64,000 bases of DNA, taken from contig NZ_CAKKMS010000003.1 of NCBI RefSeq assembly GCF_918698245.1, positions 186,001 to 250,000 on the forward strand, read 5' to 3'. This DNA is from Pedobacter sp. Bi126 (GTDB lineage: Bacteria > Bacteroidota > Bacteroidia > Sphingobacteriales > Sphingobacteriaceae). The notes below the pieces were generated by a model, which worked only from the letters and a program-made list of their open reading frames with translations, had not been told where the DNA came from and did not search any database. The position numbers were made by a program, and so were the translations under genes. Positions 1 through 64,000 of this stretch are shown in pieces; position 1 is the stretch's first letter, and every line of letters begins with the position of its first letter.

Positions 1-1212
1 AGTTCTATTATCGGCTTTAACAAACAGTTCTATCATCATTAGGTTGAGATAGGTACTTTCAGGAAAATGTTTTTTAAGTTTCTCCAGGATCAACCTTGCA
101 TCGAACACATTTCCTAAACGCAAATAAAGCTTAGCCATCATTAACTGATTTAAATAGCTCTGCGGTTTTGCTTTAAGGGCATCTTCGAAATATTTAAATC
201 CAACTGGTTTTAGCTGAGCTGGAACAGGATTTGTTTCTTTTGAATACGCCTGTGGTGTACTGGTAGTAGAAAGGTTATTTAATGGTGCTCCGTTGGCATC
301 AGTTAACCGCAGCATAAAATTCGATCTGCCCGCATAGCTCTCGCCTATCTGCACCAAAACGCGGTTGTAGCCCTGATTTAACTTAATCGGCACAATGTAT
401 GCGTCAAGATCGTTGTTTCTTTCTTCTGATTCGCTGATTAAAAGCTGATCATTTACCCAAACCTTTACCGAGCCGGATACGCCGATTCTTAATTGCCCTG
501 TTGTACTTGCAGGCGCATTAACAAATGTTTGGGCAAACTGTAGTGCATTTTCATAAGTGTTATAATACGTAAAATCGAACCATTTATCATGCCGTACATA
601 AGGTACCGTTCTCCAGCTAAATTTTCTGTTCTTTTTACCCGTAAAAACATAATTAAGTTCAGGATGGGCTAAAATATCATCGTACTGTTTATCGAAACCA
701 CTGGTCGAAATGTTTTCATACTCGCCTGTGATTAACCAATTTTCGATTTCGCCAATCTTATTAAAATACTGATCAGCTTCGGCATATTGTTTTTTCTCTT
801 CGAAATGCGAACCTAACGATGCGTAGGCCAATGCATTAATGGTGCCGTCTACATCTTTTCTTGTTGCCAGTTTTTTATAAAACTCCAACTGGTCGGTCGT
901 TTTTATCTTCGAAGCGTTATTGGGCAAATCGCTCCATAGCGCAACAAGATATGGTTGTGGGTTTTTAGCCGTATTAGATAATTTATTTAAGTAGCTAAAA
1001 CCTTCTTTGGCTGGCCGGTCCATTTCAGTCATCATAGATAATGCAACATTTGCTTCATCTGAAAATGCAGGTTTAAGTGCTGCCTTGGTAAAAAAATCGC
1101 GTGCCGCTGTCCGGTTGTTTTTAAAAAAATATTCCCAGCCTGGGTTCAAATTTGTTTGTGCCTGAATAGACGAAGAAACAAGAATTGAGAGAATTAATAG
1201 TTTAAATTTCAT
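1..1212 (-). CDS. Exported TPR-like protein (3' end cut by window edge)
   Basis: The gene starts at 1212 and runs off the left edge, leaving 404 in-frame codons with no stop. Residues 1-19 (MKFKLLILSILVSSSIQAQ) form a Sec signal peptide, so the product is exported. Residues about 20-170 are helical and TPR-like; about 195-310 look beta-rich, like a sugar-binding jelly roll (KVWVNDQLL); and TPR-like helices return from about 335 to the edge. Large Bacteroidota proteins with a DUF3857/transglutaminase C-terminus often begin this way, but that half is outside the window, so the assignment is inference. It is divergent from the SRPBCC gene at 1360. Function unknown. Confidence 0.75.
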   Translation of the reverse strand, partial: MKFKLLILSILVSSSIQAQTNLNPGWEYFFKNNRTAARDFFTKAALKPAFSDEANVALSMMTEMDRPAKEGFSYLNKLSNTAKNPQPYLVALWSDLPNNASKIKTTDQLEFYKKLATRKDVDGTINALAYASLGSHFEEKKQYAEADQYFNKIGEIENWLITGEYENISTSGFDKQYDDILAHPELNYVFTGKKNRKFSWRTVPYVRHDKWFDFTYYNTYENALQFAQTFVNAPASTTGQLRIGVSGSVKVWVNDQLLISESEERNNDLDAYIVPIKLNQGYNRVLVQIGESYAGRSNFMLRLTDANGAPLNNLSTTSTPQAYSKETNPVPAQLKPVGFKYFEDALKAKPQSYLNQLMMAKLYLRLGNVFDARLILEKLKKHFPESTYLNLMMIELFVKADNRT

Positions 1213-1359
1213 TTTGTAATTATAGAAAAAAAACAAATCTGAATCAAAGCAATTTAGATTAAAAAATAAGCAGGAAAAACCTCACCCATTTACTGCATTT
1301 AATGTGCAGGTAATATTTTTTAACTTAGATGATCAAACTAAAAAATTGAATAAACTGTG

Positions 1360-1809
1360 ATGGATAAAACGGAGAACAGATCAATGCAGGTTAAGGGCCT
1401 TTTTAAAGCAAATATGCAATTGCTTTGGGACGTTTGGACCAAACCCGAGCACCTAAAAAACTGGTGGGGACCAAAAGGCTTTAGTGCCACCATCCATAAA
1501 ATGGATTTGCAGGCAGGTGGTGAATGGAAGCTCACCTTACATGGACCTGATGGTAAAGACTATGCCAACCGCAGCATTTTTAAAGAGATTATTCCACTTG
1601 AAAAAATTGTATTCGAACACTTCAACCCACATTTTTTCACTACAGTTCTTTTTGAGGCCCATGATGAAGAAACCCAAATAAACTGGACGATGTTATTCGA
1701 CACTCCTGAGATGCGCGAAACGATAGTTAAAGTGCATAAGGCCGAGGAAGGGCAAAAGGAAAATATGGAAAGACTTGGAGACTACCTTTTGAAGGTACAT
1801 ACGCAATAA
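1360..1809 (+). CDS. SRPBCC / AHSA1-family protein
   Basis: A 149-residue protein of the Aha1/START-like helix-grip fold. The N-terminal signature is visible: VWTKPEHLKNWWGPKGF, then the GGEWKLTLHGPDG strand pair and a C-terminal long helix. Members are usually cytosolic small-ligand-binding proteins of unknown substrate; no catalytic function can be read. I chose ATG 1360 over the adjoining GTG at 1357; ATG 1384 is a further alternative that would remove eight residues outside the conserved fold. It is convergent with the Gfo/Idh operon, separated by a hairpin-rich intergenic element. Confidence 0.85.
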   Translation: MDKTENRSMQVKGLFKANMQLLWDVWTKPEHLKNWWGPKGFSATIHKMDLQAGGEWKLTLHGPDGKDYANRSIFKEIIPLEKIVFEHFNPHFFTTVLFEAHDEETQINWTMLFDTPEMRETIVKVHKAEEGQKENMERLGDYLLKVHTQ

Positions 1810-1866
1810 TTCTCTCATTTCGAGTGATAATTGATTTTATAAAATCAATATAAGGAATTTTAGTAG

Positions 1867-2040
1867 TTTGTGAGCATACAAGAAATCGTCATTGCTGGAA
1901 GGTATTTTTTGCCCAGGAAGCAATTTTATGATTATCGCTACTAGCGTCCGCTTTAAGGTTGCTTCGTGCCGACGACTTATCCTTTCGTGGTGTCAGATGG
2001 TAACATCTGATACTACGACCGCAGCAACCGAAATGACAAG
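1867..2040. repeat. Structured intergenic repeat between convergent genes
   Basis: This gap between two convergent genes is built of nested inverted repeats. The core is a 15-bp stem at 1985-1999 / 2004-2018 (two G.U pairs, loop GTAA). It is enclosed by GGTTGCT / AGCAACC arms, and upstream there is a CATTGCTGG...GAAGCAAT-type arm. The CGTCATTGC...GAAGCAAT style is a common dispersed intergenic repeat in this group (recalled, not searched). It may act as a bidirectional transcription end; no long T-run follows. Confidence 0.5.
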
Positions 2041-2048
2041 AAATAATT

Positions 2049-3134
2049 TTAATCTAACCGGATCATTTCACCTGTTTTTACCGATTCATCGCAGGCAAAA
2101 GCAATCCTTAAGCTGTTTACAGCATCTTCAGTGGCGTCGGTTAAATCTATATCTTCTGCAATAGCTTTTAGGAAATAACGCTGCTCGCGGTTGCACAGTT
2201 CCTGATGATCCGGCTCATCGGTTAGATCCACCCATTCATCAGCTTTGCTGAACTCATCATTAACATCTAAATCGGCATGATGTATTTTAATCGATTCGGT
2301 TTTGGTATGCGCATCAATGTTATCAGAGTTTCCGGCTGCACCTGCTTTTTTAGCCGTGATAGATACTGATCCTTTTGGTCCAAAAACATCTTTAATAAAA
2401 AAAGCATTATCGCTCACCATCGGTCCCCAGCCAGCTTCATACCAACCAATAGAACCATCCTCGAAACGGATCTGCAGCTGCCCGTAATTGTAGTTCCACT
2501 CTGGGATATCGTCAGTAAGCCTGGCACCAATGGCACTCACCTGTACAGGCTTCGATCGGGTCATTTGGCACATAATATCGATGTAATGTACAGCACAATC
2601 GACAATGGGGCTTAAACTTTTCATCAGGTTACGGTGCACCGTCCATTTAGGTCCATGGCTCTGTTGGTTCAGGTTCATGCGCATCACCAAAGGTTTTCCC
2701 ATTTCCTGAGCCAGCGAAGTAAATTTCTCCCAGGAGGGATGATAGCGGAGGATATACCCCACCAATAATTTTTTATTCGCTTTTTTAGCGGCGTCTGCCA
2801 CCTTTATAGCGCCTTCTACGCTATCGGCCAATGGTTTTTCGATAAACACGTGGCAACCATTTTCGAAAGATTTTATGGCATAAGCTTCGTGTGTATCGGG
2901 ATAAGTAGAAATACAAACGGCATCTGGTTTGGTTATTTCAAGTGCCTCGTAAAAATCAGTATACAAATCATATTGTCCACCTAATTTTTCATTAAGCTTT
3001 TCTTTGCTTTTACCGGTAGAAACCAATCCGCAAATTTCAAAACCGGGTAGGGTGTGGTAAGCTGTGGCATGGGAAGCACCCATATTGCCACAGCCTACTA
3101 CTAATACCTTTAAATTCTTATTTTCTATCGACAT
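2049..3134 (-). CDS. Gfo/Idh/MocA family oxidoreductase (cytosolic)
   Basis: A 361-residue NAD(P)-dependent oxidoreductase. The Rossmann glycine motif is VVGCGNMG near the N-terminus and the EKP motif of the family is in FIEKPLADS (about residue 95). There is no signal peptide, unlike its two paralogues upstream. ATG 3134 is preferred over 3161 because it gives an 8-bp gap instead of overlapping the preceding gene, and the residues added by 3161 do not resemble the family. It is the last gene of a four-gene operon with two Tat-exported Gfo/Idh enzymes and a DUF1080 protein. A likely job is handling the oxidised sugar after import, or re-reducing it; the substrate cannot be read. Confidence 0.88.
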   Translation of the reverse strand: MSIENKNLKVLVVGCGNMGASHATAYHTLPGFEICGLVSTGKSKEKLNEKLGGQYDLYTDFYEALEITKPDAVCISTYPDTHEAYAIKSFENGCHVFIEKPLADSVEGAIKVADAAKKANKKLLVGYILRYHPSWEKFTSLAQEMGKPLVMRMNLNQQSHGPKWTVHRNLMKSLSPIVDCAVHYIDIMCQMTRSKPVQVSAIGARLTDDIPEWNYNYGQLQIRFEDGSIGWYEAGWGPMVSDNAFFIKDVFGPKGSVSITAKKAGAAGNSDNIDAHTKTESIKIHHADLDVNDEFSKADEWVDLTDEPDHQELCNREQRYFLKAIAEDIDLTDATEDAVNSLRIAFACDESVKTGEMIRLD

Positions 3135-3142
3135 ACTAAATC

Positions 3143-4597
3143 TTAAACGCCCAACGTCCAACCCTTACGGTATTCGCGTTTCACAAATTGATTTACCTCG
3201 TCAAAATTGGTCACCTTCATATTTATTTTGTCCCAAAGCATTTTGATATCTCTGCCCGGGTAACTGATTTTACTTGCTGCATCTCTGCGCTGTACATCTG
3301 TGCCCCTAATGGCGAGATTGGCAATCAATAAGGTTTCGGTAAGTGGCCCGGCGATTTCAAATGGCGAACTCAGTTCCATTTTTCCATAACCGGCAATGGC
3401 GGCTTCGGCAAACTGAGTATAATGGCCTTCTTCCTGATTAGCGATACGCGGAATAGTGATTTTCGTTCTATCTGATTCGTTGCGCGAGAGTGGTAACAAT
3501 TTTGGATTTTTGCCATAGGTTTCACAGATCATTTTACCTTTTGTACCGATAAAAAGCACACCATTATCGCCGAAACTTTCATTAGGCCCTAATTCTTCCG
3601 GACGTTCCGGCTTAATGCCTCCATCCATCCAATGCACCTGAACCTCATGTTTGGTTTTTGGCGTTTTGGCAAAGGTTAAAATGACGTGGCTTGATGGCGG
3701 GCAGCTTTCTGGCAAATAGGCACGTTTAAATTCATCAACATATACACTGCCTACGCTGCATTCTACGCTGATTGGGGTATCCAGGCCTAACACCCTAAAA
3801 GGAGGCTCTACCAAGTGACAGCCCATATCGCCAATGGCACCGGTGCCGTAATCCCACCATCCCCTCCAATTAAAGGGAACCAGTTTATTTACATATTCTT
3901 TATATGGAGCACTGCCCAACCACAAATCCCAATCCAGTTCTTTCGGTATTTCGGCTTTTCCACTTGGCCACGAAATTCCCTGAGGCCATACTGGCCGGTT
4001 AGTCCAGCAGTAAACCGTATGAACTTTACCTATCCTGCCTGCATCGTACCATTCCTGAAGTCTTCTTACACCATCGCCCGAAGCACCCTGATTACCCATT
4101 TGCGTAACCACTTTATAGCGGTTTGCGGCTTCGGTTAACATCCTGGCTTCGTAAATATCGTGCGTTAAAGGCTTTTGCACATACACATGTTTACCCAATT
4201 GCATGGCTGCCATGGCAATTTGCGCGTGGGTATGATCGGGTGTTGATACCGTTACGGCATCAATATTTTTGCCTTCTTTATCCAATAACTCACGATAATC
4301 TTTGTAATATTTTGCCTTTGGGAAGTTTTTTAGAGAATTTGCAGCTCTTCTATCATCTACATCGCATAAAAAAGCAACATCTGTTTTTCCTCCCCTAACA
4401 ATACTGGCAATATCGCCCTCTCCTTTTCCACCTGCACCTATTCCAGCCAATTGCAAACGATCGCTTGGCGCCAGAAAACCTGGCCCACCCAACACATGGC
4501 GGGGTACAATCATAAATCCAGCGGCAGCAAGTGCTGTTGTTTTAATAAAGTTTCTTCTCGAATTTTCTGTTTTCGAATTTGCCTTATCTTCTATCAT
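3143..4597 (-). CDS. Tat-exported Gfo/Idh/MocA oxidoreductase
   Basis: A 484-residue enzyme with a twin-arginine leader (SRRNFIKTTALAAAG, residues 13-27) followed by IVPRHVLGG and LAPSDRL, an arrangement repeated in the paralogue ending at 8124. The Rossmann motif is GIGAGGKG and the usual EKP appears as QKP (YVQKPLTHD), a conservative change in this family. Tat export implies that it folds with its NAD(P) cofactor already bound. In Bacteroidota such enzymes are linked to C3 oxidation of glycosides together with DUF1080 hydrolases (family knowledge); the substrate is not known. It lies 30 bp downstream of the DUF1080 gene and 8 bp upstream of the cytosolic paralogue, so co-transcription is very likely. 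Confidence 0.9.
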   Translation of the reverse strand: MIEDKANSKTENSRRNFIKTTALAAAGFMIVPRHVLGGPGFLAPSDRLQLAGIGAGGKGEGDIASIVRGGKTDVAFLCDVDDRRAANSLKNFPKAKYYKDYRELLDKEGKNIDAVTVSTPDHTHAQIAMAAMQLGKHVYVQKPLTHDIYEARMLTEAANRYKVVTQMGNQGASGDGVRRLQEWYDAGRIGKVHTVYCWTNRPVWPQGISWPSGKAEIPKELDWDLWLGSAPYKEYVNKLVPFNWRGWWDYGTGAIGDMGCHLVEPPFRVLGLDTPISVECSVGSVYVDEFKRAYLPESCPPSSHVILTFAKTPKTKHEVQVHWMDGGIKPERPEELGPNESFGDNGVLFIGTKGKMICETYGKNPKLLPLSRNESDRTKITIPRIANQEEGHYTQFAEAAIAGYGKMELSSPFEIAGPLTETLLIANLAIRGTDVQRRDAASKISYPGRDIKMLWDKINMKVTNFDEVNQFVKREYRKGWTLGV

Positions 4598-4627
4598 TAT
4601 TTAACCTGTTATAATGCTAAATTTAAC

Positions 4628-7600
4628 TTATTTCTTTTTACCTGTAACTTTTGTATCAGTTTCTTCTTGAGCTGACGCTTTCTTGCTCAGATCTTTAATC
4701 CTGATGTTGCGGAACTGAACAGGAGAACCATGACCTAAGAAACCGATATGTCCACTTTCACGTAGTAAACCCGGGTGTTCTTTATGGTCTGGAGTGCCGT
4801 TTTTCTTAAATGGTTCGATATCGCCATCTAAAATTACGGTGCCGTTTAAGATCACTTTAATTTTCGATCCTTTGGCAATTACTTCTTCATAGTTCCACTC
4901 TCCAGTAGGCTTTAAAAACCCTCTCTTTGCAGCGATAGTGCCATAAACCGAACCATGATACTGGTATTCTTTCAGGTCTTTATAAATCGGTGCATCGTTA
5001 TCCAGTATCTGCAGTTCCATACCGGCATAAGCAGCATCACCTTCTAAAGGAGCCCTGATCCCTAAACCGTTGTTTGCACCTGGAGTGAGCTGAAATTCGA
5101 AACGGTAAACAAAATCGCTGAATTCTTCTTTGGTGAATAAGTTACCGCCTGATCCTTTACCTGGTTTTGGACGGATAGCGATGTTTCCATCCTCGATAAC
5201 GTAATCGGTAGTATTACCTGTCCAGCTGTGCATATTGGTTCCATCGAACAATACTTTATAACCTTCTTTTTTCTCTTGTGCACTCAGCTCAAAAGGTTTT
5301 GGGCGGGGAATTTCTTTGATATAGATATCGCGGTAAGCCACCGGCGATCCATGCGCCTGCAATTCGATCTGCTCTTCTGCAAAGATCGGCAAACTTCTGT
5401 CCCAATAATTCTCTAAAATCACATTATCGGTCACCAATTGTCCGTTCAGATAAACGGTAACACGGTCGCCTTTCATTAAGATTCTGAATGTATTCCATTC
5501 ATCCAACTTGTTATCGGCCACTTTAAGCGGTTTACTTTCGTTTGTTTGATTGTTGTACAAACCACCAGAACCAACCTGGGCACCCACTTTTGTACGGGCA
5601 AGATCCCAGATCTGTACCTGTGGCGTACCGCGGAGATAAATACCCGCATCGCCCTCTCCTTTTTTATCGTCGATGATTTTCCAGTCTACCAACATTTCAA
5701 AATCGCCATATTTTTTAACGGTTGCAAGGTTATTGCCATGACTTTGAAACTGTAGTTCACCGTTGATCACTTTCCAGCTTTCCTTTGCCTCGGCATCAGC
5801 TTTGGTTTGTGCTTCGGCTAAGGTTTTTTCATCCATTTTTGATCTTTTGATCGGATCGGCCACAAGTCCTTTCCATCCGGATAAATCTTTGCCGTTAAAA
5901 ATCTGAACAAAGCCTTCGCCAGCTTTCATCTCAGAAATATACTTCCGCATACCTTCTTTCTGATAACCGGCATCGCCTCCGGTAATTACGGCAATGGTTT
6001 TATTTAACAAGCCTTTTACAATGTCGCCATTGTAAGTTCCGGCCATGGCAATATTCATCACCGCGTTTGCCGCAGCCTGTTGTAAAGTAGCATTATCTAA
6101 ATACTGACCAGCAAATACAATCGCATTAAAACATTTGGCCTGTTCGACATCTTTAAGAATCTGCTGTTGTTGTGCTGGTGTTTTAGCCACTGCCATCGCA
6201 TTGCGCAATAATAATAAACGTTGCTCAGCCGGGTACTTTGTATTTCTTACTAAAGTTAAGTAACCCACAATCGCCTGGTTCAAAAAGTCTGGATTGGTGG
6301 TGGTACGCGCAATGCTGATCAATGCATCCGTTGAGCCTGCATCCGACCATGAAGAAAGTGCTTCAATTGCAGCTTTCTTGGTGGCGTCATCGCCTGTGGC
6401 ATAGGCTTCTGAAACCGATTTTAACGATTGCTCACCACCTAAACTGCCAAGTACCTTATAAAACAACAATTTCTTATCAGCAGGTGTATTGCTCATTTGC
6501 TGAAGAATGGCATTGGTTTGTGCCGCTTTATCTGTTGATCCTTTTACCGAAGCAATAATGGCATCTTGTACAGCAGTAAGTTCGTCGGCATTGGTGCTTT
6601 TATTTAAAAGATCAAATAATTGTGCTTTATTTTCAGCTGCTGCTACATGTTGCAATGAAAGGTATGCTGCTTTTCGTACTTCAGGTTTTTTACTGTTTAA
6701 TGCAGTATAAATAACCTCCGTTTGGCTGGTTGCAGCGCGGGCGGCTAAAATATTAATCAAGGCAACCTGTACCTCTGGTTTAGCTTTCGGAAGATAAGCA
6801 CCAACTTTAGTGGCTACACTTTCGCCTTTTATTCTTAAAATTCCATTAGAAATAGCCGCAATATCTGCTGTATCTCCTTTGCCCATTAACTTCAACAGAT
6901 CGTCTATAACTTCTTCCTGTCCAAGTTTTACAGCGGTGTTAATTGCAGCCAGTTTTACCTGCTCATCGTCGCTTTTAATTAATTTGAGTACGGCTGGCAA
7001 TGCAGATTTTGCTTTGCTATTGCCCAGCATATCTAAAATAGAAACCTGAGTTGGGGCATCAACCTTTTTTAACTGGCTTACCCAGGCTGCACTATTGGTA
7101 TCATTTACGCCATCAGCAGCGAATTTAACCGCAGCCGCTCGAAATTCGAACTGTTTATCGGTCATGGCAGCCAACAAAGCTTGTTGATCGGTTTGTGTTG
7201 CCGAAAGTAATTTTAAGGCTGCAGTACGTTCGTTTACCTGATCATCAGCCGTTGCTTTTTCTAATATTGTTTTCGCTATTGCTTCCACTCCCGCTTTATC
7301 TGTTGCTATGTTTTTCTGGGCGTAAACCAATAAAGCTGCAACCGCATTGGTTTGGTCGTATTTATAACCTGCTTGTTCAGCAGCTTTTACTAAAATTTCT
7401 TTTGCGGATGCATCGCCAATATTGGCAAGGGCATACAAACTTACCTTGGTTAATGCTTTGTCTGTTCCAGTAGCCAATGGCGCAATAGCTGTAGCTGCTG
7501 CTTTAGCATTAGTATGGCCCAATGCTTCTACAATGGCAATTTTTGCTTTGCCGTTTGCTTTACTCAAGCCACTAAGCAATGCATTTGTAGCAGAGGCAGT

Positions 7601-8101
7601 ACCAATTTTGGCCAGTGCTCTCGATGCTTCGTCAGCCAATTGTTCGTCAGCAAGGTAATCTGTTAGACAGGCTACCGCAACATCATTTCCTACCAAATCG
7701 AACTGACTGATGATAAATGCTTTGTTCTGTTTATCGGTTAGTTTGGGTAACGCTTTGCAATAGGCATTGATGGCCATACTCCTTAGATTCTGTTGACCGG
7801 TTTTGGTCGCATAAGCAGTAAAACCACCTACTGCATACTCAATAAGGGCGTTGTTTCCTTTTTCAGAAGCCGTTAAACCAATAATTAAGGCTACGTAACC
7901 CTCTTCACCTAAATCGGCCACTTCTTTCATATTGCGTTCTAGCTGGGCAGCATTTCTAGCGGGCAGCTGTGCCAATAAATCGGCAATACGCGTGGTTGTA
8001 GTTCTCTCGTCTTTTTTATCTTGAGCCAGGGCCCTTACCGTAAATAATGCGTTTGTAAGCATTACAATGGCTAACAGCACCAATAATATTTTTTTGTTCA
8101 T
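4628..8101 (-). CDS. HEAT-repeat protein with two DUF1080 (3-keto-disaccharide hydrolase) domains
   Basis: A 1157-residue exported protein. Residues 1-27 are a Sec signal peptide ending ALAQ. Residues about 35-700 are a run of alanine-rich HEAT/armadillo-type helical repeats. Two DUF1080 domains follow, starting near residue 729 (FVQIFNGKDLSGWKG) and near 944 (VLFDGTNMHSWTG). DUF1080 is a concanavalin-like lectin fold shown in some members to hydrolyse 3-keto-glycosides; single-domain members are about 250 residues, so this is an unusually long double-domain fusion. ATG 8101 gives a normal signal peptide and a 22-bp gap; a start at 8143 would overlap the upstream gene. The HEAT array probably scaffolds partners or glycans (inference). 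Confidence 0.88.
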   Translation of the reverse strand: MNKKILLVLLAIVMLTNALFTVRALAQDKKDERTTTTRIADLLAQLPARNAAQLERNMKEVADLGEEGYVALIIGLTASEKGNNALIEYAVGGFTAYATKTGQQNLRSMAINAYCKALPKLTDKQNKAFIISQFDLVGNDVAVACLTDYLADEQLADEASRALAKIGTASATNALLSGLSKANGKAKIAIVEALGHTNAKAAATAIAPLATGTDKALTKVSLYALANIGDASAKEILVKAAEQAGYKYDQTNAVAALLVYAQKNIATDKAGVEAIAKTILEKATADDQVNERTAALKLLSATQTDQQALLAAMTDKQFEFRAAAVKFAADGVNDTNSAAWVSQLKKVDAPTQVSILDMLGNSKAKSALPAVLKLIKSDDEQVKLAAINTAVKLGQEEVIDDLLKLMGKGDTADIAAISNGILRIKGESVATKVGAYLPKAKPEVQVALINILAARAATSQTEVIYTALNSKKPEVRKAAYLSLQHVAAAENKAQLFDLLNKSTNADELTAVQDAIIASVKGSTDKAAQTNAILQQMSNTPADKKLLFYKVLGSLGGEQSLKSVSEAYATGDDATKKAAIEALSSWSDAGSTDALISIARTTTNPDFLNQAIVGYLTLVRNTKYPAEQRLLLLRNAMAVAKTPAQQQQILKDVEQAKCFNAIVFAGQYLDNATLQQAAANAVMNIAMAGTYNGDIVKGLLNKTIAVITGGDAGYQKEGMRKYISEMKAGEGFVQIFNGKDLSGWKGLVADPIKRSKMDEKTLAEAQTKADAEAKESWKVINGELQFQSHGNNLATVKKYGDFEMLVDWKIIDDKKGEGDAGIYLRGTPQVQIWDLARTKVGAQVGSGGLYNNQTNESKPLKVADNKLDEWNTFRILMKGDRVTVYLNGQLVTDNVILENYWDRSLPIFAEEQIELQAHGSPVAYRDIYIKEIPRPKPFELSAQEKKEGYKVLFDGTNMHSWTGNTTDYVIEDGNIAIRPKPGKGSGGNLFTKEEFSDFVYRFEFQLTPGANNGLGIRAPLEGDAAYAGMELQILDNDAPIYKDLKEYQYHGSVYGTIAAKRGFLKPTGEWNYEEVIAKGSKIKVILNGTVILDGDIEPFKKNGTPDHKEHPGLLRESGHIGFLGHGSPVQFRNIRIKDLSKKASAQEETDTKVTGKKK

Positions 8102-8123
8102 GATGGTTTGTATTTTGAGATGT

Positions 8124-9410
8124 TTAAATAGAAAATGGTGCACGCATTACAGGATTAATCAATCTGTTAGCAGCCTCATCATCTACGAATTCTTGCTTAA
8201 CCGGGTCGAATTTTAACGATCTTCCCAATCTTAAGGCAGCCAAACCAATATTTACAATGTTGCACGAACGGTGTCCGTTCTCTTCATTTAAAGCGAATTT
8301 TTTCCTCGTCCGTACCGATTCTGAAAATTCTACAATCTCAGGATCAGGATCAGGGAATTGCGCCAGTTTACGTTCCAGATCAGGAATGTCAGATTTAAAA
8401 CCCGGATACAATTTACCTTTTGGACCTTCTATATACGGTACATTGGTATCTTTACCTTCACCGTCTAAAATAATCTGGCAGCCATCGGCATAAGTATAGG
8501 TAATCCTGCGCCAAATGCCTACAGCATCCGTATGTTGTTGTGGCGCATCAACCTCTACAGAAATTGGATTGGTATCATCCTTACCTAAAAAGTATTGTAT
8601 CGGGTCGATATAATGTTGCCCCATATCACTTAATCCACCACCATCATAATCCCAATAACCTCTAAAAGTTTGGTGAACACGGTGTGCATTGTAAGGCTTA
8701 TATGGTGCAGGGCCTAACCATGCATTATAATCTAATTCTGGTGGTACGGGCTGAGGTTCTAAATGATCTTTGCCCACCCAGTAAAATTTCCAGTCGTAGC
8801 CGGTATGTTTACTTACGGTTACTTTTAATGGCCAGCCCAACATACCACTATCTACCAGTTTTTTAATCGGTTTTACAGTAGTGCCCATTCCGTAAAAGGT
8901 ATCTTTAAACCTAAACCAGGTATTTAACCTAAACATTCTACCATGCTGTTTTACCGCTTCTACCACCCTTTTGCCCTCACCTATGGTATGTGTCATTGGT
9001 TTTTCGCACCAAATATCTTTTCCTGCATTGGCAGCATCTACAGCCATTATACCATGCCAGTGTGGTGGGGTAGCAATGTGTACAATATCTACCTCAGGCA
9101 ATTGTATCAGTTCTCTATAATCACTAAATGTTTTTACACCTTTATCCAACATTGATGCCGCTTGTTTAAGGTGGTTCTGATCAACATCACATATGGCTAC
9201 TACCTGGGTACCTTCGTAGCCAAAATGGCCTCTGCCCATTCCTCCAACACCGATTACGGCTTTGGTTAATTTATCGCTTGGGGCAAGATATCCTTGTCCG
9301 CCCAATACATACCTTGGGACGATGGTAAATGCTGCCAGGCCAATTGCAGATTTTTTGATGAAATCGCGTCTGGTGTTTTGTTCATTTTGTGGTTCTTCTT
9401 TAGTTTTCAT
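8124..9410 (-). CDS. Tat-exported Gfo/Idh/MocA oxidoreductase
   Basis: First gene of the four-gene operon, 428 residues. A twin-arginine leader (TRRDFIKKSAIGLAAF) is followed by IVPRYVLGG and LAPSDKL, close to the leader of the paralogue at 3143-4597. The Rossmann glycines are in GVGGMGRG and the EKP motif is intact (WCEKPMTHTI). The likely role is periplasmic redox chemistry on a sugar or glycoside, feeding the DUF1080 protein encoded 22 bp downstream. ATG 9410 starts directly before the Tat leader; the longer frame from 9461 adds residues with no Tat-like character. The 225-bp region upstream is shared with the divergent ROK regulator, which is the obvious candidate controller. Confidence 0.9.
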   Translation of the reverse strand: MKTKEEPQNEQNTRRDFIKKSAIGLAAFTIVPRYVLGGQGYLAPSDKLTKAVIGVGGMGRGHFGYEGTQVVAICDVDQNHLKQAASMLDKGVKTFSDYRELIQLPEVDIVHIATPPHWHGIMAVDAANAGKDIWCEKPMTHTIGEGKRVVEAVKQHGRMFRLNTWFRFKDTFYGMGTTVKPIKKLVDSGMLGWPLKVTVSKHTGYDWKFYWVGKDHLEPQPVPPELDYNAWLGPAPYKPYNAHRVHQTFRGYWDYDGGGLSDMGQHYIDPIQYFLGKDDTNPISVEVDAPQQHTDAVGIWRRITYTYADGCQIILDGEGKDTNVPYIEGPKGKLYPGFKSDIPDLERKLAQFPDPDPEIVEFSESVRTRKKFALNEENGHRSCNIVNIGLAALRLGRSLKFDPVKQEFVDDEAANRLINPVMRAPFSI

Positions 9411-9576
9411 TTGTTTCTTGGTGTTGTAAAAACTTATATGATAGTTTGGTTCCAAAAGCATTAGGATGCTGGAGCATAGGATTTATCGATCTGGTTAGAT
9501 TAAAATTACAAGGTTAATGTTAATAAGAAATTATTATAAAGACAAAACATCGTTGATTTCTTTACGTATTAAAAAA

Positions 9577-9601
9577 ACTTTAGTAAATTTTTAATAGAAG
9601 T
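9577..9601. promoter_or_regulatory. Candidate operator in the ROK / Gfo-Idh divergent region
   Basis: An imperfect dyad with ACTT and AAGT ends and an inner TAGTAAA / TTTAATA pair (one mismatch) lies about 35 bp before the ROK start. ROK repressors of the NagC/XylR type bind AT-rich imperfect palindromes of about this size. The match is weak and no second copy was found near the operon start at 9410. Confidence 0.3.
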
Positions 9602-9635
9602 TATCTATATTTATCGAAATAGTGCAATCAACAAC

Positions 9636-10889
9636 ATGGATCTTAATCTATTAAATAACCTAACATCAGACACCAACGATAAGCAGTCGATTCAAAAACA
9701 TAAGCTCATAAAATACCTTTTTAATTTAGGGGCATCTTCAGTTTCTACTTTATGTGAAATTATGGAAATGAGTACGCCGAGTATTCTGAAGCTTCTGCTT
9801 AGCCTGATTGATGAAGGCTGGATAGAAAAGAAGGGTTATGGTTTATCTATTGGGGGGCGAAAACCCGACCTTTATCGTTTAAAGGATAAAAAGATTCTGA
9901 TTCTCTGTATAGACATTGAATTATTTCATACCAAAATAGCCATTATTGACAACAATTATAATTTTGTATTGGATGTTAAAACCATTTCGGTGCCTATTTC
10001 AAAAAGCAGGACTGATTTTTTCAATATTTTACATACACACCTTCAGGATATCTTAAAATCGGCAGGTATTCAGCATAGGCAGTTTATTGGCTGTAGTGTT
10101 GGCATGCCTGGCTTAATTGATGCTGAAAAGGGAGAAAATTATAGTTATTTCCTAAGCGATGATGAAAATATCCCTTTAACAGCCGCATTTGAAAAAATGC
10201 TAAATATACCTGTAGTGATCCAAAACGATGTGAATGGTTCATCAATGGCAGAATTTACCCACGGAATGGCTAAGGGCAAAAAGAACGTACTCGTATTGTT
10301 AATGGATTGGGGTGTGGGTTTAGGCATTATAATGGACGGAAAATTGAGGCAAGGTAACTGCGGTTTCTCTGGCGAATTGGGCCATATGCCTTTTGTAGAG
10401 AATGGCGCACTCTGTTACTGTGGAAAACACGGCTGCCTCGAGACCGTTGCATCTGGAAACGCACTGTCAGAAATGGCAAAAGAAGGTATTTTATTGGGCA
10501 AAAACTCTATGCTTACTAATCTTTCGAACGAAGAACTGGAAAGAATTGAGCCAGCCCTGATTATTAAGGCAGCCAATAAAGGTGATCAATACGCCATTCA
10601 GCTGCTCTCCAATGTTGGCACTCATATGGGCAAAGGAATAGCTGTTCTGATCCAGTTGTTCAACCCCGAACTGATTATTTTAAGCGGCAAAATTGCGGGG
10701 GCCAAACAATACATCACATTACCCATGCAACAGGCAATAAACACCTATTGTATGACCCAAATTAGAGAAAAAACAACGATAGTTTCTTCCGAGCTGGGCG
10801 AAAACTCCAGGTTATTAGGATATGCAGCAACAGGTATCGATCAATTTCTAGGCGCTTACATCAAAAAAGTAAAAAAGCTTAAAAAGTAA
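9636..10889 (+). CDS. ROK-family transcriptional regulator
   Basis: A 417-residue NagC/XylR-type protein: an N-terminal winged helix-turn-helix (about residues 20-75, with VSTLCEIMEMSTPSILKLL as the HTH), a GGRKP linker and a C-terminal sugar-kinase-like ROK domain. The ROK zinc signature is intact (CYCGKHGCLE), preceded by GELGHMPF, and the nucleotide/sugar-binding GCSVGMPGLID is visible. Such proteins usually repress sugar genes until a sugar or sugar phosphate binds. It is transcribed away from the Gfo/Idh-DUF1080 operon, so it probably controls that operon and itself. Confidence 0.9.
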   Translation: MDLNLLNNLTSDTNDKQSIQKHKLIKYLFNLGASSVSTLCEIMEMSTPSILKLLLSLIDEGWIEKKGYGLSIGGRKPDLYRLKDKKILILCIDIELFHTKIAIIDNNYNFVLDVKTISVPISKSRTDFFNILHTHLQDILKSAGIQHRQFIGCSVGMPGLIDAEKGENYSYFLSDDENIPLTAAFEKMLNIPVVIQNDVNGSSMAEFTHGMAKGKKNVLVLLMDWGVGLGIIMDGKLRQGNCGFSGELGHMPFVENGALCYCGKHGCLETVASGNALSEMAKEGILLGKNSMLTNLSNEELERIEPALIIKAANKGDQYAIQLLSNVGTHMGKGIAVLIQLFNPELIILSGKIAGAKQYITLPMQQAINTYCMTQIREKTTIVSSELGENSRLLGYAATGIDQFLGAYIKKVKKLKK

Positions 10890-10989
10890 TATTCCAAATG
10901 GCGCAAACCACCCTAAATTTGTCTGTTATCAGCACCTTATTTTCCAATAGCTTATTTAGATTTGTATAGCAAATTTTAAACCAAGACCA

Positions 10990-11772
10990 ATGGAAACATA
11001 TAAAAAAGCAGGACATGAAAAGGTAAATGGCATTAACATGTACTATGAAATTTACGGGGAGGGAGAAATTCCACTGGTATTGATACATGGCGGCGGTTCC
11101 ACCATTCAATCTACATTCGGCAGATTTATTCCTTTTTTGGCAAAATCTGGTCGGGTTATAGCTGTTGAGCTTCAGGCTCATGGACGTACCAGCGACCGTG
11201 ACCAGGCAGAATCTTTTGAGCAGGATGCAAAAGATGTGGTCACTTTATTAAATCAGCTAAAAATAACGAAAGCCAATTTTCTGGGTTTCAGCAACGGCGG
11301 AACAACAACCTTGCATATTGCGGCACACCATCCGACTGTGGTGAATAAAATCATCGTTATTTCGGCCAATTACCAACGAGAAGGCTTAATTGATGGCTTT
11401 TATAATGGCTTTGGAGATGCAACCATCGACCATATGCCCGAGCCGCTTAAAACAGCTTTTTTAGCAGTAAACCCAGATCAAAACGCACTGCAGATGATGT
11501 TCGAAAAGGACAAACAGCGCATGCTCGATTTTGTCGACCTCAGCGATGAAGATCTGAGGGAAATTACCGCCGATACGCTTTTAATGGTGGCAGATAAAGA
11601 TGTGATCAAGCCAGAACATGTGGTTAAAATGTCGAGATTGATTACAAATGCGCAACTGGTTATTTTACCTGGTATGCATGGCGCTATGATCGGCGAAAAC
11701 CTTAATCCGGATGCAAGCGACAAAACAATTGAGGTTACGGCACATCTGGTGGAAACTTTTTTAAATAATTAA
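10990..11772 (+). CDS. Alpha/beta hydrolase
   Basis: A 260-residue single-domain alpha/beta hydrolase. The oxyanion HG motif is in LVLIHGGGS (about residue 30), the nucleophile elbow is GFSNGG (GxSxG), the acid is probably the Asp in LLMVADKDVI, and the catalytic His is in PGMHGAMIG near the C-terminus. The catalytic triad is therefore complete. There is no signal peptide, so it is cytosolic. Family members include esterases, lactonases and proline iminopeptidase-like enzymes; the sequence does not settle the substrate. It stands alone, 100 bp after the ROK gene. Confidence 0.88.
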   Translation: METYKKAGHEKVNGINMYYEIYGEGEIPLVLIHGGGSTIQSTFGRFIPFLAKSGRVIAVELQAHGRTSDRDQAESFEQDAKDVVTLLNQLKITKANFLGFSNGGTTTLHIAAHHPTVVNKIIVISANYQREGLIDGFYNGFGDATIDHMPEPLKTAFLAVNPDQNALQMMFEKDKQRMLDFVDLSDEDLREITADTLLMVADKDVIKPEHVVKMSRLITNAQLVILPGMHGAMIGENLNPDASDKTIEVTAHLVETFLNN

Positions 11773-11810
11773 TGCCTTAAGCTAATCTGCATAAAATTAA
11801 CTGTAGGTAT

Positions 11811-12085
11811 ATGAAAAAGAAATTAGCAGCATTAATTGAGGAGGTTAAAATACTGGGTTTACCTCAGCGCGATCTAGATAATGAAATGATTTTTTAATTA
11901 ACCACGAATATGGCCTATGTTACGATACAGTTATAACACAATTGTATGAGTATGATATAGAAATTGACAATAAGATATATAGTCTGATTTCGAAAATCGC
12001 GAAAGACCTCAGCCTTTCCGAAAATGATTATTTGTTTATGAAAGATTTAGTTCGCGCAGAAACTGAAATTTCTAAGAAATTATAA
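11811..12085 (+). pseudogene. Frameshifted MafI-like immunity protein gene
   Basis: An ATG at 11811 opens 28 codons (MKKKLAALIEEVKILGLPQR...) ending at a stop at 11895-11897 just after a run of six T (11890-11895). The neighbouring frame continues without interruption from there to a stop at 12083-12085 (NHEYGLCYDTVITQLYEYD...). Adding one T restores a single 91-residue protein. The length, the acidic helical character and the pattern of a GL.. motif, an NHEYGL segment and a QLYEYDI helix resemble MafI-family immunity proteins (recalled, not searched). No toxin gene lies beside it. It is either a true single-base deletion or a homopolymer sequencing error. Confidence 0.6.
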
Positions 12086-12139
12086 GTCAAGATTTAACTC
12101 CATTAGATAAAAATTACCTCCCCCTAATTTAGCATTTAA

Positions 12140-12147
12140 TATCTTTG
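12140..12147 (+). promoter_or_regulatory. -7 promoter box (TATCTTTG) for the GNAT gene
   Basis: TATCTTTG matches the Bacteroidota -7 consensus TAnnTTTG exactly and ends four bases before the ATG at 12152. A start site at the usual distance would place +1 at or next to the initiation codon, giving a leaderless or nearly leaderless message. Confidence 0.6.
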
Positions 12148-12151
12148 CCGG

Positions 12152-12835
12152 ATGGAACACGTATTGGATAATCCAATTTATTATGCCTTAACATCCGGAC
12201 ATAGCCATATTGCAAAAGGCCTTGAAGAGGTAAAATATTATATCGAAGATATCACCGCATTTGCAGGCTTAAAAGATAATTCGCTGGAAAATCTAAACAC
12301 CCTTTATCAGATCAGTCCTGCAGAAAGCCTTTTTGTATTTTTCTCCAAAACACCTGTCGAAATACCTGCACAGTGGAAGTTGCTAACCCATATCGATATG
12401 TTTCAATTTATTTTCCGCGGCAAGGAAATACCAACAGTAGATGCAACGGAAATAAAAGACCTTGATCTGGAACATGTTGCAGAAATGATCGATCTTGTGG
12501 AACTCACTAAACCAGGACCATTTCTGGCCAAAACCATAGAACTCAGTAATTACACAGGCATATTTGCTGATGGGAAATTGGCAGCCATGGCCGGACACCG
12601 ATTCCATCCCAACCCTTACCGTGAAGTAAGTGCGGTTTGCACCCATCCCGATCATTTAGGCAAAGGTTATGCTTTTAAGATTTTACAAGAACAGATCAAA
12701 AGAATATTGCTCCGTTCGGAAATACCGTTTTTACATGTCAGAAATGATAATGAAGGTGCCATTAAACTTTATCATAAATTGGGTTTCGAGATCAGGACAG
12801 AAATGATTGCCTACGTTATTAAAAAAGAGGCTTAG
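12152..12835 (+). CDS. GNAT family N-acetyltransferase
   Basis: A 227-residue protein with a C-terminal FR47-like GNAT domain (about residues 130-225). The acetyl-CoA loop is HLGKGYA within VCTHPDHLGKGYAFKIL, and the fold ends with the usual NEGAIKLYHKLGFE helix-strand. The N-terminal half (1-110) is less conserved and probably forms the acceptor-binding part. It acts in the cytosol on an unknown amine. It is a single-gene unit with its own -7 box. Confidence 0.87.
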   Translation: MEHVLDNPIYYALTSGHSHIAKGLEEVKYYIEDITAFAGLKDNSLENLNTLYQISPAESLFVFFSKTPVEIPAQWKLLTHIDMFQFIFRGKEIPTVDATEIKDLDLEHVAEMIDLVELTKPGPFLAKTIELSNYTGIFADGKLAAMAGHRFHPNPYREVSAVCTHPDHLGKGYAFKILQEQIKRILLRSEIPFLHVRNDNEGAIKLYHKLGFEIRTEMIAYVIKKEA

Positions 12836-12893
12836 ACCAAGAAGAGAATGTTTCTAAATAGAAAACCGTTCAGAAATTACCATTTCAATGCTT

Positions 12894-12901
12894 TAGTTTT
12901 G
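12894..12901 (+). promoter_or_regulatory. -7 promoter box (TAGTTTTG) for the CDGSH gene
   Basis: TAGTTTTG fits TAnnTTTG and lies 18 bases before the ATG at 12920, leaving a short leader. Confidence 0.5.
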
Positions 12902-12919
12902 CACTAAACTAACACATAC

Positions 12920-13144
12920 ATGTCTAAAACAAAACTTACCATTAACAATAACGGCTCTGTTAAAATTGAGGGCGATTTCGAAATTGTAGATAGAAACGGA
13001 AACACTTATGGCTTACAGGGCAGAGAAGTACTTTCGATTTGCCGTTGTGGTTTATCAAAAAACAAACCTTTTTGCGATGGTGCACATAACGGCCATTTTG
13101 AGCATGAGGCGATAGCCTTTGATCTTCCTCCAAAAAAGGTTTAA
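12920..13144 (+). CDS. CDGSH iron-sulfur domain protein
   Basis: A 74-residue protein with one mitoNEET-type [2Fe-2S] site. The 3Cys-1His ligand set is visible in CRCGLSKNKPFCDGAH (C-x-C...C-D-G-A-H). There is no membrane segment, so it is a soluble cytosolic member. CDGSH proteins handle redox-labile clusters or transfer electrons or clusters; a specific partner cannot be read. It is monocistronic and followed by a hairpin terminator. Confidence 0.92.
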   Translation: MSKTKLTINNNGSVKIEGDFEIVDRNGNTYGLQGREVLSICRCGLSKNKPFCDGAHNGHFEHEAIAFDLPPKKV

Positions 13145-13160
13145 TAATGACTTTTTTCTA

Positions 13161-13187
13161 AAAAGCCCTGCTAAATGCGGGGCTTTT
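13161..13187. terminator. Hairpin terminator between CDGSH and AraC genes
   Basis: AAAAGCCC (13161-13168) pairs with GGGCTTTT (13180-13187). The A and T runs on the two sides let it serve both the plus-strand CDGSH gene and the convergent AraC gene ending at 13208. Confidence 0.7.
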
Positions 13188-13207
13188 ACATTTTGAAAGC
13201 AGCATAA

Positions 13208-14011
13208 CTAAACCACTACCCTTGATGGCGCCATGCCATAAGCTTTTTTAAAAGCGAAAGAGAAATGCGACAGGTCTTTAAAACCAACTTCGAGGTACAC
13301 ATCTGATGATTTCCAGCCTTTTTCGGTTAGGAGATAATAGGCATCATTCAAGCGCTTTTTCTGTAGCCAGCGATTGGGCGAAAGGTTAAAAATCTTTTCA
13401 AAATCTCTTTTAAATGTGGCCAAACTCCTGCCCGTTAAATAAGCAAATCGGTTAATATCTACATTAAACTTATAATTGGCATTCATATAGGCTTCCAGAT
13501 CAATTTTTCCAGGTTCTGAAAAATCGAAAAGCACATCTTTTAATATTGGATTGGTCTGCAATAAGATCATTACTGCTTCTTTAACTTTTAAATCGATCAA
13601 AGCTTGATTAAACGCGTTATTGCCGTCTAAATATGGCCATATCGAATCGATATAATTCTTCAAAAGGCCATTGGCTTCTAAAGCCAGGCCTTTAATATCG
13701 GGATTCGGCTTTTGCATGTGCAGATCATATTCATTGCTGATGCTATGCAGAATATCCTGGTCGATGTTTATGCTAATCGACTTAAACTCTCCTCCTGCTG
13801 GTGGATATTTGGTATACCGGGCCAATTGATTCCGCCTGAAAAAACGAAAATCACCATCCGAAAACACGAATTTCTCTCCTCCGATAAAAATTTCAGATGT
13901 ACCCGCAATAACCAATCCCAGCGAATGATTGGGAATAAACTGTTCGCCCTCACTGCTTTTCTGGGCATAACACGAATACAGGATCTTGGGGCGTTTCTCT
14001 TGATTTGACAT
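13208..14011 (-). CDS. AraC-family transcriptional regulator
   Basis: A 267-residue regulator. The C-terminal about 100 residues hold the double HTH of the AraC/XylS family (FAYLTGRSLATFKRDFEKIF for the first HTH, then SDVYLEVGFKDLSHFSFAFK for the second). The N-terminal part is a cupin-like sensor (IPNHSLGLVIAGTSEIFIGG). ATG 14011 is chosen because the upstream extension to 14098 lies inside an intergenic inverted repeat. The next gene upstream in the same direction is an SDR dehydrogenase, so it may control that gene; no operator was identified. Confidence 0.88.
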   Translation of the reverse strand: MSNQEKRPKILYSCYAQKSSEGEQFIPNHSLGLVIAGTSEIFIGGEKFVFSDGDFRFFRRNQLARYTKYPPAGGEFKSISINIDQDILHSISNEYDLHMQKPNPDIKGLALEANGLLKNYIDSIWPYLDGNNAFNQALIDLKVKEAVMILLQTNPILKDVLFDFSEPGKIDLEAYMNANYKFNVDINRFAYLTGRSLATFKRDFEKIFNLSPNRWLQKKRLNDAYYLLTEKGWKSSDVYLEVGFKDLSHFSFAFKKAYGMAPSRVVV

Positions 14012-14036
14012 CTTAATCAAATTTATGGATTTACAT

Positions 14037-14118
14037 TTAACCACAGATAAAAAGGATGCACACAGATAAAATATGACACTGCTAAAATCTGTGTTCATCT
14101 GTATGAATCTGTGGTTAA
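14037..14118. repeat. 82-bp intergenic inverted repeat
   Basis: The outer arms TTAACCACAGAT (14037-14048) and ATCTGTGGTTAA (14107-14118) are perfect 12-bp complements, and inner ACACAGAT / ATCTGTGT arms repeat the theme. The CCACAGAT style recurs in Bacteroidota intergenic DNA (recalled). It sits between two same-strand genes, upstream of the AraC start. Confidence 0.7.
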
Positions 14119-14122
14119 TATA

Positions 14123-15001
14123 CTATCCTTTAGTAAAAGATTTCCCCAAATCGGTTGCTAAGAAATTCTCAGCCTCATCATGATCTGTGGATAAACTTAC
14201 GTCCATCCATTTCTCCATTTCGGCAGTTCTGGTAGCATTAGCATGTTTAAGCATTCCAATGGCTTCACTTCCAAATACCAGGTGTACAGGTGGCTCAGGG
14301 TGTTCTACCAGTGCCAACATGGCTTTCGCTGCTTTTTGCGGATCGCCCATCGGTATAAAGTTACCGCTTTGGAAAAAATCTGAGCGCTTTTCTACAGTAG
14401 ATTCGTACCCTTCAACGCGAGGTGCATATGACATTGAGGCACCAGCCCAATCGGTACGAAAACCACCAGGTTCTACACAGGTTACATAAATCCCTAAATC
14501 CACTACTTCTTTTGCCAGGGATTCACTAAAGCCGCTCAACCCAAACTTTGCAGCCTGGTAAATACTCACCCCGGCATTACCTACCCGCCCGCCTATCGAG
14601 CTGATTTGAAGAATTCTGCCCGAACGTTGCTTGCGCATAAATGGCAATACAGCTCTCGTAATTTCGATCGGTGCATATAAATTTGTTTCCAACTGACTGC
14701 GCACCTGTTCTTCGGTAAAAGCTTCTGCTGCACCAACAATACCAAAACCGGCATTGTTAACCAAAACATCTATTTGACCAAAATGGGCTACTGCCGATTC
14801 TACTGCCAAATACACCTGATCGTAATCGGTAACATCTAAAGTGATCGGAAAAATCTGATCAGGGTATTTTTCTACAAGATCTTTTAAAGCTGCTGTATTT
14901 CTTGCTGTTGCGGCAACTAAGTCGCCTTTTGCCAATACTTGTGCTGTTAGGTCACGTCCCAATCCACGGGAACTACCTGTTATAAACCAAACTTTTTTCA
15001 T
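14123..15001 (-). CDS. SDR-family oxidoreductase
   Basis: A 292-residue classical short-chain dehydrogenase. The cofactor motif is TGSSRGLG, the NNAG motif is present (NNAGFGIVG), and the catalytic Tyr-Lys pair is YQAAK with a Ser in ISSIGG about 13 residues before it. All catalytic residues are present. Arg at the second position after the first Ser (SSRGLG) is typical of NADP preference (inference). It is cytosolic. The closest well-known relatives are uncharacterised oxidoreductases of the SDR family; the substrate is unknown. Confidence 0.9.
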   Translation of the reverse strand: MKKVWFITGSSRGLGRDLTAQVLAKGDLVAATARNTAALKDLVEKYPDQIFPITLDVTDYDQVYLAVESAVAHFGQIDVLVNNAGFGIVGAAEAFTEEQVRSQLETNLYAPIEITRAVLPFMRKQRSGRILQISSIGGRVGNAGVSIYQAAKFGLSGFSESLAKEVVDLGIYVTCVEPGGFRTDWAGASMSYAPRVEGYESTVEKRSDFFQSGNFIPMGDPQKAAKAMLALVEHPEPPVHLVFGSEAIGMLKHANATRTAEMEKWMDVSLSTDHDEAENFLATDLGKSFTKG

Positions 15002-15150
15002 TTTTCTAAATTTTTATAGAATCAAAGGTAGGCTGATAATCGAGGTGAGGCTTTGCTTTAAGGCTCAATTTACTTTGTTAAAAAGCTCAATTGGTTTATC
15101 AGAACTTTTAAGTACAATCTGCTGTTAATTAATTAGTAAATACTTGGGTT

Positions 15151-15345
15151 ATGGCGAAAGAAAAGAAAAAAGGAAAAAAGAAGAAAGACAAAAAGAAAGG
15201 CAAGAAAAAAAATAAGTTGGGGGTTAAAAACTCCCTTGTTAATAACATCAATGCCCGAAAAAAGAAAGGGAAATCACGATCGAAGAAGAAATCAAAAATC
15301 AGTAAAAAGGCTTATAAAAAAATGCAGAAAGGGTGGAAAAAATAA
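15151..15345 (+). CDS. Small lysine-rich basic protein
   Basis: A 64-residue protein in which 31 residues are lysine, arranged in blocks of three or four (KEKKKGKKKKDKKKGKKK), with a short neutral centre (NSLVNNINA) and a second basic block ending KKMQKGWKK. There is no signal peptide and no known domain. The composition suggests nucleic-acid or polyphosphate binding (inference), in the style of histone-like or ribosome-associated peptides. It is monocistronic in a 400-bp space between the divergent SDR gene and the convergent sulfatase gene. Low complexity makes homology calls unreliable, but a normal ATG and an uninterrupted frame support a real gene. Confidence 0.6.
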   Translation: MAKEKKKGKKKKDKKKGKKKNKLGVKNSLVNNINARKKKGKSRSKKKSKISKKAYKKMQKGWKK

Positions 15346-15412
15346 AGATCCCACCAATGTTTTAATATTTAATCTTAAAGCTTAAAACCGATTCAATAAA
15401 TATTAAGTTCAC

Positions 15413-17101
15413 TTACCTTTTTGGCAAAACATGGTTTTCCTTTGCCCAGCTTTGCCATTTTGCATTTAATTCTTTTACCTGATCAGGATGTTGAGCCGCA
15501 ACATCGTTCAATTCGGTCTGATCATTTTTGATGTTATAGAGATGCCAGGTAGAATCGCCAGAAAGATTAACCATTTTCCAGTCGCCCGAACGCACGAAAC
15601 TGGCGTTAAAATGTTCGTTAAATAAGATTTCATGTCCGTTTGATACCTTTCCTTTTAAAGCAGGCACCAAACTCATGCCTTGCATTGGCTTGATAGTGTT
15701 GCCCTTATAGCTGCTGGGATACTTCGCATTGGCAAGTTCGACAAAAGTGCTCATAAAATCCATTACATGCCCTACCTGATTGCTATAACTTCCTTTTTTG
15801 GCAGCGATACCTTTTGGCCAGAAGGCAATCATCGGCGTATGCACACCACCTTCATACGATTGTGATTTTGCAAGTTGATAGGGCGTATTGGCTACATTTG
15901 CCCAGGTTGGTCCGATTGAGGTATAACTCGTTTGCGGCCCCGGCATTACTTTCTTATAAATGGGATAGGCAATTTTTTCGCCAGCCCTTGTTTCACTTGG
16001 GCGGTCGAAACCTGGCCCATAGCGCATTGCATCTTCAGGGCTTGCACCATTATCGCTCAAAAACACAATCAATGTATTGTCCAATTGATTGGTTTCTTTC
16101 AGGGCTTTAATAATCCGCCCGATACCTTGGTCCATCCGATCAATCATTGCTGCATGTACAGCCATCGCCATTTCATCAAATGTCTTTGTAGGATTATCTT
16201 CCCATTTCATGGTCGATTTGCGTGGAGATAAAGGAGCCGTTTTAGGATCGATCAATCCCATCTCTACCATTCGCTTATACCTCGCCTCACGAATAGCATC
16301 CCAGCCAACTTTGTAGGTATCTTTATATTTCGCGATATCACCTGGTTTTGCCTGCAATGGCCAATGTGGCGCATTTTCAGCTACATAGAGAAAAAATGGC
16401 TTATCACCTTTGCTAAATTCATAGATGTAACTCGCAGCAGTATCGTTAATGGCATCCGTATGGTAATAATCTTTAGGTACCTCTTTAATCGGCGTTGTAC
16501 CACTTACCAAACTAAAAGGGTCAAAAAAATCGACCACTCCCCAAAGTGTTCCGAAGAATTTCTCAAAGCCTCTGCTGGTTGGGTATTGATCAATCGGCGA
16601 AAACAAAGGAAAAGATGTTTTATGGTTTAGCCAATCTAGCTGCGCTTGAGGCGTAGGTTGTTCTATGGTATTTGCAACATGCCATTTACCTGACATTGCC
16701 GTCCTGTATCCTGCATCTTTTAAAACTTCTGCCAGCGTTACTGTATTTTTGGTAATGGTACCACGATATCCTTCTACACCACGATCGGTAGTCATTTCGC
16801 CAATGCCAGCGTTGTGGTTATAAAGCCCGGTTAATAAGGCTGCACGTGTTGGACAGCAACGAGAAGTATTATAAAAATTTTTGAAACGGACACCCTGGCT
16901 AGCCAGATAATCGATATTTGGTGTTTTAATTTCTCCGCCATAACAGCCGATATCAGAAAACCCCAGATCATCGGCAAGGACGACAATAATATTAGGTCTT
17001 TTATCAGCAGCTTTCTTTGGCTTGGGTTTATCGGTAAAAGCGGTTAAAACAGCTACAGTAAAGATTAAAAACAGGCCGGAATATTTGGTAAATGTGCGCA
17101 T
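15413..17101 (-). CDS. Type I arylsulfatase
   Basis: A 562-residue exported sulfatase of the alkaline-phosphatase superfamily. After a Sec signal peptide (residues 1-24), the metal ligands start at VVLADDLGFSDIG. The formylglycine motif is C-C-P-T-R, so the first Cys of the pair is the residue converted to formylglycine. SGKWHV and FLSDNGASP give further active-site and metal residues. It hydrolyses a sulfate ester in the periplasm; the large insertions and overall length fit arylsulfatase A-like enzymes, but the substrate is unknown. No formylglycine-generating enzyme is in the window. ATG 17101 is chosen since the extension to 17146 would precede the signal peptide. Confidence 0.9.
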   Translation of the reverse strand: MRTFTKYSGLFLIFTVAVLTAFTDKPKPKKAADKRPNIIVVLADDLGFSDIGCYGGEIKTPNIDYLASQGVRFKNFYNTSRCCPTRAALLTGLYNHNAGIGEMTTDRGVEGYRGTITKNTVTLAEVLKDAGYRTAMSGKWHVANTIEQPTPQAQLDWLNHKTSFPLFSPIDQYPTSRGFEKFFGTLWGVVDFFDPFSLVSGTTPIKEVPKDYYHTDAINDTAASYIYEFSKGDKPFFLYVAENAPHWPLQAKPGDIAKYKDTYKVGWDAIREARYKRMVEMGLIDPKTAPLSPRKSTMKWEDNPTKTFDEMAMAVHAAMIDRMDQGIGRIIKALKETNQLDNTLIVFLSDNGASPEDAMRYGPGFDRPSETRAGEKIAYPIYKKVMPGPQTSYTSIGPTWANVANTPYQLAKSQSYEGGVHTPMIAFWPKGIAAKKGSYSNQVGHVMDFMSTFVELANAKYPSSYKGNTIKPMQGMSLVPALKGKVSNGHEILFNEHFNASFVRSGDWKMVNLSGDSTWHLYNIKNDQTELNDVAAQHPDQVKELNAKWQSWAKENHVLPKR

Positions 17102-17208
17102 ATTACCTAAATTAAAATAAAAAGCCGAAAGATCCAGTTTCATCAATTAATTTGTTGCAAACACAGCTAAATCGTTTTATAAACACCGAAAAAATTTCAA
17201 TACTTCCT

Positions 17209-17583
17209 CTAAACAGATGCTTTCTTAGCTCTGTGATAGGTAAAATACGACAGCAATAACACGATTAAAAATACAACCGGACCAACGCGGTTATTGATTG
17301 GATCACCCGATGCCGTATGCGCAATAAATGCCGAAACAAATGTAAATGCAAAACCTGCATATGCCCATTCTTTCCATTGCCCTTTTATCGGCAACAGTAA
17401 TAAAACAGCTCCTAAAATTTTGGCAACGGCTAATTCTACCCTAAAATAATCAGGAAAGCCAAGGTGACGAAAAGCCTGTTTAATGGTTTCATTAGTCAGG
17501 TAGGAATAGGCCGAGAAAGTCATCATTAACGAAACCAAAGCAGTGGATATCCAGTAAATAGTTTTGATTGTTTTTGTTTTCAT
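17209..17583 (-). CDS. DoxX-family membrane protein
   Basis: A 124-residue integral membrane protein with four predicted helices (about 8-28, 45-65, 72-92 and 98-116) and the charged C-terminus HRAKKASV. It matches the DoxX/DoxX-like family of small quinone-related or redox-stress membrane proteins; function is poorly known. ATG 17583 is preferred over the upstream frame start. It is divergent from an HxlR regulator, with two palindromes in the 100-bp gap, a standard arrangement in which the HxlR protein regulates the membrane protein. Confidence 0.85.
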   Translation of the reverse strand: MKTKTIKTIYWISTALVSLMMTFSAYSYLTNETIKQAFRHLGFPDYFRVELAVAKILGAVLLLLPIKGQWKEWAYAGFAFTFVSAFIAHTASGDPINNRVGPVVFLIVLLLSYFTYHRAKKASV

Positions 17584-17626
17584 ATTATTTTTTTGATGCA
17601 AACTTATGTAGTTTTGCTATCTAAAA

Positions 17627-17660
17627 GATACTAGTATCCCAAAGGATAGTACTATCCTTT
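17627..17660. promoter_or_regulatory. Double palindrome, candidate HxlR operator
   Basis: Two adjacent palindromes lie between the divergent DoxX and HxlR genes: GATACTAGTATC (17627-17638, perfect 12 bp) and AAAGGATAGTACTATCCTTT (17641-17660, perfect 20 bp). Both contain TAGTA-type centres, as expected for two binding sites of one dimeric regulator. The second lies 12 bp before the -7 box of the HxlR gene. Confidence 0.75.
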
Positions 17661-17671
17661 ACGAAAGCTTA

Positions 17672-17679
17672 TACCTTTG
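17672..17679 (+). promoter_or_regulatory. -7 promoter box (TACCTTTG) for the HxlR gene
   Basis: TACCTTTG matches TAnnTTTG and ends four bases before ATG 17684, the same spacing as at 12140 and 19216. It predicts a leaderless or nearly leaderless message. Confidence 0.6.
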
Positions 17680-17683
17680 TATT

Positions 17684-18082
17684 ATGGGACCAAGAAAAGA
17701 ACACCGTAATCTAGAAACCTGTACGGCAAGTTTAAATGCGGTAAAAGACGCGCTCTATGTTTTAAATGGCAAGTGGAAACTTCCGCTGATTATTTCTCTG
17801 CAAGAAGGACCACTGCGTTTTAATGAGATCCAAAAATCACTTGGAGAAATTACACCCAAAATATTATCGAAAGAACTTAAAGATTTAGAATTAAATGAAT
17901 TTGTGATCCGGAAAGTATTTTCTACCACTCCGGTTACCGTAACTTACGAGCTTACCCCTTATAGTGAATCGCTTGAAAGAGTTATTGATGAACTAAGGGA
18001 TTGGGGGTTAAAACATCGCGAACGGTTGGTTAAAAACAGAAAAAGCGAGTTGGTTGAAGCAGAACTGGCGACTTCACTTTAG
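17684..18082 (+). CDS. HxlR-family transcriptional regulator
   Basis: A 132-residue winged-helix regulator. The family signature is clear: an N-terminal Cys (ETCTASLNAV), LNGKWKLPLIISLQEGPLRF, then the recognition region EITPKILSKELKDLE and a wing before YELTPYSESL. HxlR proteins are dimeric, respond to redox or electrophile signals in several cases (through the N-terminal Cys), and usually control an adjacent gene. Here the divergent DoxX gene and the twin palindromes fit that pattern. Confidence 0.92.
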   Translation: MGPRKEHRNLETCTASLNAVKDALYVLNGKWKLPLIISLQEGPLRFNEIQKSLGEITPKILSKELKDLELNEFVIRKVFSTTPVTVTYELTPYSESLERVIDELRDWGLKHRERLVKNRKSELVEAELATSL

Positions 18083-18155
18083 GCCACTAAATTTGATCTG
18101 CTAGACCATCCATTTTGCTCAAAAAAGCAAAAAACTGATAATGATAAAATTCGGC

Positions 18156-18163
18156 TATCTTTG
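18156..18163 (+). promoter_or_regulatory. -7 promoter box (TATCTTTG) for the lysine/alanine-rich protein gene
   Basis: TATCTTTG lies 15 bases before ATG 18179 and matches TAnnTTTG exactly. Because the box overlaps a possible TTG start at 18161, it also argues for the ATG as the true start. Confidence 0.55.
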
Positions 18164-18178
18164 TACAAAATAAAATCG

Positions 18179-18712
18179 ATGGCGGTATTACATAAAAAAG
18201 AAGAAAAAATTCAGGCAGTGCTGGGTAGGTTGCCTAAAAAATATACAGACGAACAATTTGTAGAGATGTTTATCAGACTTTACTCTAAAGATTGGGGCAA
18301 AATTAAATCGGCTTACATTAAACAATCTCAGGATAAAGAACCTGGAACCATCATTAACATGCCGAAACCAGAGGTATATCTACGACAGATTCTGGCAAAC
18401 TATCTACAACAAGATCATGCTCCGAAAGCAGTTGAGGTTAAAGAAGAACCTGTTGTTGAAGCGCCGGTTACCGGAGTTAAAAAAGCGAAGGCTCCGGCCA
18501 AGAAGAAAGAAACTGTAGCTGAAGAAGTACCTGCCGAGGTTAAAAAAGCAAAAGCACCTGCTAAAAAGAAAGCTGAAGCAATTGAAGAACCGATTGTAGA
18601 AGTTAAAAAAGCTAAGGCGCCTGCGAAGAAAAAAGCAGAAGCAATCGAAGAGGCTCCAGTAGCTGAAAAGAAAGCAAAAGCAGTAGCAAAAAAGCCGGCA
18701 GCAAAAAAATAA
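18179..18712 (+). CDS. Protein with histone-H1-like Lys/Ala/Pro repeat tail
   Basis: A 177-residue protein in two parts. Residues 1-80 are a small mixed domain (YTDEQFVEMFIRLYSKDWGK) with no family that I recognise. Residues about 95-177 are a tail built from repeats of V-K-K-A-K-A-P-A-K-K-K separated by acidic spacers (AEAIEEPIVE), ending AKAVAKKPAAKK. Such tails are typical of histone-H1-like DNA-binding proteins; the acidic spacers give alternating charge. A nucleoid or DNA-binding role is inference. ATG 18179 is chosen over TTG 18161 because the promoter box covers the latter. It is followed by a strong terminator. Confidence 0.75.
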   Translation: MAVLHKKEEKIQAVLGRLPKKYTDEQFVEMFIRLYSKDWGKIKSAYIKQSQDKEPGTIINMPKPEVYLRQILANYLQQDHAPKAVEVKEEPVVEAPVTGVKKAKAPAKKKETVAEEVPAEVKKAKAPAKKKAEAIEEPIVEVKKAKAPAKKKAEAIEEAPVAEKKAKAVAKKPAAKK

Positions 18713-18784
18713 AAAATATTTTACATCAAATATAATAAATCACCTTTTTGGTTGTTTATATATATGAGAGCGTTAATTTAGATG

Positions 18785-18823
18785 ACGGGGATAGGTCGGT
18801 ATGATTTATCCCCGTTCTTTTTT
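18785..18823 (+). terminator. Rho-independent terminator after the Lys/Ala-rich gene
   Basis: ACGGGGATA (18785-18793) pairs with TATCCCCGT (18807-18815), a 9-bp stem followed by TCTTTTTT. Confidence 0.85.
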
Positions 18824-18839
18824 GACCGTTTTTTCTCTC

Positions 18840-19080
18840 AGATTATCTTAGCCACAGAAGACATTGATCTCAGTCATTCCAAAAACTCAGTTTTTTTCGA
18901 AACTTCAACGGCCATTCGCAGCGATGCGTCATTCCCAACTTGATTGGGAACCACGGAGTGCTCATGAATGCCTCTGAAAAAAGCAAAACTTATGAATAAT
19001 CGTAATGCTTCGGTAGGGCTTGTATGCTGCATTAAGATTCCCGCCTGCGCGGGAATGACGACCGTTCTTTAAAATCTGTC
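18840..19080. repeat. Gene-free stretch with dispersed repeat fragments
   Basis: No credible ORF is present between 18713 and 19227. The stretch holds GTCATTCCC...TTGGGAA and a hairpin ATTCCCGC-CTGC-GCGGGAAT (near 19040-19060) followed by GACG, in the style of the GTCATTCCCGC intergenic repeats of this group. No promoter-like element was seen except the one just before 19228. Confidence 0.55.
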
Positions 19081-19195
19081 ATATTACAATCTGTCAGTAA
19101 TAGTGCAACGAAGAATCTTTCAGCGCACATCCATATTTCATTTTTATCCATCGGCATGTTTTACATCCAATTGTAAACTTTGTTCTTTTAATTGG

Positions 19196-19217
19196 TATAT
19201 CGGGAAAAGTCGATATA
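19196..19217. promoter_or_regulatory. Candidate ArsR operator (TATATCG-N8-CGATATA)
   Basis: A perfect 7-bp inverted repeat with an 8-base spacer (19196-19202 and 19211-19217) whose right arm overlaps the -7 box at 19216. A repressor bound here would block RNA polymerase. This suits autoregulation by the ArsR-type protein starting at 19228, and control of the downstream reductase. Confidence 0.7.
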
Positions 19218-19223
19218 CATTTG
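19216..19223 (+). promoter_or_regulatory. -7 promoter box (TACATTTG) for the ArsR-OYE operon
   Basis: TACATTTG matches TAnnTTTG and ends four bases before ATG 19228. A TTG at 19193-19195 sits 20 bases upstream, at a plausible -33 position. Confidence 0.6.
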
Positions 19224-19227
19224 CGCC

Positions 19228-19530
19228 ATGGATCAAGTAGAAATATTTAAAGCCCTTTCGAACAAAACACGTTTACAGATTTTAGGCTGGTTAAAAGCGC
19301 CTGAGCTACATTTTCCGGAGCAGCCCAATGCCGATTTTGAAAATGTAGGTGTTTGCGTTGGGCAGATTCAGCTTAAAAGTGGTTTATCACAAAGTACCAT
19401 TTCCGAATACCTCTCTATTTTACAGCGCGCCGATTTAATCAGTTCAACGCGCTTAGGCCAATGGACTTATTACAAACGCAATAAAGAAGGCTTAGAAAAA
19501 TTAAGCGAAATCATCAATACCGAATTATAA
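19228..19530 (+). CDS. ArsR-type winged-helix regulator
   Basis: A 100-residue single-domain wHTH protein (MDQVEIFKALSNKTRLQILGW). The recognition helix is in GLSQSTISEYLSIL and the wing region is RLGQWTYYKRN. The Cys in NVGVCVGQ lies before the recognition helix, but the classic metal motif CxCxxC is absent, so it may sense something other than a metal. ATG 19228 starts exactly at the conserved N-terminus. It lies 11 bp upstream of the Old Yellow Enzyme gene and almost certainly forms an operon with it, controlled through the dyad at 19196. Confidence 0.87.
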   Translation: MDQVEIFKALSNKTRLQILGWLKAPELHFPEQPNADFENVGVCVGQIQLKSGLSQSTISEYLSILQRADLISSTRLGQWTYYKRNKEGLEKLSEIINTEL

Positions 19531-19541
19531 TTTAGAAACAT

Positions 19542-20642
19542 ATGAACACAGATAGTTTATTCAGGCCTTTTAGCCTTAAAACATTAAATATCAAAAACAG
19601 AATAGTAATGGCCCCCATGACGCGTTCATTTTCGCCAGGTGGCGTGCCAACAGCCGATGTTGCCAGCTATTACGCAAAAAGAGCTGCTGGTGAAGTGGGT
19701 TTAATTTTATCAGAAGGAACCGTAATTAACCGCCCATCTTCTTCTGCCGATCCTAACATTCCACATTTTTACGGTACTGAAGCTTTGGCAGGCTGGGAAA
19801 ACGTAATTAAAAGTGTACACCAGGCCGGTGGTAAAATGGGACCACAGATCTGGCACCAGGGCATTATGGACAACCATGCATCAGGCTGGTTACCAAGCAC
19901 ACCATTTGAAGGTCCATCAAGCCTAAACAAACCAGGTTTCGAAAACGGCGTACCAATGACTGATGCAGCCATTGCTGATACCATTGCGGCTTTTGGCCAG
20001 GCGGCAGCAGATGCCAAAGCTTTGGGTTTTGACACTGTTGAAATACATGGCGCGCACCAATACCTGATCGATCAGTTTTTCTGGGACGGTACAAACAACC
20101 GTACCGATATTTATGGCGGTAAAACCTTAGCTGAACGCACCCGTTTTGGTGTTGAAGTAATTAAGGAAGTACGTAAAAGGGTTGGAGAAGATTTCGCGCT
20201 AATTATCCGTTTATCACAATTTAAACCTGCTGCCTACGATTTTAAACTGGCCAAAAACGAGCAGGAAATGGAACAGTGGTTAACGCCATTGGCCGAAGCC
20301 GGAATTGATATTTTTCATTGTTCGCAACGCCGGTTCTGGGAGCCTGAATTTGAAGGTTCTGACTTAAATTTTGCAGGTTGGGCTAAAAAAGTAACCGGAA
20401 AAGCTACAATCTCAGTAGGCTCAGTTGGTTTGGATGGCGATTTCTTTGGCGCTTTCGCAGGCCAAAGTTCACAGCCGAGCTCATTAGATGAACTGGTGCG
20501 CAGAATGGACCGCGGCGATTTCGATTTAGTAGCCGTTGGCCGTCCGCTTTTAGCAGACCCGAACTGGGTAGAGAAAATCAAAAACAACCTTACCGAAGAA
20601 CTGAAAGGCTTTAGCAGAGAAGCTTTAATGGAATTGGTATAA
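19542..20642 (+). CDS. NADH:flavin oxidoreductase, Old Yellow Enzyme family
   Basis: A 366-residue TIM-barrel flavoenzyme. Seen in order: the FMN-binding MAPMTRSF near the N-terminus, the QIWHQG strand, the substrate-binding EIHGAHQYLIDQF (His-Ala-His pattern), then the NNRTDIYGG and ISVGSVG phosphate-binding strands. OYE enzymes reduce activated C=C bonds (enones, nitro compounds) with NAD(P)H. It is the second gene of an operon with an ArsR-type regulator, so expression is probably induced by an electrophile or small molecule (inference). It is followed by a hairpin terminator. Confidence 0.92.
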   Translation: MNTDSLFRPFSLKTLNIKNRIVMAPMTRSFSPGGVPTADVASYYAKRAAGEVGLILSEGTVINRPSSSADPNIPHFYGTEALAGWENVIKSVHQAGGKMGPQIWHQGIMDNHASGWLPSTPFEGPSSLNKPGFENGVPMTDAAIADTIAAFGQAAADAKALGFDTVEIHGAHQYLIDQFFWDGTNNRTDIYGGKTLAERTRFGVEVIKEVRKRVGEDFALIIRLSQFKPAAYDFKLAKNEQEMEQWLTPLAEAGIDIFHCSQRRFWEPEFEGSDLNFAGWAKKVTGKATISVGSVGLDGDFFGAFAGQSSQPSSLDELVRRMDRGDFDLVAVGRPLLADPNWVEKIKNNLTEELKGFSREALMELV

Positions 20643-20670
20643 AAACCATATTTTTTCTTTTTAAGTTTAG

Positions 20671-20698
20671 AAAGGCATCTCGAAAGGGATGCTTTTTT
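20671..20698 (+). terminator. Rho-independent terminator after the OYE gene
   Basis: GCATCT (20675-20680) pairs with GGATGC (20687-20692, one G.U) and is followed by six T; A/T pairs extend the stem at its base. Confidence 0.7.
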
Positions 20699-20699
20699 G

Positions 20700-21000
20700 A
20701 TAAGGAGGCATCGTCATCTCGATCCGATAGTTATCGGATGAAGCGTAGTGAAATAGAGAGATCTATTTGCACCGTCAGGTGTTACATAATAAGTTTAGAA
20801 ATAATTTTTCTGACACGGAAGCACAGAGGGCACGGAAATTTCTTGATAATTTGAAAAGCAGTATCCGTATTACTTCGGTTGCGCCAGCCCCGCCCTTCGC
20901 TTAATCCGACTGAAAAAGTCGGGATAACGCTGTCGGTCGGGTTTATTTTACTTCTGACAGTAGCAATGCCCTAGCCGCCTAAACCCGATCAAAGCGAGAT
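20700..21000. repeat. Gene-free stretch of dispersed repeat fragments
   Basis: No credible gene lies between 20643 and 21174. Visible units are: GTCATCTCGAT...GCGTAGTGAAATAGAGAG at 20710-20760; ACGGAAGCACAGAGGGCACGG near 20815, a near-match in inverse orientation to a unit at about 38325; an AATCCGACTGAAAAAGTCGG hairpin near 20903; and GTCGGGTTTA / TAAACCCGATC arms at about 20935-20990. These are typical mosaic intergenic repeats. Confidence 0.6.
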
Positions 21001-21174
21001 GACAATTTCCTTCAAAATTGGCAGAAGCGGGAGCGGGACTACAACAACCCAAAAGCTTCTGTTATTGCTTTCCAAAAAACAAACTAGTTTTTTTTCGTGC
21101 CACCAGATACTACCAAACCAATCCGCCTTAGGATTTTTTTCCTTAAATTCACCTCATCAAAAATTGATTTCACC

Positions 21175-22065
21175 ATGTCGAACATTAAACTCATTATCGA
21201 AGAAAGACCAGCAAATATTGGAAATTTTATGGTTGGCAGACTCCTGCCTTTCAGAGAGAAACGGATGGTTGGGCCTTTTTCTTTTATCGACCATATGGGT
21301 CCTGCTGCAATGAGCGATCACGAGAATCTCGACGTTCCACCTCATCCACATATTGGTTTATCTACCTTAACTTTTTTATTTGAAGGTGAAATTACACATA
21401 AAGACAGTTTAGGTTCGGATATTGTAATTAAACCCGGGCAGGTAAACTGGATGACTTCGGGCAGCGGCATTGTACATTCGGAAAGAACTCCCGAATACCT
21501 TCGGCATACTGATAAAATGCTCCACGGCTTACAGATCTGGGTAGCCTTACCCAAAGATTTAGAGCAAATGGACCCTGAGTTTTACCATGTAGAAGGGGCA
21601 GACATTCCAAGCTGGACAGAAGATGGTGTAAGTTTTAAATTAATCGCAGGAGAAGCTTTTGGCTATAAATCTCCAGTTCCGGTGTATAGTCCATTATATT
21701 TTCTAGAATTGAAAAGTACCAAGCAGCAAAAGCTAAACATTGGCGATTACCTGTTTGGAGAAAGTGCACTTTATATTTTAGAGGGTGCAATTGAAAGTGA
21801 GGGGAATATTTTTGAGCCACGTTTAATTTTAATTGCCAACGACGCCAAACTGTGCGAATTTACCATGCACGAAAACACCACGGTTTATATTTTCGGAGGC
21901 GAGCCTTTTCCTGAAGAGCGTTTCATTTACTGGAACTTTGTTGCCTCTGACAAAGAACTGATTGAAAAAGCCAAGCAAAAATGGCTCGAACAAAGCTTTA
22001 AACCCGTTCCTGGAGAAACAGGTTTTGTGCCTTTGCCAGATCAAAACCCAAAGGTTAAGAAATAA
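21175..22065 (+). CDS. Pirin family protein
   Basis: A 296-residue bicupin. The pirin metal site is visible as HPHIGLSTLTFLFEGEITHKD (His-x-His, then a third His) and a downstream HSE in GSGIVHSERTP. ATG 21175 (MSNIKLIIEER) is chosen because the frame upstream to 21097 lacks pirin similarity. Bacterial pirins include quercetinase-like dioxygenases and regulators of central metabolism; the exact role cannot be read. A small GNAT gene starts 6 bp downstream, so the two are co-transcribed. Confidence 0.9.
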   Translation: MSNIKLIIEERPANIGNFMVGRLLPFREKRMVGPFSFIDHMGPAAMSDHENLDVPPHPHIGLSTLTFLFEGEITHKDSLGSDIVIKPGQVNWMTSGSGIVHSERTPEYLRHTDKMLHGLQIWVALPKDLEQMDPEFYHVEGADIPSWTEDGVSFKLIAGEAFGYKSPVPVYSPLYFLELKSTKQQKLNIGDYLFGESALYILEGAIESEGNIFEPRLILIANDAKLCEFTMHENTTVYIFGGEPFPEERFIYWNFVASDKELIEKAKQKWLEQSFKPVPGETGFVPLPDQNPKVKK

Positions 22066-22071
22066 ACCCTA

Positions 22072-22353
22072 ATGGAAATACAACAGATTAACAACGAAAA
22101 GAAAGGGCAGTTCGAAGCCTTAGAGAACGGCTTACAAGCAGGCGTTATGGCATATGTTTGGGCTGGCCCTGGCAAATTCATTATTGACCATACCGAAGTA
22201 AATCAAGATTTTGCCGGTAAAGGGGTAGGAAAAAAGTTAGTGCTTGCCGCCGTAAATTATGCCAGAGAAAACAAGATGAAAATTCTTCCGCTTTGTCCGT
22301 TTGCAAAAAGTGTTTTCGATAAAACGCCAGAAATTCAAGACGTATTATTTTAA
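22072..22353 (+). CDS. Small GNAT-like acetyltransferase (Acetyltransf_CG type)
   Basis: A 93-residue minimal GNAT protein of the YjdJ/PF14542 type. The motif-A acetyl-CoA loop is visible as DFAGKGVGKKLV, and the family-specific LCPFAKSVF with its conserved Cys near the C-terminus is present. It lacks the N-terminal GNAT strands, as is normal for this subfamily. It is co-transcribed with the pirin gene (6-bp gap). Confidence 0.9.
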   Translation: MEIQQINNEKKGQFEALENGLQAGVMAYVWAGPGKFIIDHTEVNQDFAGKGVGKKLVLAAVNYARENKMKILPLCPFAKSVFDKTPEIQDVLF

Positions 22354-22359
22354 TCTTAA

Positions 22360-23544
22360 TTAATTCTTCCTGCCAAATAAATTCATATTTACCGAAACTG
22401 CCACGCCTGTTGATGATAATTTAGAATTTCCATAACCAATATTGGTTAAGGGTATTTTCATAAATGGTTTAGCGCTAATGCTTAAATTATTATTTATTTT
22501 GTGCTGAAACTCGACACCAACATTGGCTATACCTAAATAATGCTGATTCTGGTTTCTAACTTCGTAGCTTTGAGGACCTTGATAAGCTCCATTATAAGAA
22601 TAGCTGTATTTCTCTTTCAACATTAAATAACTGGACAAGCCTGTACTTACTGAAATCGAATTTCTACGTCCATCAAAAACCTTATAGTTCACATTAATTG
22701 GAATATCAATTACATCGCAATTGGCGTGAATATTTGCTGGATTTGCCTTAAAAACATAATTGCTGTTAGGATTGTATTGGCTAAAATCTGAGTCGTAGAT
22801 TTTCTTAGCATAAGCTGCCCCGGTAGTAACACTCAATTTCTTTGTTAAGAAAAGCGTAGCTTCTACCCCAAAACCACCACTTAAACTACTTCTACCTGAT
22901 TTCTGCACACTGGTTAAATCGGGTGCAGCCAGAATACTCAACACAAATCTTGGTTTTTTCTTAAAAACTGGGTCTTTAATTCTTGGTATTTTGCCTCGAA
23001 CAGGATCAGCTACAAGATTCTGTTTTTCAAATTCTATAAGCTTGGTTTCAGCTTTTATTTCTGGATTATAAATCACATCCGCTAAAAGGTTATGATTACC
23101 ACTATTACCTTTCTCAATAACTTTTGGAAAAATTTCGCGGACGAATCCTGTTTTGATTATTTTTTGATCTTTGCTTTCCTCCGCTCCTTTATTATTCTCT
23201 GTCAATAAACTTTCTTCCCTATCCTTAGCTAACGAATCATTGTTGGTTGGCTTTTCAATTAAACCACCATCATTATTTAATGGCTTGTTATTCTCATTTG
23301 TTTTTGTTTTCACCAGCGGATTCGTTTTTGATCGATCACCATCAGGTTTAACCAATAAAAAAACCACCAGCAACATTGCGGCTACCGCAGCCGCAGCAGT
23401 TAACCAAATTATCGGCACTATCGTCCTTTTAGGTGCTGGATGCAATCTCTCCTCCAGATTATCCCAATCTAAATCATTAAAAGGAAGATCGGGATTTTCC
23501 AATCCATCCTTAAATAATTTATCTATATCTTTTCCCGCTCTCAT
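22360..23544 (-). CDS. Membrane-anchored anti-sigma-like protein with beta-barrel-like C-terminus
   Basis: A 394-residue protein. Residues 1-40 are cytosolic (PFNDLDWDNLEERLHPAPKR), about 42-65 are one hydrophobic helix (IIWLTAAAAVAAMLLVVFLL), 66-180 are a low-complexity charged linker, and about 190-394 alternate like an outer-membrane barrel (porin/PorT-like, ending MNLFGRKN). Its start overlaps the stop of the ECF sigma gene by 4 bp, which marks it as the probable anti-sigma partner. An inner-membrane helix plus a barrel-like domain in one chain is topologically odd; the C-terminal domain may be periplasmic instead. No classic zinc anti-sigma motif is present. Confidence 0.75.
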   Translation of the reverse strand: MRAGKDIDKLFKDGLENPDLPFNDLDWDNLEERLHPAPKRTIVPIIWLTAAAAVAAMLLVVFLLVKPDGDRSKTNPLVKTKTNENNKPLNNDGGLIEKPTNNDSLAKDREESLLTENNKGAEESKDQKIIKTGFVREIFPKVIEKGNSGNHNLLADVIYNPEIKAETKLIEFEKQNLVADPVRGKIPRIKDPVFKKKPRFVLSILAAPDLTSVQKSGRSSLSGGFGVEATLFLTKKLSVTTGAAYAKKIYDSDFSQYNPNSNYVFKANPANIHANCDVIDIPINVNYKVFDGRRNSISVSTGLSSYLMLKEKYSYSYNGAYQGPQSYEVRNQNQHYLGIANVGVEFQHKINNNLSISAKPFMKIPLTNIGYGNSKLSSTGVAVSVNMNLFGRKN

Positions 23545-24179
23545 TGCATGTTTGTATTTAACCTCACCTGTAAAAGGTTTCTATCTACCTCCGAACTCCT
23601 TACCTGGTAAGTTTTCGCATCTGCAGCTTTTAGCATTTCCTGTAATTTCTGTCGTGCCTTAAACAGGTTCGACTTTGATGTTCCTATCGATATTCCCAGC
23701 ATTTCGGCAATTTCTTCGTGGGTATACCCATCAATGGCAAAAAGGTTAAAAACCGTTCGATAGGCAGGACTTAGGTTTTGAACCAATGCTAACAAATCAT
23801 TATAAGCCAATTTATCGTACACTGAGTTTGTATGTGCAATATTTTCATGATCCTGAATATCTACATGATCGGCAAATTTTAAATTTGCACGATAATAATC
23901 AATGGCAGTATTGGTTATTATCCGACCAAGCCAAGGCAAAAAGGCCTTCGAAGTTTCATATTTGGCTATATTTTTAAAGGCCTTAAAAAAGCCATCGTTA
24001 AGTATTCCTGCAGCATCTAGCCGATCGTTTGCATAACGCAAACAAATCCCCATGGCAAAGCTATAGAAATGTTTGTATAGCGCTTTTTGACTATCCCTCT
24101 CATTTCTAACGCACCCTTGAATATACTTTTGTATAATATCTTCACTATCGCGGCTAGCGGTCACAGGTTCTCCTTTCAA
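23541..24179 (-). CDS. ECF RNA polymerase sigma factor
   Basis: A 212-residue sigma-70 family ECF protein. Region 2 is visible (ALYKHFYSFAMGICLRYAND, with DGFFKAFKNI as region 2.3-like), followed by region 4 with the HTH GYTHEEIAEMLGISIGTSKS. It overlaps the downstream anti-sigma-like gene by four bases (ATGA), so the two are translationally coupled. Its own target promoters cannot be read; the divergent lipoprotein gene at 24323 is a candidate by position. Confidence 0.92.
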   Translation of the reverse strand: MKGEPVTASRDSEDIIQKYIQGCVRNERDSQKALYKHFYSFAMGICLRYANDRLDAAGILNDGFFKAFKNIAKYETSKAFLPWLGRIITNTAIDYYRANLKFADHVDIQDHENIAHTNSVYDKLAYNDLLALVQNLSPAYRTVFNLFAIDGYTHEEIAEMLGISIGTSKSNLFKARQKLQEMLKAADAKTYQVRSSEVDRNLLQVRLNTNMQ

Positions 24180-24322
24180 AATACATTACGGTAAGAAATT
24201 ACAAAAGGTTGCCACAAAAAAGTATTTCTTTAAAATAATTATTACTCGTTCGGTTATGCTAAAATTTTCTATTCAACAACAAGCAACCATTTACAACCTG
24301 ACGGCGTAATAGCAGCATATTA

Positions 24323-25219
24323 ATGATTAAAGTTAAAACTAAAAACAAAAATCTTATGCTAATCTACTTAAAAAGAAATCTATTGGCTATCGTTTGCATA
24401 GCAATGGTATTTACAGCCTGCAAAAAAAGCAGTTCAGACGAACCTACAACACCACCCGTTACCAATAACAATAAGGGGATTCAATTGGCAACAGATGCCA
24501 AGTTCGGGACGGTATTAACTGATAAAGACGGTAAAACTTTATACTTTTTTGCATCTGACGCTGCAGGCACGCCAACCTGTACCGGCGGTTGCGAAACGGC
24601 ATGGCCACTTTATTACTCAGCCGATGCGAGCACCGATTTAAAACTGAACAAAGCAGAAGTTGGGGAGGTTACCCGTGCCGACGGCCGTAAACAAAGCACA
24701 TACCGAGGTTATCCATTGTATTACTTTGCTAGTGATACTAAAGCCGGAGATATTAAAGGTGACGGTTCAGGTGGTATTTGGTTTGTAGCCAAGCCCGATT
24801 ATTCGTTAATGTTGGCCAATGCACAATTGTTCGGGAACAACACCAATTATACCAGTACTTATGCCGTAGGCACTGGCAACACCATTTACCTAACCGATAG
24901 CAAAGGACGTACTTTGTATGCTTTTGCACCAGATAAAAATGGTGTAAACACATATACCAAGAGTGCTACACAAGAAGGTATTTGGCCGGTATATGAATCT
25001 GAAGTGCTTAATGTACCCTCTGCTGTTGCAAAAGCTGATGTTGGCGTAATTACTGTGGCTACAATTGGTAAAAAACAGTTAACTTATAAAGGATGGCCAT
25101 TATACTACTGGGTATCAGATCTAAAAAGAGGCGATAACAATGGCATAGTAATCGGAAAGGGACCAGGTTTAACTTGGCCTGTATTACAGTTAAATGCTAC
25201 AGTTGCTCCGGCGCCATAA
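24323..25219 (+). CDS. COG4315-type lipoprotein with two secreted-repeat domains
   Basis: A 298-residue lipoprotein. The signal peptide ends at lipobox FTAC (Cys at about residue 33). Two copies of the PF03640-like repeat follow: the first (about 55-140) with KFGTVLTDKDGKTLYFFASD and a Cys-bearing CTGGCETAWPLYY segment, the second (about 180-290) with TIYLTDSKGRTLYAFAPD and GIWPVYE, lacking the two cysteines. The family is of unknown function. ATG 24356 is a plausible alternative that would shorten the n-region by 11 residues. It is divergent from the ECF sigma gene and is followed by a hairpin terminator. Confidence 0.85.
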   Translation: MIKVKTKNKNLMLIYLKRNLLAIVCIAMVFTACKKSSSDEPTTPPVTNNNKGIQLATDAKFGTVLTDKDGKTLYFFASDAAGTPTCTGGCETAWPLYYSADASTDLKLNKAEVGEVTRADGRKQSTYRGYPLYYFASDTKAGDIKGDGSGGIWFVAKPDYSLMLANAQLFGNNTNYTSTYAVGTGNTIYLTDSKGRTLYAFAPDKNGVNTYTKSATQEGIWPVYESEVLNVPSAVAKADVGVITVATIGKKQLTYKGWPLYYWVSDLKRGDNNGIVIGKGPGLTWPVLQLNATVAPAP

Positions 25220-25244
25220 ATAATTTGGGTTAGGCGGGTAGAAT

Positions 25245-25277
25245 GGTCGGCTGGTGTTTTCACAGCCGGCCTTTTTT
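25245..25277 (+). terminator. Rho-independent terminator after the COG4315 lipoprotein
   Basis: GGTCGGCTG (25245-25253) pairs with CAGCCGGCC (25263-25271, one G.U) and is followed by six T. Confidence 0.85.
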
Positions 25278-25674
25278 ATACCTCCAGTAAGGCTTGTTTA
25301 ATTTTTTCGGCAGCTTCAGCCAATTCTTCGCTGGTTGGCTTTAATTTTTCTTTACTAAAGTTCATGTCGCTAACATTATTCATTGGGATTAAATGAATAT
25401 GAGCATGTGGAACTTCCAATCCGATAACCGAAACACCTACTTTTTTACAAGGGAAAGCTATTTTTACACCTTTAGCTACAATTTTAGCGAACATCCAAAG
25501 GCCAACATACAGATCTTCATCCATATCGAAGATATAATCGGTTTCAATTTTCGGAATAACCAAAACATGCCCCGCCGTTAAAGGCTGAACATCTAAAAAC
25601 GCTAAATATTCTACAGTTTCAGCAACAACATGTGCACTGATTTCGCCTGCAACAATTTTTGAAAAGATAGTCAT
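25276..25674 (-). CDS. HIT-family nucleotide-binding protein
   Basis: A 132-residue histidine-triad protein. The triad is visible as HAHIHLIPM near residue 97, preceded by AGHVLVIPK. Family enzymes hydrolyse or transfer nucleoside monophosphates from phosphoramidates and dinucleotides. It is cytosolic. It lies 100 bp downstream of greA on the same strand, a gene order often seen in this phylum, and may be co-transcribed with it. Confidence 0.93.
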   Translation of the reverse strand: MTIFSKIVAGEISAHVVAETVEYLAFLDVQPLTAGHVLVIPKIETDYIFDMDEDLYVGLWMFAKIVAKGVKIAFPCKKVGVSVIGLEVPHAHIHLIPMNNVSDMNFSKEKLKPTSEELAEAAEKIKQALLEV

Positions 25675-25725
25675 AAGGTGGAAGGTTAAAAGGTGTAGGG
25701 TGTAAGGGCTGGGCGATCAGGGTCA

Positions 25726-25767
25726 AGCGTTTGGCGGGAGGCGATTAAACACTTATCGCCAAACGCT
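25726..25767. repeat. Perfect 11-bp inverted repeat between HIT and greA
   Basis: AGCGTTTGGCG (25726-25736) and CGCCAAACGCT (25757-25767) are exact complements 20 bases apart. No T-run follows on either strand, so it looks like a dispersed repeat rather than a standard terminator. Confidence 0.65.
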
Positions 25768-25773
25768 ATCCGC

Positions 25774-26247
25774 TTATCTCGATATTTCCAGCACTTCGAA
25801 CTGCATTTTACCTGCCGGCACTTCGATTTCGGCGAATTCGCCTACCGATTTACCTAACAAACCTTGTGCAATTGGCGATTTAACAGAAATTTTTCCTGTT
25901 TTTAAATCTGCTTCTGTTTCAGCTACCAACTGGTAAGTCATGGTAGCACCGTTTTTAACATTCTTTATTTTAACAATCGATAAAGCAAGTACTTTCGATA
26001 AATCTAATTTAGACTCATCAATTAAACGTGCGTTTGCCAACGTATTCTTTAATTTTGAAATTTTTGCTTCATGCAAACCTTGCGCTTCTTTAGCAGCATC
26101 GTATTCTGCATTCTCCGATAAATCACCTTTATCCCTTGCTTCTGCAATTGCTTTAGATATTAGCTGACGACCGGTGGTTGTTAAATAATGAACTTCCTCT
26201 TTTAATTTATCTAACCCCTCTTGGGTGTAGTATGTTACCTCTGTCAT
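25774..26247 (-). CDS. greA: Transcription elongation factor GreA
   Basis: A 157-residue GreA. The N-terminal coiled coil (EVTYYTQEGLDKLKEEVHYL ... ARDKGDLSENAEYDAAKEAQ) carries the acidic tip DLSENAEYD that enters the polymerase secondary channel and stimulates cleavage of backtracked RNA. The C-terminal domain ends SPIAQGLLGKSVGEFAEIEV. ATG 26247 matches the family start; the frame extends to 26268 without support. The leader contains a 13-bp hairpin at 26286-26319. Confidence 0.95.
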   Translation of the reverse strand: MTEVTYYTQEGLDKLKEEVHYLTTTGRQLISKAIAEARDKGDLSENAEYDAAKEAQGLHEAKISKLKNTLANARLIDESKLDLSKVLALSIVKIKNVKNGATMTYQLVAETEADLKTGKISVKSPIAQGLLGKSVGEFAEIEVPAGKMQFEVLEISR

Positions 26248-26285
26248 TGCTCTATTAATTTTATTCAAACGCTATAAAAAACAAA

Positions 26286-26319
26286 CAAGACTATATAGTT
26301 GGTTTGCTACATAGTCTTG
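26286..26319 (-). promoter_or_regulatory. Leader hairpin upstream of greA
   Basis: CAAGACTATATAG (26286-26298) pairs with CTACATAGTCTTG (26307-26319) over 13 bp with one G.U and an 8-base loop, 39 bp before the greA start on the minus strand. The rest of the 320-bp divergent gap is AT-rich promoter space. The greA leader is a known site of control in other bacteria; whether this hairpin acts that way is inference. Confidence 0.5.
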
Positions 26320-26568
26320 CTTCAATTATAACGAAGATAAAATGTGGAAATTACAAAAGCAAATAAAAAATTAAGAAGCGGCCAATATTTTAACCTTTTG
26401 TGACGCTCAAGGTCAATTAGAAGCATTAATTACGCCTTAAAATAAAGACAAACCCATTCGTTCCTTATTATAATTATATGCCAGAATCACCACAATGGTA
26501 ACATTCATTTATACACTTATCCAAAATTCAACCATTAATTCTATTTTTAGCTAAAATTATTCGTAAAA

Positions 26569-28449
26569 ATGAAAAAGTTATTATCTATTGTCCTACTCAT
26601 TTGTTTGGGTGGCTATACCGTTTCTGCCCAAGAACTTTATATGCCCAGAAATATAAAAGCAGCATATGCTAAGGGTACCCGTGCTATGAATGGAAAACCT
26701 GGCCCCAACTATTGGCAAAACCATGGTAAATACAACATGGATATTAAGGTAGATGCCGAAACCAAAGTGGTAAGCGGTAAAGAAGAAATTTTGTACAGCA
26801 ACAACAGCACCGATACTTTAAGAACTTTGGCCATTCGCTTTGTAAACAACCTGCATAAACCAACCTCACCGAGAGGTGGTGCCGTGAGCGAAGATTTTTT
26901 GAGCACAGGCTTGAATATCAGTTCTTTCTCTGTTGATGGCGAAACGTATAAAGTAGATAGCAAAAACTGGGGAACAGTTGGCAATGTAAAACTGAACAAA
27001 CCGTTGCTACCGAAATCGAAAATTGCGGTTAAAATAGAGTGGGATTATCCCCTATCAAAAGAAAGTGGACGTGAGGGACAGATTGATCCAAACTCTTTTT
27101 TTGTGGCTTACAGCTATCCACGTATCTCTGTATATGATGATTATAACGGCTGGGACCGCATTCCACACACCGATAGAGCCGAGTTCTATAACGACTTTAA
27201 TGATTACGAATTCTCGATCAAAGCGCCTAAAAACTATGTGGTTTATGCTACTGGCGATTTCCTGAATCCTGATGAAGTATTACAACCTGAAATTTCTGCG
27301 CGTTTAAAAAAATCGTACAATGGAGATGAGGTAATTCATATTGCTACCGAACAGGAAATGAAAGATGGCAAAGTAACCCAGCAAAAAGACTGGAACACCT
27401 GGAAATTTGCAGTACAGCACATTACCGATGTTACTTTTGCTTTGAGCAACCATTATGTTTGGGATGGCGCAAGTGTAATTGTAGATAAAAAGACCAATCG
27501 CCGTGCAAGTGCCCAGGCGGCTTACAACCCAACTACCGGAACAGATTTTACAAACTCGGTTAAATACAACCTTAATGCTTTAGATTGGTTCTCGAACAAT
27601 TGGCCAGGCATCCCCTACCCCTATGCTAAAACCATTGCTTTTCAAGGTTTTGCCGATATGGAGTACCCGATGATGGTTAACGATTCTCAATTTGGCGATC
27701 CTGTTTTTGCACAATTGGTTCAGGACCATGAAGTAGCACATACTTACTTCCCTTTTTATATGGGTATTAACGAAACCCGTTATGCCTATATGGACGAGGG
27801 TTGGGCCACAACATTCGAATATTTAATCGGTATTGCAGAACACGGCAAAGAGGCTGCTGATAAGTTTTACAAAAACTTTAGGGTAAATAAATATATTAAT
27901 GATAAATCGACAGAAGAAGATCAACCGGTAATTTCCATGTCTGATCAGGTTTCGGGTTCGGGTTATGGGAATAACTCCTACGGAAAGGCTTCATTATCTT
28001 ACCTTGCCTTAAAAGATATGCTGGGTGATGAGCTATTTAAAAAAGCATTACATACCTATATGGGCAACTGGAATGGCAAACACCCTATTCCATGGGATTA
28101 TTTTAATTCGATGAATGCGGGATCTGGACAAAATTTAAACTGGTTTTTCCAAAATTGGTTTTTCACCAACAACTATCTTGATTTAGCCATTGCCAAAGTA
28201 ACACCTGCAAAAGGAAAATCTACCCTAACCATTAAAAATATTGGTGGATTTGTTATTCCTTTTGATATAGTGATTACTTATACGGATGGAAAAGCAGACA
28301 CCATCCACAAAACACCTGCAGTTTGGAAAGCAAACCAGAAAGAGGTGAACATAGTGCTTAACACTACTAAAAAAGTAAAATCAATTGGTTTAGACAACGG
28401 TATCTATGTAGATGCTACGCCGAAAGATAATGTTTGGTCAGCTAAATAG
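26569..28449 (+). CDS. M1-family metallopeptidase, exported
   Basis: A 626-residue exported zinc aminopeptidase-like protein. The signal peptide ends at VSAQ (about residue 20). The zinc motif is HEVAH within VQDHEVAHTYFPFYMG, with the third ligand Glu in the downstream DEGWATTFEY (HExxH-x18-E pattern). The usual GxMEN exopeptidase motif appears as ADMEYP, which is normal for the Bacteroidota subgroup. The N-terminal beta domain (residues 40-230) is intact, and a C-terminal beta domain of about 90 residues follows the helical catalytic part. It probably degrades peptides in the periplasm or at the surface. Confidence 0.92.
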   Translation: MKKLLSIVLLICLGGYTVSAQELYMPRNIKAAYAKGTRAMNGKPGPNYWQNHGKYNMDIKVDAETKVVSGKEEILYSNNSTDTLRTLAIRFVNNLHKPTSPRGGAVSEDFLSTGLNISSFSVDGETYKVDSKNWGTVGNVKLNKPLLPKSKIAVKIEWDYPLSKESGREGQIDPNSFFVAYSYPRISVYDDYNGWDRIPHTDRAEFYNDFNDYEFSIKAPKNYVVYATGDFLNPDEVLQPEISARLKKSYNGDEVIHIATEQEMKDGKVTQQKDWNTWKFAVQHITDVTFALSNHYVWDGASVIVDKKTNRRASAQAAYNPTTGTDFTNSVKYNLNALDWFSNNWPGIPYPYAKTIAFQGFADMEYPMMVNDSQFGDPVFAQLVQDHEVAHTYFPFYMGINETRYAYMDEGWATTFEYLIGIAEHGKEAADKFYKNFRVNKYINDKSTEEDQPVISMSDQVSGSGYGNNSYGKASLSYLALKDMLGDELFKKALHTYMGNWNGKHPIPWDYFNSMNAGSGQNLNWFFQNWFFTNNYLDLAIAKVTPAKGKSTLTIKNIGGFVIPFDIVITYTDGKADTIHKTPAVWKANQKEVNIVLNTTKKVKSIGLDNGIYVDATPKDNVWSAK

Positions 28450-28640
28450 TTTGACAGTTTGCAATTTTCAGTTGGCAGTTAGATGACTACCAACTGAAAA
28501 CTGTTAACTAATAGTCCCCGCTTATAACAAGGATTATCGAGATCCGCATTTGTAATGCGACATAAACAAATTAATGGCGATAAAATCGCCTATCTCCACC
28601 ATCCTCGTTACAAACGAGGACGATGGTATCAACTGAAAGC
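28450..28640. repeat. Composite hairpin repeat (REP-like cluster A)
   Basis: Between convergent genes. It begins with CAGTTGGCAGTT / AACTGAAAACTGTTAAC arms. A block at about 28520-28625 then contains a GCATTTGTAATGC hairpin, GGCGATAAAATCGCC, and CCTCGTTACAAACGAGG. The last hairpin (with AT before it) is identical over 20 bases, 28601-28620, to 60592-60611, and the other two hairpins also have counterparts there. Confidence 0.75.
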
Positions 28641-28642
28641 TG

Positions 28643-29119
28643 TTAACCGTTTTCTGCTTTACAAGTAGGTTTGTGTTTAACCGGAAAATTTAATGAATTG
28701 GCAATAAAACACATTTTATTTGCCTCATAATGCAGCGAAGCTGCAAGTTCGTAATGTGCCTTATCGGCTATTAAAACCTGGGGATGAAGGGTAACCTCTC
28801 TAAAACGGCCACTGCCATCAGCCGATTCTTCCATTGTACCTACTGCCTCATCTTTATAATCGATTACCACGATCTCGTTTTTAGAGCATAAGTGTAAATA
28901 CCAGAGCATATGACAGCTGGATATTGAGGCCAATAACAGATCTTCAGGGTTATATTTAGATTTATCGCCCAAAAAAGCAGAATCAGACGATCCTGAAATA
29001 TCGGCTTTGCCTTTTACTGAAATTACATAATCGCGATCGTACGAACGGTAATCCATTGTACCCGAGCCTTTATTGCCCGTCCAAGTAACTGTAGTTGAAT
29101 ATAAATGATCTTTCGGCAT
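28643..29119 (-). CDS. OsmC/Ohr-family protein
   Basis: A 158-residue peroxiredoxin-like protein. The two redox-active cysteines of the family are present: one in ASISSCHMLWYL (about residue 69) and one in NKMCFIANSLNFPV near the C-terminus. It is cytosolic, a homodimer by family knowledge, and reduces organic hydroperoxides. It is monocistronic. Confidence 0.92.
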   Translation of the reverse strand: MPKDHLYSTTVTWTGNKGSGTMDYRSYDRDYVISVKGKADISGSSDSAFLGDKSKYNPEDLLLASISSCHMLWYLHLCSKNEIVVIDYKDEAVGTMEESADGSGRFREVTLHPQVLIADKAHYELAASLHYEANKMCFIANSLNFPVKHKPTCKAENG

Positions 29120-29259
29120 GATAAAATTGGTTAGATTGTATAGCCAATTTAAGAAAATATTATCAAGATTAATCTACTTTTCAACCCTTTTGACTAAGAA
29201 TAATCTAAATATCTTAATCTCAAGAAACAATTTTAACTCAAGAAATATTTCAGAAAAAA

Positions 29260-29717
29260 TTATGCCCTAATTTTATGCCCTTTTGAGGTTAAGAAGGACT
29301 TTAGCAAGCCGTATGTAGATTCGTCTGCATTAATATTAATCCCTTTATCATTCTCCATGTATGAGCATTCGAAACATACATTAAGAGCAGAAACAATTTC
29401 TCCAGTCTTATTATAAAATATGATTGCATCCCTGTAATAGGTAGACACATCCAAGAAGGTAAGTTTGCAACCTCGGTTTCTAAAATGTGATTTAATTTAA
29501 TCACATCCTGACTATTACGTTGGAAGGAACTAATCTTTTCCGAAGTGTTATCAAGGTTACCATTCAGATCAGTTATGCGGTTATCATACCAAGATATTGC
29601 TCCTGTATTTCTAGTAGTATCCGAATAGTAGGCCTGCTGTTGAAAAGAGTATGTCTCAACATATTCGAAATCGATGTTTTTAATATAATCTTTGGATTGA
29701 ATAGCACTATGTGTCAT
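29260..29717 (-). pseudogene. Frameshifted hypothetical protein gene
   Basis: A frame starting at ATG 29717 runs well to about 29465 (IKLNHILETEVANL), then degenerates into sequence unlike a protein. From the same point the neighbouring frame is open to the stop at 29260 and looks coding (LDVSTYYRDAIIFYNKTGEI, then a C..C pair CFECSYMEN). Joining them needs one base near 29460-29470 and would give about 152 residues. I do not recognise the family. The C-terminal part resembles short Bacteroidota hypotheticals with a conserved LN.CF.C core. It is either a real frameshift or a sequencing error. Confidence 0.6.
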
Positions 29718-29776
29718 ATTACTTTTTCAAGACGTAGTTTTAAAAGCCTGTAAATTTGGATTGGTAGTAAATAATT

Positions 29777-29809
29777 AGACCTATGAGGTTTTAAAAACCT
29801 CATAGGTCT
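29777..29809. terminator. Strong bidirectional hairpin
   Basis: AGACCTATGAGGTTT (29777-29791) pairs perfectly with AAACCTCATAGGTCT (29795-29809), a 15-bp stem with loop TAA. TTT follows on the plus strand, and it lies 8 bp after the stop of the dehydrogenase gene on the minus strand. The CCTCATAGG core recurs at about 60647. Confidence 0.75.
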
Positions 29810-29816
29810 TTCTAAA

Positions 29817-30743
29817 CTAAAAATTAAGATCCCTTAATTTCTCAGCCAAAACCTCCGAAATTTTCCGGTAAGAATCGAATGTCCAGCCACCAACATGTGG
29901 CGTTAAAATCACTTTTTCGTTATTTTTTAGCTCATCGTACCAAACCTGTTCGCCCAATGCAGGGAATTTTTCTGTTTGCAGTACATCCAATCCGGCACCT
30001 AAAATCTTTCCGCTTTTAATTGCACTCAACACTGCTTGCGTATTTACAATTTCGCCTCTCGCGGTATTGATAAAGAAAATGGGCTTTTTAAAATGGAAGA
30101 AATACTCGTCATCAACCATCTGTCTGGTTTCGGCAGTTAGGGGAATATGCAAGCTCAGTACATCGCTGTGTTTCACAATTTCTTCCATGCTTACCTCGCG
30201 GGCAAAAGCATCAGAAAAGCCTGTTTTATACTTATCATAGGCCATTACATCCACCTCAAAACCTGCCAGTTTCTTCGCAAAACTTTGCCCCATAAAGCCA
30301 TAACCAATAATTCCCACCTTTTTGCCTTTCAATTCGTAACCACGGTTACCTTCTCTATCCCACACCCCGTTTCTAATCTCCATATCGGCCCTGCGGAAGT
30401 TGTTCATCAACGATAACAGCAAACCCGTAGCATGTTCGCCAACAGCATCACAATTTCCTTCAGGTGCATTAATCAATTCGATATTTCTTTCAAAAGCGAT
30501 TTTATCATCAATATTATCTAAGCCAGCCCCTGCTCTTGCCACAAACTTTAAGTTTGGAGCGGCTGCAAAAATTTCGGCGTCTATCCTAAATTTCGTTCTT
30601 ACCGCAATACCGGTATAATCTTTTATTTTATCTAATGTTTGTTGGCGGGTAATCTGTGGTTCATTATCAACCAGGTAACCCATAGCAATGGCCTGCTCTT
30701 TAAATGCAGGGTGCAAATCATCAACAATTAATATCCTATTCAT
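29817..30743 (-). CDS. D-2-hydroxyacid dehydrogenase (phosphoglycerate dehydrogenase-like)
   Basis: A 308-residue NAD-dependent dehydrogenase. The cofactor motif is VGIIGYGFMGQSFAKKL (GxGxxG), the catalytic Arg is in NTARGEIV, and the His is in LTPHVGGWTFDS, with a Glu upstream in the usual position. There is no ACT domain, so it is the short form, related to SerA-type enzymes or to hydroxypyruvate/glyoxylate reductases. ATG 30743 (MNRILIVDDLHP) is chosen over the frame start at 30761. It stands alone between an inverted-repeat terminator and the divergent TonB receptor gene. Confidence 0.9.
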   Translation of the reverse strand: MNRILIVDDLHPAFKEQAIAMGYLVDNEPQITRQQTLDKIKDYTGIAVRTKFRIDAEIFAAAPNLKFVARAGAGLDNIDDKIAFERNIELINAPEGNCDAVGEHATGLLLSLMNNFRRADMEIRNGVWDREGNRGYELKGKKVGIIGYGFMGQSFAKKLAGFEVDVMAYDKYKTGFSDAFAREVSMEEIVKHSDVLSLHIPLTAETRQMVDDEYFFHFKKPIFFINTARGEIVNTQAVLSAIKSGKILGAGLDVLQTEKFPALGEQVWYDELKNNEKVILTPHVGGWTFDSYRKISEVLAEKLRDLNF

Positions 30744-30961
30744 AATAAACAAAAGTAACATTTTGCAAATTGTTCAATTGTAATATTCTTTTATTGTTTA
30801 GGCAAAACTGAAAACTGCCAATTACTAACCGCCAACTGGAGAATAACCCACAAAAATATTACTATAAAATGGCTGTAATAAAATAGTTACGGCTCCTTAA
30901 TTAAACTTAGTTGCCGTTACTTTGTCTCCCTTTATAAAAACACACGAAATTTTATTTTTTA

Positions 30962-33451
30962 ATGAGACTTTTACAATCGAGAACAATACAGATTACCCTT
31001 TTACTTTTAAGCTTATCTTTTAGTCTTTTCGCACAAACAGGTGGAAAAGCAAAAATTACCGGAGTACTTAAAGATGCAAAAACACAAGAAACCATTCCAT
31101 TTGCTACCGCTGTTTTAATTGATAAAGCAACAAGCAAAAATGCAAAAATTGCCCAAACAGATGTAAATGGTGCATTTATAATGGCAGATATCCCAACCGG
31201 AACTTTTACCTTTAAAATAAGCTTTGTTGGCTACCAAACCATGGTTAGAGATAATATAGCCATTACTGCCGCTACGGGTACATTAAACTTTGGCGACATT
31301 AAAATGAATCCTTCAAAAGGAAATATGCTGAGCGAAATTACCGTAACAGGCCAAAAACAAGGCATGCAAATGGGGATCGACAAAAAGATTTTTGCTGTGG
31401 ATCAGAGCGTAATCAGCGAAGGTGGCTCAGCAGGCGATTTATTGCAGAATGTTCCTTCAGTTTCTACCGATATGGATGGCAATGTGAGTTTACGTGGCTC
31501 TGCAGGCGTAAAAGTTTTAATTGATGGAAAACCATCTTTAATTGCCGGTGGTAATGTAGCGCAGATTCTCCAATCGATCCCGGCAAGCTCTATCGAAAGC
31601 GTTGAGGTAATTACCAATCCATCGGCTAAATATGATGCAGAAGGTCAGTCAGGAATCATCAACATCGTACTGAAGAAAAATACGAAACTTGGCTTTAACG
31701 GTTCAGTCGCACTAACTGCAGGTAACCGCGATAACTATAATGCCAACACTAATTTAAGTTTTCAGAATAGCAAAGTAAACCTTTACGGAAACTATGGCTA
31801 TCGCTATGGCAACCGTGTGGGTGGCGGTTTCCAGGATATTACCTACAAAACACCAACCAGTTCAACAGCTTTCGCAAATCAGAATACCGTTTCTAATTCA
31901 TCTGATAGGGGACACAATGCTAAAGCTGGTTTAGATTATTATTTGGCACCAAAAAGCGTAATCAGCTTATCGGGTGGTTTTAACTCAAGAGAAAATGAGC
32001 GGAACGAGCTGCTTAACATTAGACAATTAAGTGCAAACCAGTCGCCTGTTTTATTAAGCAACAGAACCAATAATAATGACGGTTATGGAAAAAGTTACGA
32101 CCTGAATTTAGATTACGTACAGAAGTTTAAAAAACCGAAAGAAGAGTTAACCTTCAACTTTGGCTATTCGTATGGCACAAACAACAACGACCAAACTTAC
32201 AGCACCAATACCACTAACCGAAATGGTGTGCCGATTGATGAAACCTTAAGTTTACAGCGTGTTTTTAACACAGGCAATAATACCAATTACAACATCCAGA
32301 CTGATTATGCATTGCCTGTTGGTAAAGCCGGTAAAATTGAAGTTGGTTACCGTAGCCAGATCCGCTTAGGAAACAATGATCAATACGCAGATTCGATCCC
32401 TACCAATACGAACATTTATGTTAGCAATAATAAGTTAATTAACGGTTTCGATAGTAAGGATCAGGTGCACGCACTTTATTTCAATTATCAGAGCCAGATT
32501 AAAGATTTTGGTTACCAGATTGGATTAAGAGGAGAAGATGCGCGTTTAGATACACATTTAGAAGGTTACACGGGCAATGTATTAACCACGGCCGAAGGAA
32601 ATATCCACTACAAAAGGATCTATCCAAGTGTTTTCTTAACGCAAAAATTAAAGGGCGACAACCAGCTTCAATTGAGTTATACACGCCGTGTAAACCGCCC
32701 CCGCCCCTGGGATACCAACCCGTTTTTGGATGTTTCGGATCCTTTAAACTATAGAGGTGGTAATCCGAATTTATTGCCAGAGGATGTACACTCTTTCGAA
32801 TTGGGATATAGTAAATACTGGAAAAAAGTAACCTTAACTTCGAGTTTGTATTTCCGCCAAACCAATGATGTAATTCAAAGGGTAAGAAGTACACCTGTTA
32901 ACGGGATCATTACTTCAACCCCTCAAAATTTAACGAATCAGATTAATAGCGGTTTAGAGTTGATTGGCCGTTTCGATCTGATTAAAGCTTTAAATTTTAC
33001 TACCAATGTAAACTTATATCAAGCTAAGTTTGCCGGAGATGCAAGATTTGACATTCCATCAAGCAGTGGCTTTAGCTGGAACGCCAATATTACCGGAAAT
33101 TTAACAGTAGTTAAAAATTTATCGTTACAGGTGCGTGGTGATTATAGGGCGCCAGAAGTGATGGCACAAGGAAAACGTAATGCTATGTATGGGGTTGATG
33201 GTGGAGCCAAATACGATTTCCCGAACAAAAAAGCATCTTTAAGTTTCAATGTTCGTGATGTCTTTAACACCAGAAGATGGAGCATGACCACTGAAGATAG
33301 AGCCACAATTGTTGATTTTGAACGCCAGTTTCAGGGCACAATGGGGAATTTAACCTTCTCTTACCGCTTTGGAAAAACTACATTTACCGGTACGAATAAA
33401 AAGAGGAAAGACGATCAGCAGGACAACCGCCCTGATGAGGGATCCTTTTAA
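30962..33451 (+). CDS. TonB-dependent receptor, outer-membrane beta-barrel family
   Basis: An 829-residue outer-membrane protein. A signal peptide ends FAQ (about residue 21), then a carboxypeptidase-regulatory-like domain (KITGVLKDAKTQETIPFATA, residues 27-105), a plug (VSLRGSAGVKVLIDGKPS, about 120-250), and a large C-terminal barrel (about 260-800) of the OMP_b-brl_3 type. It lacks a SusD partner, so it is a stand-alone receptor rather than a SusCD pair. The substrate is unknown. It is followed by a second receptor of the same architecture after a strong hairpin. Confidence 0.92.
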   Translation: MRLLQSRTIQITLLLLSLSFSLFAQTGGKAKITGVLKDAKTQETIPFATAVLIDKATSKNAKIAQTDVNGAFIMADIPTGTFTFKISFVGYQTMVRDNIAITAATGTLNFGDIKMNPSKGNMLSEITVTGQKQGMQMGIDKKIFAVDQSVISEGGSAGDLLQNVPSVSTDMDGNVSLRGSAGVKVLIDGKPSLIAGGNVAQILQSIPASSIESVEVITNPSAKYDAEGQSGIINIVLKKNTKLGFNGSVALTAGNRDNYNANTNLSFQNSKVNLYGNYGYRYGNRVGGGFQDITYKTPTSSTAFANQNTVSNSSDRGHNAKAGLDYYLAPKSVISLSGGFNSRENERNELLNIRQLSANQSPVLLSNRTNNNDGYGKSYDLNLDYVQKFKKPKEELTFNFGYSYGTNNNDQTYSTNTTNRNGVPIDETLSLQRVFNTGNNTNYNIQTDYALPVGKAGKIEVGYRSQIRLGNNDQYADSIPTNTNIYVSNNKLINGFDSKDQVHALYFNYQSQIKDFGYQIGLRGEDARLDTHLEGYTGNVLTTAEGNIHYKRIYPSVFLTQKLKGDNQLQLSYTRRVNRPRPWDTNPFLDVSDPLNYRGGNPNLLPEDVHSFELGYSKYWKKVTLTSSLYFRQTNDVIQRVRSTPVNGIITSTPQNLTNQINSGLELIGRFDLIKALNFTTNVNLYQAKFAGDARFDIPSSSGFSWNANITGNLTVVKNLSLQVRGDYRAPEVMAQGKRNAMYGVDGGAKYDFPNKKASLSFNVRDVFNTRRWSMTTEDRATIVDFERQFQGTMGNLTFSYRFGKTTFTGTNKKRKDDQQDNRPDEGSF

Positions 33452-33458
33452 TAACCTA

Positions 33459-33495
33459 AGGTGCTTAGAAAAAATATTTCTAAGCACCTTTTTTA
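33459..33495 (+). terminator. Hairpin terminator between the two TonB receptors
   Basis: AGGTGCTTAGAAA (33459-33471) pairs perfectly with TTTCTAAGCACCT (33477-33489) and is followed by a T-run to 33494. It ends only about 13 bp before the start codon of the next gene. Confidence 0.85.
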
Positions 33496-33507
33496 ACTAA
33501 TCAGATA

Positions 33508-35937
33508 TTGGAAAAACTTTTACCTAAGCTTTGCTTTACCTTATTAATTTTACTCAAGGCCTTTACCGCGCTTGCTGTAGAAAAAGGTGTAATCAGTGGG
33601 AAGGTGATTGAAGAAGTTGGTGGATTATCTATTCCATCGGCAGTAATATCTGTTTATATCGATGGATCTGAACAGCCCATAATTACGTCTGCCACAGATG
33701 AGGATGGCCATTTTAGTATTAAAAATCTAAAAACAGGAAATTATAGCATTAGGGTAAGTTTTGTTGGCTATGCCCCATTAAAAGTAAATGGAATAGCCAT
33801 AACAGAAAAAGATTTTGATAAAAACCTGGGCGCATTAAAACTAACCTCTGAACAAAATTCTTTGCAGGAAGTAACCATTACCGTCCAAAAACCACCTATC
33901 GAATTCGGAGCTGACGGTGTTACCTATAATGTTGGCTCAACACTATTAGCCGAAGGCAGCACCGCAACAGATGTATTAAAAAACGTACCAATGGTGCAGG
34001 TAGATATTGATGGTAACGCTACCATTGCAGGAAAGAGAAGTACGAGGGTTTTTATTGATGGTAAACCCTCAGACTATATGACCTCTAACATCGTCGACCT
34101 GCTAAATGTGCTACCTTCTGATGCCATCGATAAGATAGAGGTCCTTACCAATCCACCATCTAAATATAGCGGAGATGGCGAAGGCATCATTAACATTGTA
34201 ATGAAAAAAGGCTTCAAGGTTGGCTTTAACGGTAATGTAGGTGTTTCGAGCGGATTGCAGGGCAACGGCAATACCAACGCCAATGCCTCTTACCGCGGAA
34301 AATCTTATGCTATAAATGGAAGCGCAGCTTATCGCTATAATGTTGGGAAAGGTGACAGCCATAATTTCCGCGAAAACTTTTTTCCCGATACAACTTTCTA
34401 TTATGACCAATACGGGGCTTACCGGAACCATAACAACGGTGGAAATTTTAGAATGGGTTTAGATTGGACCATTAGTCCAAAGCAAAGCCTGCGCTTATCA
34501 ACCAATTACAACCTCAATAATTCAAATTCAAATGCTACAACCGATCTTCATTACTTAAGCGAAGAACGCATAGAGAACCGCCTCCGCAACCAGCATAATA
34601 CGGGTAAAGGCAATAGCAATAACTTTGTTTTTAATGCCGATTACGATCTTCAGACCGATACCAGCGGAGGTAAAATATCTTTAGGATTAAATTTCAACAC
34701 CAATAAAAATATCGATTTTAGGGATTATAGCACCACTTATGCCCAACCCAGCACATCAGCCCCAACTTTACAGCAAAATAATAACAACACCGGAAACAGG
34801 GGGCTAAACGTAACCTTTGATTACGAAAAACCAATATTCAATAAACGCGACCGCATTGAAGCCGGGCTGGCTTTTAACTACAGAAAGAACGATAACGACT
34901 TGTTAATCGAAAATTTTAATTTTGCAGCGCAACAGTTTGTGCGTAACAACAAATTATCGAACCAGTTTTTATACAATGAAAACATAGCTGCTGCTTATGT
35001 ATCCTACAACTACCGGAAGGTTGGCTGGGGCGTTAAAACAGGAGTTAGGGTCGAACTTACAGATGTAGCTTTCGATTTATCTACCGGGCAGAATTATAAT
35101 GTAAAACCTTATCTCAGTGTTTTCCCTAATTTATCTTTAAATCGATTTTACCGCAAACGGTACAATATTGGTGCTACCTATAGCATCCGTATAAACCGGC
35201 CAAGAGAAAATACCTTGAACCCACAGGTTAATAATGTGGATACACTTAATATCTCCTATGGGAATCCTAATCTATCGCCAGCTTACACCCACCAGTTTGA
35301 TATTAATTTTGGGGCTTTTGGCCAGAAATGGTCATTCAACCCGCGGCTCTCTTATTCGACCAGTCAAGGAGTTATAGAACGCTACCGCACGGTAACGTTA
35401 ATTCCGGGCTCCAATACAGCCAGATCTGAAAGCACTTATGATAATGTGGGCACCAATAATTCGCTATCGCTTATCTTAATCGGGAATTATCGCCCTACCA
35501 ATAAGATATCGGCCAATGGAAATTTCAGCGTGATCCAAAGTAATTATAAATCGCAGTTAAACAATTCGCTAAACCGAGATGGTTTGAGTTTTAGAGGGGC
35601 AATTGGCCTATCGATGCAGTTACCGCTTAAAACGGCTTTCGAATCGAACTTAAATTATGCCAACAATACCAATGCACAAGGCCGGAGCAAAGGTTCCATT
35701 ACTTCTAATTTCTCGGCCAGAAAAGTCTTTTTAAGTAACCGGTTAAACCTTCGCGTAACAATTAATGATATTTTACGGAACAGAACCAATACCTTTTACA
35801 ATGAAGGACAGAATTTCAGGCTGGAGAATTATTCAACCAATAACACGCAGAATTTCACTTTCAGCCTAAATTATCGTTTCACTAAAATTACCGTAAATAA
35901 AACTCCACCACCGCCGTCTCCTGCAAAACCACAGTAA
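33508..35937 (+). CDS. TonB-dependent receptor, outer-membrane beta-barrel family
   Basis: An 809-residue paralogue of the preceding receptor: a signal peptide (residues 1-24), a CarboxypepD_reg-like domain (GVISGKVIEEVGGLSIPSAV), a plug (ATIAGKRSTRVFIDGKPS), then a barrel ending NYRFTKITVNK and a proline-rich tail (PPPPSPAKPQ). The only start codon that keeps the signal peptide is TTG at 33508; no ATG occurs upstream in frame before the terminator. Transcription needs read-through of the hairpin at 33459 or a promoter inside the first gene. Confidence 0.87.
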   Translation: MEKLLPKLCFTLLILLKAFTALAVEKGVISGKVIEEVGGLSIPSAVISVYIDGSEQPIITSATDEDGHFSIKNLKTGNYSIRVSFVGYAPLKVNGIAITEKDFDKNLGALKLTSEQNSLQEVTITVQKPPIEFGADGVTYNVGSTLLAEGSTATDVLKNVPMVQVDIDGNATIAGKRSTRVFIDGKPSDYMTSNIVDLLNVLPSDAIDKIEVLTNPPSKYSGDGEGIINIVMKKGFKVGFNGNVGVSSGLQGNGNTNANASYRGKSYAINGSAAYRYNVGKGDSHNFRENFFPDTTFYYDQYGAYRNHNNGGNFRMGLDWTISPKQSLRLSTNYNLNNSNSNATTDLHYLSEERIENRLRNQHNTGKGNSNNFVFNADYDLQTDTSGGKISLGLNFNTNKNIDFRDYSTTYAQPSTSAPTLQQNNNNTGNRGLNVTFDYEKPIFNKRDRIEAGLAFNYRKNDNDLLIENFNFAAQQFVRNNKLSNQFLYNENIAAAYVSYNYRKVGWGVKTGVRVELTDVAFDLSTGQNYNVKPYLSVFPNLSLNRFYRKRYNIGATYSIRINRPRENTLNPQVNNVDTLNISYGNPNLSPAYTHQFDINFGAFGQKWSFNPRLSYSTSQGVIERYRTVTLIPGSNTARSESTYDNVGTNNSLSLILIGNYRPTNKISANGNFSVIQSNYKSQLNNSLNRDGLSFRGAIGLSMQLPLKTAFESNLNYANNTNAQGRSKGSITSNFSARKVFLSNRLNLRVTINDILRNRTNTFYNEGQNFRLENYSTNNTQNFTFSLNYRFTKITVNKTPPPPSPAKPQ

Positions 35938-35964
35938 GATAAATCATATTGCTTATCTTGCACC

Positions 35965-36519
35965 ATGGAAGAGATCAACCCTTGGAAAACATTAGAGAGC
36001 GAGGTAAAGTACGACAACAATTGGATCCGATTAACCGAACATCAGGTGATTAACCCCTCTGGCGGAAAAGGAATTTATGGTACCGTTCATTTTAAAAACC
36101 TGGCGATCGGAATCCTCCCACTAGATGAAAATTACAATACCTGGTTGGTTGGTCAATATCGATATGCCCTAAACGCTTACAGCTGGGAAATTCCCGAAGG
36201 TGGTGGTCCATTTCACGAAGCATCGCTAGAAAGCGCCAGAAGGGAATTACTGGAAGAAACGGGAATGAGTGCCAGAAACTGGAAAGAGATTCAAAGAATG
36301 CATTTATCTAACTCTGTGAGTGATGAACTGAGCATAATCTATGTTGCCACTGGTTTAATTCAAGGTATCGCGATGCCTGAAGAAACGGAACAACTCATGG
36401 TAAAAAAATTGCCCTTTGATGAAGCTTATCAAATGGTTTTGAATGGAGAAATTACCGACTCAATAAGCGTTGCCGCAATTTTAAGAGCAAAGCTGATGAT
36501 AATGAATGGCGAATTGTAG
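35965..36519 (+). CDS. NUDIX hydrolase
   Basis: A 184-residue Nudix pyrophosphatase. The full Nudix box is present: G at PEGGGPFHE, then ARRELLEETGMS (GX5EX7REUXEEXGU). The flanking WLVGQYRYALNAYSWEIPEG resembles ADP-ribose pyrophosphatase-type members. It is cytosolic and probably clears nucleoside diphosphate sugars (family knowledge). It is 27 bp after the TonB receptor. A TATCTTG box four bases before the ATG suggests that it has its own promoter. Confidence 0.92.
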   Translation: MEEINPWKTLESEVKYDNNWIRLTEHQVINPSGGKGIYGTVHFKNLAIGILPLDENYNTWLVGQYRYALNAYSWEIPEGGGPFHEASLESARRELLEETGMSARNWKEIQRMHLSNSVSDELSIIYVATGLIQGIAMPEETEQLMVKKLPFDEAYQMVLNGEITDSISVAAILRAKLMIMNGEL

Positions 36520-36535
36520 TTCGGACAACCACCAA

Positions 36536-36980
36536 ATGTTCCTAATGGAACATAAAAAATATTGCATATTTTTTCTACCCAGCATATGTCCCCATGGGAC
36601 ATTAGGGGCAATCTGATGATTATAAGATCTTTTTAAAAAAATGGGCACACCTCTGTCTACTCCAAGTACTTATTATTTTGTTACTAAATCTATAAGCTGT
36701 TCCTTAGGAACAAATCCTAGTAGTAGTAGAAATAATACAATTGCAATTTTCGTTCCATAGGAACGTTTCATGACCAATAAAAATGCTATATCTTTTTTCA
36801 AAAAATTATATCTAATTTAAGATCGCAAAACAATGCATCAAACCGTTATTTAATAAGATCATTTGTTTTAAATTGCCAGTGCAATCCCTAAATATTAAAT
36901 CATCCTAAAAATTATTAATGTCCAGTATGGACATTTCCCCGGTAGAAATTGCACACAACAATTTTCGTTCCGTAGGAACG
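36536..36980. repeat. Six REP-like hairpins upstream of the IS200-type transposase
   Basis: This 480-bp gene-free space contains six near-identical small hairpins with 6-7-bp stems and 3-4-base loops: 36536-36553 (TGTTCC/GGAACA), 36586-36602 (ATGTCCC/GGGACAT), 36698-36712 (TGTTCC/GGAACA), 36751-36765 (CGTTCC/GGAACG), 36918-36934 (ATGTCCA/TGGACAT) and 36966-36980 (CGTTCC/GGAACG). The units at 36751 and 36966 share the flanking CAATTTTCGTTCC. Repeats like these beside a Y1 transposase fit REP elements mobilised by a RAYT-type enzyme. Confidence 0.75.
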
Positions 36981-37002
36981 TTTGATTATGATTTAAAATG
37001 CC

Positions 37003-37464
37003 ATGCCGAATACCTACACCCAATTGCATATTCAATTTGTTTTTGCCGTTAAATTTCGCGCTTCATTAATTCATAAAGATTGGAAAGAAAGGCTTTTGAA
37101 ATATATCACAGGGATATTTCAGGCAAATAACCATAAAATGATCCAGATCAATTGTATGCCAGATCATATTCACATCTTTATTGGTATGCGGCCACACCAA
37201 TCCATTTCCAGCCTGATCCAGAATGTAAAAACAGAAAGTTCAAAATGGATTAACGATCAGAGATTTTGTAAAGTTAAATTTGCCTGGCAAGAAGGTTATG
37301 GTGCATTCTCTTATTCAAAAAGCCATGTTCAACAAGTTATTCAATACATCCAAAACCAGGAACAGCACCATAAAAAGGAAACCTTTTTACAAGAGTACAC
37401 CAGCTTCTTAAAAACGTTTGAGATTGAATACGAAGAAAAATACATCTTCAAAGAACCAGAATAA
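37003..37464 (+). mobile_element. IS200/IS605-like (REP-associated) Y1 transposase
   Basis: A 153-residue single-domain HUH transposase. The HUH metal motif is in MPDHIHIFIG (H-I-H), and the catalytic Tyr is probably in GYGAFSYSKSHVQQVIQYI, followed by the characteristic QNQEQHHKK. The gene is full length and looks active. The six hairpins just upstream act as likely substrates; no second ORF (TnpB) is present, as expected for RAYT-like elements. The ends of the mobile unit cannot be fixed from one copy. Confidence 0.9.
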
Positions 37465-37472
37465 TTTATTAT

Positions 37473-37480
37473 TATCTTTG
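37473..37480 (+). promoter_or_regulatory. -7 promoter box (TATCTTTG) for the acyltransferase gene
   Basis: TATCTTTG matches TAnnTTTG and lies 20 bases before ATG 37501, just after the transposase stop, so the acyltransferase need not depend on the transposase promoter. Confidence 0.55.
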
Positions 37481-37500
37481 CCATCTATTAAATCAACCAG

Positions 37501-38259
37501 ATGAGCAAGCTTTTCGGATATATTTTAAGCCCTATTTTTTATATTTTCTTTGGATTAACACTTTGTATCTTCCATCCTATACAATGGATTTGCTTTAAGC
37601 TTTTTGGTTATAAAGCGCATAAAGTTTCGGTAGATATCCTCAACTTTTTCCTAACCTACTGCCAGATTTTTCTATTCAATTCAATCAGCTTTAAGAATGA
37701 ATACGATTTACCTACAGACAGACCAATTATTTTTGCCGCGAACCACCAGAGTATGTACGACATCCCTTCGTTAATTTGGTTTTTAAGAAAACACAGCGCA
37801 AAATTTATCTCTAAAATTGAGCTTACCAAAGGTATTCCATCCATATCCATTAACCTGCGTTTAGGCGGTGGGGCAAACATCAACCGAAAAGACAACAAAC
37901 AGGCCATTTCCGAAATCATCAAACTTGGCCGTAGAATGAAAGAAAACAACTGGAGTACTGTTATTTTCCCGGAGGGAACCCGATCGAAAGATGGTCAGCT
38001 GAAAACATTCCAATTTGGAGGTATTGCTACCATATTAAAAGTAGTACCCAATGCTTTGGTCGTTCCGGTGGCCATAGAAAATTCTTGGAAAATTGTTCGC
38101 TTTGGCATGTTTCCGTTAACCACAGGCAATGCGCTAAAATGGACGGTTTTAAAACCGATAGAACCGGGCGTAAAAACGCCAAATGATATCACGCTTGAGG
38201 TAGAAAACGAAATCAGGAAAGTTTTAGGTCAACCAATGGCGCAGGCTGCTGTTTTGTAA
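37501..38259 (+). CDS. 1-acylglycerol-3-phosphate acyltransferase (PlsC-like)
   Basis: A 252-residue membrane-associated acyltransferase. The NHX4D motif is NHQSMYD (about residue 80), and the second motif is FPEGTRSKDGQL. Two N-terminal hydrophobic segments (about 8-28 and 45-60) anchor it in the inner membrane. It makes phosphatidic acid from lysophosphatidic acid, the second step of phospholipid synthesis, if it is the true PlsC (family knowledge). Confidence 0.9.
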   Translation: MSKLFGYILSPIFYIFFGLTLCIFHPIQWICFKLFGYKAHKVSVDILNFFLTYCQIFLFNSISFKNEYDLPTDRPIIFAANHQSMYDIPSLIWFLRKHSAKFISKIELTKGIPSISINLRLGGGANINRKDNKQAISEIIKLGRRMKENNWSTVIFPEGTRSKDGQLKTFQFGGIATILKVVPNALVVPVAIENSWKIVRFGMFPLTTGNALKWTVLKPIEPGVKTPNDITLEVENEIRKVLGQPMAQAAVL

Positions 38260-38269
38260 TTTTAATTAA

Positions 38270-38350
38270 TCTCTTTAAAGATCCTTCGACTCCGCTCAGG
38301 ATGACAATCGCAGCAGGATCATTCCGTGGTTTCTGTGCTTCCGTGGCAAT
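38270..38350. repeat. Dispersed intergenic repeat unit
   Basis: Between convergent genes: CCTTCGACTCCGCTCAGGAT followed by GACA, then CCGTGGTTTCTGTGCTTCCG. The second half is the near-reverse complement of a unit at about 20815. CTTCGACTCCGCTCAGGATG-type units are common dispersed repeats in this phylum (recalled). Confidence 0.6.
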
Positions 38351-38397
38351 TAAAAGGTTAATTGTTTGAACTGGTTAAGCGCCTAATGCCAAACGCT

Positions 38398-39147
38398 CTA
38401 AATATTCTTATTTCCGATCACCCTAAAAAATTCATCGCGGTAAGTATCGCCAACAGGGATAATTTTTTGATTGATGGTAATGCGGCTACGCTCAATACTT
38501 TCAATTTTATCAACAGCCACAATATAAGATTTGTGTACCCTGATAAACTGACCTTGGGGTAAAGCTTCTTCCATCTTCTTCATACTCTGTAGCGTAATTA
38601 CACGCTCATCTTTCGTAAATATCGAGATGTAATCTTTTAAACCCTCGATAAATAAAATATTATGCAGATAGATTTTTTGGATCTTATGTTCTGTTTTAAC
38701 GAAAATATAATCCTGAACAGGATTTGCTGAACCAGAAAACGGTGCAGGTGTAACGATGGGCTGTGCCACACTCGCAGGGGCTTCAGTTGGTTTTACCTGA
38801 TTATGTACTTTTTCTACCGCTTTATAAAAACGGTCGAATGCAATTGGCTTTAACAGGTAATCCGAAACATTAAGGTCATAACTTTCTAAAGCGTATTGTG
38901 GGTAAGCGGTTGTTAATATATAGTGGCATTTATTGCCAGCAATTTTTAAAAACTGGATTCCGGTCAGTTCAGGCATTTGAATATCTAAAAACACAAGATC
39001 AATCCCTCCGCCCTGAACAATCTGCAAAGCTTCGATAGGGTTTTCGCACCTTTTAACCATGGTTAAAAAAGGTACTTTCGAAATATAATCCTGTAAAATA
39101 TCAAGCGCTAAAGGCTCATCATCAACAACAATACAGTTTAAGTTCAT
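38398..39147 (-). CDS. LytTR-family response regulator
   Basis: A 249-residue regulator: a receiver domain (residues 1-120) with phospho-acceptor Asp in VFLDIQMPEL (about residue 54), a linker rich in Pro and Ala, and a LytTR DNA-binding domain (about 145-249; FVKTEHKIQKIYLHNILFIE and IRVHKSYIV). It is encoded 54 bp downstream of its sensor kinase. The probable target is the LytTR-like repeat pair at 40340-40373, in front of the kinase gene and the divergent ABC transporter. Confidence 0.93.
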   Translation of the reverse strand: MNLNCIVVDDEPLALDILQDYISKVPFLTMVKRCENPIEALQIVQGGGIDLVFLDIQMPELTGIQFLKIAGNKCHYILTTAYPQYALESYDLNVSDYLLKPIAFDRFYKAVEKVHNQVKPTEAPASVAQPIVTPAPFSGSANPVQDYIFVKTEHKIQKIYLHNILFIEGLKDYISIFTKDERVITLQSMKKMEEALPQGQFIRVHKSYIVAVDKIESIERSRITINQKIIPVGDTYRDEFFRVIGNKNI

Positions 39148-39201
39148 TTTAGGTTATTATTTTAATTAATGATTTTATCCGGGTTATGTTTGGTTATCGG
39201 A

Positions 39202-40236
39202 TTATATGTCAATCATCAGTTCACAGGTATAATGAGTAGCCGAATTTACAACATTTAATTTATATCTATCAGGATAAACCAATTGTAACCGTCGTTCTAC
39301 ATTGGTTAAACCAACTCCTCCCTGTGCATCTTTATTCTGTTGGTTCTTTTTATTTACTACACTAAAATGCAAAATCTTCTGATTGGCAATGATATTAATT
39401 TTTACCGGTTCGGCCGGATCGGTTACTACCCCATGTTTAAATGCGTTTTCTACAAACGAAATCAGCATTAAAGGAACAATTTTCTGATTGTCAATTTCGC
39501 CGTTTAAGGTAAGCTCGATATAGGCGCCATCTTTAAACCTTATTTTTTGCAATTCGATATAACTGGTTAAATAGTCTACTTCCTTACTTAGTGCTACCGT
39601 TGGCGTATTGCTCTCATAAATCATGTAACGCATAATTTCCGAAAGCTTCATAATGGCATCGGCAGTTTTATCCGATTTCTGATAGGCCAGTGAATAGATA
39701 TTATTGAGCGAATTAAAAAGAAAATGCGGGTTTAACTGCGATTTTAAAAACTGAAGCTCCATCTCCCGCCGCTCACTTTCTAAGTTACGTTGAATCCTTT
39801 CACTTGCAAACCAATCGATGGTAAATTTAATGATGCAACTGCAGATTAAGAAAAAGCCCGACAAGAACGTAACCAAAATCACAAAATTATGAACAGGTAT
39901 TTCCATCCGCTTTCCCTTAGCGCTTACCGTAGTCAGTACATCATCTGGATATAATACCGCAATAGCGGTTTTAGCAACAACAGATACAGCAATCAACAAT
40001 AAGAATGCTAAAACATAGATGAGGTATTTTTTTCTCTTTTTTATTAATTCAGGAATTAAAAAGATATAATTAATGTAGAAAATAGAAATATTGATTACCC
40101 CATAAACAACATAGCTGATAAAATAATCTTTCATCGTATGTTTTGTGGTATCGAATATATTACCACCAACGATAATCATTAAGATAATTGTCCAAAAAAT
40201 AGCATGTAATATTAAAGGCCCCTTACTTTGTTTCAT
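39202..40236 (-). CDS. LytS/YehU-type sensor histidine kinase
   Basis: A 344-residue kinase. Four N-terminal transmembrane helices (about 12-150) are followed by a dimerisation segment and the His_kinase domain with phospho-His in LNPHFLFNSLNNIY. The ATP-binding N box is ISFVENAFKHG and the G box is GVGLTNVERRL. It has no recognisable periplasmic ligand domain, so it may sense a membrane or lipophilic signal. It pairs with the LytTR regulator just downstream. Confidence 0.93.
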   Translation of the reverse strand: MKQSKGPLILHAIFWTIILMIIVGGNIFDTTKHTMKDYFISYVVYGVINISIFYINYIFLIPELIKKRKKYLIYVLAFLLLIAVSVVAKTAIAVLYPDDVLTTVSAKGKRMEIPVHNFVILVTFLSGFFLICSCIIKFTIDWFASERIQRNLESERREMELQFLKSQLNPHFLFNSLNNIYSLAYQKSDKTADAIMKLSEIMRYMIYESNTPTVALSKEVDYLTSYIELQKIRFKDGAYIELTLNGEIDNQKIVPLMLISFVENAFKHGVVTDPAEPVKINIIANQKILHFSVVNKKNQQNKDAQGGVGLTNVERRLQLVYPDRYKLNVVNSATHYTCELMIDI

Positions 40237-40339
40237 TAAGATATATATTAAATGGTTATGAAAGCTGATATCCGTTTAATAGACGCATATTCTTTCATGC
40301 ATCCAAAATAAATAAAGTTTTATCGATTTACTTACACAA

Positions 40340-40373
40340 TCTACCAACGGGCATTTTTTTTCTACCAACGGCC
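40340..40373. promoter_or_regulatory. Direct-repeat LytTR-like operator
   Basis: TCTACCAACGGGC (40340-40352) and TCTACCAACGGCC (40361-40373) are direct repeats whose starts are exactly 21 bp apart, two helical turns. On the minus strand each reads [GC]CCGTTGGT, eight of nine positions of the LytTR consensus [TA][AC][CA]GTTN[AG][TG]. A third, weaker unit (ACAAACGCC) is near 40393. The site lies 104 bp before the kinase start and 127 bp before the small membrane protein start. Confidence 0.8.
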
Positions 40374-40499
40374 CAATAGGCAAATTTTATCGACAAACGC
40401 CAAAAATGTCTGTTGATCTAGAATCTTGAACACTTGGTATAATAGATTTTAGCAGGTTGTTTTTCTTGAGTTTCTTTGAATCATCAAAACGAAAACAAA

Positions 40500-40757
40500 A
40501 TGAAAACTTCATCAGCAATCAACTTAAAAAATCAAACAGTAATTACTGATGGTATTTTCGCAACCGCTCAAATAAAACTATCGATCATGAAAAAGTTAGC
40601 AAACACATCACCATTTTTACTTTTATTATTACCTGTATTTATGATGATTATTTTAACCCTTACCGTTAGCACCAATCAGAATGATGCAGAAATAGTTGTA
40701 AAACCTACAAAAACATCTGGTTCTGTTGTGAAACAGGTAACTGCCATTTTCAAATAG
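40500..40757 (+). CDS. Small single-helix membrane protein
   Basis: An 85-residue protein with a 30-residue hydrophilic N-terminus, one hydrophobic helix (about 38-58, FLLLLLPVFMMIILTLTV), and a short C-terminus (STNQNDAEIVVKPTKTSG). I do not recognise a family. The ATG at 40587 (MKKLANTSPF) would give a 56-residue form with the helix at its start, which may be the true product. It is 5 bp upstream of the ABC ATPase gene, so it belongs to the LytTR-associated ABC operon; a role as a small subunit or signal peptide is inference. Confidence 0.65.
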   Translation: MKTSSAINLKNQTVITDGIFATAQIKLSIMKKLANTSPFLLLLLPVFMMIILTLTVSTNQNDAEIVVKPTKTSGSVVKQVTAIFK

Positions 40758-40762
40758 AAACA

Positions 40763-41671
40763 ATGGGTAAATACGCTATCGAAACTGTAGGTTTAAACTT
40801 TAACTTCGGCAACCAGGTTATTGTAAAAGATCTTTCATTACAAGTGCCAAAAGGCAGCATTTACGGCTTCTTAGGCCCCAATGGGGCTGGCAAAACAACC
40901 ACTATAAAAATCTTGCTTAACCTGCTCAAATCGCCTTCCGATCAGGTTTTTATCTTTGGCAAAGAAATAAACAGTAATCGCATAGCTACCCTTAAACGCA
41001 TTGGCGCTCTGGTAGAACAGCCAGCCATTTATGGGCATTTAACAGGGAAAGAAAACCTCATTAACCGCTGTATTCTGTTAGGCATAAAAAAAACGAAAGC
41101 TGATGAAATGCTGTCGCTGGTAGGTTTGACAGAAGCCGCAAATAAAAAAGCCAGTAAATATTCGTTAGGTATGAAACAACGGCTGGGCATTGCGCAAGCA
41201 CTAATTTCAGACCCGGAATTACTCCTGCTGGATGAGCCTACAAATGGCTTAGATCCAAATGGCATTATTGAGGTCCGGAACCTCATGATCGATTTAGCTA
41301 CTAAACACCAAAAAACAATATTGGTTTCAAGCCACCTATTGGCAGAAATAGAAAGAACAGCAACCCATGTTGGCATTATAAACAAAGGTCAATTATTATT
41401 TCAGGGCACCATTAACGAACTTCATTTACTGAGCAAACCTATGCTCGAAATCGAAGTCGACAAGATCGAAAGCGCAAGTTCCCTTTTAACAAAGTCGGGT
41501 TATGAAATTATTGCAAAAACCGATAGGATAATTACTATTCCATTTACTTCATCACAAAAAAGTGGAGAACTAAATACATTACTTATCCAAAATGGTTTCA
41601 CGGTGAGCAGTCTTTATCAGCAAAGAAAAGACCTCGAAAATTTATTCCTTGATATTACCAAAACAAACTAA
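40763..41671 (+). CDS. ABC transporter ATP-binding protein
   Basis: A 302-residue ATPase. Walker A is GPNGAGKTTT, the signature is YSLGMKQRLG, Walker B is LLLLDEPTNGLD and the switch His is in LVSSHLLAE. The C-terminal 80 residues are an accessory domain seen in lantibiotic and drug efflux ATPases (BcrA/LabF-type). It has one permease partner immediately downstream. The family exports lipids, antibiotics or peptides (family knowledge). Confidence 0.95.
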   Translation: MGKYAIETVGLNFNFGNQVIVKDLSLQVPKGSIYGFLGPNGAGKTTTIKILLNLLKSPSDQVFIFGKEINSNRIATLKRIGALVEQPAIYGHLTGKENLINRCILLGIKKTKADEMLSLVGLTEAANKKASKYSLGMKQRLGIAQALISDPELLLLDEPTNGLDPNGIIEVRNLMIDLATKHQKTILVSSHLLAEIERTATHVGIINKGQLLFQGTINELHLLSKPMLEIEVDKIESASSLLTKSGYEIIAKTDRIITIPFTSSQKSGELNTLLIQNGFTVSSLYQQRKDLENLFLDITKTN

Positions 41672-41672
41672 C

Positions 41673-42470
41673 ATGCACGCTCTTTATATTTCTTTAGTAT
41701 CAGAATTTTACAAATCCAGGAAAACCTTAGCTTTCTGGGCAGCTATATTATTACCAGTTATTATATGTGGGTTAATCAGCTTTGGTTTTTATTCCGACGC
41801 CGAGAAAATCATCGCTAGGCATTATCCTCCAATGGTATTATGGGCACATTACAGCGGTGCGGCACTCGGCGTAATGGGATTTTTGATAATGCCCTTCTAT
41901 GTTATATTCATGGCCTTTTCGGTCAATAATATCGAACATAAAAACGATACCTGGAAGATGTTATTTGCCCAGCCCTTAAATAAATTTTCGATTTATGCGG
42001 CAAAATACCTGTATGCGGTGTTGTTAATATTTATCTGTTTATTCTTATTCGCTACACTTACCTACGCCTTTGGCCACTTATTACAGGTATTGTTGCCTAA
42101 GCTTAATTTTAATCAATACAACCCGTTAAATATCCTGGTTAACTCTTACGGTAAATTATTCTTATCATCTTTAGGCATTTTATCGCTACAGTTCATATTA
42201 AGCCTGCTATGGAGCGATTTTCTTAAGCCAATGGGCATTGGCTTTATTGGAACGATTATGGGCATTATTACCGCAAATGTAGGGTGGAAATATGCTTACC
42301 TGATCCCATATTCATTACCTGCTTTGTCTTTAAAGATGACCAAGGTAAAAAAAGGAGGCGATCCGCTGGATTTTCCGGTTTTTACGCAGGAAATATGGAC
42401 GAGTTTGATTTACGCAGCGATACTTTTCATCATCGGCTATTTTATTGTCACCAAAAAGAGTATAAAATAG
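41673..42470 (+). CDS. ABC transporter permease (ABC-2 type)
   Basis: A 265-residue permease with six predicted membrane helices. It starts 1 bp after the ATPase stop, so the pair is translationally coupled. ATG 41673 (MHALYISLVSEFYKSRKT) is the natural start; the earlier frame start at 41649 overlaps the ATPase. Its family is the one that pairs with BcrA-like ATPases in antibiotic self-protection or peptide export. Followed by a terminator. Confidence 0.9.
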   Translation: MHALYISLVSEFYKSRKTLAFWAAILLPVIICGLISFGFYSDAEKIIARHYPPMVLWAHYSGAALGVMGFLIMPFYVIFMAFSVNNIEHKNDTWKMLFAQPLNKFSIYAAKYLYAVLLIFICLFLFATLTYAFGHLLQVLLPKLNFNQYNPLNILVNSYGKLFLSSLGILSLQFILSLLWSDFLKPMGIGFIGTIMGIITANVGWKYAYLIPYSLPALSLKMTKVKKGGDPLDFPVFTQEIWTSLIYAAILFIIGYFIVTKKSIK

Positions 42471-42501
42471 CTGGCGCTACTGCAAAAGACATTAAAAAAC
42501 A

Positions 42502-42545
42502 AAAGCCTGCTGATTTGACTTTAGTATCAAATAGCAGGCTTTGCT
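42502..42545 (+). terminator. Terminator after the ABC transporter operon
   Basis: AAAGCCTGCT (42502-42511) and AGCAGGCTTT (42533-42542), with inner ATTTGA / TCAAAT arms, form a long hairpin ending in a short T run (TTTG). It also stands before the convergent LuxR gene. Confidence 0.75.
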
Positions 42546-42578
42546 GTTTAGAATGAGAGGTTATGCGTATTTTAACCC

Positions 42579-42809
42579 TTATAAGGATAATATTCTTTCT
42601 TTAAAGGCCCAAACAATTAATTGATAAGAATTTTTAAGATCGAGCTTTCTTACCATATTTCTTCGGTGCGTATTAACGGTATGCTCGCTGATAAAAAGCA
42701 TTTCACCAATTTCCTTACTGTTGTACCCCATCGATAACAGGTGTACAATTTCAACTTCCCTTTCGCTGATCGAACTGTGATTTTCCCGTAACAGGATATT
42801 GTTTATCAT
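42579..42809 (-). CDS. Stand-alone LuxR-type HTH protein
   Basis: A 76-residue protein that consists almost entirely of a LuxR/GerE DNA-binding domain (SEREVEIVHLLSMGYNSKEI, then EHTVNTHRRNMVRKL). There is no receiver or ligand domain, and the upstream DNA shows no in-frame extension. Its start lies 56 bp from a perfect 20-bp palindrome, so it probably regulates its own promoter. The nearby LytTR and NarL systems are not obviously its partners. Confidence 0.85.
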   Translation of the reverse strand: MINNILLRENHSSISEREVEIVHLLSMGYNSKEIGEMLFISEHTVNTHRRNMVRKLDLKNSYQLIVWAFKERILSL

Positions 42810-42864
42810 TTTTGAAAGAATTAAATGGTTAATGTTTCTATAATCAAGCTTTCTTAAAAGATTA

Positions 42865-42884
42865 GACTTATTTTAAAATAAGTC
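42865..42884. promoter_or_regulatory. Perfect 20-bp palindrome upstream of the LuxR gene
   Basis: GACTTATTTTAAAATAAGTC is fully self-complementary. It lies 56 bp upstream of the LuxR start on the minus strand, where a dimeric GerE-type protein would be expected to bind, and about 220 bp before the plus-strand gene at 43102. Confidence 0.75.
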
Positions 42885-43101
42885 CAAAATATTTGTTTTA
42901 ATAGGACCCACGGCATTCATTGTTTACAATCACAAATTATTCAGCTGTTATTGTATACCAAAAGTAGTGGTACCGCACAATTCGATGTTAGCACAAAACG
43001 CCCTAAATAACAGGGTGTTTTTACGGTATTTTAATTGCAAATATTTCTTGCCAGAACACTTATTATTATCGATTTTTAGACAAATCAAACTTTTAACTTT
43101 T

Positions 43102-43470
43102 ATGAGCAAAAAATTTAATTCGGAACCTATCGATAAGAAGGTTGCGCAGGCAATGGTTAATGCCTACACAGAAGAAGCCAGGAAATTTCCAAAATCTTAC
43201 ACAAAAGCCGTATGGTTTCCGGCAGAGCAGATTTTAGAAATAGCAAAATCAATGAGCGAAGGGAAATATGATGGATTGAGAATTTATTTTGGACAATACA
43301 CCCCCGACTCACTCGAAGGTTTGCCAAAAACATACGAAGGCCGAAATACCTTACTATTGGTACCTACACTGCCGAGTATAAGCAATGATGACGAACACAA
43401 AGATGACCTGGATGATATCGAAAACAGGGGAGAAATGTGCCCTGAAGTATGCAATGGAACTTGTCTATAA
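43102..43470 (+). CDS. Hypothetical protein with C-terminal Cys cluster
   Basis: A 122-residue soluble protein that I do not recognise. The middle (KSYTKAVWFPAEQILEIAKS, then DGLRIYFGQYTPDSLEGLPK) is well conserved in appearance, and the end carries three cysteines (CPEVCNGTCL). ATG 43102 is chosen because the 45 residues from the frame start at 42967 look untranslated. It is 8 bp upstream of the membrane protein gene, so it is probably in one operon with the membrane protein, kinase and regulator. Confidence 0.7.
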   Translation: MSKKFNSEPIDKKVAQAMVNAYTEEARKFPKSYTKAVWFPAEQILEIAKSMSEGKYDGLRIYFGQYTPDSLEGLPKTYEGRNTLLLVPTLPSISNDDEHKDDLDDIENRGEMCPEVCNGTCL

Positions 43471-43478
43471 TATAAAGA

Positions 43479-44129
43479 ATGATCAAGATTATAGATCCTG
43501 TAACCTCAGTTGAACTTGTATGTTTAATAATTGCTATATTTTTTCTAAGCAAGGATAAACAAAGTTTTTGGACTATAACCTTGGCGTATCTTGCATTTGT
43601 ATGTTGTACAGAGTATTTCGGTCAGTATATTGGTGCTAAATACAAAAACAATCTTTGGGTATATAATGTATTTGTTTTTTTTGAGGCCGGTTTTATCTCT
43701 TATGGATTGTATAATTGTTTTAAAAAATACATTAACCCTAAACCCATTTTTTTAATTAGCAGCATTATTATCTACACCACATATTTTGCTGTTTTTATAA
43801 AAAATGGGGTTTTTGCTTTCAATTCGATTACTGTAAGTGTAATGTCGGTTATTTTTGTGCTGTACTGCCTTTACTATTATTACTTACTACTTAGGGACGA
43901 GCACCTTTTAGATATTACGTATCACCCAGAATTTTGGTGGCTAACCGCTGTTTTGTTCTTCTATTTTGGCAGTACCACCAGTAATTTGTTTTTTGGCTTA
44001 TTTAAATCTATCAAAATTGGTCCTTACCCACTAACATACGCTATCTACATACTATTAAACTGGACTTTATATAGCCTTTGGGCTTACTCTTTTATATGCA
44101 GAGCCAAACAACGCAAATTGCAATCTTAG
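43479..44129 (+). CDS. Hypothetical integral membrane protein
   Basis: A 216-residue polytopic membrane protein with six or seven hydrophobic helices and no soluble domain. I do not recognise a family. It lies in a tight run: 8 bp after the preceding Cys-cluster gene, and its 3' end overlaps the kinase gene by 34 bp (start 44096). The context suggests a sensory or accessory membrane component of the NarL-type system. Confidence 0.75.
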   Translation: MIKIIDPVTSVELVCLIIAIFFLSKDKQSFWTITLAYLAFVCCTEYFGQYIGAKYKNNLWVYNVFVFFEAGFISYGLYNCFKKYINPKPIFLISSIIIYTTYFAVFIKNGVFAFNSITVSVMSVIFVLYCLYYYYLLLRDEHLLDITYHPEFWWLTAVLFFYFGSTTSNLFFGLFKSIKIGPYPLTYAIYILLNWTLYSLWAYSFICRAKQRKLQS

Positions 44130-44887
44130 TAGGAATATCTACTTTGATTTTTTTATTGATGCCCGTGTTTTTGATATTCTATATTAAGATTAGTATAAAG
44201 TATAGAAAAAATCACATTCTCGAAAAGGCAGCTATGAAACAGAAATTTGAATCCGAAATGCTTCAAACCCGTGTGGAAGTACAGGATCAGACCATGCAGA
44301 GCATTGCCACAGAACTGCACGATAATGTTGGCCAATTGCTCAGTCTTACTACCTTAACCTTAAACTCCGTAAATTTAGATGATGGCGAAAAGGCTAAAAA
44401 GAAGATCGACAATTCCTTAGCGCTAGTGAACAAATCAATTAAAGAATTGAGAGAGTTGGCTAAGTTATTACATGGCGAACAATTGGTAGAAAATGGCATT
44501 GGGCATGCAATAGATCAAGAGATTAACTGGCTTAACAAAGCTGGAGCATATGAGTTAAAAGTTAGTAACCAATTAGTTGACCTGCAGATCACATCTCCCG
44601 ATAAAGATTTGATTATTCTTCGTTTATTACAGGAAATCATCAATAACATTATAAAACATGCTCGGGCAAAACATATACAGATCGATTCTTATCTCGAAAA
44701 GAATGCTTTACATCTAAAGGTTATTGAGAATGGTGTAGGTTTTAACCCCGAAGAAATTAAATCAAAAAAATCGGGAATGGGACTAAATTCTATTTATAAA
44801 AGAATTGAGATGATCAATGGAAAATTAATATTAAATTCGACTCCAGGCGAAGGCACTTCCATTTCCATAGAAGTTCCATACCCTTAA
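44096..44887 (+). CDS. NarL-type sensor histidine kinase
   Basis: A 263-residue kinase. One N-terminal membrane helix (about 8-30) is followed by HisKA_3 with the phospho-His in TELHDNVGQLLSL and the HATPase domain (LLQEIINNIIKHARAKH, then NGVGFNPEEIKSKKSGMGL). There is no separate sensor domain, so the overlapping upstream membrane protein may supply it. ATG 44096 keeps the overlap shorter than the frame start at 44078. It lies 4 bp upstream of the response regulator gene. Confidence 0.9.
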   Translation: MQSQTTQIAILVGISTLIFLLMPVFLIFYIKISIKYRKNHILEKAAMKQKFESEMLQTRVEVQDQTMQSIATELHDNVGQLLSLTTLTLNSVNLDDGEKAKKKIDNSLALVNKSIKELRELAKLLHGEQLVENGIGHAIDQEINWLNKAGAYELKVSNQLVDLQITSPDKDLIILRLLQEIINNIIKHARAKHIQIDSYLEKNALHLKVIENGVGFNPEEIKSKKSGMGLNSIYKRIEMINGKLILNSTPGEGTSISIEVPYP

Positions 44888-44891
44888 TTGT

Positions 44892-45533
44892 ATGCAAGAC
44901 CAAAGTATCTCTATCGCTATTGTTGATGACCACACGCTTTTCCGTTCCGGATTGGCCAGCCTATTGGAAGAATTTGACGAAATAAATGTCACGTTTGAGG
45001 CTGTAAACGGATTAGATCTACAGTCTAAAATAAACAGCCACAAACACGTCCAACTGGTGCTAATGGACATTAATATGCCGGTAATGGATGGTTTTGCAGC
45101 AACCAAATGGGTTAAAACCAATCATCCGAATGTACATGTGCTTGCATTAAGTATGCTCGAAGATGAAAAAGCAATTATCGGAATGCTTAAAGCCGGTGCC
45201 GGAGGCTATATGCTTAAAGAATCAACCCCATCCGATCTGCTAACAGCAATTAAAGTAATAGTAGATAAAGGTTTTTATGTAAACGAACTGGTATCGGGCA
45301 GACTTTTGGTGGCGCTAAAAGACAGCGATCAAAAACCAGTATTCTCTGCAAGAGAACTTACATTTTTACAATATTGCAGTACTGAACTTACTTATAAGGA
45401 AATTGCAGACCTCATGATTGTTAGTCCACGCACAGTAGATAACTACCGGGAATCTCTTTTTGCGAAGCTGAATATTAAATCGCGCACCGGATTAGTGGTA
45501 TATGGCATCAAAAACAACCTGATTACCATATAG
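44892..45533 (+). CDS. NarL/FixJ-type response regulator
   Basis: A 213-residue regulator: a receiver domain with the phospho-Asp in VLMDINMPVMDG (about residue 59), the switch Lys in GYMLKEST, and a LuxR-type HTH C-terminus (ELTYKEIADLMIVSPRTVDN). It is the obvious partner of the kinase 4 bp upstream. Targets are not evident. Confidence 0.95.
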   Translation: MQDQSISIAIVDDHTLFRSGLASLLEEFDEINVTFEAVNGLDLQSKINSHKHVQLVLMDINMPVMDGFAATKWVKTNHPNVHVLALSMLEDEKAIIGMLKAGAGGYMLKESTPSDLLTAIKVIVDKGFYVNELVSGRLLVALKDSDQKPVFSARELTFLQYCSTELTYKEIADLMIVSPRTVDNYRESLFAKLNIKSRTGLVVYGIKNNLITI

Positions 45534-45687
45534 TCTCCACACCTTATCGAAACAGATTTAAACACTGTTTTTCAGTCAAATAGCTACTTAAAGCTAATTA
45601 CTTTTCTCAAAGTAACCTCCTAAAAGGAAGCAAAAACTCATTTTTATTCATTTTTCTAATAATTTATTCAATAAAATTAGGATAACT

Positions 45688-45699
45688 AACTAATTAGTT
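45688..45699. promoter_or_regulatory. Candidate BlaI-type operator
   Basis: AACTAATTAGTT is a perfect 12-bp palindrome 56 bp before the BlaI-like start, and overlapping AACTAAC and TTTAGTT half-sites flank it. BlaI/MecI repressors bind dyads in this position and autoregulate their operons; the exact sequence differs from the TACA/TGTA core of the best-known members. Confidence 0.55.
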
Positions 45700-45754
45700 T
45701 TAACTTTAGTTAAGGCAAAGTAATTTGCTGTCATCCTTATTATTATTAACTATT

Positions 45755-46132
45755 ATGGAAATTAAAGATTTAACCAAAGCCGAAGAACAGATTATGCAGG
45801 TTTTATGGCAATTGGAAAAAGCATTCGTCAAAGAAGTTATTGATGAGCTACCCCTCCCTAAACCTGCATACAATACCGTATCAACCATTATAAGAATTTT
45901 AGAAACCAAAGGTTTTATTGGTCACGAAGCCTTCGGTAAGGCACACCAATATTATCCTCTAATCAGCAGAGAAGAATATAAACGCCATGCAACAGAAAAA
46001 CTGTTAGGCAATTACTTCGAAAATTCGGTAGAAAGTATGTTCTCTTTCTTCGTTAAAGAAGAAAAACTGGATTTAAGTGATGTTGATGAAATTTTAAAAA
46101 TGATTAACAAAATTAAACATAAGCCAAAATGA
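45755..46132 (+). CDS. BlaI/MecI/CopY-family repressor
   Basis: A 125-residue winged-helix repressor. It begins MEIKDLTKAEEQIMQVLWQL and has the recognition region PAYNTVSTIIRILETKGFIG, then the C-terminal dimerisation/cleavage helices. In this family the repressor is inactivated by proteolysis triggered by the cognate M56 sensor; here the M56 gene overlaps its stop by 4 bp, so the pair is coupled. The operon continues with TonB-related genes. Confidence 0.93.
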   Translation: MEIKDLTKAEEQIMQVLWQLEKAFVKEVIDELPLPKPAYNTVSTIIRILETKGFIGHEAFGKAHQYYPLISREEYKRHATEKLLGNYFENSVESMFSFFVKEEKLDLSDVDEILKMINKIKHKPK

Positions 46133-48114
46133 GTTTTGCCCACTACCTATTACAGGTGAACTTATACTTAATTGTTTTTTTCGGTTTTTACAAATTACTG
46201 TTAGATAAGGAGACCTATTTCACTTTAAACCGCATTTATTTAGTAGCTGCGGGCGTTTTGTCGCTATCTATACCATTTATCCGTTTAGAATGGCTAACGG
46301 AGCAAAGAGCGGCACAACAGGTTTATACTTCAGTTAATTGGGAAGCCGTATTAGCACAGGCAACGATTGTAACGGAGCGCAATACCGGTTTTAACTGGGG
46401 GAATGCATTCGTTTACATCTATTGCGCAGGTATTTTGTTCTTCTTAGGTAGATTGGTATTTAACCTATTAGCGGTTAAAAAACTCATCTCAATAAGCAAA
46501 GCGGGCTCGGCTTTCTCTTTTTTTGGCAAAAAAGTAATTGATCGGGAATTGCCACAAATGGATGTGATTGATATTCATGAAGAAGCACATATTAAACAAT
46601 GGCATACAGTAGATATTTTATTTTTCGAAATTATAGGAATTATAACCTGGCTAAATCCAGTGATTTATCTTTATAAAAAAGCAATTAAAAATATTCACGA
46701 GTTTTTAGCCGATGAACTTGCAGCCGAATTTCAGGGTGATAAAGCGGAATATGCCATGTTATTGCTCAGTAAGTCGTTCGGCATTTCGCCAAATGCCTTA
46801 ACAAATGGCTTTTTAGAAAAATCATTGATCAAAAAAAGAATTTTCATGCTTCATAAAGAGCGGTCGAAAAAGATCGCTATTATGAAGTATGGAATTTTTA
46901 TCCCCTTATTTGCCCTTCTGATTGTGTTTTCGTCGGCTACTGTCCGCAAAAATGAAAAGTTGTTATCCATTACCGATCAAATCCCTTTAGAGAAACCAAT
47001 TGAGATTGTAGAAAACATGGTTACAGCACCCGAGAAGATAACTGTAGCACCTAAAATTTCAGTTGATGGCAAAACAGATGCAAACTGGAAAGGATTTTAC
47101 CAGTTTCTATTAAGAAATATTAAATACCCAGGCGCAGCCAGCAGTGATGAGGTACAAGGTAATGCCCAGATAAAATTTAATCTAAAAAGCGGCAGGGTTA
47201 CCAATATTACATCGAATGTAGAACTGGGGGCAGGTTGCGATGAAGAAGTGATGAAAGCAATTTTATCTTATAAAGGATTTAAAACTGTAGCAGATGGCAA
47301 TTATGCTTTAACGGTAAGTTTTAAAATTCCAGAATCTTCAGAAGAGTTCAGGAATAAATTATTACCTGAATCGGATGGATATGTAAATCTGAACAAGATC
47401 AATATCATATCTTATCTTCCTAAAACCGCTGAAACAGAAACCAGTTCTATTAAATCTGAAAATACAGATAAAGTATATGATTTCGTTTCAATCGAGAAAC
47501 AACCGGAGTTTCCGGGCGGTATAAGCAAGTTTTATAGATATCTGGGTGGCAGCATCAGGTATCCGAAAATGGCGCTGGAGAATAATGTGCAAGGTAAAGT
47601 TTTTCTCAGTTTCGTGGTTGAAAAAGATGGTGCACTATCCGATATCCAAATTACAAGGGGTTTAGGAAGCGGCACAGATGAAGAGGCAATAAGGGTTTTA
47701 AAAGAATCGCCAAAATGGCACCCAGGCATCCAGAATGGCTTAGCCGTGAGGGTAAAATACAATATCAATGTGAATTTCACACTTAATGACCCCTCACAAG
47801 AAACTAAAGCAAATAGCATAGCAACAAACCGGATCGCCTTTAGGGATGGTATAAATCAAGAAGCGTTGATCATTTTAGATGGTGTGAAGTTGCCAAACAA
47901 TAGCCAGTTGAGTACTATAAATCCAAATAACATAGAATCGATTTCTGTTTTAAAAGATCAGGCAGCTGTTAATCTTTATGGGGAAAGAGCTAAAGCTGGT
48001 GTAATTCTAATTACAAGTAAAGGATCTAAAAACAATGCCTTCAAACAATTGGATGGAAAGGAACTTACTACCGACAAAACTTCTAATTTTTTCAACCTTA
48101 AAAGAAAATTCTAA
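46129..48114 (+). CDS. M56 (BlaR1-like) metallopeptidase with TonB C-terminal and plug-like segments
   Basis: A 661-residue membrane peptidase. Helices at about 5-25, 35-55 and 85-115 precede the zinc motif HEEAH (about residue 151, in DIHEEAHIKQWHTV), with the downstream Glu in HEFLADELAAE; a fourth helix is at about 250-270. The exported C-terminus holds a TonB-C-like domain (about 311-400; NWKGFYQFLLRNIKYPGA), a second TonB-C domain (about 444-560; PEFPGGISKFYRYL), and finally a SusC-plug-like segment (about 578-637; NPNNIESISVLKDQAAVNLY). It lacks a penicillin-binding sensor domain, so its signal is not a beta-lactam by sequence. Confidence 0.87.
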   Translation: MSFAHYLLQVNLYLIVFFGFYKLLLDKETYFTLNRIYLVAAGVLSLSIPFIRLEWLTEQRAAQQVYTSVNWEAVLAQATIVTERNTGFNWGNAFVYIYCAGILFFLGRLVFNLLAVKKLISISKAGSAFSFFGKKVIDRELPQMDVIDIHEEAHIKQWHTVDILFFEIIGIITWLNPVIYLYKKAIKNIHEFLADELAAEFQGDKAEYAMLLLSKSFGISPNALTNGFLEKSLIKKRIFMLHKERSKKIAIMKYGIFIPLFALLIVFSSATVRKNEKLLSITDQIPLEKPIEIVENMVTAPEKITVAPKISVDGKTDANWKGFYQFLLRNIKYPGAASSDEVQGNAQIKFNLKSGRVTNITSNVELGAGCDEEVMKAILSYKGFKTVADGNYALTVSFKIPESSEEFRNKLLPESDGYVNLNKINIISYLPKTAETETSSIKSENTDKVYDFVSIEKQPEFPGGISKFYRYLGGSIRYPKMALENNVQGKVFLSFVVEKDGALSDIQITRGLGSGTDEEAIRVLKESPKWHPGIQNGLAVRVKYNINVNFTLNDPSQETKANSIATNRIAFRDGINQEALIILDGVKLPNNSQLSTINPNNIESISVLKDQAAVNLYGERAKAGVILITSKGSKNNAFKQLDGKELTTDKTSNFFNLKRKF

Positions 48115-48119
48115 CCAAA

Positions 48120-48755
48120 ATGAAAAATATAATCGCCTTTACCCTAATGATGGGTTTTAGTTTAGTTGGTTTTGCTCAAAAAGCAGATAGCACAAAAACA
48201 ACCAAAATTACACTTAGAGGTGTACCTGCCCCTGGCATTGAACCCTTGATTGTAATAGATGGCAATAAACAGTATATAAGGGGCACATCATCACTTAGCG
48301 AGGTTGATCCCAATAATATTGAGTCTGTAAGCATCTTAAAAGATAGTTTAGCAACAGCTACGTATGGAGCTGACGGTTTTGCTGGGGTAATAGAAGTTAA
48401 AACCAAAAATGGCTCTTTAAGCAATTCTAAATTTAAAACCGCTCCGATAAAAATTGACGACCCTAATTTAAAAGGGAAAGTATCAGGATTTAGCACTCGA
48501 CCAAATGTACCTAACCCCAATACGTCTATAACCTTAAGAAATCTATTGAATAGCGATTTCGACCCGAAGGCAGAACCGCTTTATGTTGTGGATGGGAAAG
48601 AAGTTTCGGAAATAAAAAACATGGATCCGAAATCTATTGAATCAGTAGAAGTGCTAAAGGATTCGTCTGGTATAACTTTACATGGTGATAAGGGCAAAAA
48701 TGGAGTGGTGATTATCACCACCAAAAAATCAAAAGCAACGCCCAAGAAAAACTAA
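48120..48755 (+). CDS. Exported protein made of two TonB-receptor plug-like segments
   Basis: A 211-residue exported protein with a signal peptide ending FAQ (about residue 19). It then contains two copies of the SusC/RagA plug signature: PNNIESVSILKDSLATATYG (about 60-95) and PKSIESVEVLKDSSGITLHG (about 165-200), each ending in a V-I-x-T-K strand. No beta-barrel follows, so it cannot be a receptor; it is a soluble or periplasmic plug-only protein. It sits 5 bp after the M56 gene, which carries a related plug segment. Confidence 0.75.
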   Translation: MKNIIAFTLMMGFSLVGFAQKADSTKTTKITLRGVPAPGIEPLIVIDGNKQYIRGTSSLSEVDPNNIESVSILKDSLATATYGADGFAGVIEVKTKNGSLSNSKFKTAPIKIDDPNLKGKVSGFSTRPNVPNPNTSITLRNLLNSDFDPKAEPLYVVDGKEVSEIKNMDPKSIESVEVLKDSSGITLHGDKGKNGVVIITTKKSKATPKKN

Positions 48756-48780
48756 ATAATCAGCATTTAATAAAAAAACA

Positions 48781-49179
48781 ATGAGAAAGCTAATCTTTTT
48801 AGCCCTAACGGGCATCGCTATGTGCTTAAATCAGGCAAAAGCACAAGACAATTCAAACAAAGTTTATGATTTTGTGTCTGTTGAAAAACAGCCGGCGTTT
48901 CCGGGCGGCATTTCAAATTTCTATAGATACTTAAGCCATGAAATTAAATACCCTGAAGCTGCAAAGCGGAATAATACAAAGGGCAAGGTCTTCGCCTCTT
49001 TTATAGTCGAAAAAAATGGCACCTTAGCCGATATTCAGATCATCAGAAGCCTTTCACCAGAAACGGATAAAGAAGCAGTACGGGTACTGAACAAGTCGCC
49101 CCGGTGGAACCCGGCCTTGCAAAACGGAATACCCGTAAGGGTAAAATACAACATGGCTATTAATTTCGCCTTGAAGTAA
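48781..49179 (+). CDS. TonB-like C-terminal domain protein
   Basis: A 132-residue protein with a signal peptide (ending AKAQ, residues 1-21) and one TonB C-terminal domain (QPAFPGGISNFYRYLSHEIK, then NGTLADIQIIRSLSPETDKE). It lacks the N-terminal membrane anchor and the Pro-rich linker of a standard TonB. Its start after the signal peptide (NKVYDFVSVEKQP) is nearly identical to residues 444-456 of the M56 protein, showing recent duplication within the operon. A partner role with TonB/ExbB-driven receptors is inference. Confidence 0.85.
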   Translation: MRKLIFLALTGIAMCLNQAKAQDNSNKVYDFVSVEKQPAFPGGISNFYRYLSHEIKYPEAAKRNNTKGKVFASFIVEKNGTLADIQIIRSLSPETDKEAVRVLNKSPRWNPALQNGIPVRVKYNMAINFALK

Positions 49180-49209
49180 AACCAGTTTATATTAATGCTC
49201 TCCAAGCAC

Positions 49210-49239
49210 AAAACCCCAGCAAAAATTGCCGGGGTTTTA
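49210..49239 (+). terminator. Terminator after the BlaI-M56-TonB operon
   Basis: AAAACCCC (49210-49217) pairs with GGGGTTTT (49231-49238), enclosing a short GC / GC inner pair. It marks the end of the operon. Confidence 0.85.
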
Positions 49240-49600
49240 TGTTTTCTCTCCTGTCTCGGAAGACTAAATTTAGAAAAATTTTAATGTATATGCAAATATT
49301 ACAGAATAAAATTTCTAAATACGCAAAATTTTAATATGCAAACATAAGATTATTACGACTTTCGCAAACTTTTATTTCGAGACCGCTTTGTTGTGCAAGG
49401 TTTCGGTTTTAAATTATAAAGTTTCATATGTTTTCATAACAGCGGGAAAATGTTAAATATGTATCTGTTTTAGTCGTTAGTATGCTAACAAATCATTAAA
49501 ATTTATTCATTATTTATTCTTGGTCTATTAACCAGTATTAGCCTGATAATGTGTCTTAAACAGCTATTTTATCTATTTTATGATTAGTTTGTAGTTCCCT
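49240..49600. other. Gene-free AT-rich spacer
   Basis: About 360 bp of very AT-rich DNA between the two convergent operon ends; no ORF, repeat or promoter-like element was recognised on either strand. Confidence 0.5.
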
Positions 49601-49602
49601 TT

Positions 49603-49633
49603 AAAACTAAAAAGCCTCCACATTGTGGAGGCT
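49603..49633 (-). terminator. Terminator of the sdhCAB operon
   Basis: AGCCTCCAC (49613-49621) pairs with GTGGAGGCT (49625-49633). On the minus strand the hairpin is followed by TTTTAGTTTT, so it ends the succinate dehydrogenase message. Confidence 0.85.
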
Positions 49634-49672
49634 CAAGAACCCTGCGGTTAAGCTGGGTGCACAGTATATTTT

Positions 49673-50443
49673 TTAAACGGTTTCTTCTGAAATAAATTTT
49701 GCAGATGCAAAATCGCGGTTCATACGAGCGATGTTTTCCAAAGAGATTCCTTTAGGGCATTCGGCTTCGCAAGCACCAGTATTGGTGCAGTTACCAAAAC
49801 CTTCAGCATCCATTTGCGCAACCATGCTCTGCACCCTGCGGTAACGCTCTGGCTGACCTTGCGGTAACAATGCCAACTGAGAGATTTTAGCTGATACGAA
49901 TAACATTGCTGAAGCATTTTTACAGGTTGCCACACAAGCACCGCAACCAATACAAGCTGCGGCTTCGAAAGCAGCATCTGCCTGCATTTTAGGGATTGGC
50001 AGGTTGTTCGCATCTTGCGCATTACCTGTGTTTACCGAAATAAAGCCACCAGCAGCAATAACTCTATCGAATGCAGAACGATCTACGGTTAAATCTTTTA
50101 CTACCGGAAAAGCTGCTGCCCTCCAAGGCTCAACAACAATGGTATCGCCATCTTTGAAAGAACGCATATGCAACTGGCAGGTAGTAACCAAATCTTTTGG
50201 TCCGTGTGGACGGCCGTTGATAAACATCGAGCACATTCCGCAGATCCCTTCGCGGCAATCATGATCGAATACCACTGGCTCTTCACCTTTATTTATTAAT
50301 TGTTCGTTTAATACATCGAACATCTCTAAGAAAGACATATCCGGTGAAATATCGGCCAATTTATAATCTACCAAAGCACCTTTGGCATTGTTATTTTTTT
50401 GACGCCAAACTTTTAGCGTTAAGTTCATATTTCCTGTACTCAT
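49673..50443 (-). CDS. sdhB: Succinate dehydrogenase / fumarate reductase iron-sulfur subunit
   Basis: A 256-residue Fe-S subunit. [2Fe-2S] ligands are in [18 protein letters not shown]; the [4Fe-4S] and [3Fe-4S] clusters use [12 protein letters not shown] and [13 protein letters not shown]. It transfers electrons from the flavoprotein to the membrane quinone site. The three-gene order C-A-B (reading the minus strand from 53205) with a single membrane subunit is the type-B menaquinone enzyme typical of Bacteroidota. A minor alternative start is ATG 50428. Confidence 0.95.
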
Positions 50444-50454
50444 GATATTGAGAT

Positions 50455-50515
50455 TTAAGTATCAAGTAACGAGAACCAAGTATCAAGATTAATTCAAGTC
50501 TTGATACTTGATACT
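50455..50515. repeat. Inverted repeat between sdhA and sdhB
   Basis: AAGTATCAAG and CTTGATACTT arms occur in several overlapping copies (AAGTATCAAGT ... TCAAGTCTTGATACTTGATA), forming a long hairpin in the 84-bp gap between sdhA and sdhB. It could set the ratio of the subunits by stabilising one part of the mRNA; the repeat style is also dispersed in this group. Confidence 0.65.
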
Positions 50516-50527
50516 TACGTCTTGCTA

Positions 50528-52507
50528 CTATTTATAACTTCTTTGTGCTACTTTAATATTTTCAAACTTCAGCTCTTCTTTGTGAAGTTCGAAGTTTACA
50601 CCTTCTTTAAATTCCCACGCGGCTACGTAAGCATAATTCTCATCATCACGTAGTGCTTCACCTTCTTCTGTCTGATACTCTTCACGGAAGTGACCACCAC
50701 AACTTTCGTTACGGTTTAATGCATCAATACACATCAACTCGCCCAGCTCGATAAAATCGGCAACGCGACCAGCTTTTTCCAATTCGGTGTTTAACTCATC
50801 AGCTGTTCCAGGTACACGAACATCGCTCCAGAATTCAGCACGTAAGGCTCTGATTTCCTGAATTGCTTCATTTAAACCTTTTGCGTTACGGGCCATACCA
50901 CATTTCTCCCACATGATGTGACCTAAACGTTTGTGGAAATGATCTACCGACTTAGTTCCTTTAATATTGATCAGTGTATTTAAAATACCAACTGCTCTTT
51001 CTTCAGCCTCTACAAAGGCAGGGTGATCAGTAGGAATTGCTTTTACCGAAATCTCTTTTGATAAGTAAGCACCAATGGTGTAAGGAAGAACGAAATAACC
51101 ATCAGCTAAACCTTGCATCAAAGCAGATGCACCTAAACGGTTGGCTCCGTGATCTGAGAAGTTAGCCTCGCCTGTACAGTATAAACCAGGTACCGATGTC
51201 ATTAAGTTATAATCAACCCATAAACCACCCATGGTATAGTGAACCGCAGGATAAATACGCATTGGTGTTTCGTAAGGATTTTCGCCGGTAATCTGCGCAT
51301 ACATATCGAATAGATTACCATATTTTTCCTTAATTACTGCAGTACCTAAGCGCATACAGGTTTCTTTATCAGGATTGTGGTTACCCGCTTTGGCAGCTTC
51401 GATTTTTCCGTAACGTTCTGTATTGGCTTTAAAATCTAAGTATACTGCTAACTTAGAAGCACCTACTCCATAACCTGCATCGCAACGCTCTTTTGCAGCA
51501 CGGGAGGCCACATCACGAGGAACTAAGTTACCGAAAGCAGGGTAACGGCGCTCTAAATAATAATCTCTTTCATCTTCAGGAATTTCTGAAGCTTTACGGT
51601 TATCATCTTTCTTTTTAGGAACCCAGATACGTCCATCGTTACGCAACGACTCAGACATTAGGGTTAATTTAGACTGGTGATCGCCAGAAACCGGGATACA
51701 AGTTGGGTGGATCTGTGTGTAACATGGGTTTGCAAAATAAGCACCTTGTTTGTGTGCTTTCCATGCTGCAGTAACATTACTTCCCATCGCGTTGGTAGAA
51801 AGATAGAATACGTTACCGTAACCACCTGTTCCCAATACCACTGCATGACCGAAATGGCGCTCGATTTCTCCTGTAATTAAGTTACGTGCAATAATACCAC
51901 GTGCTTTGCCATCGATTTTAACAACTTCAAGCATTTCGTGGCGGGTATACATTTCTACTTTACCCATACCAATCTGGCGTTCTAAAGCAGAATATGCACC
52001 TAATAATAACTGTTGACCAGTTTGACCAGCTGCATAAAAAGTACGTTGTACCTGTGTACCACCGAACGAGCGGTTATCTAACAAACCACCGTACTCACGT
52101 GCTAAAGGCACACCCTGAGCCACACACTGATCTATAATGTTGGCACTCACTTCGGCCAAACGATGCACATTGGCTTCGCGGGCACGATAATCGCCACCTT
52201 TAATTGTATCGTAAAAAAGGCGATAAACGCTATCACCATCATTCTGATAGTTTTTTGCTGCATTGATACCACCCTGAGCAGCAATTGAGTGTGCTCTACG
52301 TGGTGAATCCTGGAAGCAGAAACATTTTACTTTGTAACCCATTTCGGCCAAAGTAGCCGCTGCCGAAGCACCCGCTAAACCTGAACCTACTATGATTACT
52401 TCAATAGTTCTTTTGTTCGATGGGTTAACCAAAGGCACAGAAGACTTATATTTTGTCCATTTGCTGGTTAATTCGCCTTCTGGAATATTTGAATTAATAT
52501 CTGACAT
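50528..52507 (-). CDS. sdhA: Succinate dehydrogenase / fumarate reductase flavoprotein subunit
   Basis: A 659-residue FAD subunit. It starts [13 protein letters not shown]; the dinucleotide fold is [20 protein letters not shown], and the covalent-FAD His is in [18 protein letters not shown]. Active-site segments include [20 protein letters not shown] and [15 protein letters not shown] 52507 is used; the frame runs to 52597 but overlaps sdhC. It is followed by a hairpin-bearing gap before sdhB. Confidence 0.95.
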
Positions 52508-52524
52508 ATCTTTTGTGCTAAAAA

Positions 52525-53205
52525 TTATTGAATAAGACCGAAATAAACTGCAATCGGCATGGCTGCGAAAAGGATCGAAATAATAACCGAATACCAAACG
52601 CCAGCTCCTTTAATTATACCGTTATATTTTGAGTGGTTCCATCCTAATGTTTGGAATGCGGAAGCAAAACCATGCAATAAGTGGTAGCATAAAGAAAACA
52701 TAGCAAGAATATATACAACAACCCTTACCGGATCCTGAAATTTCTCTTTCATTACCGCATAAAGATCTTCATGTCCGCTGGCATCAACCGTTGGGATTCC
52801 TGTAAAACGGGAAACTACCCAGAAATCTTTCAGGTGAACGACCAGAAAGATCAGCAAAAGCGTACCCAGCAAGCCCATAGAACGGCTGTACCATTTACTG
52901 TTTGCCTTACCATCGTTTACGGCATATTTAACCGGGCGTGCTTTTTGATTTTCCAACGTTAAACGCAACGCCTGAAAAATGTGCGCAAGCAAACCAATAA
53001 ACAACACAATCTCGCCAGCCCGGATAATCCAGTTGGTGGCCATAAAATGTGCGCCTACGTTAAATGTTAAACCACCGTCGTTAATAAATATTAAAGCATT
53101 AATACCGCAGTGTACAATTAAAAAAAGTATCAGGAACAAACCTGTAATACCCATGATGAATTTCTTCCCTATTGAAGAAGAAAATGCATTTCCGAAACCA
53201 CTCAT
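52525..53205 (-). CDS. sdhC: Succinate dehydrogenase cytochrome b subunit (type B)
   Basis: A 226-residue integral membrane subunit with five predicted helices. Histidines inside helices ([23 protein letters not shown] and [14 protein letters not shown]) are the expected ligands for the two b hemes. It is the first gene of sdhCAB, and its product carries electrons to menaquinone. The gap to sdhA is 17 bp. Confidence 0.93.
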
Positions 53206-53491
53206 TTGATTAGGATTTATATCTAAATTTCTTGCAAAAGTATCTAATTATGAGTTTAATTTATAAACGAATATGACAAAACAACGATAAAACATTTATT
53301 TAGAAACATTCTAAAGCATATTCGGAAGAAAGTTAAAGAACATCTACCTTTTTATACGTAGAATGCTACTAACATGGGATTTTCAAAGTGCAGTAAAAAC
53401 ATCAATTCTAAAAATTAATGAGGCGAATATTTTAAAATGCGGTAAGAATTGACTCAAATTAATTCTATCTTAACATCAATTTAATTAAGCT

Positions 53492-54175
53492 ATGAAAAGA
53501 ATCCTCATTATTATATTTAGCTGTTTTTCTCTCCCGATAATGGCACAACAAATCACTTATCAAGAATGGAAAGCTGCAGCCAAAGAGGAAATCAGGTTAT
53601 TGCCCAAATACGGAGGGGCAAAAAAAACACCCGCTCAACTAGAATCAGATGAGAACTTCAAAACAACAACTTTAACAAATGAACCCGATCGGCGCAAAGC
53701 ATCAGATTATTTAATAAAAAGAGGATTTGATTTTTATTATAAAGGCGATTTAAAAACAGCAATGTTTAGGTTTAACCAGGCCTGGCTAATAGATCCAACT
53801 AACGAAAATGTGAATTGGGCATTTGGGGCTATATATGCTTTTTTTAACGATTATGAGAATACGCTGAAGCAGTATGACGAAGGTTTAAAACTTAACCCTA
53901 AAAGTTCAAATATATTAACGGATAAAGCCACTGTTTTCGCTACAAAATATAGCAATGGCAGAAACAAAAAAGATCTCGATACTGCACTTTCTTTATATAA
54001 ACAATCTTACCTTATCGATTCGGAGAATCAAAATACACTGTTTAAAATATCTGCCCTTTACTTTCTTATCGATGATTGCGCTAACGCAAAAAGATATTTT
54101 AATGAGTGCAAAAAACTTGGTGGTAAGCCAATTCCAGCTGACTATGATGTTGCGCTCAAAAGTAAATGTAAGTAG
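53492..54175 (+). CDS. Exported TPR protein
   Basis: A 227-residue protein with a signal peptide (residues 1-19, ending IMAQ) and at least three TPR-like helix pairs (KRGFDFYYKGDLKTAMFRFN; EGLKLNPKSSNILTDKATVF; SALYFLIDDCANAKRYFNEC). Such proteins act as periplasmic scaffolds; no partner can be read. It is followed 93 bp later by the thioredoxin-fold lipoprotein, perhaps in one transcript. Confidence 0.8.
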   Translation: MKRILIIIFSCFSLPIMAQQITYQEWKAAAKEEIRLLPKYGGAKKTPAQLESDENFKTTTLTNEPDRRKASDYLIKRGFDFYYKGDLKTAMFRFNQAWLIDPTNENVNWAFGAIYAFFNDYENTLKQYDEGLKLNPKSSNILTDKATVFATKYSNGRNKKDLDTALSLYKQSYLIDSENQNTLFKISALYFLIDDCANAKRYFNECKKLGGKPIPADYDVALKSKCK

Positions 54176-54268
54176 ACTTATACCTCATTTTTGATAAAAC
54201 GTTTATAATTTCAACTTGGCAAAAAAACAACTAAGTTTTTCGTTATATTGCAATAGCAAATTGTTAAT

Positions 54269-55390
54269 ATGAAAAAACAGCTCTATTTACTTACTTTATT
54301 AGCGGGCCTCTTCGCTTCTTGCGATCCAGCTCCTGCTACATTTAATTTCGAAACCAAAAACTTTGGCCCAAATGCCGTCATTACCATTCAAAGCGCTGAA
54401 AAGGGCGAGACACTGAAAGTTGAAAACATTACCAATAGCGATCAGACTTTTAAAATCAATATCCCAATAAAAGGCTATGCCACTCTAAGAACTGAGGATG
54501 GCAGTCGCACTGGAGAATACTACTTCTATCTTGATAAAGGCAGCTTCAAAGGCGTTCTTGATGGAAAAAATCCTAGCATTTATCCATTAAAGAGCGTTCC
54601 GGACACAGAGGGTGAAGAATTTATCGATTTCTACAAACTAACGGGCAATATGAGTAAAAACATACTCGATAGTTTGAACATTGCAGAACAAGAGCTGGAT
54701 CAGGCTAACCAGAGCAACATTATGGAGAAAGCTCAAAAAGCAGATCGGTGGAGAGCGAAACAGCTTCAGCTTAAACTGGAAATTATCAGGGCTTTTGCCA
54801 AAAAGTATCCCAGCTCAACGCACACACTTTTTTTATTAGAACGCTTAGGAACGGTAGAATCAGAAGCGAAGCACTACCTGTCAATCTTTAATGGCTTAGA
54901 TAAAAAAGTTCAGGAAAGTAAAAAGGGGAAAAGTCTTTTAGCTGAAATTACACAGGCCAACCAAATGATGGCAGGAAGTAAAATGCCAAATATTGAAGGA
55001 GAAAATATCGAAGGAAATAAATTCGATTTAAAAGTATTAAAAAAGATAAATCTGGTAACCTTTTGGGCATCATATAGTGGCAAGAGCCGCAGAGACAACC
55101 AAACACTGACTTCACTTTACGAAAAATACAAGAATAAGGATGTTGAATTTATAAGCGTATCATTTGATAAGAAGCGCGATTCGTGGCTTAAAACGATAAA
55201 ACAAGATAAGTTAATCTGGCCACAATATGCCGATTTTAAAGGTTCCGAATCGCCAAATGCAAAAAACTTAAGCAATTACAACGTTACCTACTTCTTTTTA
55301 GTGGATAAAAACGGCACTGTATTAACCAACAATGATCTTTCTTTAGATTTTGTTGACAGTGAAATCAGCAAAAATTTGGCAGGCAGATAA
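54269..55390 (+). CDS. DUF4369/thioredoxin-fold lipoprotein without catalytic cysteines
   Basis: A 373-residue lipoprotein (lipobox FASC, Cys at about residue 18). Residues 25-130 look like the DUF4369 beta domain, 130-225 are a helical linker, and 235-373 form an AhpC/TlpA-like thioredoxin domain. The expected WCxxC is replaced by WASYSGKS, and the cis-Pro region reads VTYFFLVDKNG with no Pro. The only Cys in the chain is the lipobox. It therefore cannot do disulfide chemistry and probably works as a binding domain (inference). Confidence 0.85.
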   Translation: MKKQLYLLTLLAGLFASCDPAPATFNFETKNFGPNAVITIQSAEKGETLKVENITNSDQTFKINIPIKGYATLRTEDGSRTGEYYFYLDKGSFKGVLDGKNPSIYPLKSVPDTEGEEFIDFYKLTGNMSKNILDSLNIAEQELDQANQSNIMEKAQKADRWRAKQLQLKLEIIRAFAKKYPSSTHTLFLLERLGTVESEAKHYLSIFNGLDKKVQESKKGKSLLAEITQANQMMAGSKMPNIEGENIEGNKFDLKVLKKINLVTFWASYSGKSRRDNQTLTSLYEKYKNKDVEFISVSFDKKRDSWLKTIKQDKLIWPQYADFKGSESPNAKNLSNYNVTYFFLVDKNGTVLTNNDLSLDFVDSEISKNLAGR

Positions 55391-55426
55391 AGGTGAGGAT
55401 CGACAATTCAAAAGTTGGTTCCACAA

Positions 55427-55456
55427 AAAAAGTCCCGATTTGCATCGGGACTTTTT
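55427..55456. terminator. Bidirectional terminator before the cold-shock gene
   Basis: AAAAAGTCCCGAT (55427-55439) pairs perfectly with ATCGGGACTTTTT (55444-55456). It serves the plus-strand lipoprotein gene and the minus-strand cold-shock gene ending at 55480. Confidence 0.9.
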
Positions 55457-55479
55457 ACGATTTATGTGTTTGAGTTTTC

Positions 55480-55671
55480 TTAAGCTACTTTAACATTTAC
55501 CGCGTTTAGGCCTTTTCTACCTTCTTCTACATCGTAGTTTACGGTATCATTCTCGCGAATGTTATCGATTAAGCCTGAAGCATGAACAAAAATTTCGGCA
55601 TCGCCATTAGATGGAGTGATAAATCCGAAACCTTTAGTTTCATTAAAAAATTTTACTGTTCCTTGTTGCAT
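55480..55671 (-). CDS. Cold-shock protein (CspA family)
   Basis: A 63-residue single CSD protein. RNP1 is KGFGFI and RNP2 is EIFVHAS; the fold ends with DVEEGRKGLNAVNVKVA. It is an RNA chaperone that binds single-stranded nucleic acid. It is a single-gene unit. The leader upstream of 55671 is T-rich on the plus strand; no further structure was checked. Confidence 0.96.
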   Translation of the reverse strand: MQQGTVKFFNETKGFGFITPSNGDAEIFVHASGLIDNIRENDTVNYDVEEGRKGLNAVNVKVA

Positions 55672-55738
55672 TGTATTGTATTTTAATTTGTTTCAAAGAT
55701 AGAGTTAAATCCCTATAAATCAATTTTTTATTTTTTTA

Positions 55739-55954
55739 TTATGTAAATAATGCTAAATATATTGATAATTTGCCATTTAAGCCCGATTTAGCGACCCGAT
55801 TTATTCTTTCATTGCTCGATGTACCGTCCAATTTTATCAATAAAGCACGTTCAAAACAGTCCGTTACCTCTACTTTTCTACCTAAAAAAAGCAAATACCA
55901 ATCCAACATATAATTTCCGTCGTAATCAATACGGGCTATTTGGAAAGAAATCAT
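55739..55954 (-). CDS. Hypothetical small protein (possible operon partner)
   Basis: A 71-residue protein (starts MISFQIARIDYDGNYMLDWY) that begins only 6 bp after the stop of the next gene upstream (55961), which argues that both are one operon. I do not recognise a family. The sequence is mixed alpha/beta (VEVTDCFERALLIKLDGTSS) with no signal peptide. It may be real given the tight spacing, but its short length keeps confidence modest. Confidence 0.5.
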   Translation of the reverse strand: MISFQIARIDYDGNYMLDWYLLFLGRKVEVTDCFERALLIKLDGTSSNERINRVAKSGLNGKLSIYLALFT

Positions 55955-55960
55955 GTTAAG

Positions 55961-56464
55961 TTAACTATAAACCAGGTTTTCGTGCTGCTCATAATTTACC
56001 ATCAGATTTTCGGTAATTTTCACCACTAATGTTTCGTTTTCTTTACCATTATAACTTAAGATTAACAGATCGCCAATGATTTCGTGTAAAATTAATTTCG
56101 GGCTGGTATAGGTGATCGATACCACATGCGCTGCTTTATTTAACAGATCTGAAGTGTAAATATGTAATTCGGCCCAATCGAAAAGGATCGGATGATCTTC
56201 TAAATCGTTTAAAACAGGCATTTTATTTGCTAAGGCAGCAATGCTGTTCATTACGGCGTACTGAAGTTTTTGGTGTAATGCGTTTGCCTTTTCGCTGGCT
56301 TGCTGCATCTGAGAAAAGGTATGTGCCTGCTCATCTAAGCGGTATATTTTTGATCTTTTTTGAAATTCTTTGTAAGTATCGTGAAATATCCGTCTTTCAA
56401 AATCTGTTCTGCACATGAAATTGAAATATTGTTTTACGCTGAGGTTAATGCTAGCTAAAGCCAT
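55961..56464 (-). CDS. Hypothetical protein
   Basis: A 167-residue, mostly helical protein (EFQKRSKIYRLDEQAHTFSQ, then AHVVSITYTSPKLILHEIIG). I do not recognise a family. ATG 56464 (MALASINLSVKQ) is chosen over the frame start at 56491. The C-terminus is beta-rich (LLILSYNGKENETLVVKI). It is followed by the small ORF at 55739-55954. Confidence 0.65.
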   Translation of the reverse strand: MALASINLSVKQYFNFMCRTDFERRIFHDTYKEFQKRSKIYRLDEQAHTFSQMQQASEKANALHQKLQYAVMNSIAALANKMPVLNDLEDHPILFDWAELHIYTSDLLNKAAHVVSITYTSPKLILHEIIGDLLILSYNGKENETLVVKITENLMVNYEQHENLVYS

Positions 56465-56639
56465 AATATTCGGTTTTTGTTGCTGATTCAAATATGGGAC
56501 AATAAAAAAAATTAATTTATAGCGTATCGGTAAACGCTGATTATCAATCGGTAAATAGCGAAACTAAATCTTGATTATGAAAAACGGATGAATATTGGTT
56601 TGAGTACAGGGATTTGGCTGAACATCCCGATATTTAAGG

Positions 56640-57180
56640 TATTTTAACATTTAGAGATTTTCTGAAGGGGCAACTTGAGCGTAGTCGAAGCATAGCCTTA
56701 TTATTAGAAAACGTAGCTGTAGTAGTTCTTGGCGGTTTGCAGTCCCGCCATTCGTTTAGTCCCGATGAAACCTGTCAAACAAGCAAGCACACCATAAAAA
56801 AGCAAAAAATAGTGCTTAAATCGGGAGCTGTCGCTATTGTCGGGTTTAAGAATAAGGGTTTTTATACCCTGCAACCCAAAAAATGAAATGCTGTGTGGCC
56901 AGCTCGCCCCGGTTGAAGCGACACCCTGCAGCAACGAGGTACGAGGCAGCAAAGCGTATAAGCGTAAACGGGAACGCATTTATTGCTATGTACCAAGCCT
57001 TGCGCTCCAAACATGAAAATTAAATTGGGTTTTTAAATGTGAAGATAACGGTCTTCGACTACACTCTCCACAGGAGTCCTTTGGACAGACTGACAACCAC
57101 GGCGCCTAACTTTAACTTAATCACACGGCCTTCTTGGCTAAAAATACAATCTAGTAGTTTATAGCTCAAACTATTAATTA
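56640..57180. repeat. Gene-free repeat mosaic
   Basis: About 800 bp without a credible gene (56465-57281). Recognisable pieces are a CAACTTGAGCGTAGTCGAAG unit near 56675, CGACAATAGCGACAGCTC-type GC-rich arms on the minus strand near 56830-56845, a segment at 56895-57000 rich in GAGGTACGAGGCAGCAAAGC, and GTCTTCGACTACACTCTCC near 57050. They look like fragments of dispersed intergenic elements; none has intact ends here. Confidence 0.5.
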
Positions 57181-57281
57181 GCGGCAAGATGCGACCGATC
57201 GCCAATTTCATTTTTTTAAAACAGTTTAATTTCCAGCAGGTTATTAATATACAAAATAGGTATAACCAAAACTTTTACGAT

Positions 57282-57626
57282 ATGGAAACGAGAAACAACC
57301 ATGGTTTAATCCAGGCTTTACTAGATTGCGCGCTAGCTTGCGAACATTGTGCATCGTCCTGCTTAAAAGAAGAAGACATCAACATGATGATTGACTGCAT
57401 TAAACTAGATCGGGATTGCGCAGATATTTGCATCCAGGCAGCCCGGTTATTGCAAAGAGATTCAATTGTCGGGCATCAATATTTACTACTCTGTGAAGAA
57501 ATATGCAGGCTTTGTGCAGCCGAATGTAGCAAACACGATCATGAACATTGCAGACAATGCGCTGTTGCCTGCGAGGAATGTGCAGATGCCTGCCATGCCA
57601 ATCACGAACCAATCCATCAGGATTAA
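57282..57626 (+). CDS. Four-helix-bundle copper-binding protein (Csp/DUF326-like)
   Basis: A 114-residue protein with about 17 cysteines and several histidines arranged in helices: DCALACEHCASSCLKEED, DCIKLDRDCADICIQAAR, CEEICRLCAAECSKHDHEHC, CAVACEECADACHAN. This is the pattern of Csp copper-storage proteins, which bind many Cu(I) ions inside a four-helix bundle. There is no signal peptide, so it is a cytosolic Csp3-like member. ATG 57282 is preferred over the earlier frame start at 57189. Confidence 0.9.
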   Translation: METRNNHGLIQALLDCALACEHCASSCLKEEDINMMIDCIKLDRDCADICIQAARLLQRDSIVGHQYLLLCEEICRLCAAECSKHDHEHCRQCAVACEECADACHANHEPIHQD

Positions 57627-57628
57627 AA

Positions 57629-57660
57629 AAAAGCGTCCCGATTTAAATCGGGACGCTTTT
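57629..57660. terminator. Perfect bidirectional terminator
   Basis: AAAAGCGTCCCGATTT (57629-57644) and AAATCGGGACGCTTTT (57645-57660) are exact complements; T runs on both strands serve the copper-protein gene and the convergent HtrA gene. Confidence 0.9.
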
Positions 57661-57683
57661 AAAACTATTTTTTATCAGATCAA

Positions 57684-59234
57684 TTACTGCGCTGGGAAGC
57701 TATAGTTATAAGAACCTTGCTCGCCAACACCAGAAATACTCACCATGTTGTTCCTGCCTAAAGGCAATGCTTTTTGTACATCGGCTACAGAATTTACAGG
57801 TTGCCCATTCACTTTGGTAATGATTAAACCCTTTTCTACACCAATATTATCAAATGCTTTTCCTGTGGTTACAGAGGTTACAACAACACCACTATTAATG
57901 CCATATTTCGATTTCTGTGCTTGAGTAGCAGGAGCAAAAGTTGCACCTAATTTCGAAACCTCAGCGCCTTTGCTTGTTGCATTTTTGGCTGTAAGACCTA
58001 CACTAGCTTCTCCTTTTAAGGTTACAGTGTAATCTTTAAGTGCACCATCGCGTAATACAGTTAATTTAACCTTATCGCCCGGATTTAAACGGCCAACTCT
58101 TTCCTGAAGATCAGGAGAATCGTTGATTACTACGCCATCAACTTTTTTGATTACATCACCTGATTTAATGCCTGCTGCTGCAGCACCGCCACCGGCAACT
58201 ACATCATTCACATATAAACCGCTTATTTCGTTGGTTTTAATACCTTCAGGTTTATCTTCACCACTTAGCGGTACAAAGTTAACGCCGATATAACCACGTT
58301 TAACCGAGCCGTATTTCATAAAATCATCAACAATTTTACGGGCAAGATTAACTGGAATTGCAAATCCATAACCTTGATTGTATCCGCTTTGCGATGCAAT
58401 TGCTGAGTTAATACCTACCAATTCGCCATTTGCGTTTACAAGCGCACCACCGCTGTTGCCTGGGTTAATGGCTGCATCGGTTTGGATAAATGATTCGATA
58501 CTGGTATTTGCCGGACGATCTGGCCTTTTACCCGTACGTTGGTATTCGCGATACTCCTCTTCAGTAATTTCGTTGCCTTGTTGCTCGCGACCAATAATAC
58601 CAATACTACGGTTTTTCGCACTTACAATACCAGCTGTTACCGTAGTATTTAAATCTAGCGGGAAACCAACTGCTAAAACCCATTCTCCAACCTGTACATT
58701 ATCTGAGTTACCCATTTTTACAACAGGTAAACCAGTTGCATTTACTTTAATCAAAGCCAAATCGGTATTCGGATCGCGACCAATTACTTTTGCCTCAACT
58801 TTACGTCTGTCTGTTAAAACCACCTCTACCTTCTCTGCATTTTCTACCACGTGGTTATTGGTTACGATATAACCGTCCTGACTAATAATTACGCCAGAAC
58901 CCGATGCCGCTCTAGGCTGACGTTGCATCTGACGGCCACCGCCACCGAAGAAATCTTCCATCATATCAAATGGAGAAGAGCTTCTACCACCGCCGCTTTG
59001 TGCCGCATATGTAGTTTTAATGTGAACTACACCAGGTGCAACAGCTGCTGCCGCCTGCGTAAAATCTGTTGTTCCCGCTGATGATACTTTAAGCGGATTG
59101 TTTGCGAAGTACAAGTTCTGTTTTTCAGTAATAGTACTGCCAGTTTGGTTACGCTCAAATAGTTTGTAACCCCCAATTGCTGCTGCCCCACCTATAAAAG
59201 CAGCCAACACGGTAATTCCTAATATTTTTTTCAT
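57684..59234 (-). CDS. Do-family serine protease (HtrA/DegP-like)
   Basis: A 516-residue periplasmic protease-chaperone. An N-terminal signal anchor (residues 1-25) is followed by the trypsin-like domain with catalytic His in VTNNHVVENA, Asp in NTDLALIKV and Ser in NPGNSGGALVNANG, and two PDZ domains (about 320-410 and 425-510). It degrades or refolds misfolded envelope proteins. The triad is intact. A long inverted repeat sits in the leader at 59261-59304. It is a single-gene unit that shares its upstream region with dapF. Confidence 0.95.
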   Translation of the reverse strand: MKKILGITVLAAFIGGAAAIGGYKLFERNQTGSTITEKQNLYFANNPLKVSSAGTTDFTQAAAAVAPGVVHIKTTYAAQSGGGRSSSPFDMMEDFFGGGGRQMQRQPRAASGSGVIISQDGYIVTNNHVVENAEKVEVVLTDRRKVEAKVIGRDPNTDLALIKVNATGLPVVKMGNSDNVQVGEWVLAVGFPLDLNTTVTAGIVSAKNRSIGIIGREQQGNEITEEEYREYQRTGKRPDRPANTSIESFIQTDAAINPGNSGGALVNANGELVGINSAIASQSGYNQGYGFAIPVNLARKIVDDFMKYGSVKRGYIGVNFVPLSGEDKPEGIKTNEISGLYVNDVVAGGGAAAAGIKSGDVIKKVDGVVINDSPDLQERVGRLNPGDKVKLTVLRDGALKDYTVTLKGEASVGLTAKNATSKGAEVSKLGATFAPATQAQKSKYGINSGVVVTSVTTGKAFDNIGVEKGLIITKVNGQPVNSVADVQKALPLGRNNMVSISGVGEQGSYNYSFPAQ

Positions 59235-59260
59235 GTGTTTGTATATTGTTTTTTAATGGT

Positions 59261-59304
59261 CATGAAGCTATTAAAAGCTTAGTATTGCTTTTAATGGTTT
59301 CATG
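59261..59304 (-). promoter_or_regulatory. 18-bp leader inverted repeat upstream of the HtrA gene
   Basis: CATGAAGCTATTAAAAGC (59261-59278) and GCTTTTAATGGTTTCATG (59287-59304) pair at 15 of 18 positions, with an 8-base loop. The element is 27-70 nt upstream of the protease start on the minus strand. The rest of the 396-bp gap to dapF is AT-rich with no other recognised site. Confidence 0.6.
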
Positions 59305-59630
59305 TGTTAATATGTGTTTATATTTATATATTATTTTAAAGCCATGAATTATTACAAGCTGATTTGCTAGCTAATTGTTTGGTTAGCTTATAATATTCAT
59401 TGTTAAATGTATTACTTGCAAGAGCACTTTCACTTTGATTTAAGCAGAATGCTCCAGCAGTTTTTATCTGCTCAAATTTTCTTTTGTAAGTTTACTCAAA
59501 ATTAATACCATATAAACGATATTTGCACCCTCAGAGCACTTAGTTTTGTGTTAAAAAATGTTAAATTAAAAAGCACAAACCACTAATTACCTTTTGCAAC
59601 TCAAATATTGCATTAAAAAATGAAGCTTTC

Positions 59631-60413
59631 ATGAAAATTAATTTCTTTAAATACCAGGGCGCAGGCAACGATTTTATTTTAATAGACCACACGATGAGTC
59701 CGTTAAAAAATATTGATAATCAATTAGTTGAACAACTATGCCATAGAAGATTTGGCATTGGTGCCGATGGATTAATGTTTATTACCAAACATGAGGATTA
59801 TGATTTTGAGATGCATTATTTTAACGCTGACGGTAAGCTGGGCAGCATGTGCGGAAATGGTGGCAGATGTATTGTTGCCTTTGCCAAACAACTCGGAATC
59901 ATCGATCGCGAAACAAACTTTTTGGCAGTAGACGGCCCACATTATGCCAGAATTTCAGAAAATGGCGAATGGGTTGATTTACAAATGATTGATGTAGATA
60001 CCATTACCAAAGATGGTGAGGCTTATGTACTGAACACTGGCTCGCCTCATTATGTTGCTTTACAAAGCGGTTTAAAAGACTTTGATGTTTTTACTGAAGG
60101 GAAAAACGTCCGTTACAATGGAACTTATGCAGAAAAGGGCATAAATGTAAACTTTGTAGAAGATAAAGGTGATCATTTATTTGTGCGTACCTACGAGCGC
60201 GGTGTTGAAGATGAAACTTATGCCTGTGGTACTGGAGTAACCGCGGTTGCCATGGCCATGGCGAAACACAAAGACCAAACCGGTCATATTAAAACAGCCA
60301 TTAAAGTTTTGGGTGGTGATATTAAAATAGAATTCGATTACGATGGTAAGGAATTTACCAATGTATTTTTATGCGGCCCGGCCAAACTGGTTTTTGAGGG
60401 AGAAGTGGAGTAG
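59631..60413 (+). CDS. dapF: Diaminopimelate epimerase
   Basis: A 260-residue epimerase that makes meso-diaminopimelate for peptidoglycan and lysine. The two catalytic cysteines are in MCGNGGRCI (about residue 73) and YACGTGVTA (about residue 198). It has the typical pseudo-symmetric two-domain fold and starts MKINFFKYQGAGNDFILID. All catalytic residues are present. It is monocistronic in this window. Confidence 0.95.
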   Translation: MKINFFKYQGAGNDFILIDHTMSPLKNIDNQLVEQLCHRRFGIGADGLMFITKHEDYDFEMHYFNADGKLGSMCGNGGRCIVAFAKQLGIIDRETNFLAVDGPHYARISENGEWVDLQMIDVDTITKDGEAYVLNTGSPHYVALQSGLKDFDVFTEGKNVRYNGTYAEKGINVNFVEDKGDHLFVRTYERGVEDETYACGTGVTAVAMAMAKHKDQTGHIKTAIKVLGGDIKIEFDYDGKEFTNVFLCGPAKLVFEGEVE

Positions 60414-60450
60414 TTTTCATAGAAACTTATTTTACTTTAAGACCATTTAT

Positions 60451-60611
60451 CGTCCTCGTTTATAACGAGGACGTATGAGATTAGCGATTTCATCGCCTTC
60501 TTTAAATCTCACTTTTCATAAGAGCTTATGGGAGATTTATAATCCAATTACAGATAAATATTTCTCCGCATTACAAATGCGGTTTTCATTCATCCTCGTT
60601 ACAAACGAGGA
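60451..60611. repeat. Composite hairpin repeat (REP-like cluster B)
   Basis: Contains CCTCGTTTATAACGAGG (about 60454-60470), AGCGATTTCATCGCC (about 60483-60497), CCGCATTACAAATGCGG (about 60564-60580) and CCTCGTTACAAACGAGG (60594-60610). The last is identical to the copy at 28603-28619, and the set of hairpins matches cluster A. It lies in the gap between dapF and the RND adaptor. Confidence 0.75.
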
Positions 60612-60880
60612 CTATTGTCAGGAATGGAATAATCTTCTTTTCAAACCTCATAGGTTTAGCGCTAACTGAACACTTCGTGTAAAACAGACACTATCCATGT
60701 ATTTTATTGCCTAAAATAGGCAACATTTATTCAAAAAAAATCGTATATTTCCTTTAGATTTAACAGCTTTTAACATCTGTCGCAAGATATTTACACACTG
60801 TTTTTTATGCCAAAAAATACGACAACACAATCTTTAACAGTACTTTAAAGGAAATCCGACAGGTTTTCAATCGCAAAATA

Positions 60881-60896
60881 AATCAATCGATTGATT
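60881..60896. promoter_or_regulatory. 16-bp palindrome upstream of the RND efflux operon
   Basis: AATCAATCGATTGATT is a perfect palindrome about 136 bp before the adaptor start at 61032. TetR- or MarR-type repressors of RND pumps bind such sites, but no such regulator is in the window. A TTGCCT-AAAAT-AGGCAA hairpin is also present near 60708; nothing else was recognised between 60640 and 61031. Confidence 0.5.
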
Positions 60897-61031
60897 AAAT
60901 GACAGAATTCGGACAGATTTATTTTTTTTTAGGCTCTATTTTTGGGCATTTATTGGCGAAAATCGAAGTCATATATTTTTTGACAACGCCCTTAATTCCG
61001 GAAATTTAAATTTAAACACACAGAAATACCC

Positions 61032-62201
61032 ATGAGAAAAGTAACAACTCTCTTTTTTAGCGTAAGCATTGGTATGCTTCTAGCGTCCTGCGGAAATAAC
61101 GATGCAGCTAAAAAAGCTGCCGCTGCAGCCGCAGCTGGTCCACAAGCTTACCCTGTTTTTACAGTAACCACACAAAATACAACATTAGATTCTGATTATC
61201 CAGCAACAATTGAAGGTATTCAAAACATCGATATCCGTCCGAAAGTTGATGGTTTCATTGAAAAAATATTGGTTGATGAGGGTGCTGTAGTTAAGAAAGG
61301 TCAATTGCTTTTCACCATTAATGCACCACAGTACGAGCAACAGGTTAGGACAGCACGAGCTGCAATTAGCAGCGCCGAAGCTGATGTAAATGCTGCCCAG
61401 CTAACAGTAAACAAAACCAAACCCCTGGTAGAAAAAGATATCATTAGCAAATATGACTTGGATGCAGCGCAGCTTACGCTCCAAAGCAGAAAAGCTGCAT
61501 TGGCACAAGCAAAAGCAGAATTGGTAAATGCACAGGTTAATTTAGGTTATACTTCGATTACCAGCCCTGTTGATGGCGTAGTTGGTAGTATCCCTTTCAG
61601 AAATGGAAGTTTAGTGAGCAGCAGCAGTACGCAACCGTTAACTACTGTTTCTAATACCTCTAAGGTTTACGCCTATTTCTCATTAAATGAGAAACAGCTT
61701 TTAGATTTTTCTAATACCTACAAAGGCAATACGCTTGCACAGCAAATGAAAAACATTCCTCCGGTGAGCTTGGTTCTTGCTGACGGAACAGTTTATGCAC
61801 AGAATGGCAAAATCGAATCGATCAACGGGCAGATTAATACCAGCACCGGCTCGGCAAGTTTAAGGGCAACCTTCCCTAATCCGGTTTTCTTATTAAAAAA
61901 TGGTGCTAGTGCATCGGTTAGAATTCCACAGCATGTTGAAAATGCAATTTTAGTTCCTCAAAAATCAACTATCGATTTACAGGGCAAGAAATTCGTCTAT
62001 ATTTTAGGCGATTCGGCTAAGGTGGTCAATACCCAAATTGAAGTGATGGAATTGGCCAAAGGTAATTTCTATGTGGTTACCAAAGGACTTAAAGCTGGCG
62101 ATAAAGTTATTTTAGAAGGCTTTCAATCGTTAAAAGACGGGACTAAAATTAAACCTGAGGTAAAAAACACCGATTCAGTTTATGCTGAAATAAAAAAATA
62201 A
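61032..62201 (+). CDS. RND efflux periplasmic adaptor (membrane fusion protein)
   Basis: A 389-residue lipoprotein adaptor of the AcrA/MexA family. The lipobox is LLASC (Cys at about residue 20), followed by an Ala/Lys-rich linker, the lipoyl half-motif (VDGFIEKILVDEGAVVKKGQ), a long helical hairpin (about 95-165, AAISSAEADVNAAQLTVNKT), the second lipoyl half (GYTSITSPVDGVVGSIPF), and beta-barrel/membrane-proximal domains. It bridges the pump encoded 48 bp downstream and an outer-membrane TolC-like channel not in the window. Confidence 0.93.
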   Translation: MRKVTTLFFSVSIGMLLASCGNNDAAKKAAAAAAAGPQAYPVFTVTTQNTTLDSDYPATIEGIQNIDIRPKVDGFIEKILVDEGAVVKKGQLLFTINAPQYEQQVRTARAAISSAEADVNAAQLTVNKTKPLVEKDIISKYDLDAAQLTLQSRKAALAQAKAELVNAQVNLGYTSITSPVDGVVGSIPFRNGSLVSSSSTQPLTTVSNTSKVYAYFSLNEKQLLDFSNTYKGNTLAQQMKNIPPVSLVLADGTVYAQNGKIESINGQINTSTGSASLRATFPNPVFLLKNGASASVRIPQHVENAILVPQKSTIDLQGKKFVYILGDSAKVVNTQIEVMELAKGNFYVVTKGLKAGDKVILEGFQSLKDGTKIKPEVKNTDSVYAEIKK

Positions 62202-62249
62202 CAATATAGTCAGTGCAATCACACTACATCAGTGTAATCCATATTAATT

Positions 62250-64000
62250 ATGTTTAAGAAATTTATAGATAGGCCCGTTTTATCAACAGTCATATCCATT
62301 ATAATTGTAATATTAGGTGTATTAGGCCTTGTAACTTTACCCATCTCTCAATACCCCGAAATTGCACCGCCAACCGTTCAGGTATCGGCTTCGTACCAAG
62401 GGGCAAATGCCGATGTGGTAATGAGTAGTGTTGTTGTTCCGCTGGAAGAGCAGATAAATGGTGTGGAAGACATGACCTACATGACTTCTAGTGCCAGTAA
62501 TGATGGTACTGCAACCATTACCGTTAACTTTAAATTGGGTACAAATGCCGATTTAGCAGCGGTTAACGTGCAGAACCGTGTAGCCAGGGCAACCAGTTTA
62601 TTACCTGCAGAGGTAACCAGATCGGGTGTAATTACAGCAAAGAGACAGGCGAGTAACTTACTTATTTTTGCCATTTACAGCGATGATCCATCATACGATC
62701 AGAAGTTTTTGCAGAATTATGCCAACATCAACATCATCCCTGAAATTAAAAGGATTAGCGGTGTGGGTGATGCAAGTGCGTTTGGTACTTTAGATTACAC
62801 CATGCGTATCTGGCTTAAGCCAGAAGTAATGGCCGTTTATGGTCTGGTACCAAATGATGTAAGTGTAGCCTTGGCTGAGCAAAACATCGAAGCTGCACCA
62901 GGTCAGTTTGGTGAGCAGGGAAATCAGGCTTTTCAATACACCTTAAAATATAGTGGCCGTTTAAAAACGGAAACTGAGTTTAGCAACATCATTATTAAGG
63001 CGGATGCAAACGGACAGATTCTTCGCCTAAAAGATGTGGCCAGGATAGAACTTGGTGCGCAAAGTTATGCCAGTTATGTGAAGTTTAACGGCAAACCTGC
63101 TTTAGGTATCGCCATTAGTCAAACAGCGGGTTCGAATGCGAAAGAAGTAATCGAAAACTCGATCAAAACTTTAGATAAAGCCGCAACTTCTTTCCCTAAA
63201 GGTGTTCATTACGAAACCGTAGTTAACGTAAATAACTTCTTGGATGCCTCAATCGAAAAGGTAATCCACACCTTGATTGAAGCATTCATTTTGGTGTTCT
63301 TAGTGGTATTTATTTTCCTACAGGATTTCCGTTCAACCTTAATACCTGCAATTAGTGTTCCGGTGGCTATTATCGGTACCTTTTTCTTCCTGAGTCTGTT
63401 CGGTTTTACCATCAACCTGTTAACCTTATTTGCATTGGTACTGGCCATCGGTATTGTGGTGGATGATGCCATTGTGGTGGTTGAGGCCGTACATGCCAAG
63501 CTGGATGCGGGTTACAAAGACCCTAAAAAGGCAACGAAAGATGCGATGGATGATATTAGTGGTGCGATTATTTCGATTACACTGGTAATGGCGGCGGTAT
63601 TTATCCCGGTAAGTTTTATCCAGGGTTCGTCGGGTGTATTTTATAAACAATTCGGTTTAACACTGGCTATTGCGATTATTTTATCGGCGATCAATGCCTT
63701 AACATTAAGTCCGGCACTATGTGCGATGTTCTTAAAACCGCACGCAGAAGATCACGAAAAAAGCAAAAATTTCTTGCAACGTTTTTATACTGCTTTCAAT
63801 ACTTCATTTGATGCCGTAACGCAAAAGTATAAACGCTCTGTTGGCTTCTTAGGCAAAAAAAGGTGGCTTGCAGGTTTAGGAATTGCTGTTTTCGCAGTGG
63901 TGTTAGTGTGGATTATGAATACAACGCCTAAAGGTTTCGTGCCAAACGAAGATTTAGGAACGGTTTTCTCTGATATTTCATTACCACCTTCTACGTCACA
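62250..64000 (+). CDS. RND efflux pump permease (AcrB-like), truncated at window edge
   Basis: The first 583 residues of a hydrophobe/amphiphile-efflux RND pump. It starts MFKKFIDRPVLSTVISIIIV with the first transmembrane helix, then a large porter-domain loop (DVVMSSVVVPLEEQINGVED) and the next transmembrane segments (about 340-470) including the proton-relay Asp pair in LAIGIVVDDAIVVVEAVHAK, as expected for an active pump. A full-length family member has about 1050 residues; the rest, and probably a TolC-like gene, lie beyond 64000. No drug can be named from the sequence. Confidence 0.94.
   Translation, partial: MFKKFIDRPVLSTVISIIIVILGVLGLVTLPISQYPEIAPPTVQVSASYQGANADVVMSSVVVPLEEQINGVEDMTYMTSSASNDGTATITVNFKLGTNADLAAVNVQNRVARATSLLPAEVTRSGVITAKRQASNLLIFAIYSDDPSYDQKFLQNYANINIIPEIKRISGVGDASAFGTLDYTMRIWLKPEVMAVYGLVPNDVSVALAEQNIEAAPGQFGEQGNQAFQYTLKYSGRLKTETEFSNIIIKADANGQILRLKDVARIELGAQSYASYVKFNGKPALGIAISQTAGSNAKEVIENSIKTLDKAATSFPKGVHYETVVNVNNFLDASIEKVIHTLIEAFILVFLVVFIFLQDFRSTLIPAISVPVAIIGTFFFLSLFGFTINLLTLFALVLAIGIVVDDAIVVVEAVHAKLDAGYKDPKKATKDAMDDISGAIISITLVMAAVFIPVSFIQGSSGVFYKQFGLTLAIAIILSAINALTLSPALCAMFLKPHAEDHEKSKNFLQRFYTAFNTSFDAVTQKYKRSVGFLGKKRWLAGLGIAVFAVVLVWIMNTTPKGFVPNEDLGTVFSDISLPPSTS

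Follow-up and report, generated by a model that had tools for sequence, protein, structure and literature searches.

The locus described here raises the question of what a protease-sensor of the BlaR1 type might perceive, and which genes it might govern, when its sensory part is assembled from domains of TonB and of TonB-dependent receptors. It lies in a 64,000-nucleotide stretch of the genome of the soil bacterium Pedobacter sp. Bi126 (contig NZ_CAKKMS010000003.1, positions 186,001 to 250,000; hereafter 'the window') and comprises four genes, encoding a BlaI repressor, an M56 peptidase with the tail TonB_C-TonB_C-Plug, an exported Plug-Plug protein and an exported TonB_C protein (Table 1). 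Open reading frames (ORFs) and Pfam matches bear out this gene content, which had been put forward in an initial annotation, together with the overlap of blaI and the M56 gene (4 nt, ATGA) and an intact HEEAH motif at residues 150–154. An upstream TTG would offer blaI an alternative start (135 aa). The M56 protein matches TonB_C twice (E=2.2e-22), Peptidase_M56 (E=6.2e-9) and Plug (E=1.4e-8).

Two features outside the genes were added. An operator-like dyad lies just beyond the left edge of the segment treated in the initial annotation. It is followed by TAACTTTA, a possible -7 element by the Bacteroidota consensus TAnnTTTG. The terminator-like hairpin 3' of the operon is absent from the list produced by a consensus terminator scan.

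Table 1. Features of the operon, in window coordinates.
Feature	Position	Strand	Basis
Operator-like dyad AACTAACTAATTAGTT	45684..45699	+	Exact AACTAAN4TTAGTT match, as upstream of blaI in 77/79 related loci
Possible -7 element TAACTTTA	45701..45708	+	Sequence inspection; putative
BlaI/Penicillinase_R repressor, 125 aa from ATG	45755..46132	+	Penicillinase_R E=1.6e-33
M56 protease-sensor, 661 aa	46129..48114	+	ORF, Pfam domains, fold comparison
M56 membrane/protease part, residues 1–285	46129..46983	+	Match to S. aureus BlaR1 structure
HEEAH zinc motif, residues 150–154	46576..46590	+	ORF translation, alignment
TonB_C domain T1, residues 313–401	47065..47331	+	Domain search, structure model
TonB-box-like segment LNKINIISYL, residues 421–430	47389..47418	+	Degenerate; predicted strand 424–427
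TonB_C domain T2, residues 453–550	47485..47778	+	Close copy of housekeeping TonB C-terminus
SusC-type plug segment, residues 563–631	47815..48021	+	Domain search
Exported Plug-Plug protein, 211 aa	48120..48755	+	Plug E=1.8e-17
Exported single TonB_C protein, 132 aa	48781..49179	+	TonB_C E=3.1e-19
Terminator-like hairpin 3' of operon	49205..49245 (folded stretch)	+	-17.7 kcal/mol, z -4.17

The M56 protein resembles the sensors of the staphylococcal BlaR1/BlaI and MecR1/MecI systems in forming a two-gene unit with a BlaI repressor and in carrying an HExxH motif, of which H150, E151 and H154 are invariant in 24 aligned sequences. Its BlaR1-like character, assigned earlier from sequence, was confirmed by a structure search in which model residues 3–233 matched S. 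aureus BlaR1 (8exs) with Z 14.7. It is unlike BlaR1 and MecR1 in its ectodomain: a Pfam scan found no penicillin-binding domain, as had been remarked before, and the tail consists, again as proposed, of TonB and receptor parts, namely two TonB_C domains, a TonB-box-like segment and a Plug. The protein probably spans the inner membrane, with the tail in the periplasm. Confidence in the relative placement of domains is low in the models of both the M56 protein (pTM 0.37) and the Plug-Plug protein.

Profile and structure matches agree that the TonB_C parts have the fold of the TonB C-terminus. T2 shares 81% identity with the TonB that the genome encodes in an ExbB-ExbD-ExbD-TonB cluster, and matches the FoxA-bound TonB C-terminal domain (6i97_D) with Z 10.8; a supported tree group, from which T1 stands apart, takes in T2, TonB and 20 of the 21 further TonB_C rows. 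Unlike TonB, the TonB_C domains at this locus form part of a protease or are exported on their own, outside an ExbBD cluster, and neither an N-terminal anchor nor a proline-rich arm was found in the sequence of the TonB_C protein or the M56 tail. The TonB-box-like segment of the window's M56 protein does not outscore shuffled sequence; of the 50 proteins scored, 34 fall below the 95% line. The plug segments are like those of SusC/RagA receptors in matching TIGR04056/TIGR04057 and SusC structures (best E 1.3e-3), but unlike them in being partial (best stretches at profile positions 36–107 or 45–107 of 107), in occurring in one or two copies and in lacking a barrel. The Plug-Plug protein is indeed plug only, as first described: two stretches match the SusC model TIGR04056, and the outer-membrane beta-barrel is absent.

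Related loci number 80 (78 in Pedobacter, one in Nubsella and one in a Sphingobacteriaceae bin). BlaI adjoins M56 in 79 of them—in the remaining one the contig begins inside the M56 gene—and 76 retain a plug tail, either within the M56 protein or on the piece that has split off from it. The gene arrangement recurs in tens of genomes and is more than chance. Unlike BlaR1/BlaI loci, these loci can add exported satellites built of the same TonB_C and Plug parts: 110 satellite genes, leaving out the split-off ends of two sensors, occur in 54 loci and combine TonB_C and Plug in nine orders (assigned with custom TonB_C and Plug profiles; the Pfam scan covered the window's satellites). Signal-peptide-like starts are present in 106 of the 112 TonB_C/Plug ORFs other than M56, and two of the six exceptions are split-off sensor ends. 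Because 26 of the 80 loci have no satellite, the satellites are dispensable; the plug-only gene, present in 39, is optional, and the set of four genes therefore varies.

A fixed four-gene system, as initially envisaged, is thereby ruled out, whereas the BlaR1-like fold, the TonB/receptor ectodomain and the lack of a penicillin-binding domain stand. Synteny of the four genes across genera was likewise not borne out, the order being found only inside Pedobacter in a comparison that took in 27 loci from elsewhere, each together with its 1.5-kb flanks. The plug-only gene is not, on the other hand, the relic of a decayed receptor, a possibility ruled out by its two plugs, its presence in 39 loci and its dN/dS of 0.13–0.22, and on this point the earlier reading holds; in one of the 39 loci (L226) the second plug is shortened. 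The window's Plug-Plug and TonB_C genes look maintained because dN/dS is low in five comparisons, that of the TonB_C gene being 0.07–0.14 (dS high, 0.83–1.59). An anti-phage system was also considered and rejected, the four proteins giving no PADLOC match.

In a survey of the class, 67 of 295 genomes matched at E 1e-25 or better, and the best 30 loci (3 Pedobacter, 27 outside) were read, with flanks of 1.5 kb. In fourteen of the 27 one TonB_C stands without a recognisable box or plug; in two, a single M56 protein unites CarboxypepD_reg, TonB_C and Plug with a canonical TonB box.

Of 79 related loci, 77 carry the exact dyad AACTAA-N4-TTAGTT in front of blaI. Outside Pedobacter it is exact in 15 of 26 loci, and exact or relaxed in 21; chance would give 0.0001 exact dyads, or 0.007 exact or relaxed, per locus. 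None of the genome's four other blaI genes has it upstream. Its ACTA-N6-TAGT core resembles the MecI/BlaI operator, and the operon shares with the staphylococcal one an ACTA..TAGT-type dyad in front. With an HExxH-bearing M56 protein, an adjacent BlaI and the dyad, the locus would, judged by sequence, belong to the BlaR1/MecR1–BlaI/MecI pairs in the broad sense, and BlaI may well bind the dyad and repress from it.

Genome-wide, with position ignored, 23 Pedobacter genomes hold 88 exact dyads vs 64 reversed-pattern sites, a modest excess, and two of the 23 hold no exact dyad. Among the non-operon sites listed, 53 from 14 Pedobacter genomes were judged: in 39 of the 53, the ATG of an ORF of at least 100 aa follows within 40 bp, and 38 of these ORFs are signal-peptide-like; the other 14 do not adjoin an ORF start. 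Reversed-pattern control sites, taken from one locus in each of 21 genomes (15 from Pedobacter and 6 from other families), gave three near such a start and one signal-peptide-like ORF.

Three candidate targets were followed through orthologues found by protein similarity, with 22 Pedobacter genomes for each. An exact dyad lies just upstream of the gene for an exported TPR protein in 15 of 17 orthologues, of that for an exported CarboxypepD_reg protein in 10 of 21 (plus 2 with one mismatch; several genomes have no recognisable dyad), and of that for a CarboxypepD/OMP_b-brl_3 outer-membrane protein in 11 of 21 (plus 5 with one mismatch). In a sister genus the dyad precedes the TPR gene in 4/4 genomes and the other two targets in 1/4. 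The early idea of a switch wired to TonB-type functions fits a BlaI-type operator before this conserved outer-membrane protein gene. No beta-lactamase or penicillin-binding protein, of the kind that BlaR1/MecR1 in the strict sense control, and no cell-wall family appeared among the ten dyad-adjacent proteins scanned, three of which had no family match. A DUF4397 lipoprotein gene after dnaN (3 genomes) is a doubtful target, and its dyad may belong to a terminator. In six genomes of other families, with nine sites elsewhere than at blaI, no target besides blaI was seen: the dyads of genomes G206 and G311 lie inside long ORFs or lack an ORF start in the adjoining 150 bp, while G277 shows none within 40 bp. 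We therefore claim no wider regulon beyond Sphingobacteriaceae.

The anatomy, the kinship of T2 with TonB, the conserved dyad and the conserved candidate regulon, all established computationally, leave the mechanism to be proposed. We see about an even chance that the locus encodes a one-step proteolytic switch of the BlaR1/BlaI type, with a TonB mimic as its sensor and an envelope regulon under its control. A BlaI dimer on the dyad would repress its own operon and the TPR, CarboxypepD_reg and CarboxypepD/OMP_b-brl_3 genes. The M56 protein, seated in the inner membrane, would present to the periplasm its two TonB_C domains, the TonB-box-like strand between them and the plug piece. Its TonB_C domains might bind TonB-box or plug elements of receptors that are exposed or unassembled, or that TonB has not engaged, and these elements would compete for them with the protein's own box and plug. 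The change in binding would activate the zinc protease, which, to judge from its kinship with BlaR1/BlaI, would cut BlaI and so derepress the regulon. Soluble satellites from the same operon would act as diffusible competitors and tune or reset the signal. We infer the ligand's identity, the competition in cis and the satellite role; competition in cis would not be general, since 14 of the 27 outside loci have a single TonB_C.

The switch and its regulon could also be as proposed with a different input, the TonB_C domains sensing cell-wall or peptidoglycan damage, or a small ligand, and the plugs being structural. The TonB C-terminal domain may have other ligands, e.g. peptidoglycan, and the lone TonB_C of those 14 loci, with nothing else recognised beside it, would suit such a sensor. 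BlaR1, moreover, responds to cell-wall antibiotics (PMC7593790). We nevertheless hold this input to be unlikely, given an M56 protein devoid of a penicillin-binding domain, ten scanned dyad-adjacent proteins of which none matches a beta-lactamase or cell-wall family, and receptor-type plug and TonB-box elements repeatedly added beside TonB_C.

The retention of the plug tail in 76 of 80 loci, the signal-peptide-like starts of nearly all satellite ORFs and a dN/dS of 0.07–0.22 for the window's two satellites speak against a further reading, in which the satellites and the plug tail arose by selfish or neutral duplication of TonB and SusC domains, without a part in signalling, and only BlaI–M56–TonB_C works. 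Satellite order and number do vary greatly, and about a third of loci (26/80) have none, but we regard this reading as improbable. A final reading, in which the dyad serves another regulator and BlaI does not control the apparent regulon, is very improbable. The dyad is a short, AT-rich sequence, and BlaI binding is a prediction, but the dyad stands nearly always upstream of this blaI and of none of the four others, and its core resembles the MecI/BlaI operator.

The proteolytic switch, as proposed, would work like cell-surface signalling and DegS, with the periplasmic part of an inner-membrane protein reading parts of outer-membrane proteins; in those systems proteolysis after such sensing frees transcription (PMC7593790). 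Unlike FecR signalling and DegS, it uses BlaI and M56, and the four genes and three upstream genes gave no Pfam match over the cut-off to FecR, STN or an ECF sigma factor.

Simple M56–TonB_C proteins are already recorded in databases, and a study of multiple TonB homologues in B. thetaiotaomicron and an older TonB family survey might mention M56–TonB fusions. A literature search found no publication on this M56/BlaI system with a TonB_C/Plug sensor, and the available part of PMC12204202 has no occurrence of M56 or BlaR1. What is new here is the conserved dyad before blaI, recurring before conserved genes for exported proteins. That the locus represents an undescribed form of outer-membrane surveillance in Bacteroidota, with a TonB-mimic protease reading free boxes and plugs and cutting BlaI while soluble mimics compete, is a tentative proposal that we think somewhat doubtful.

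Bacteroidota carry many TonB-dependent receptors, and the literature search found no description of how their assembly or energisation is sensed; with a candidate operator, named targets and a sensor assembled from TonB domains, receptor-status sensing becomes a testable question. The locus shows that BlaR1-type proteases can draw on the transport machinery of their own cell for sensor parts. If the proposal is true, Bacteroidota would have in this switch a counterpart to DegS/sigma-E or FecR signalling, made from unrelated parts, and it may represent a hitherto unrecognised means by which such bacteria monitor their outer membrane.

The operon is encoded on the plus strand; blaI overlaps the M56 gene by 4 nt, short gaps separate the later genes, and a strong hairpin comes after the last one. 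Searches against Pfam and NCBIfam bore out the domain make-up proposed in the initial annotation: Penicillinase_R in BlaI; Peptidase_M56, two TonB_C domains and a single Plug in the protease; a pair of Plug stretches in the plug-only protein; and a lone TonB_C in the product of the last gene. Below, T denotes a TonB_C domain and P a plug piece; T1 and T2 are the first and second TonB_C domains of the M56 sensor (residues 313-401 and 453-550), and satellites are small TonB_C/Plug genes beside blaI-M56. The two-gene BlaI/M56 plan is already known, and M56 proteins ending in TonB_C are recorded in databases. The plug pieces, reshuffled satellites, operator, and envelope regulon had no literature match in a search outside which most subscription papers lay.

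Features of the operon (window positions), of fetched loci (L), and of candidate target genes in the Bi126 genome
Feature	Position	Remarks
HisKA_3 histidine kinase and LuxR-type response regulator pair	44078-45533	just 5' of operon
Dyad AACTAACTAATTAGTT	45684-45699	upstream of blaI
blaI	45755-46132	
M56 protease-sensor	46129-48114	
Plug-Plug	48120-48755	
TonB_C	48781-49179	
Satellite TonB_C protein	L077:4802-5278	lipoprotein-like (cysteine past signal stretch), not soluble-like
Sensor gene, P. mendelii	L063:2602-4604	broken, neighbours seemingly intact; also L236
Sensor gene, P. nanyangensis	L072:2686-4653	broken, neighbours seemingly intact; also L262
Other M56 of Bi126	L006:5113-7212	own BlaI; ectodomain of repeated SPEAQAKWKK-type units, without TonB_C/Plug
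M56, other family	L351:70-2385	CarboxypepD_reg, box LNEIVVVAYG, then T-T-P-P, one chain
M56, other family	L365:1-2340	CarboxypepD_reg, box LDEVVVVGYG, then T-P-P-T; Plug slightly below Pfam cut-off
Exported CarboxypepD_reg protein		site 12 bp before ATG
Exported TPR protein		site 14 bp before ATG
Exported 224-aa protein, no Pfam match		site 29 bp upstream
CarboxypepD/OMP_b-brl_3 outer-membrane protein		site 31 bp upstream
DUF4397 lipoprotein		site 64 bp upstream

A search sample of 59 genomes (Bi126, 35 others of its genus, 23 from other families, and none from other genera of the family) gave some match in every genome, but E fell below 1e-80 only in the 36 genus members. Scanning named genomes yielded 80 loci, the best 80 of 230 matches, from Pedobacter (78), Nubsella (one), and a Sphingobacteriaceae bin (one). 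Among these best 80, sensor tails are M56-T-T-P in 72, T-T-T in four, and T-T-P-T in two, with split sensors in two; 39 loci carry a P-P satellite and 26 are satellite-free. The 110 satellites, spread over 54 loci (split-off ends of two broken sensors excluded), are of types P-P (39), T (38), T-T (18), P-T (7), T-P (3), and T-T-T (2), plus one each of T-P-T, T-P-P, and P. From these counts, the domain parts are constant but their order is variable. By a crude rule, 106 of 112 satellite ORFs, the two split-off sensor ends included, have a signal-peptide-like start. The breaks in the P. mendelii and P. nanyangensis sensor genes fall within T2 or right behind the M56 part, and represent either natural split sensors or sequencing error. 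One locus (L364, genome G136) has two tandem BlaI-M56 pairs, with a plug tail on at least one.

T2 shares 81% identity with the end of the organism's own 272-aa TonB, which comprises an anchor and a proline-rich arm and is neighboured by two ExbD-like genes and one ExbB-like gene (named from reading the sequence, without family search). In a tree of 90 TonB_C domains, T2, TonB, and 20 of 21 others form one group with unsupported internal branching, T1 being separate; the sole exception among the 21 is T1 of one split sensor. Structural comparison matched T2 to receptor-bound TonB (Z 10.8, 89 residues, rmsd 1.9) and the protease part to Staphylococcus aureus BlaR1 (Z 14.7, 193 residues, rmsd 3.2). 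The AlphaFold model of the sensor is confident for T1 and T2 and fair for the plug, but not for domain arrangement (pLDDT 70.8, pTM 0.37); the P-P protein is modelled as two plug folds of uncertain mutual placing (67.0, 0.31) and is nearest SusC structures, yet with E just about 1e-3.

The T1-T2 linker contains a conserved LNxIxIxxY segment, with a strand predicted at 424-427. With a matrix built on 15 gapless SusC-type TonB boxes (from 20 receptor stretches of the genus), 33 of 50 proteins have their top-scoring ectodomain site beginning within the linker (residues 409-443); the score exceeds 95% of shuffled ectodomains in 16 of the 50, and that of the window's sensor does not. Outside the genus, among 27 loci with 1.5-kb flanks (the share of the best 30 in a class survey), 21 have an M56 tail with T, 10 one with P, and 14 a lone T and no P; a canonical box follows a CarboxypepD_reg domain in two.

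Of the 79 loci whose contig includes blaI (among the best 80 of 230), 77 have an exact AACTAA-N4-TTAGTT 5' of this gene, no more than 111 nt away from the ORF start; it is absent there in L213 and L255. Within 150 bp of blaI outside the genus, 15 of 26 loci have the exact dyad and 21 the exact or relaxed form (ACTA-N6-TAGT). The exact site is found nowhere in two of 23 genus genomes, which counts against the dyad as operator. The four other Bi126 blaI genes lack an AACTAA dyad upstream; since three of these regions (L006, L007, L009) carry a different sequence there, with TACGAA/TTCGTA-like elements by eye, the paralogues may have separate operators.

The Bi126 genome has six exact sites, the operon's own included. 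Across 14 genus genomes, 39 of 53 non-operon sites (many orthologous and so not independent) have an ORF start within 40 bp, 38 of them signal-peptide-like, versus three of 21 reversed-pattern control sites, one signal-peptide-like. Because the targets had first been found through the site, orthologues were sought by protein in 22 genus genomes. The site is exact in 15 of 17 TPR orthologues, has one mismatch in one and is absent from one (a G012 fragment and weak matches excluded). For CarboxypepD_reg orthologues with upstream sequence (n=21; one further at a contig end excluded), it is exact in 10, with one mismatch in two, two in one, and three or more in eight; for the outer-membrane protein (n=21, identity at least 54%), exact in 11, one mismatch in five, two in three, and no site in two. 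Four genomes of a sister genus (g26) have 11 sites off the blaI operon, seven with an ORF start within 40 bp; all four have a site just 2 bp from the start of the TPR orthologue (38-42% identity), and a single genome also has one at 26 bp from an outer-membrane orthologue (58%) and at 11 bp from a CarboxypepD_reg relative (29%). The exact site yielded none of these targets in six genomes from other families. In five of the 21 genomes with an outer-membrane orthologue (G002:C33, G012:C12, G015:C7, G016:C2, G021:C19, genome:contig), about 9-12 kb separate this gene from the blaI-M56 locus, a further hint of a link between the two, though perhaps a single inherited event.

By kinship, a state change in the periplasmic part would lead the M56 protein to cut BlaI. 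The known partners of TonB are TonB boxes and plugs, the box being the main contact. Three points lead us to think that such boxes or plugs are what the sensor reads: T2 is almost a TonB domain itself, boxes and plugs are repeatedly joined to the same protein, and the targets include an outer-membrane protein of TonB-receptor type. As the simplest relatives carry one T only, the ancestral mode is probably sensing in trans, to which box and plug in cis were probably added later as a brake. Soluble copies of T and P, placed under the operon's operator, would act as competitors.
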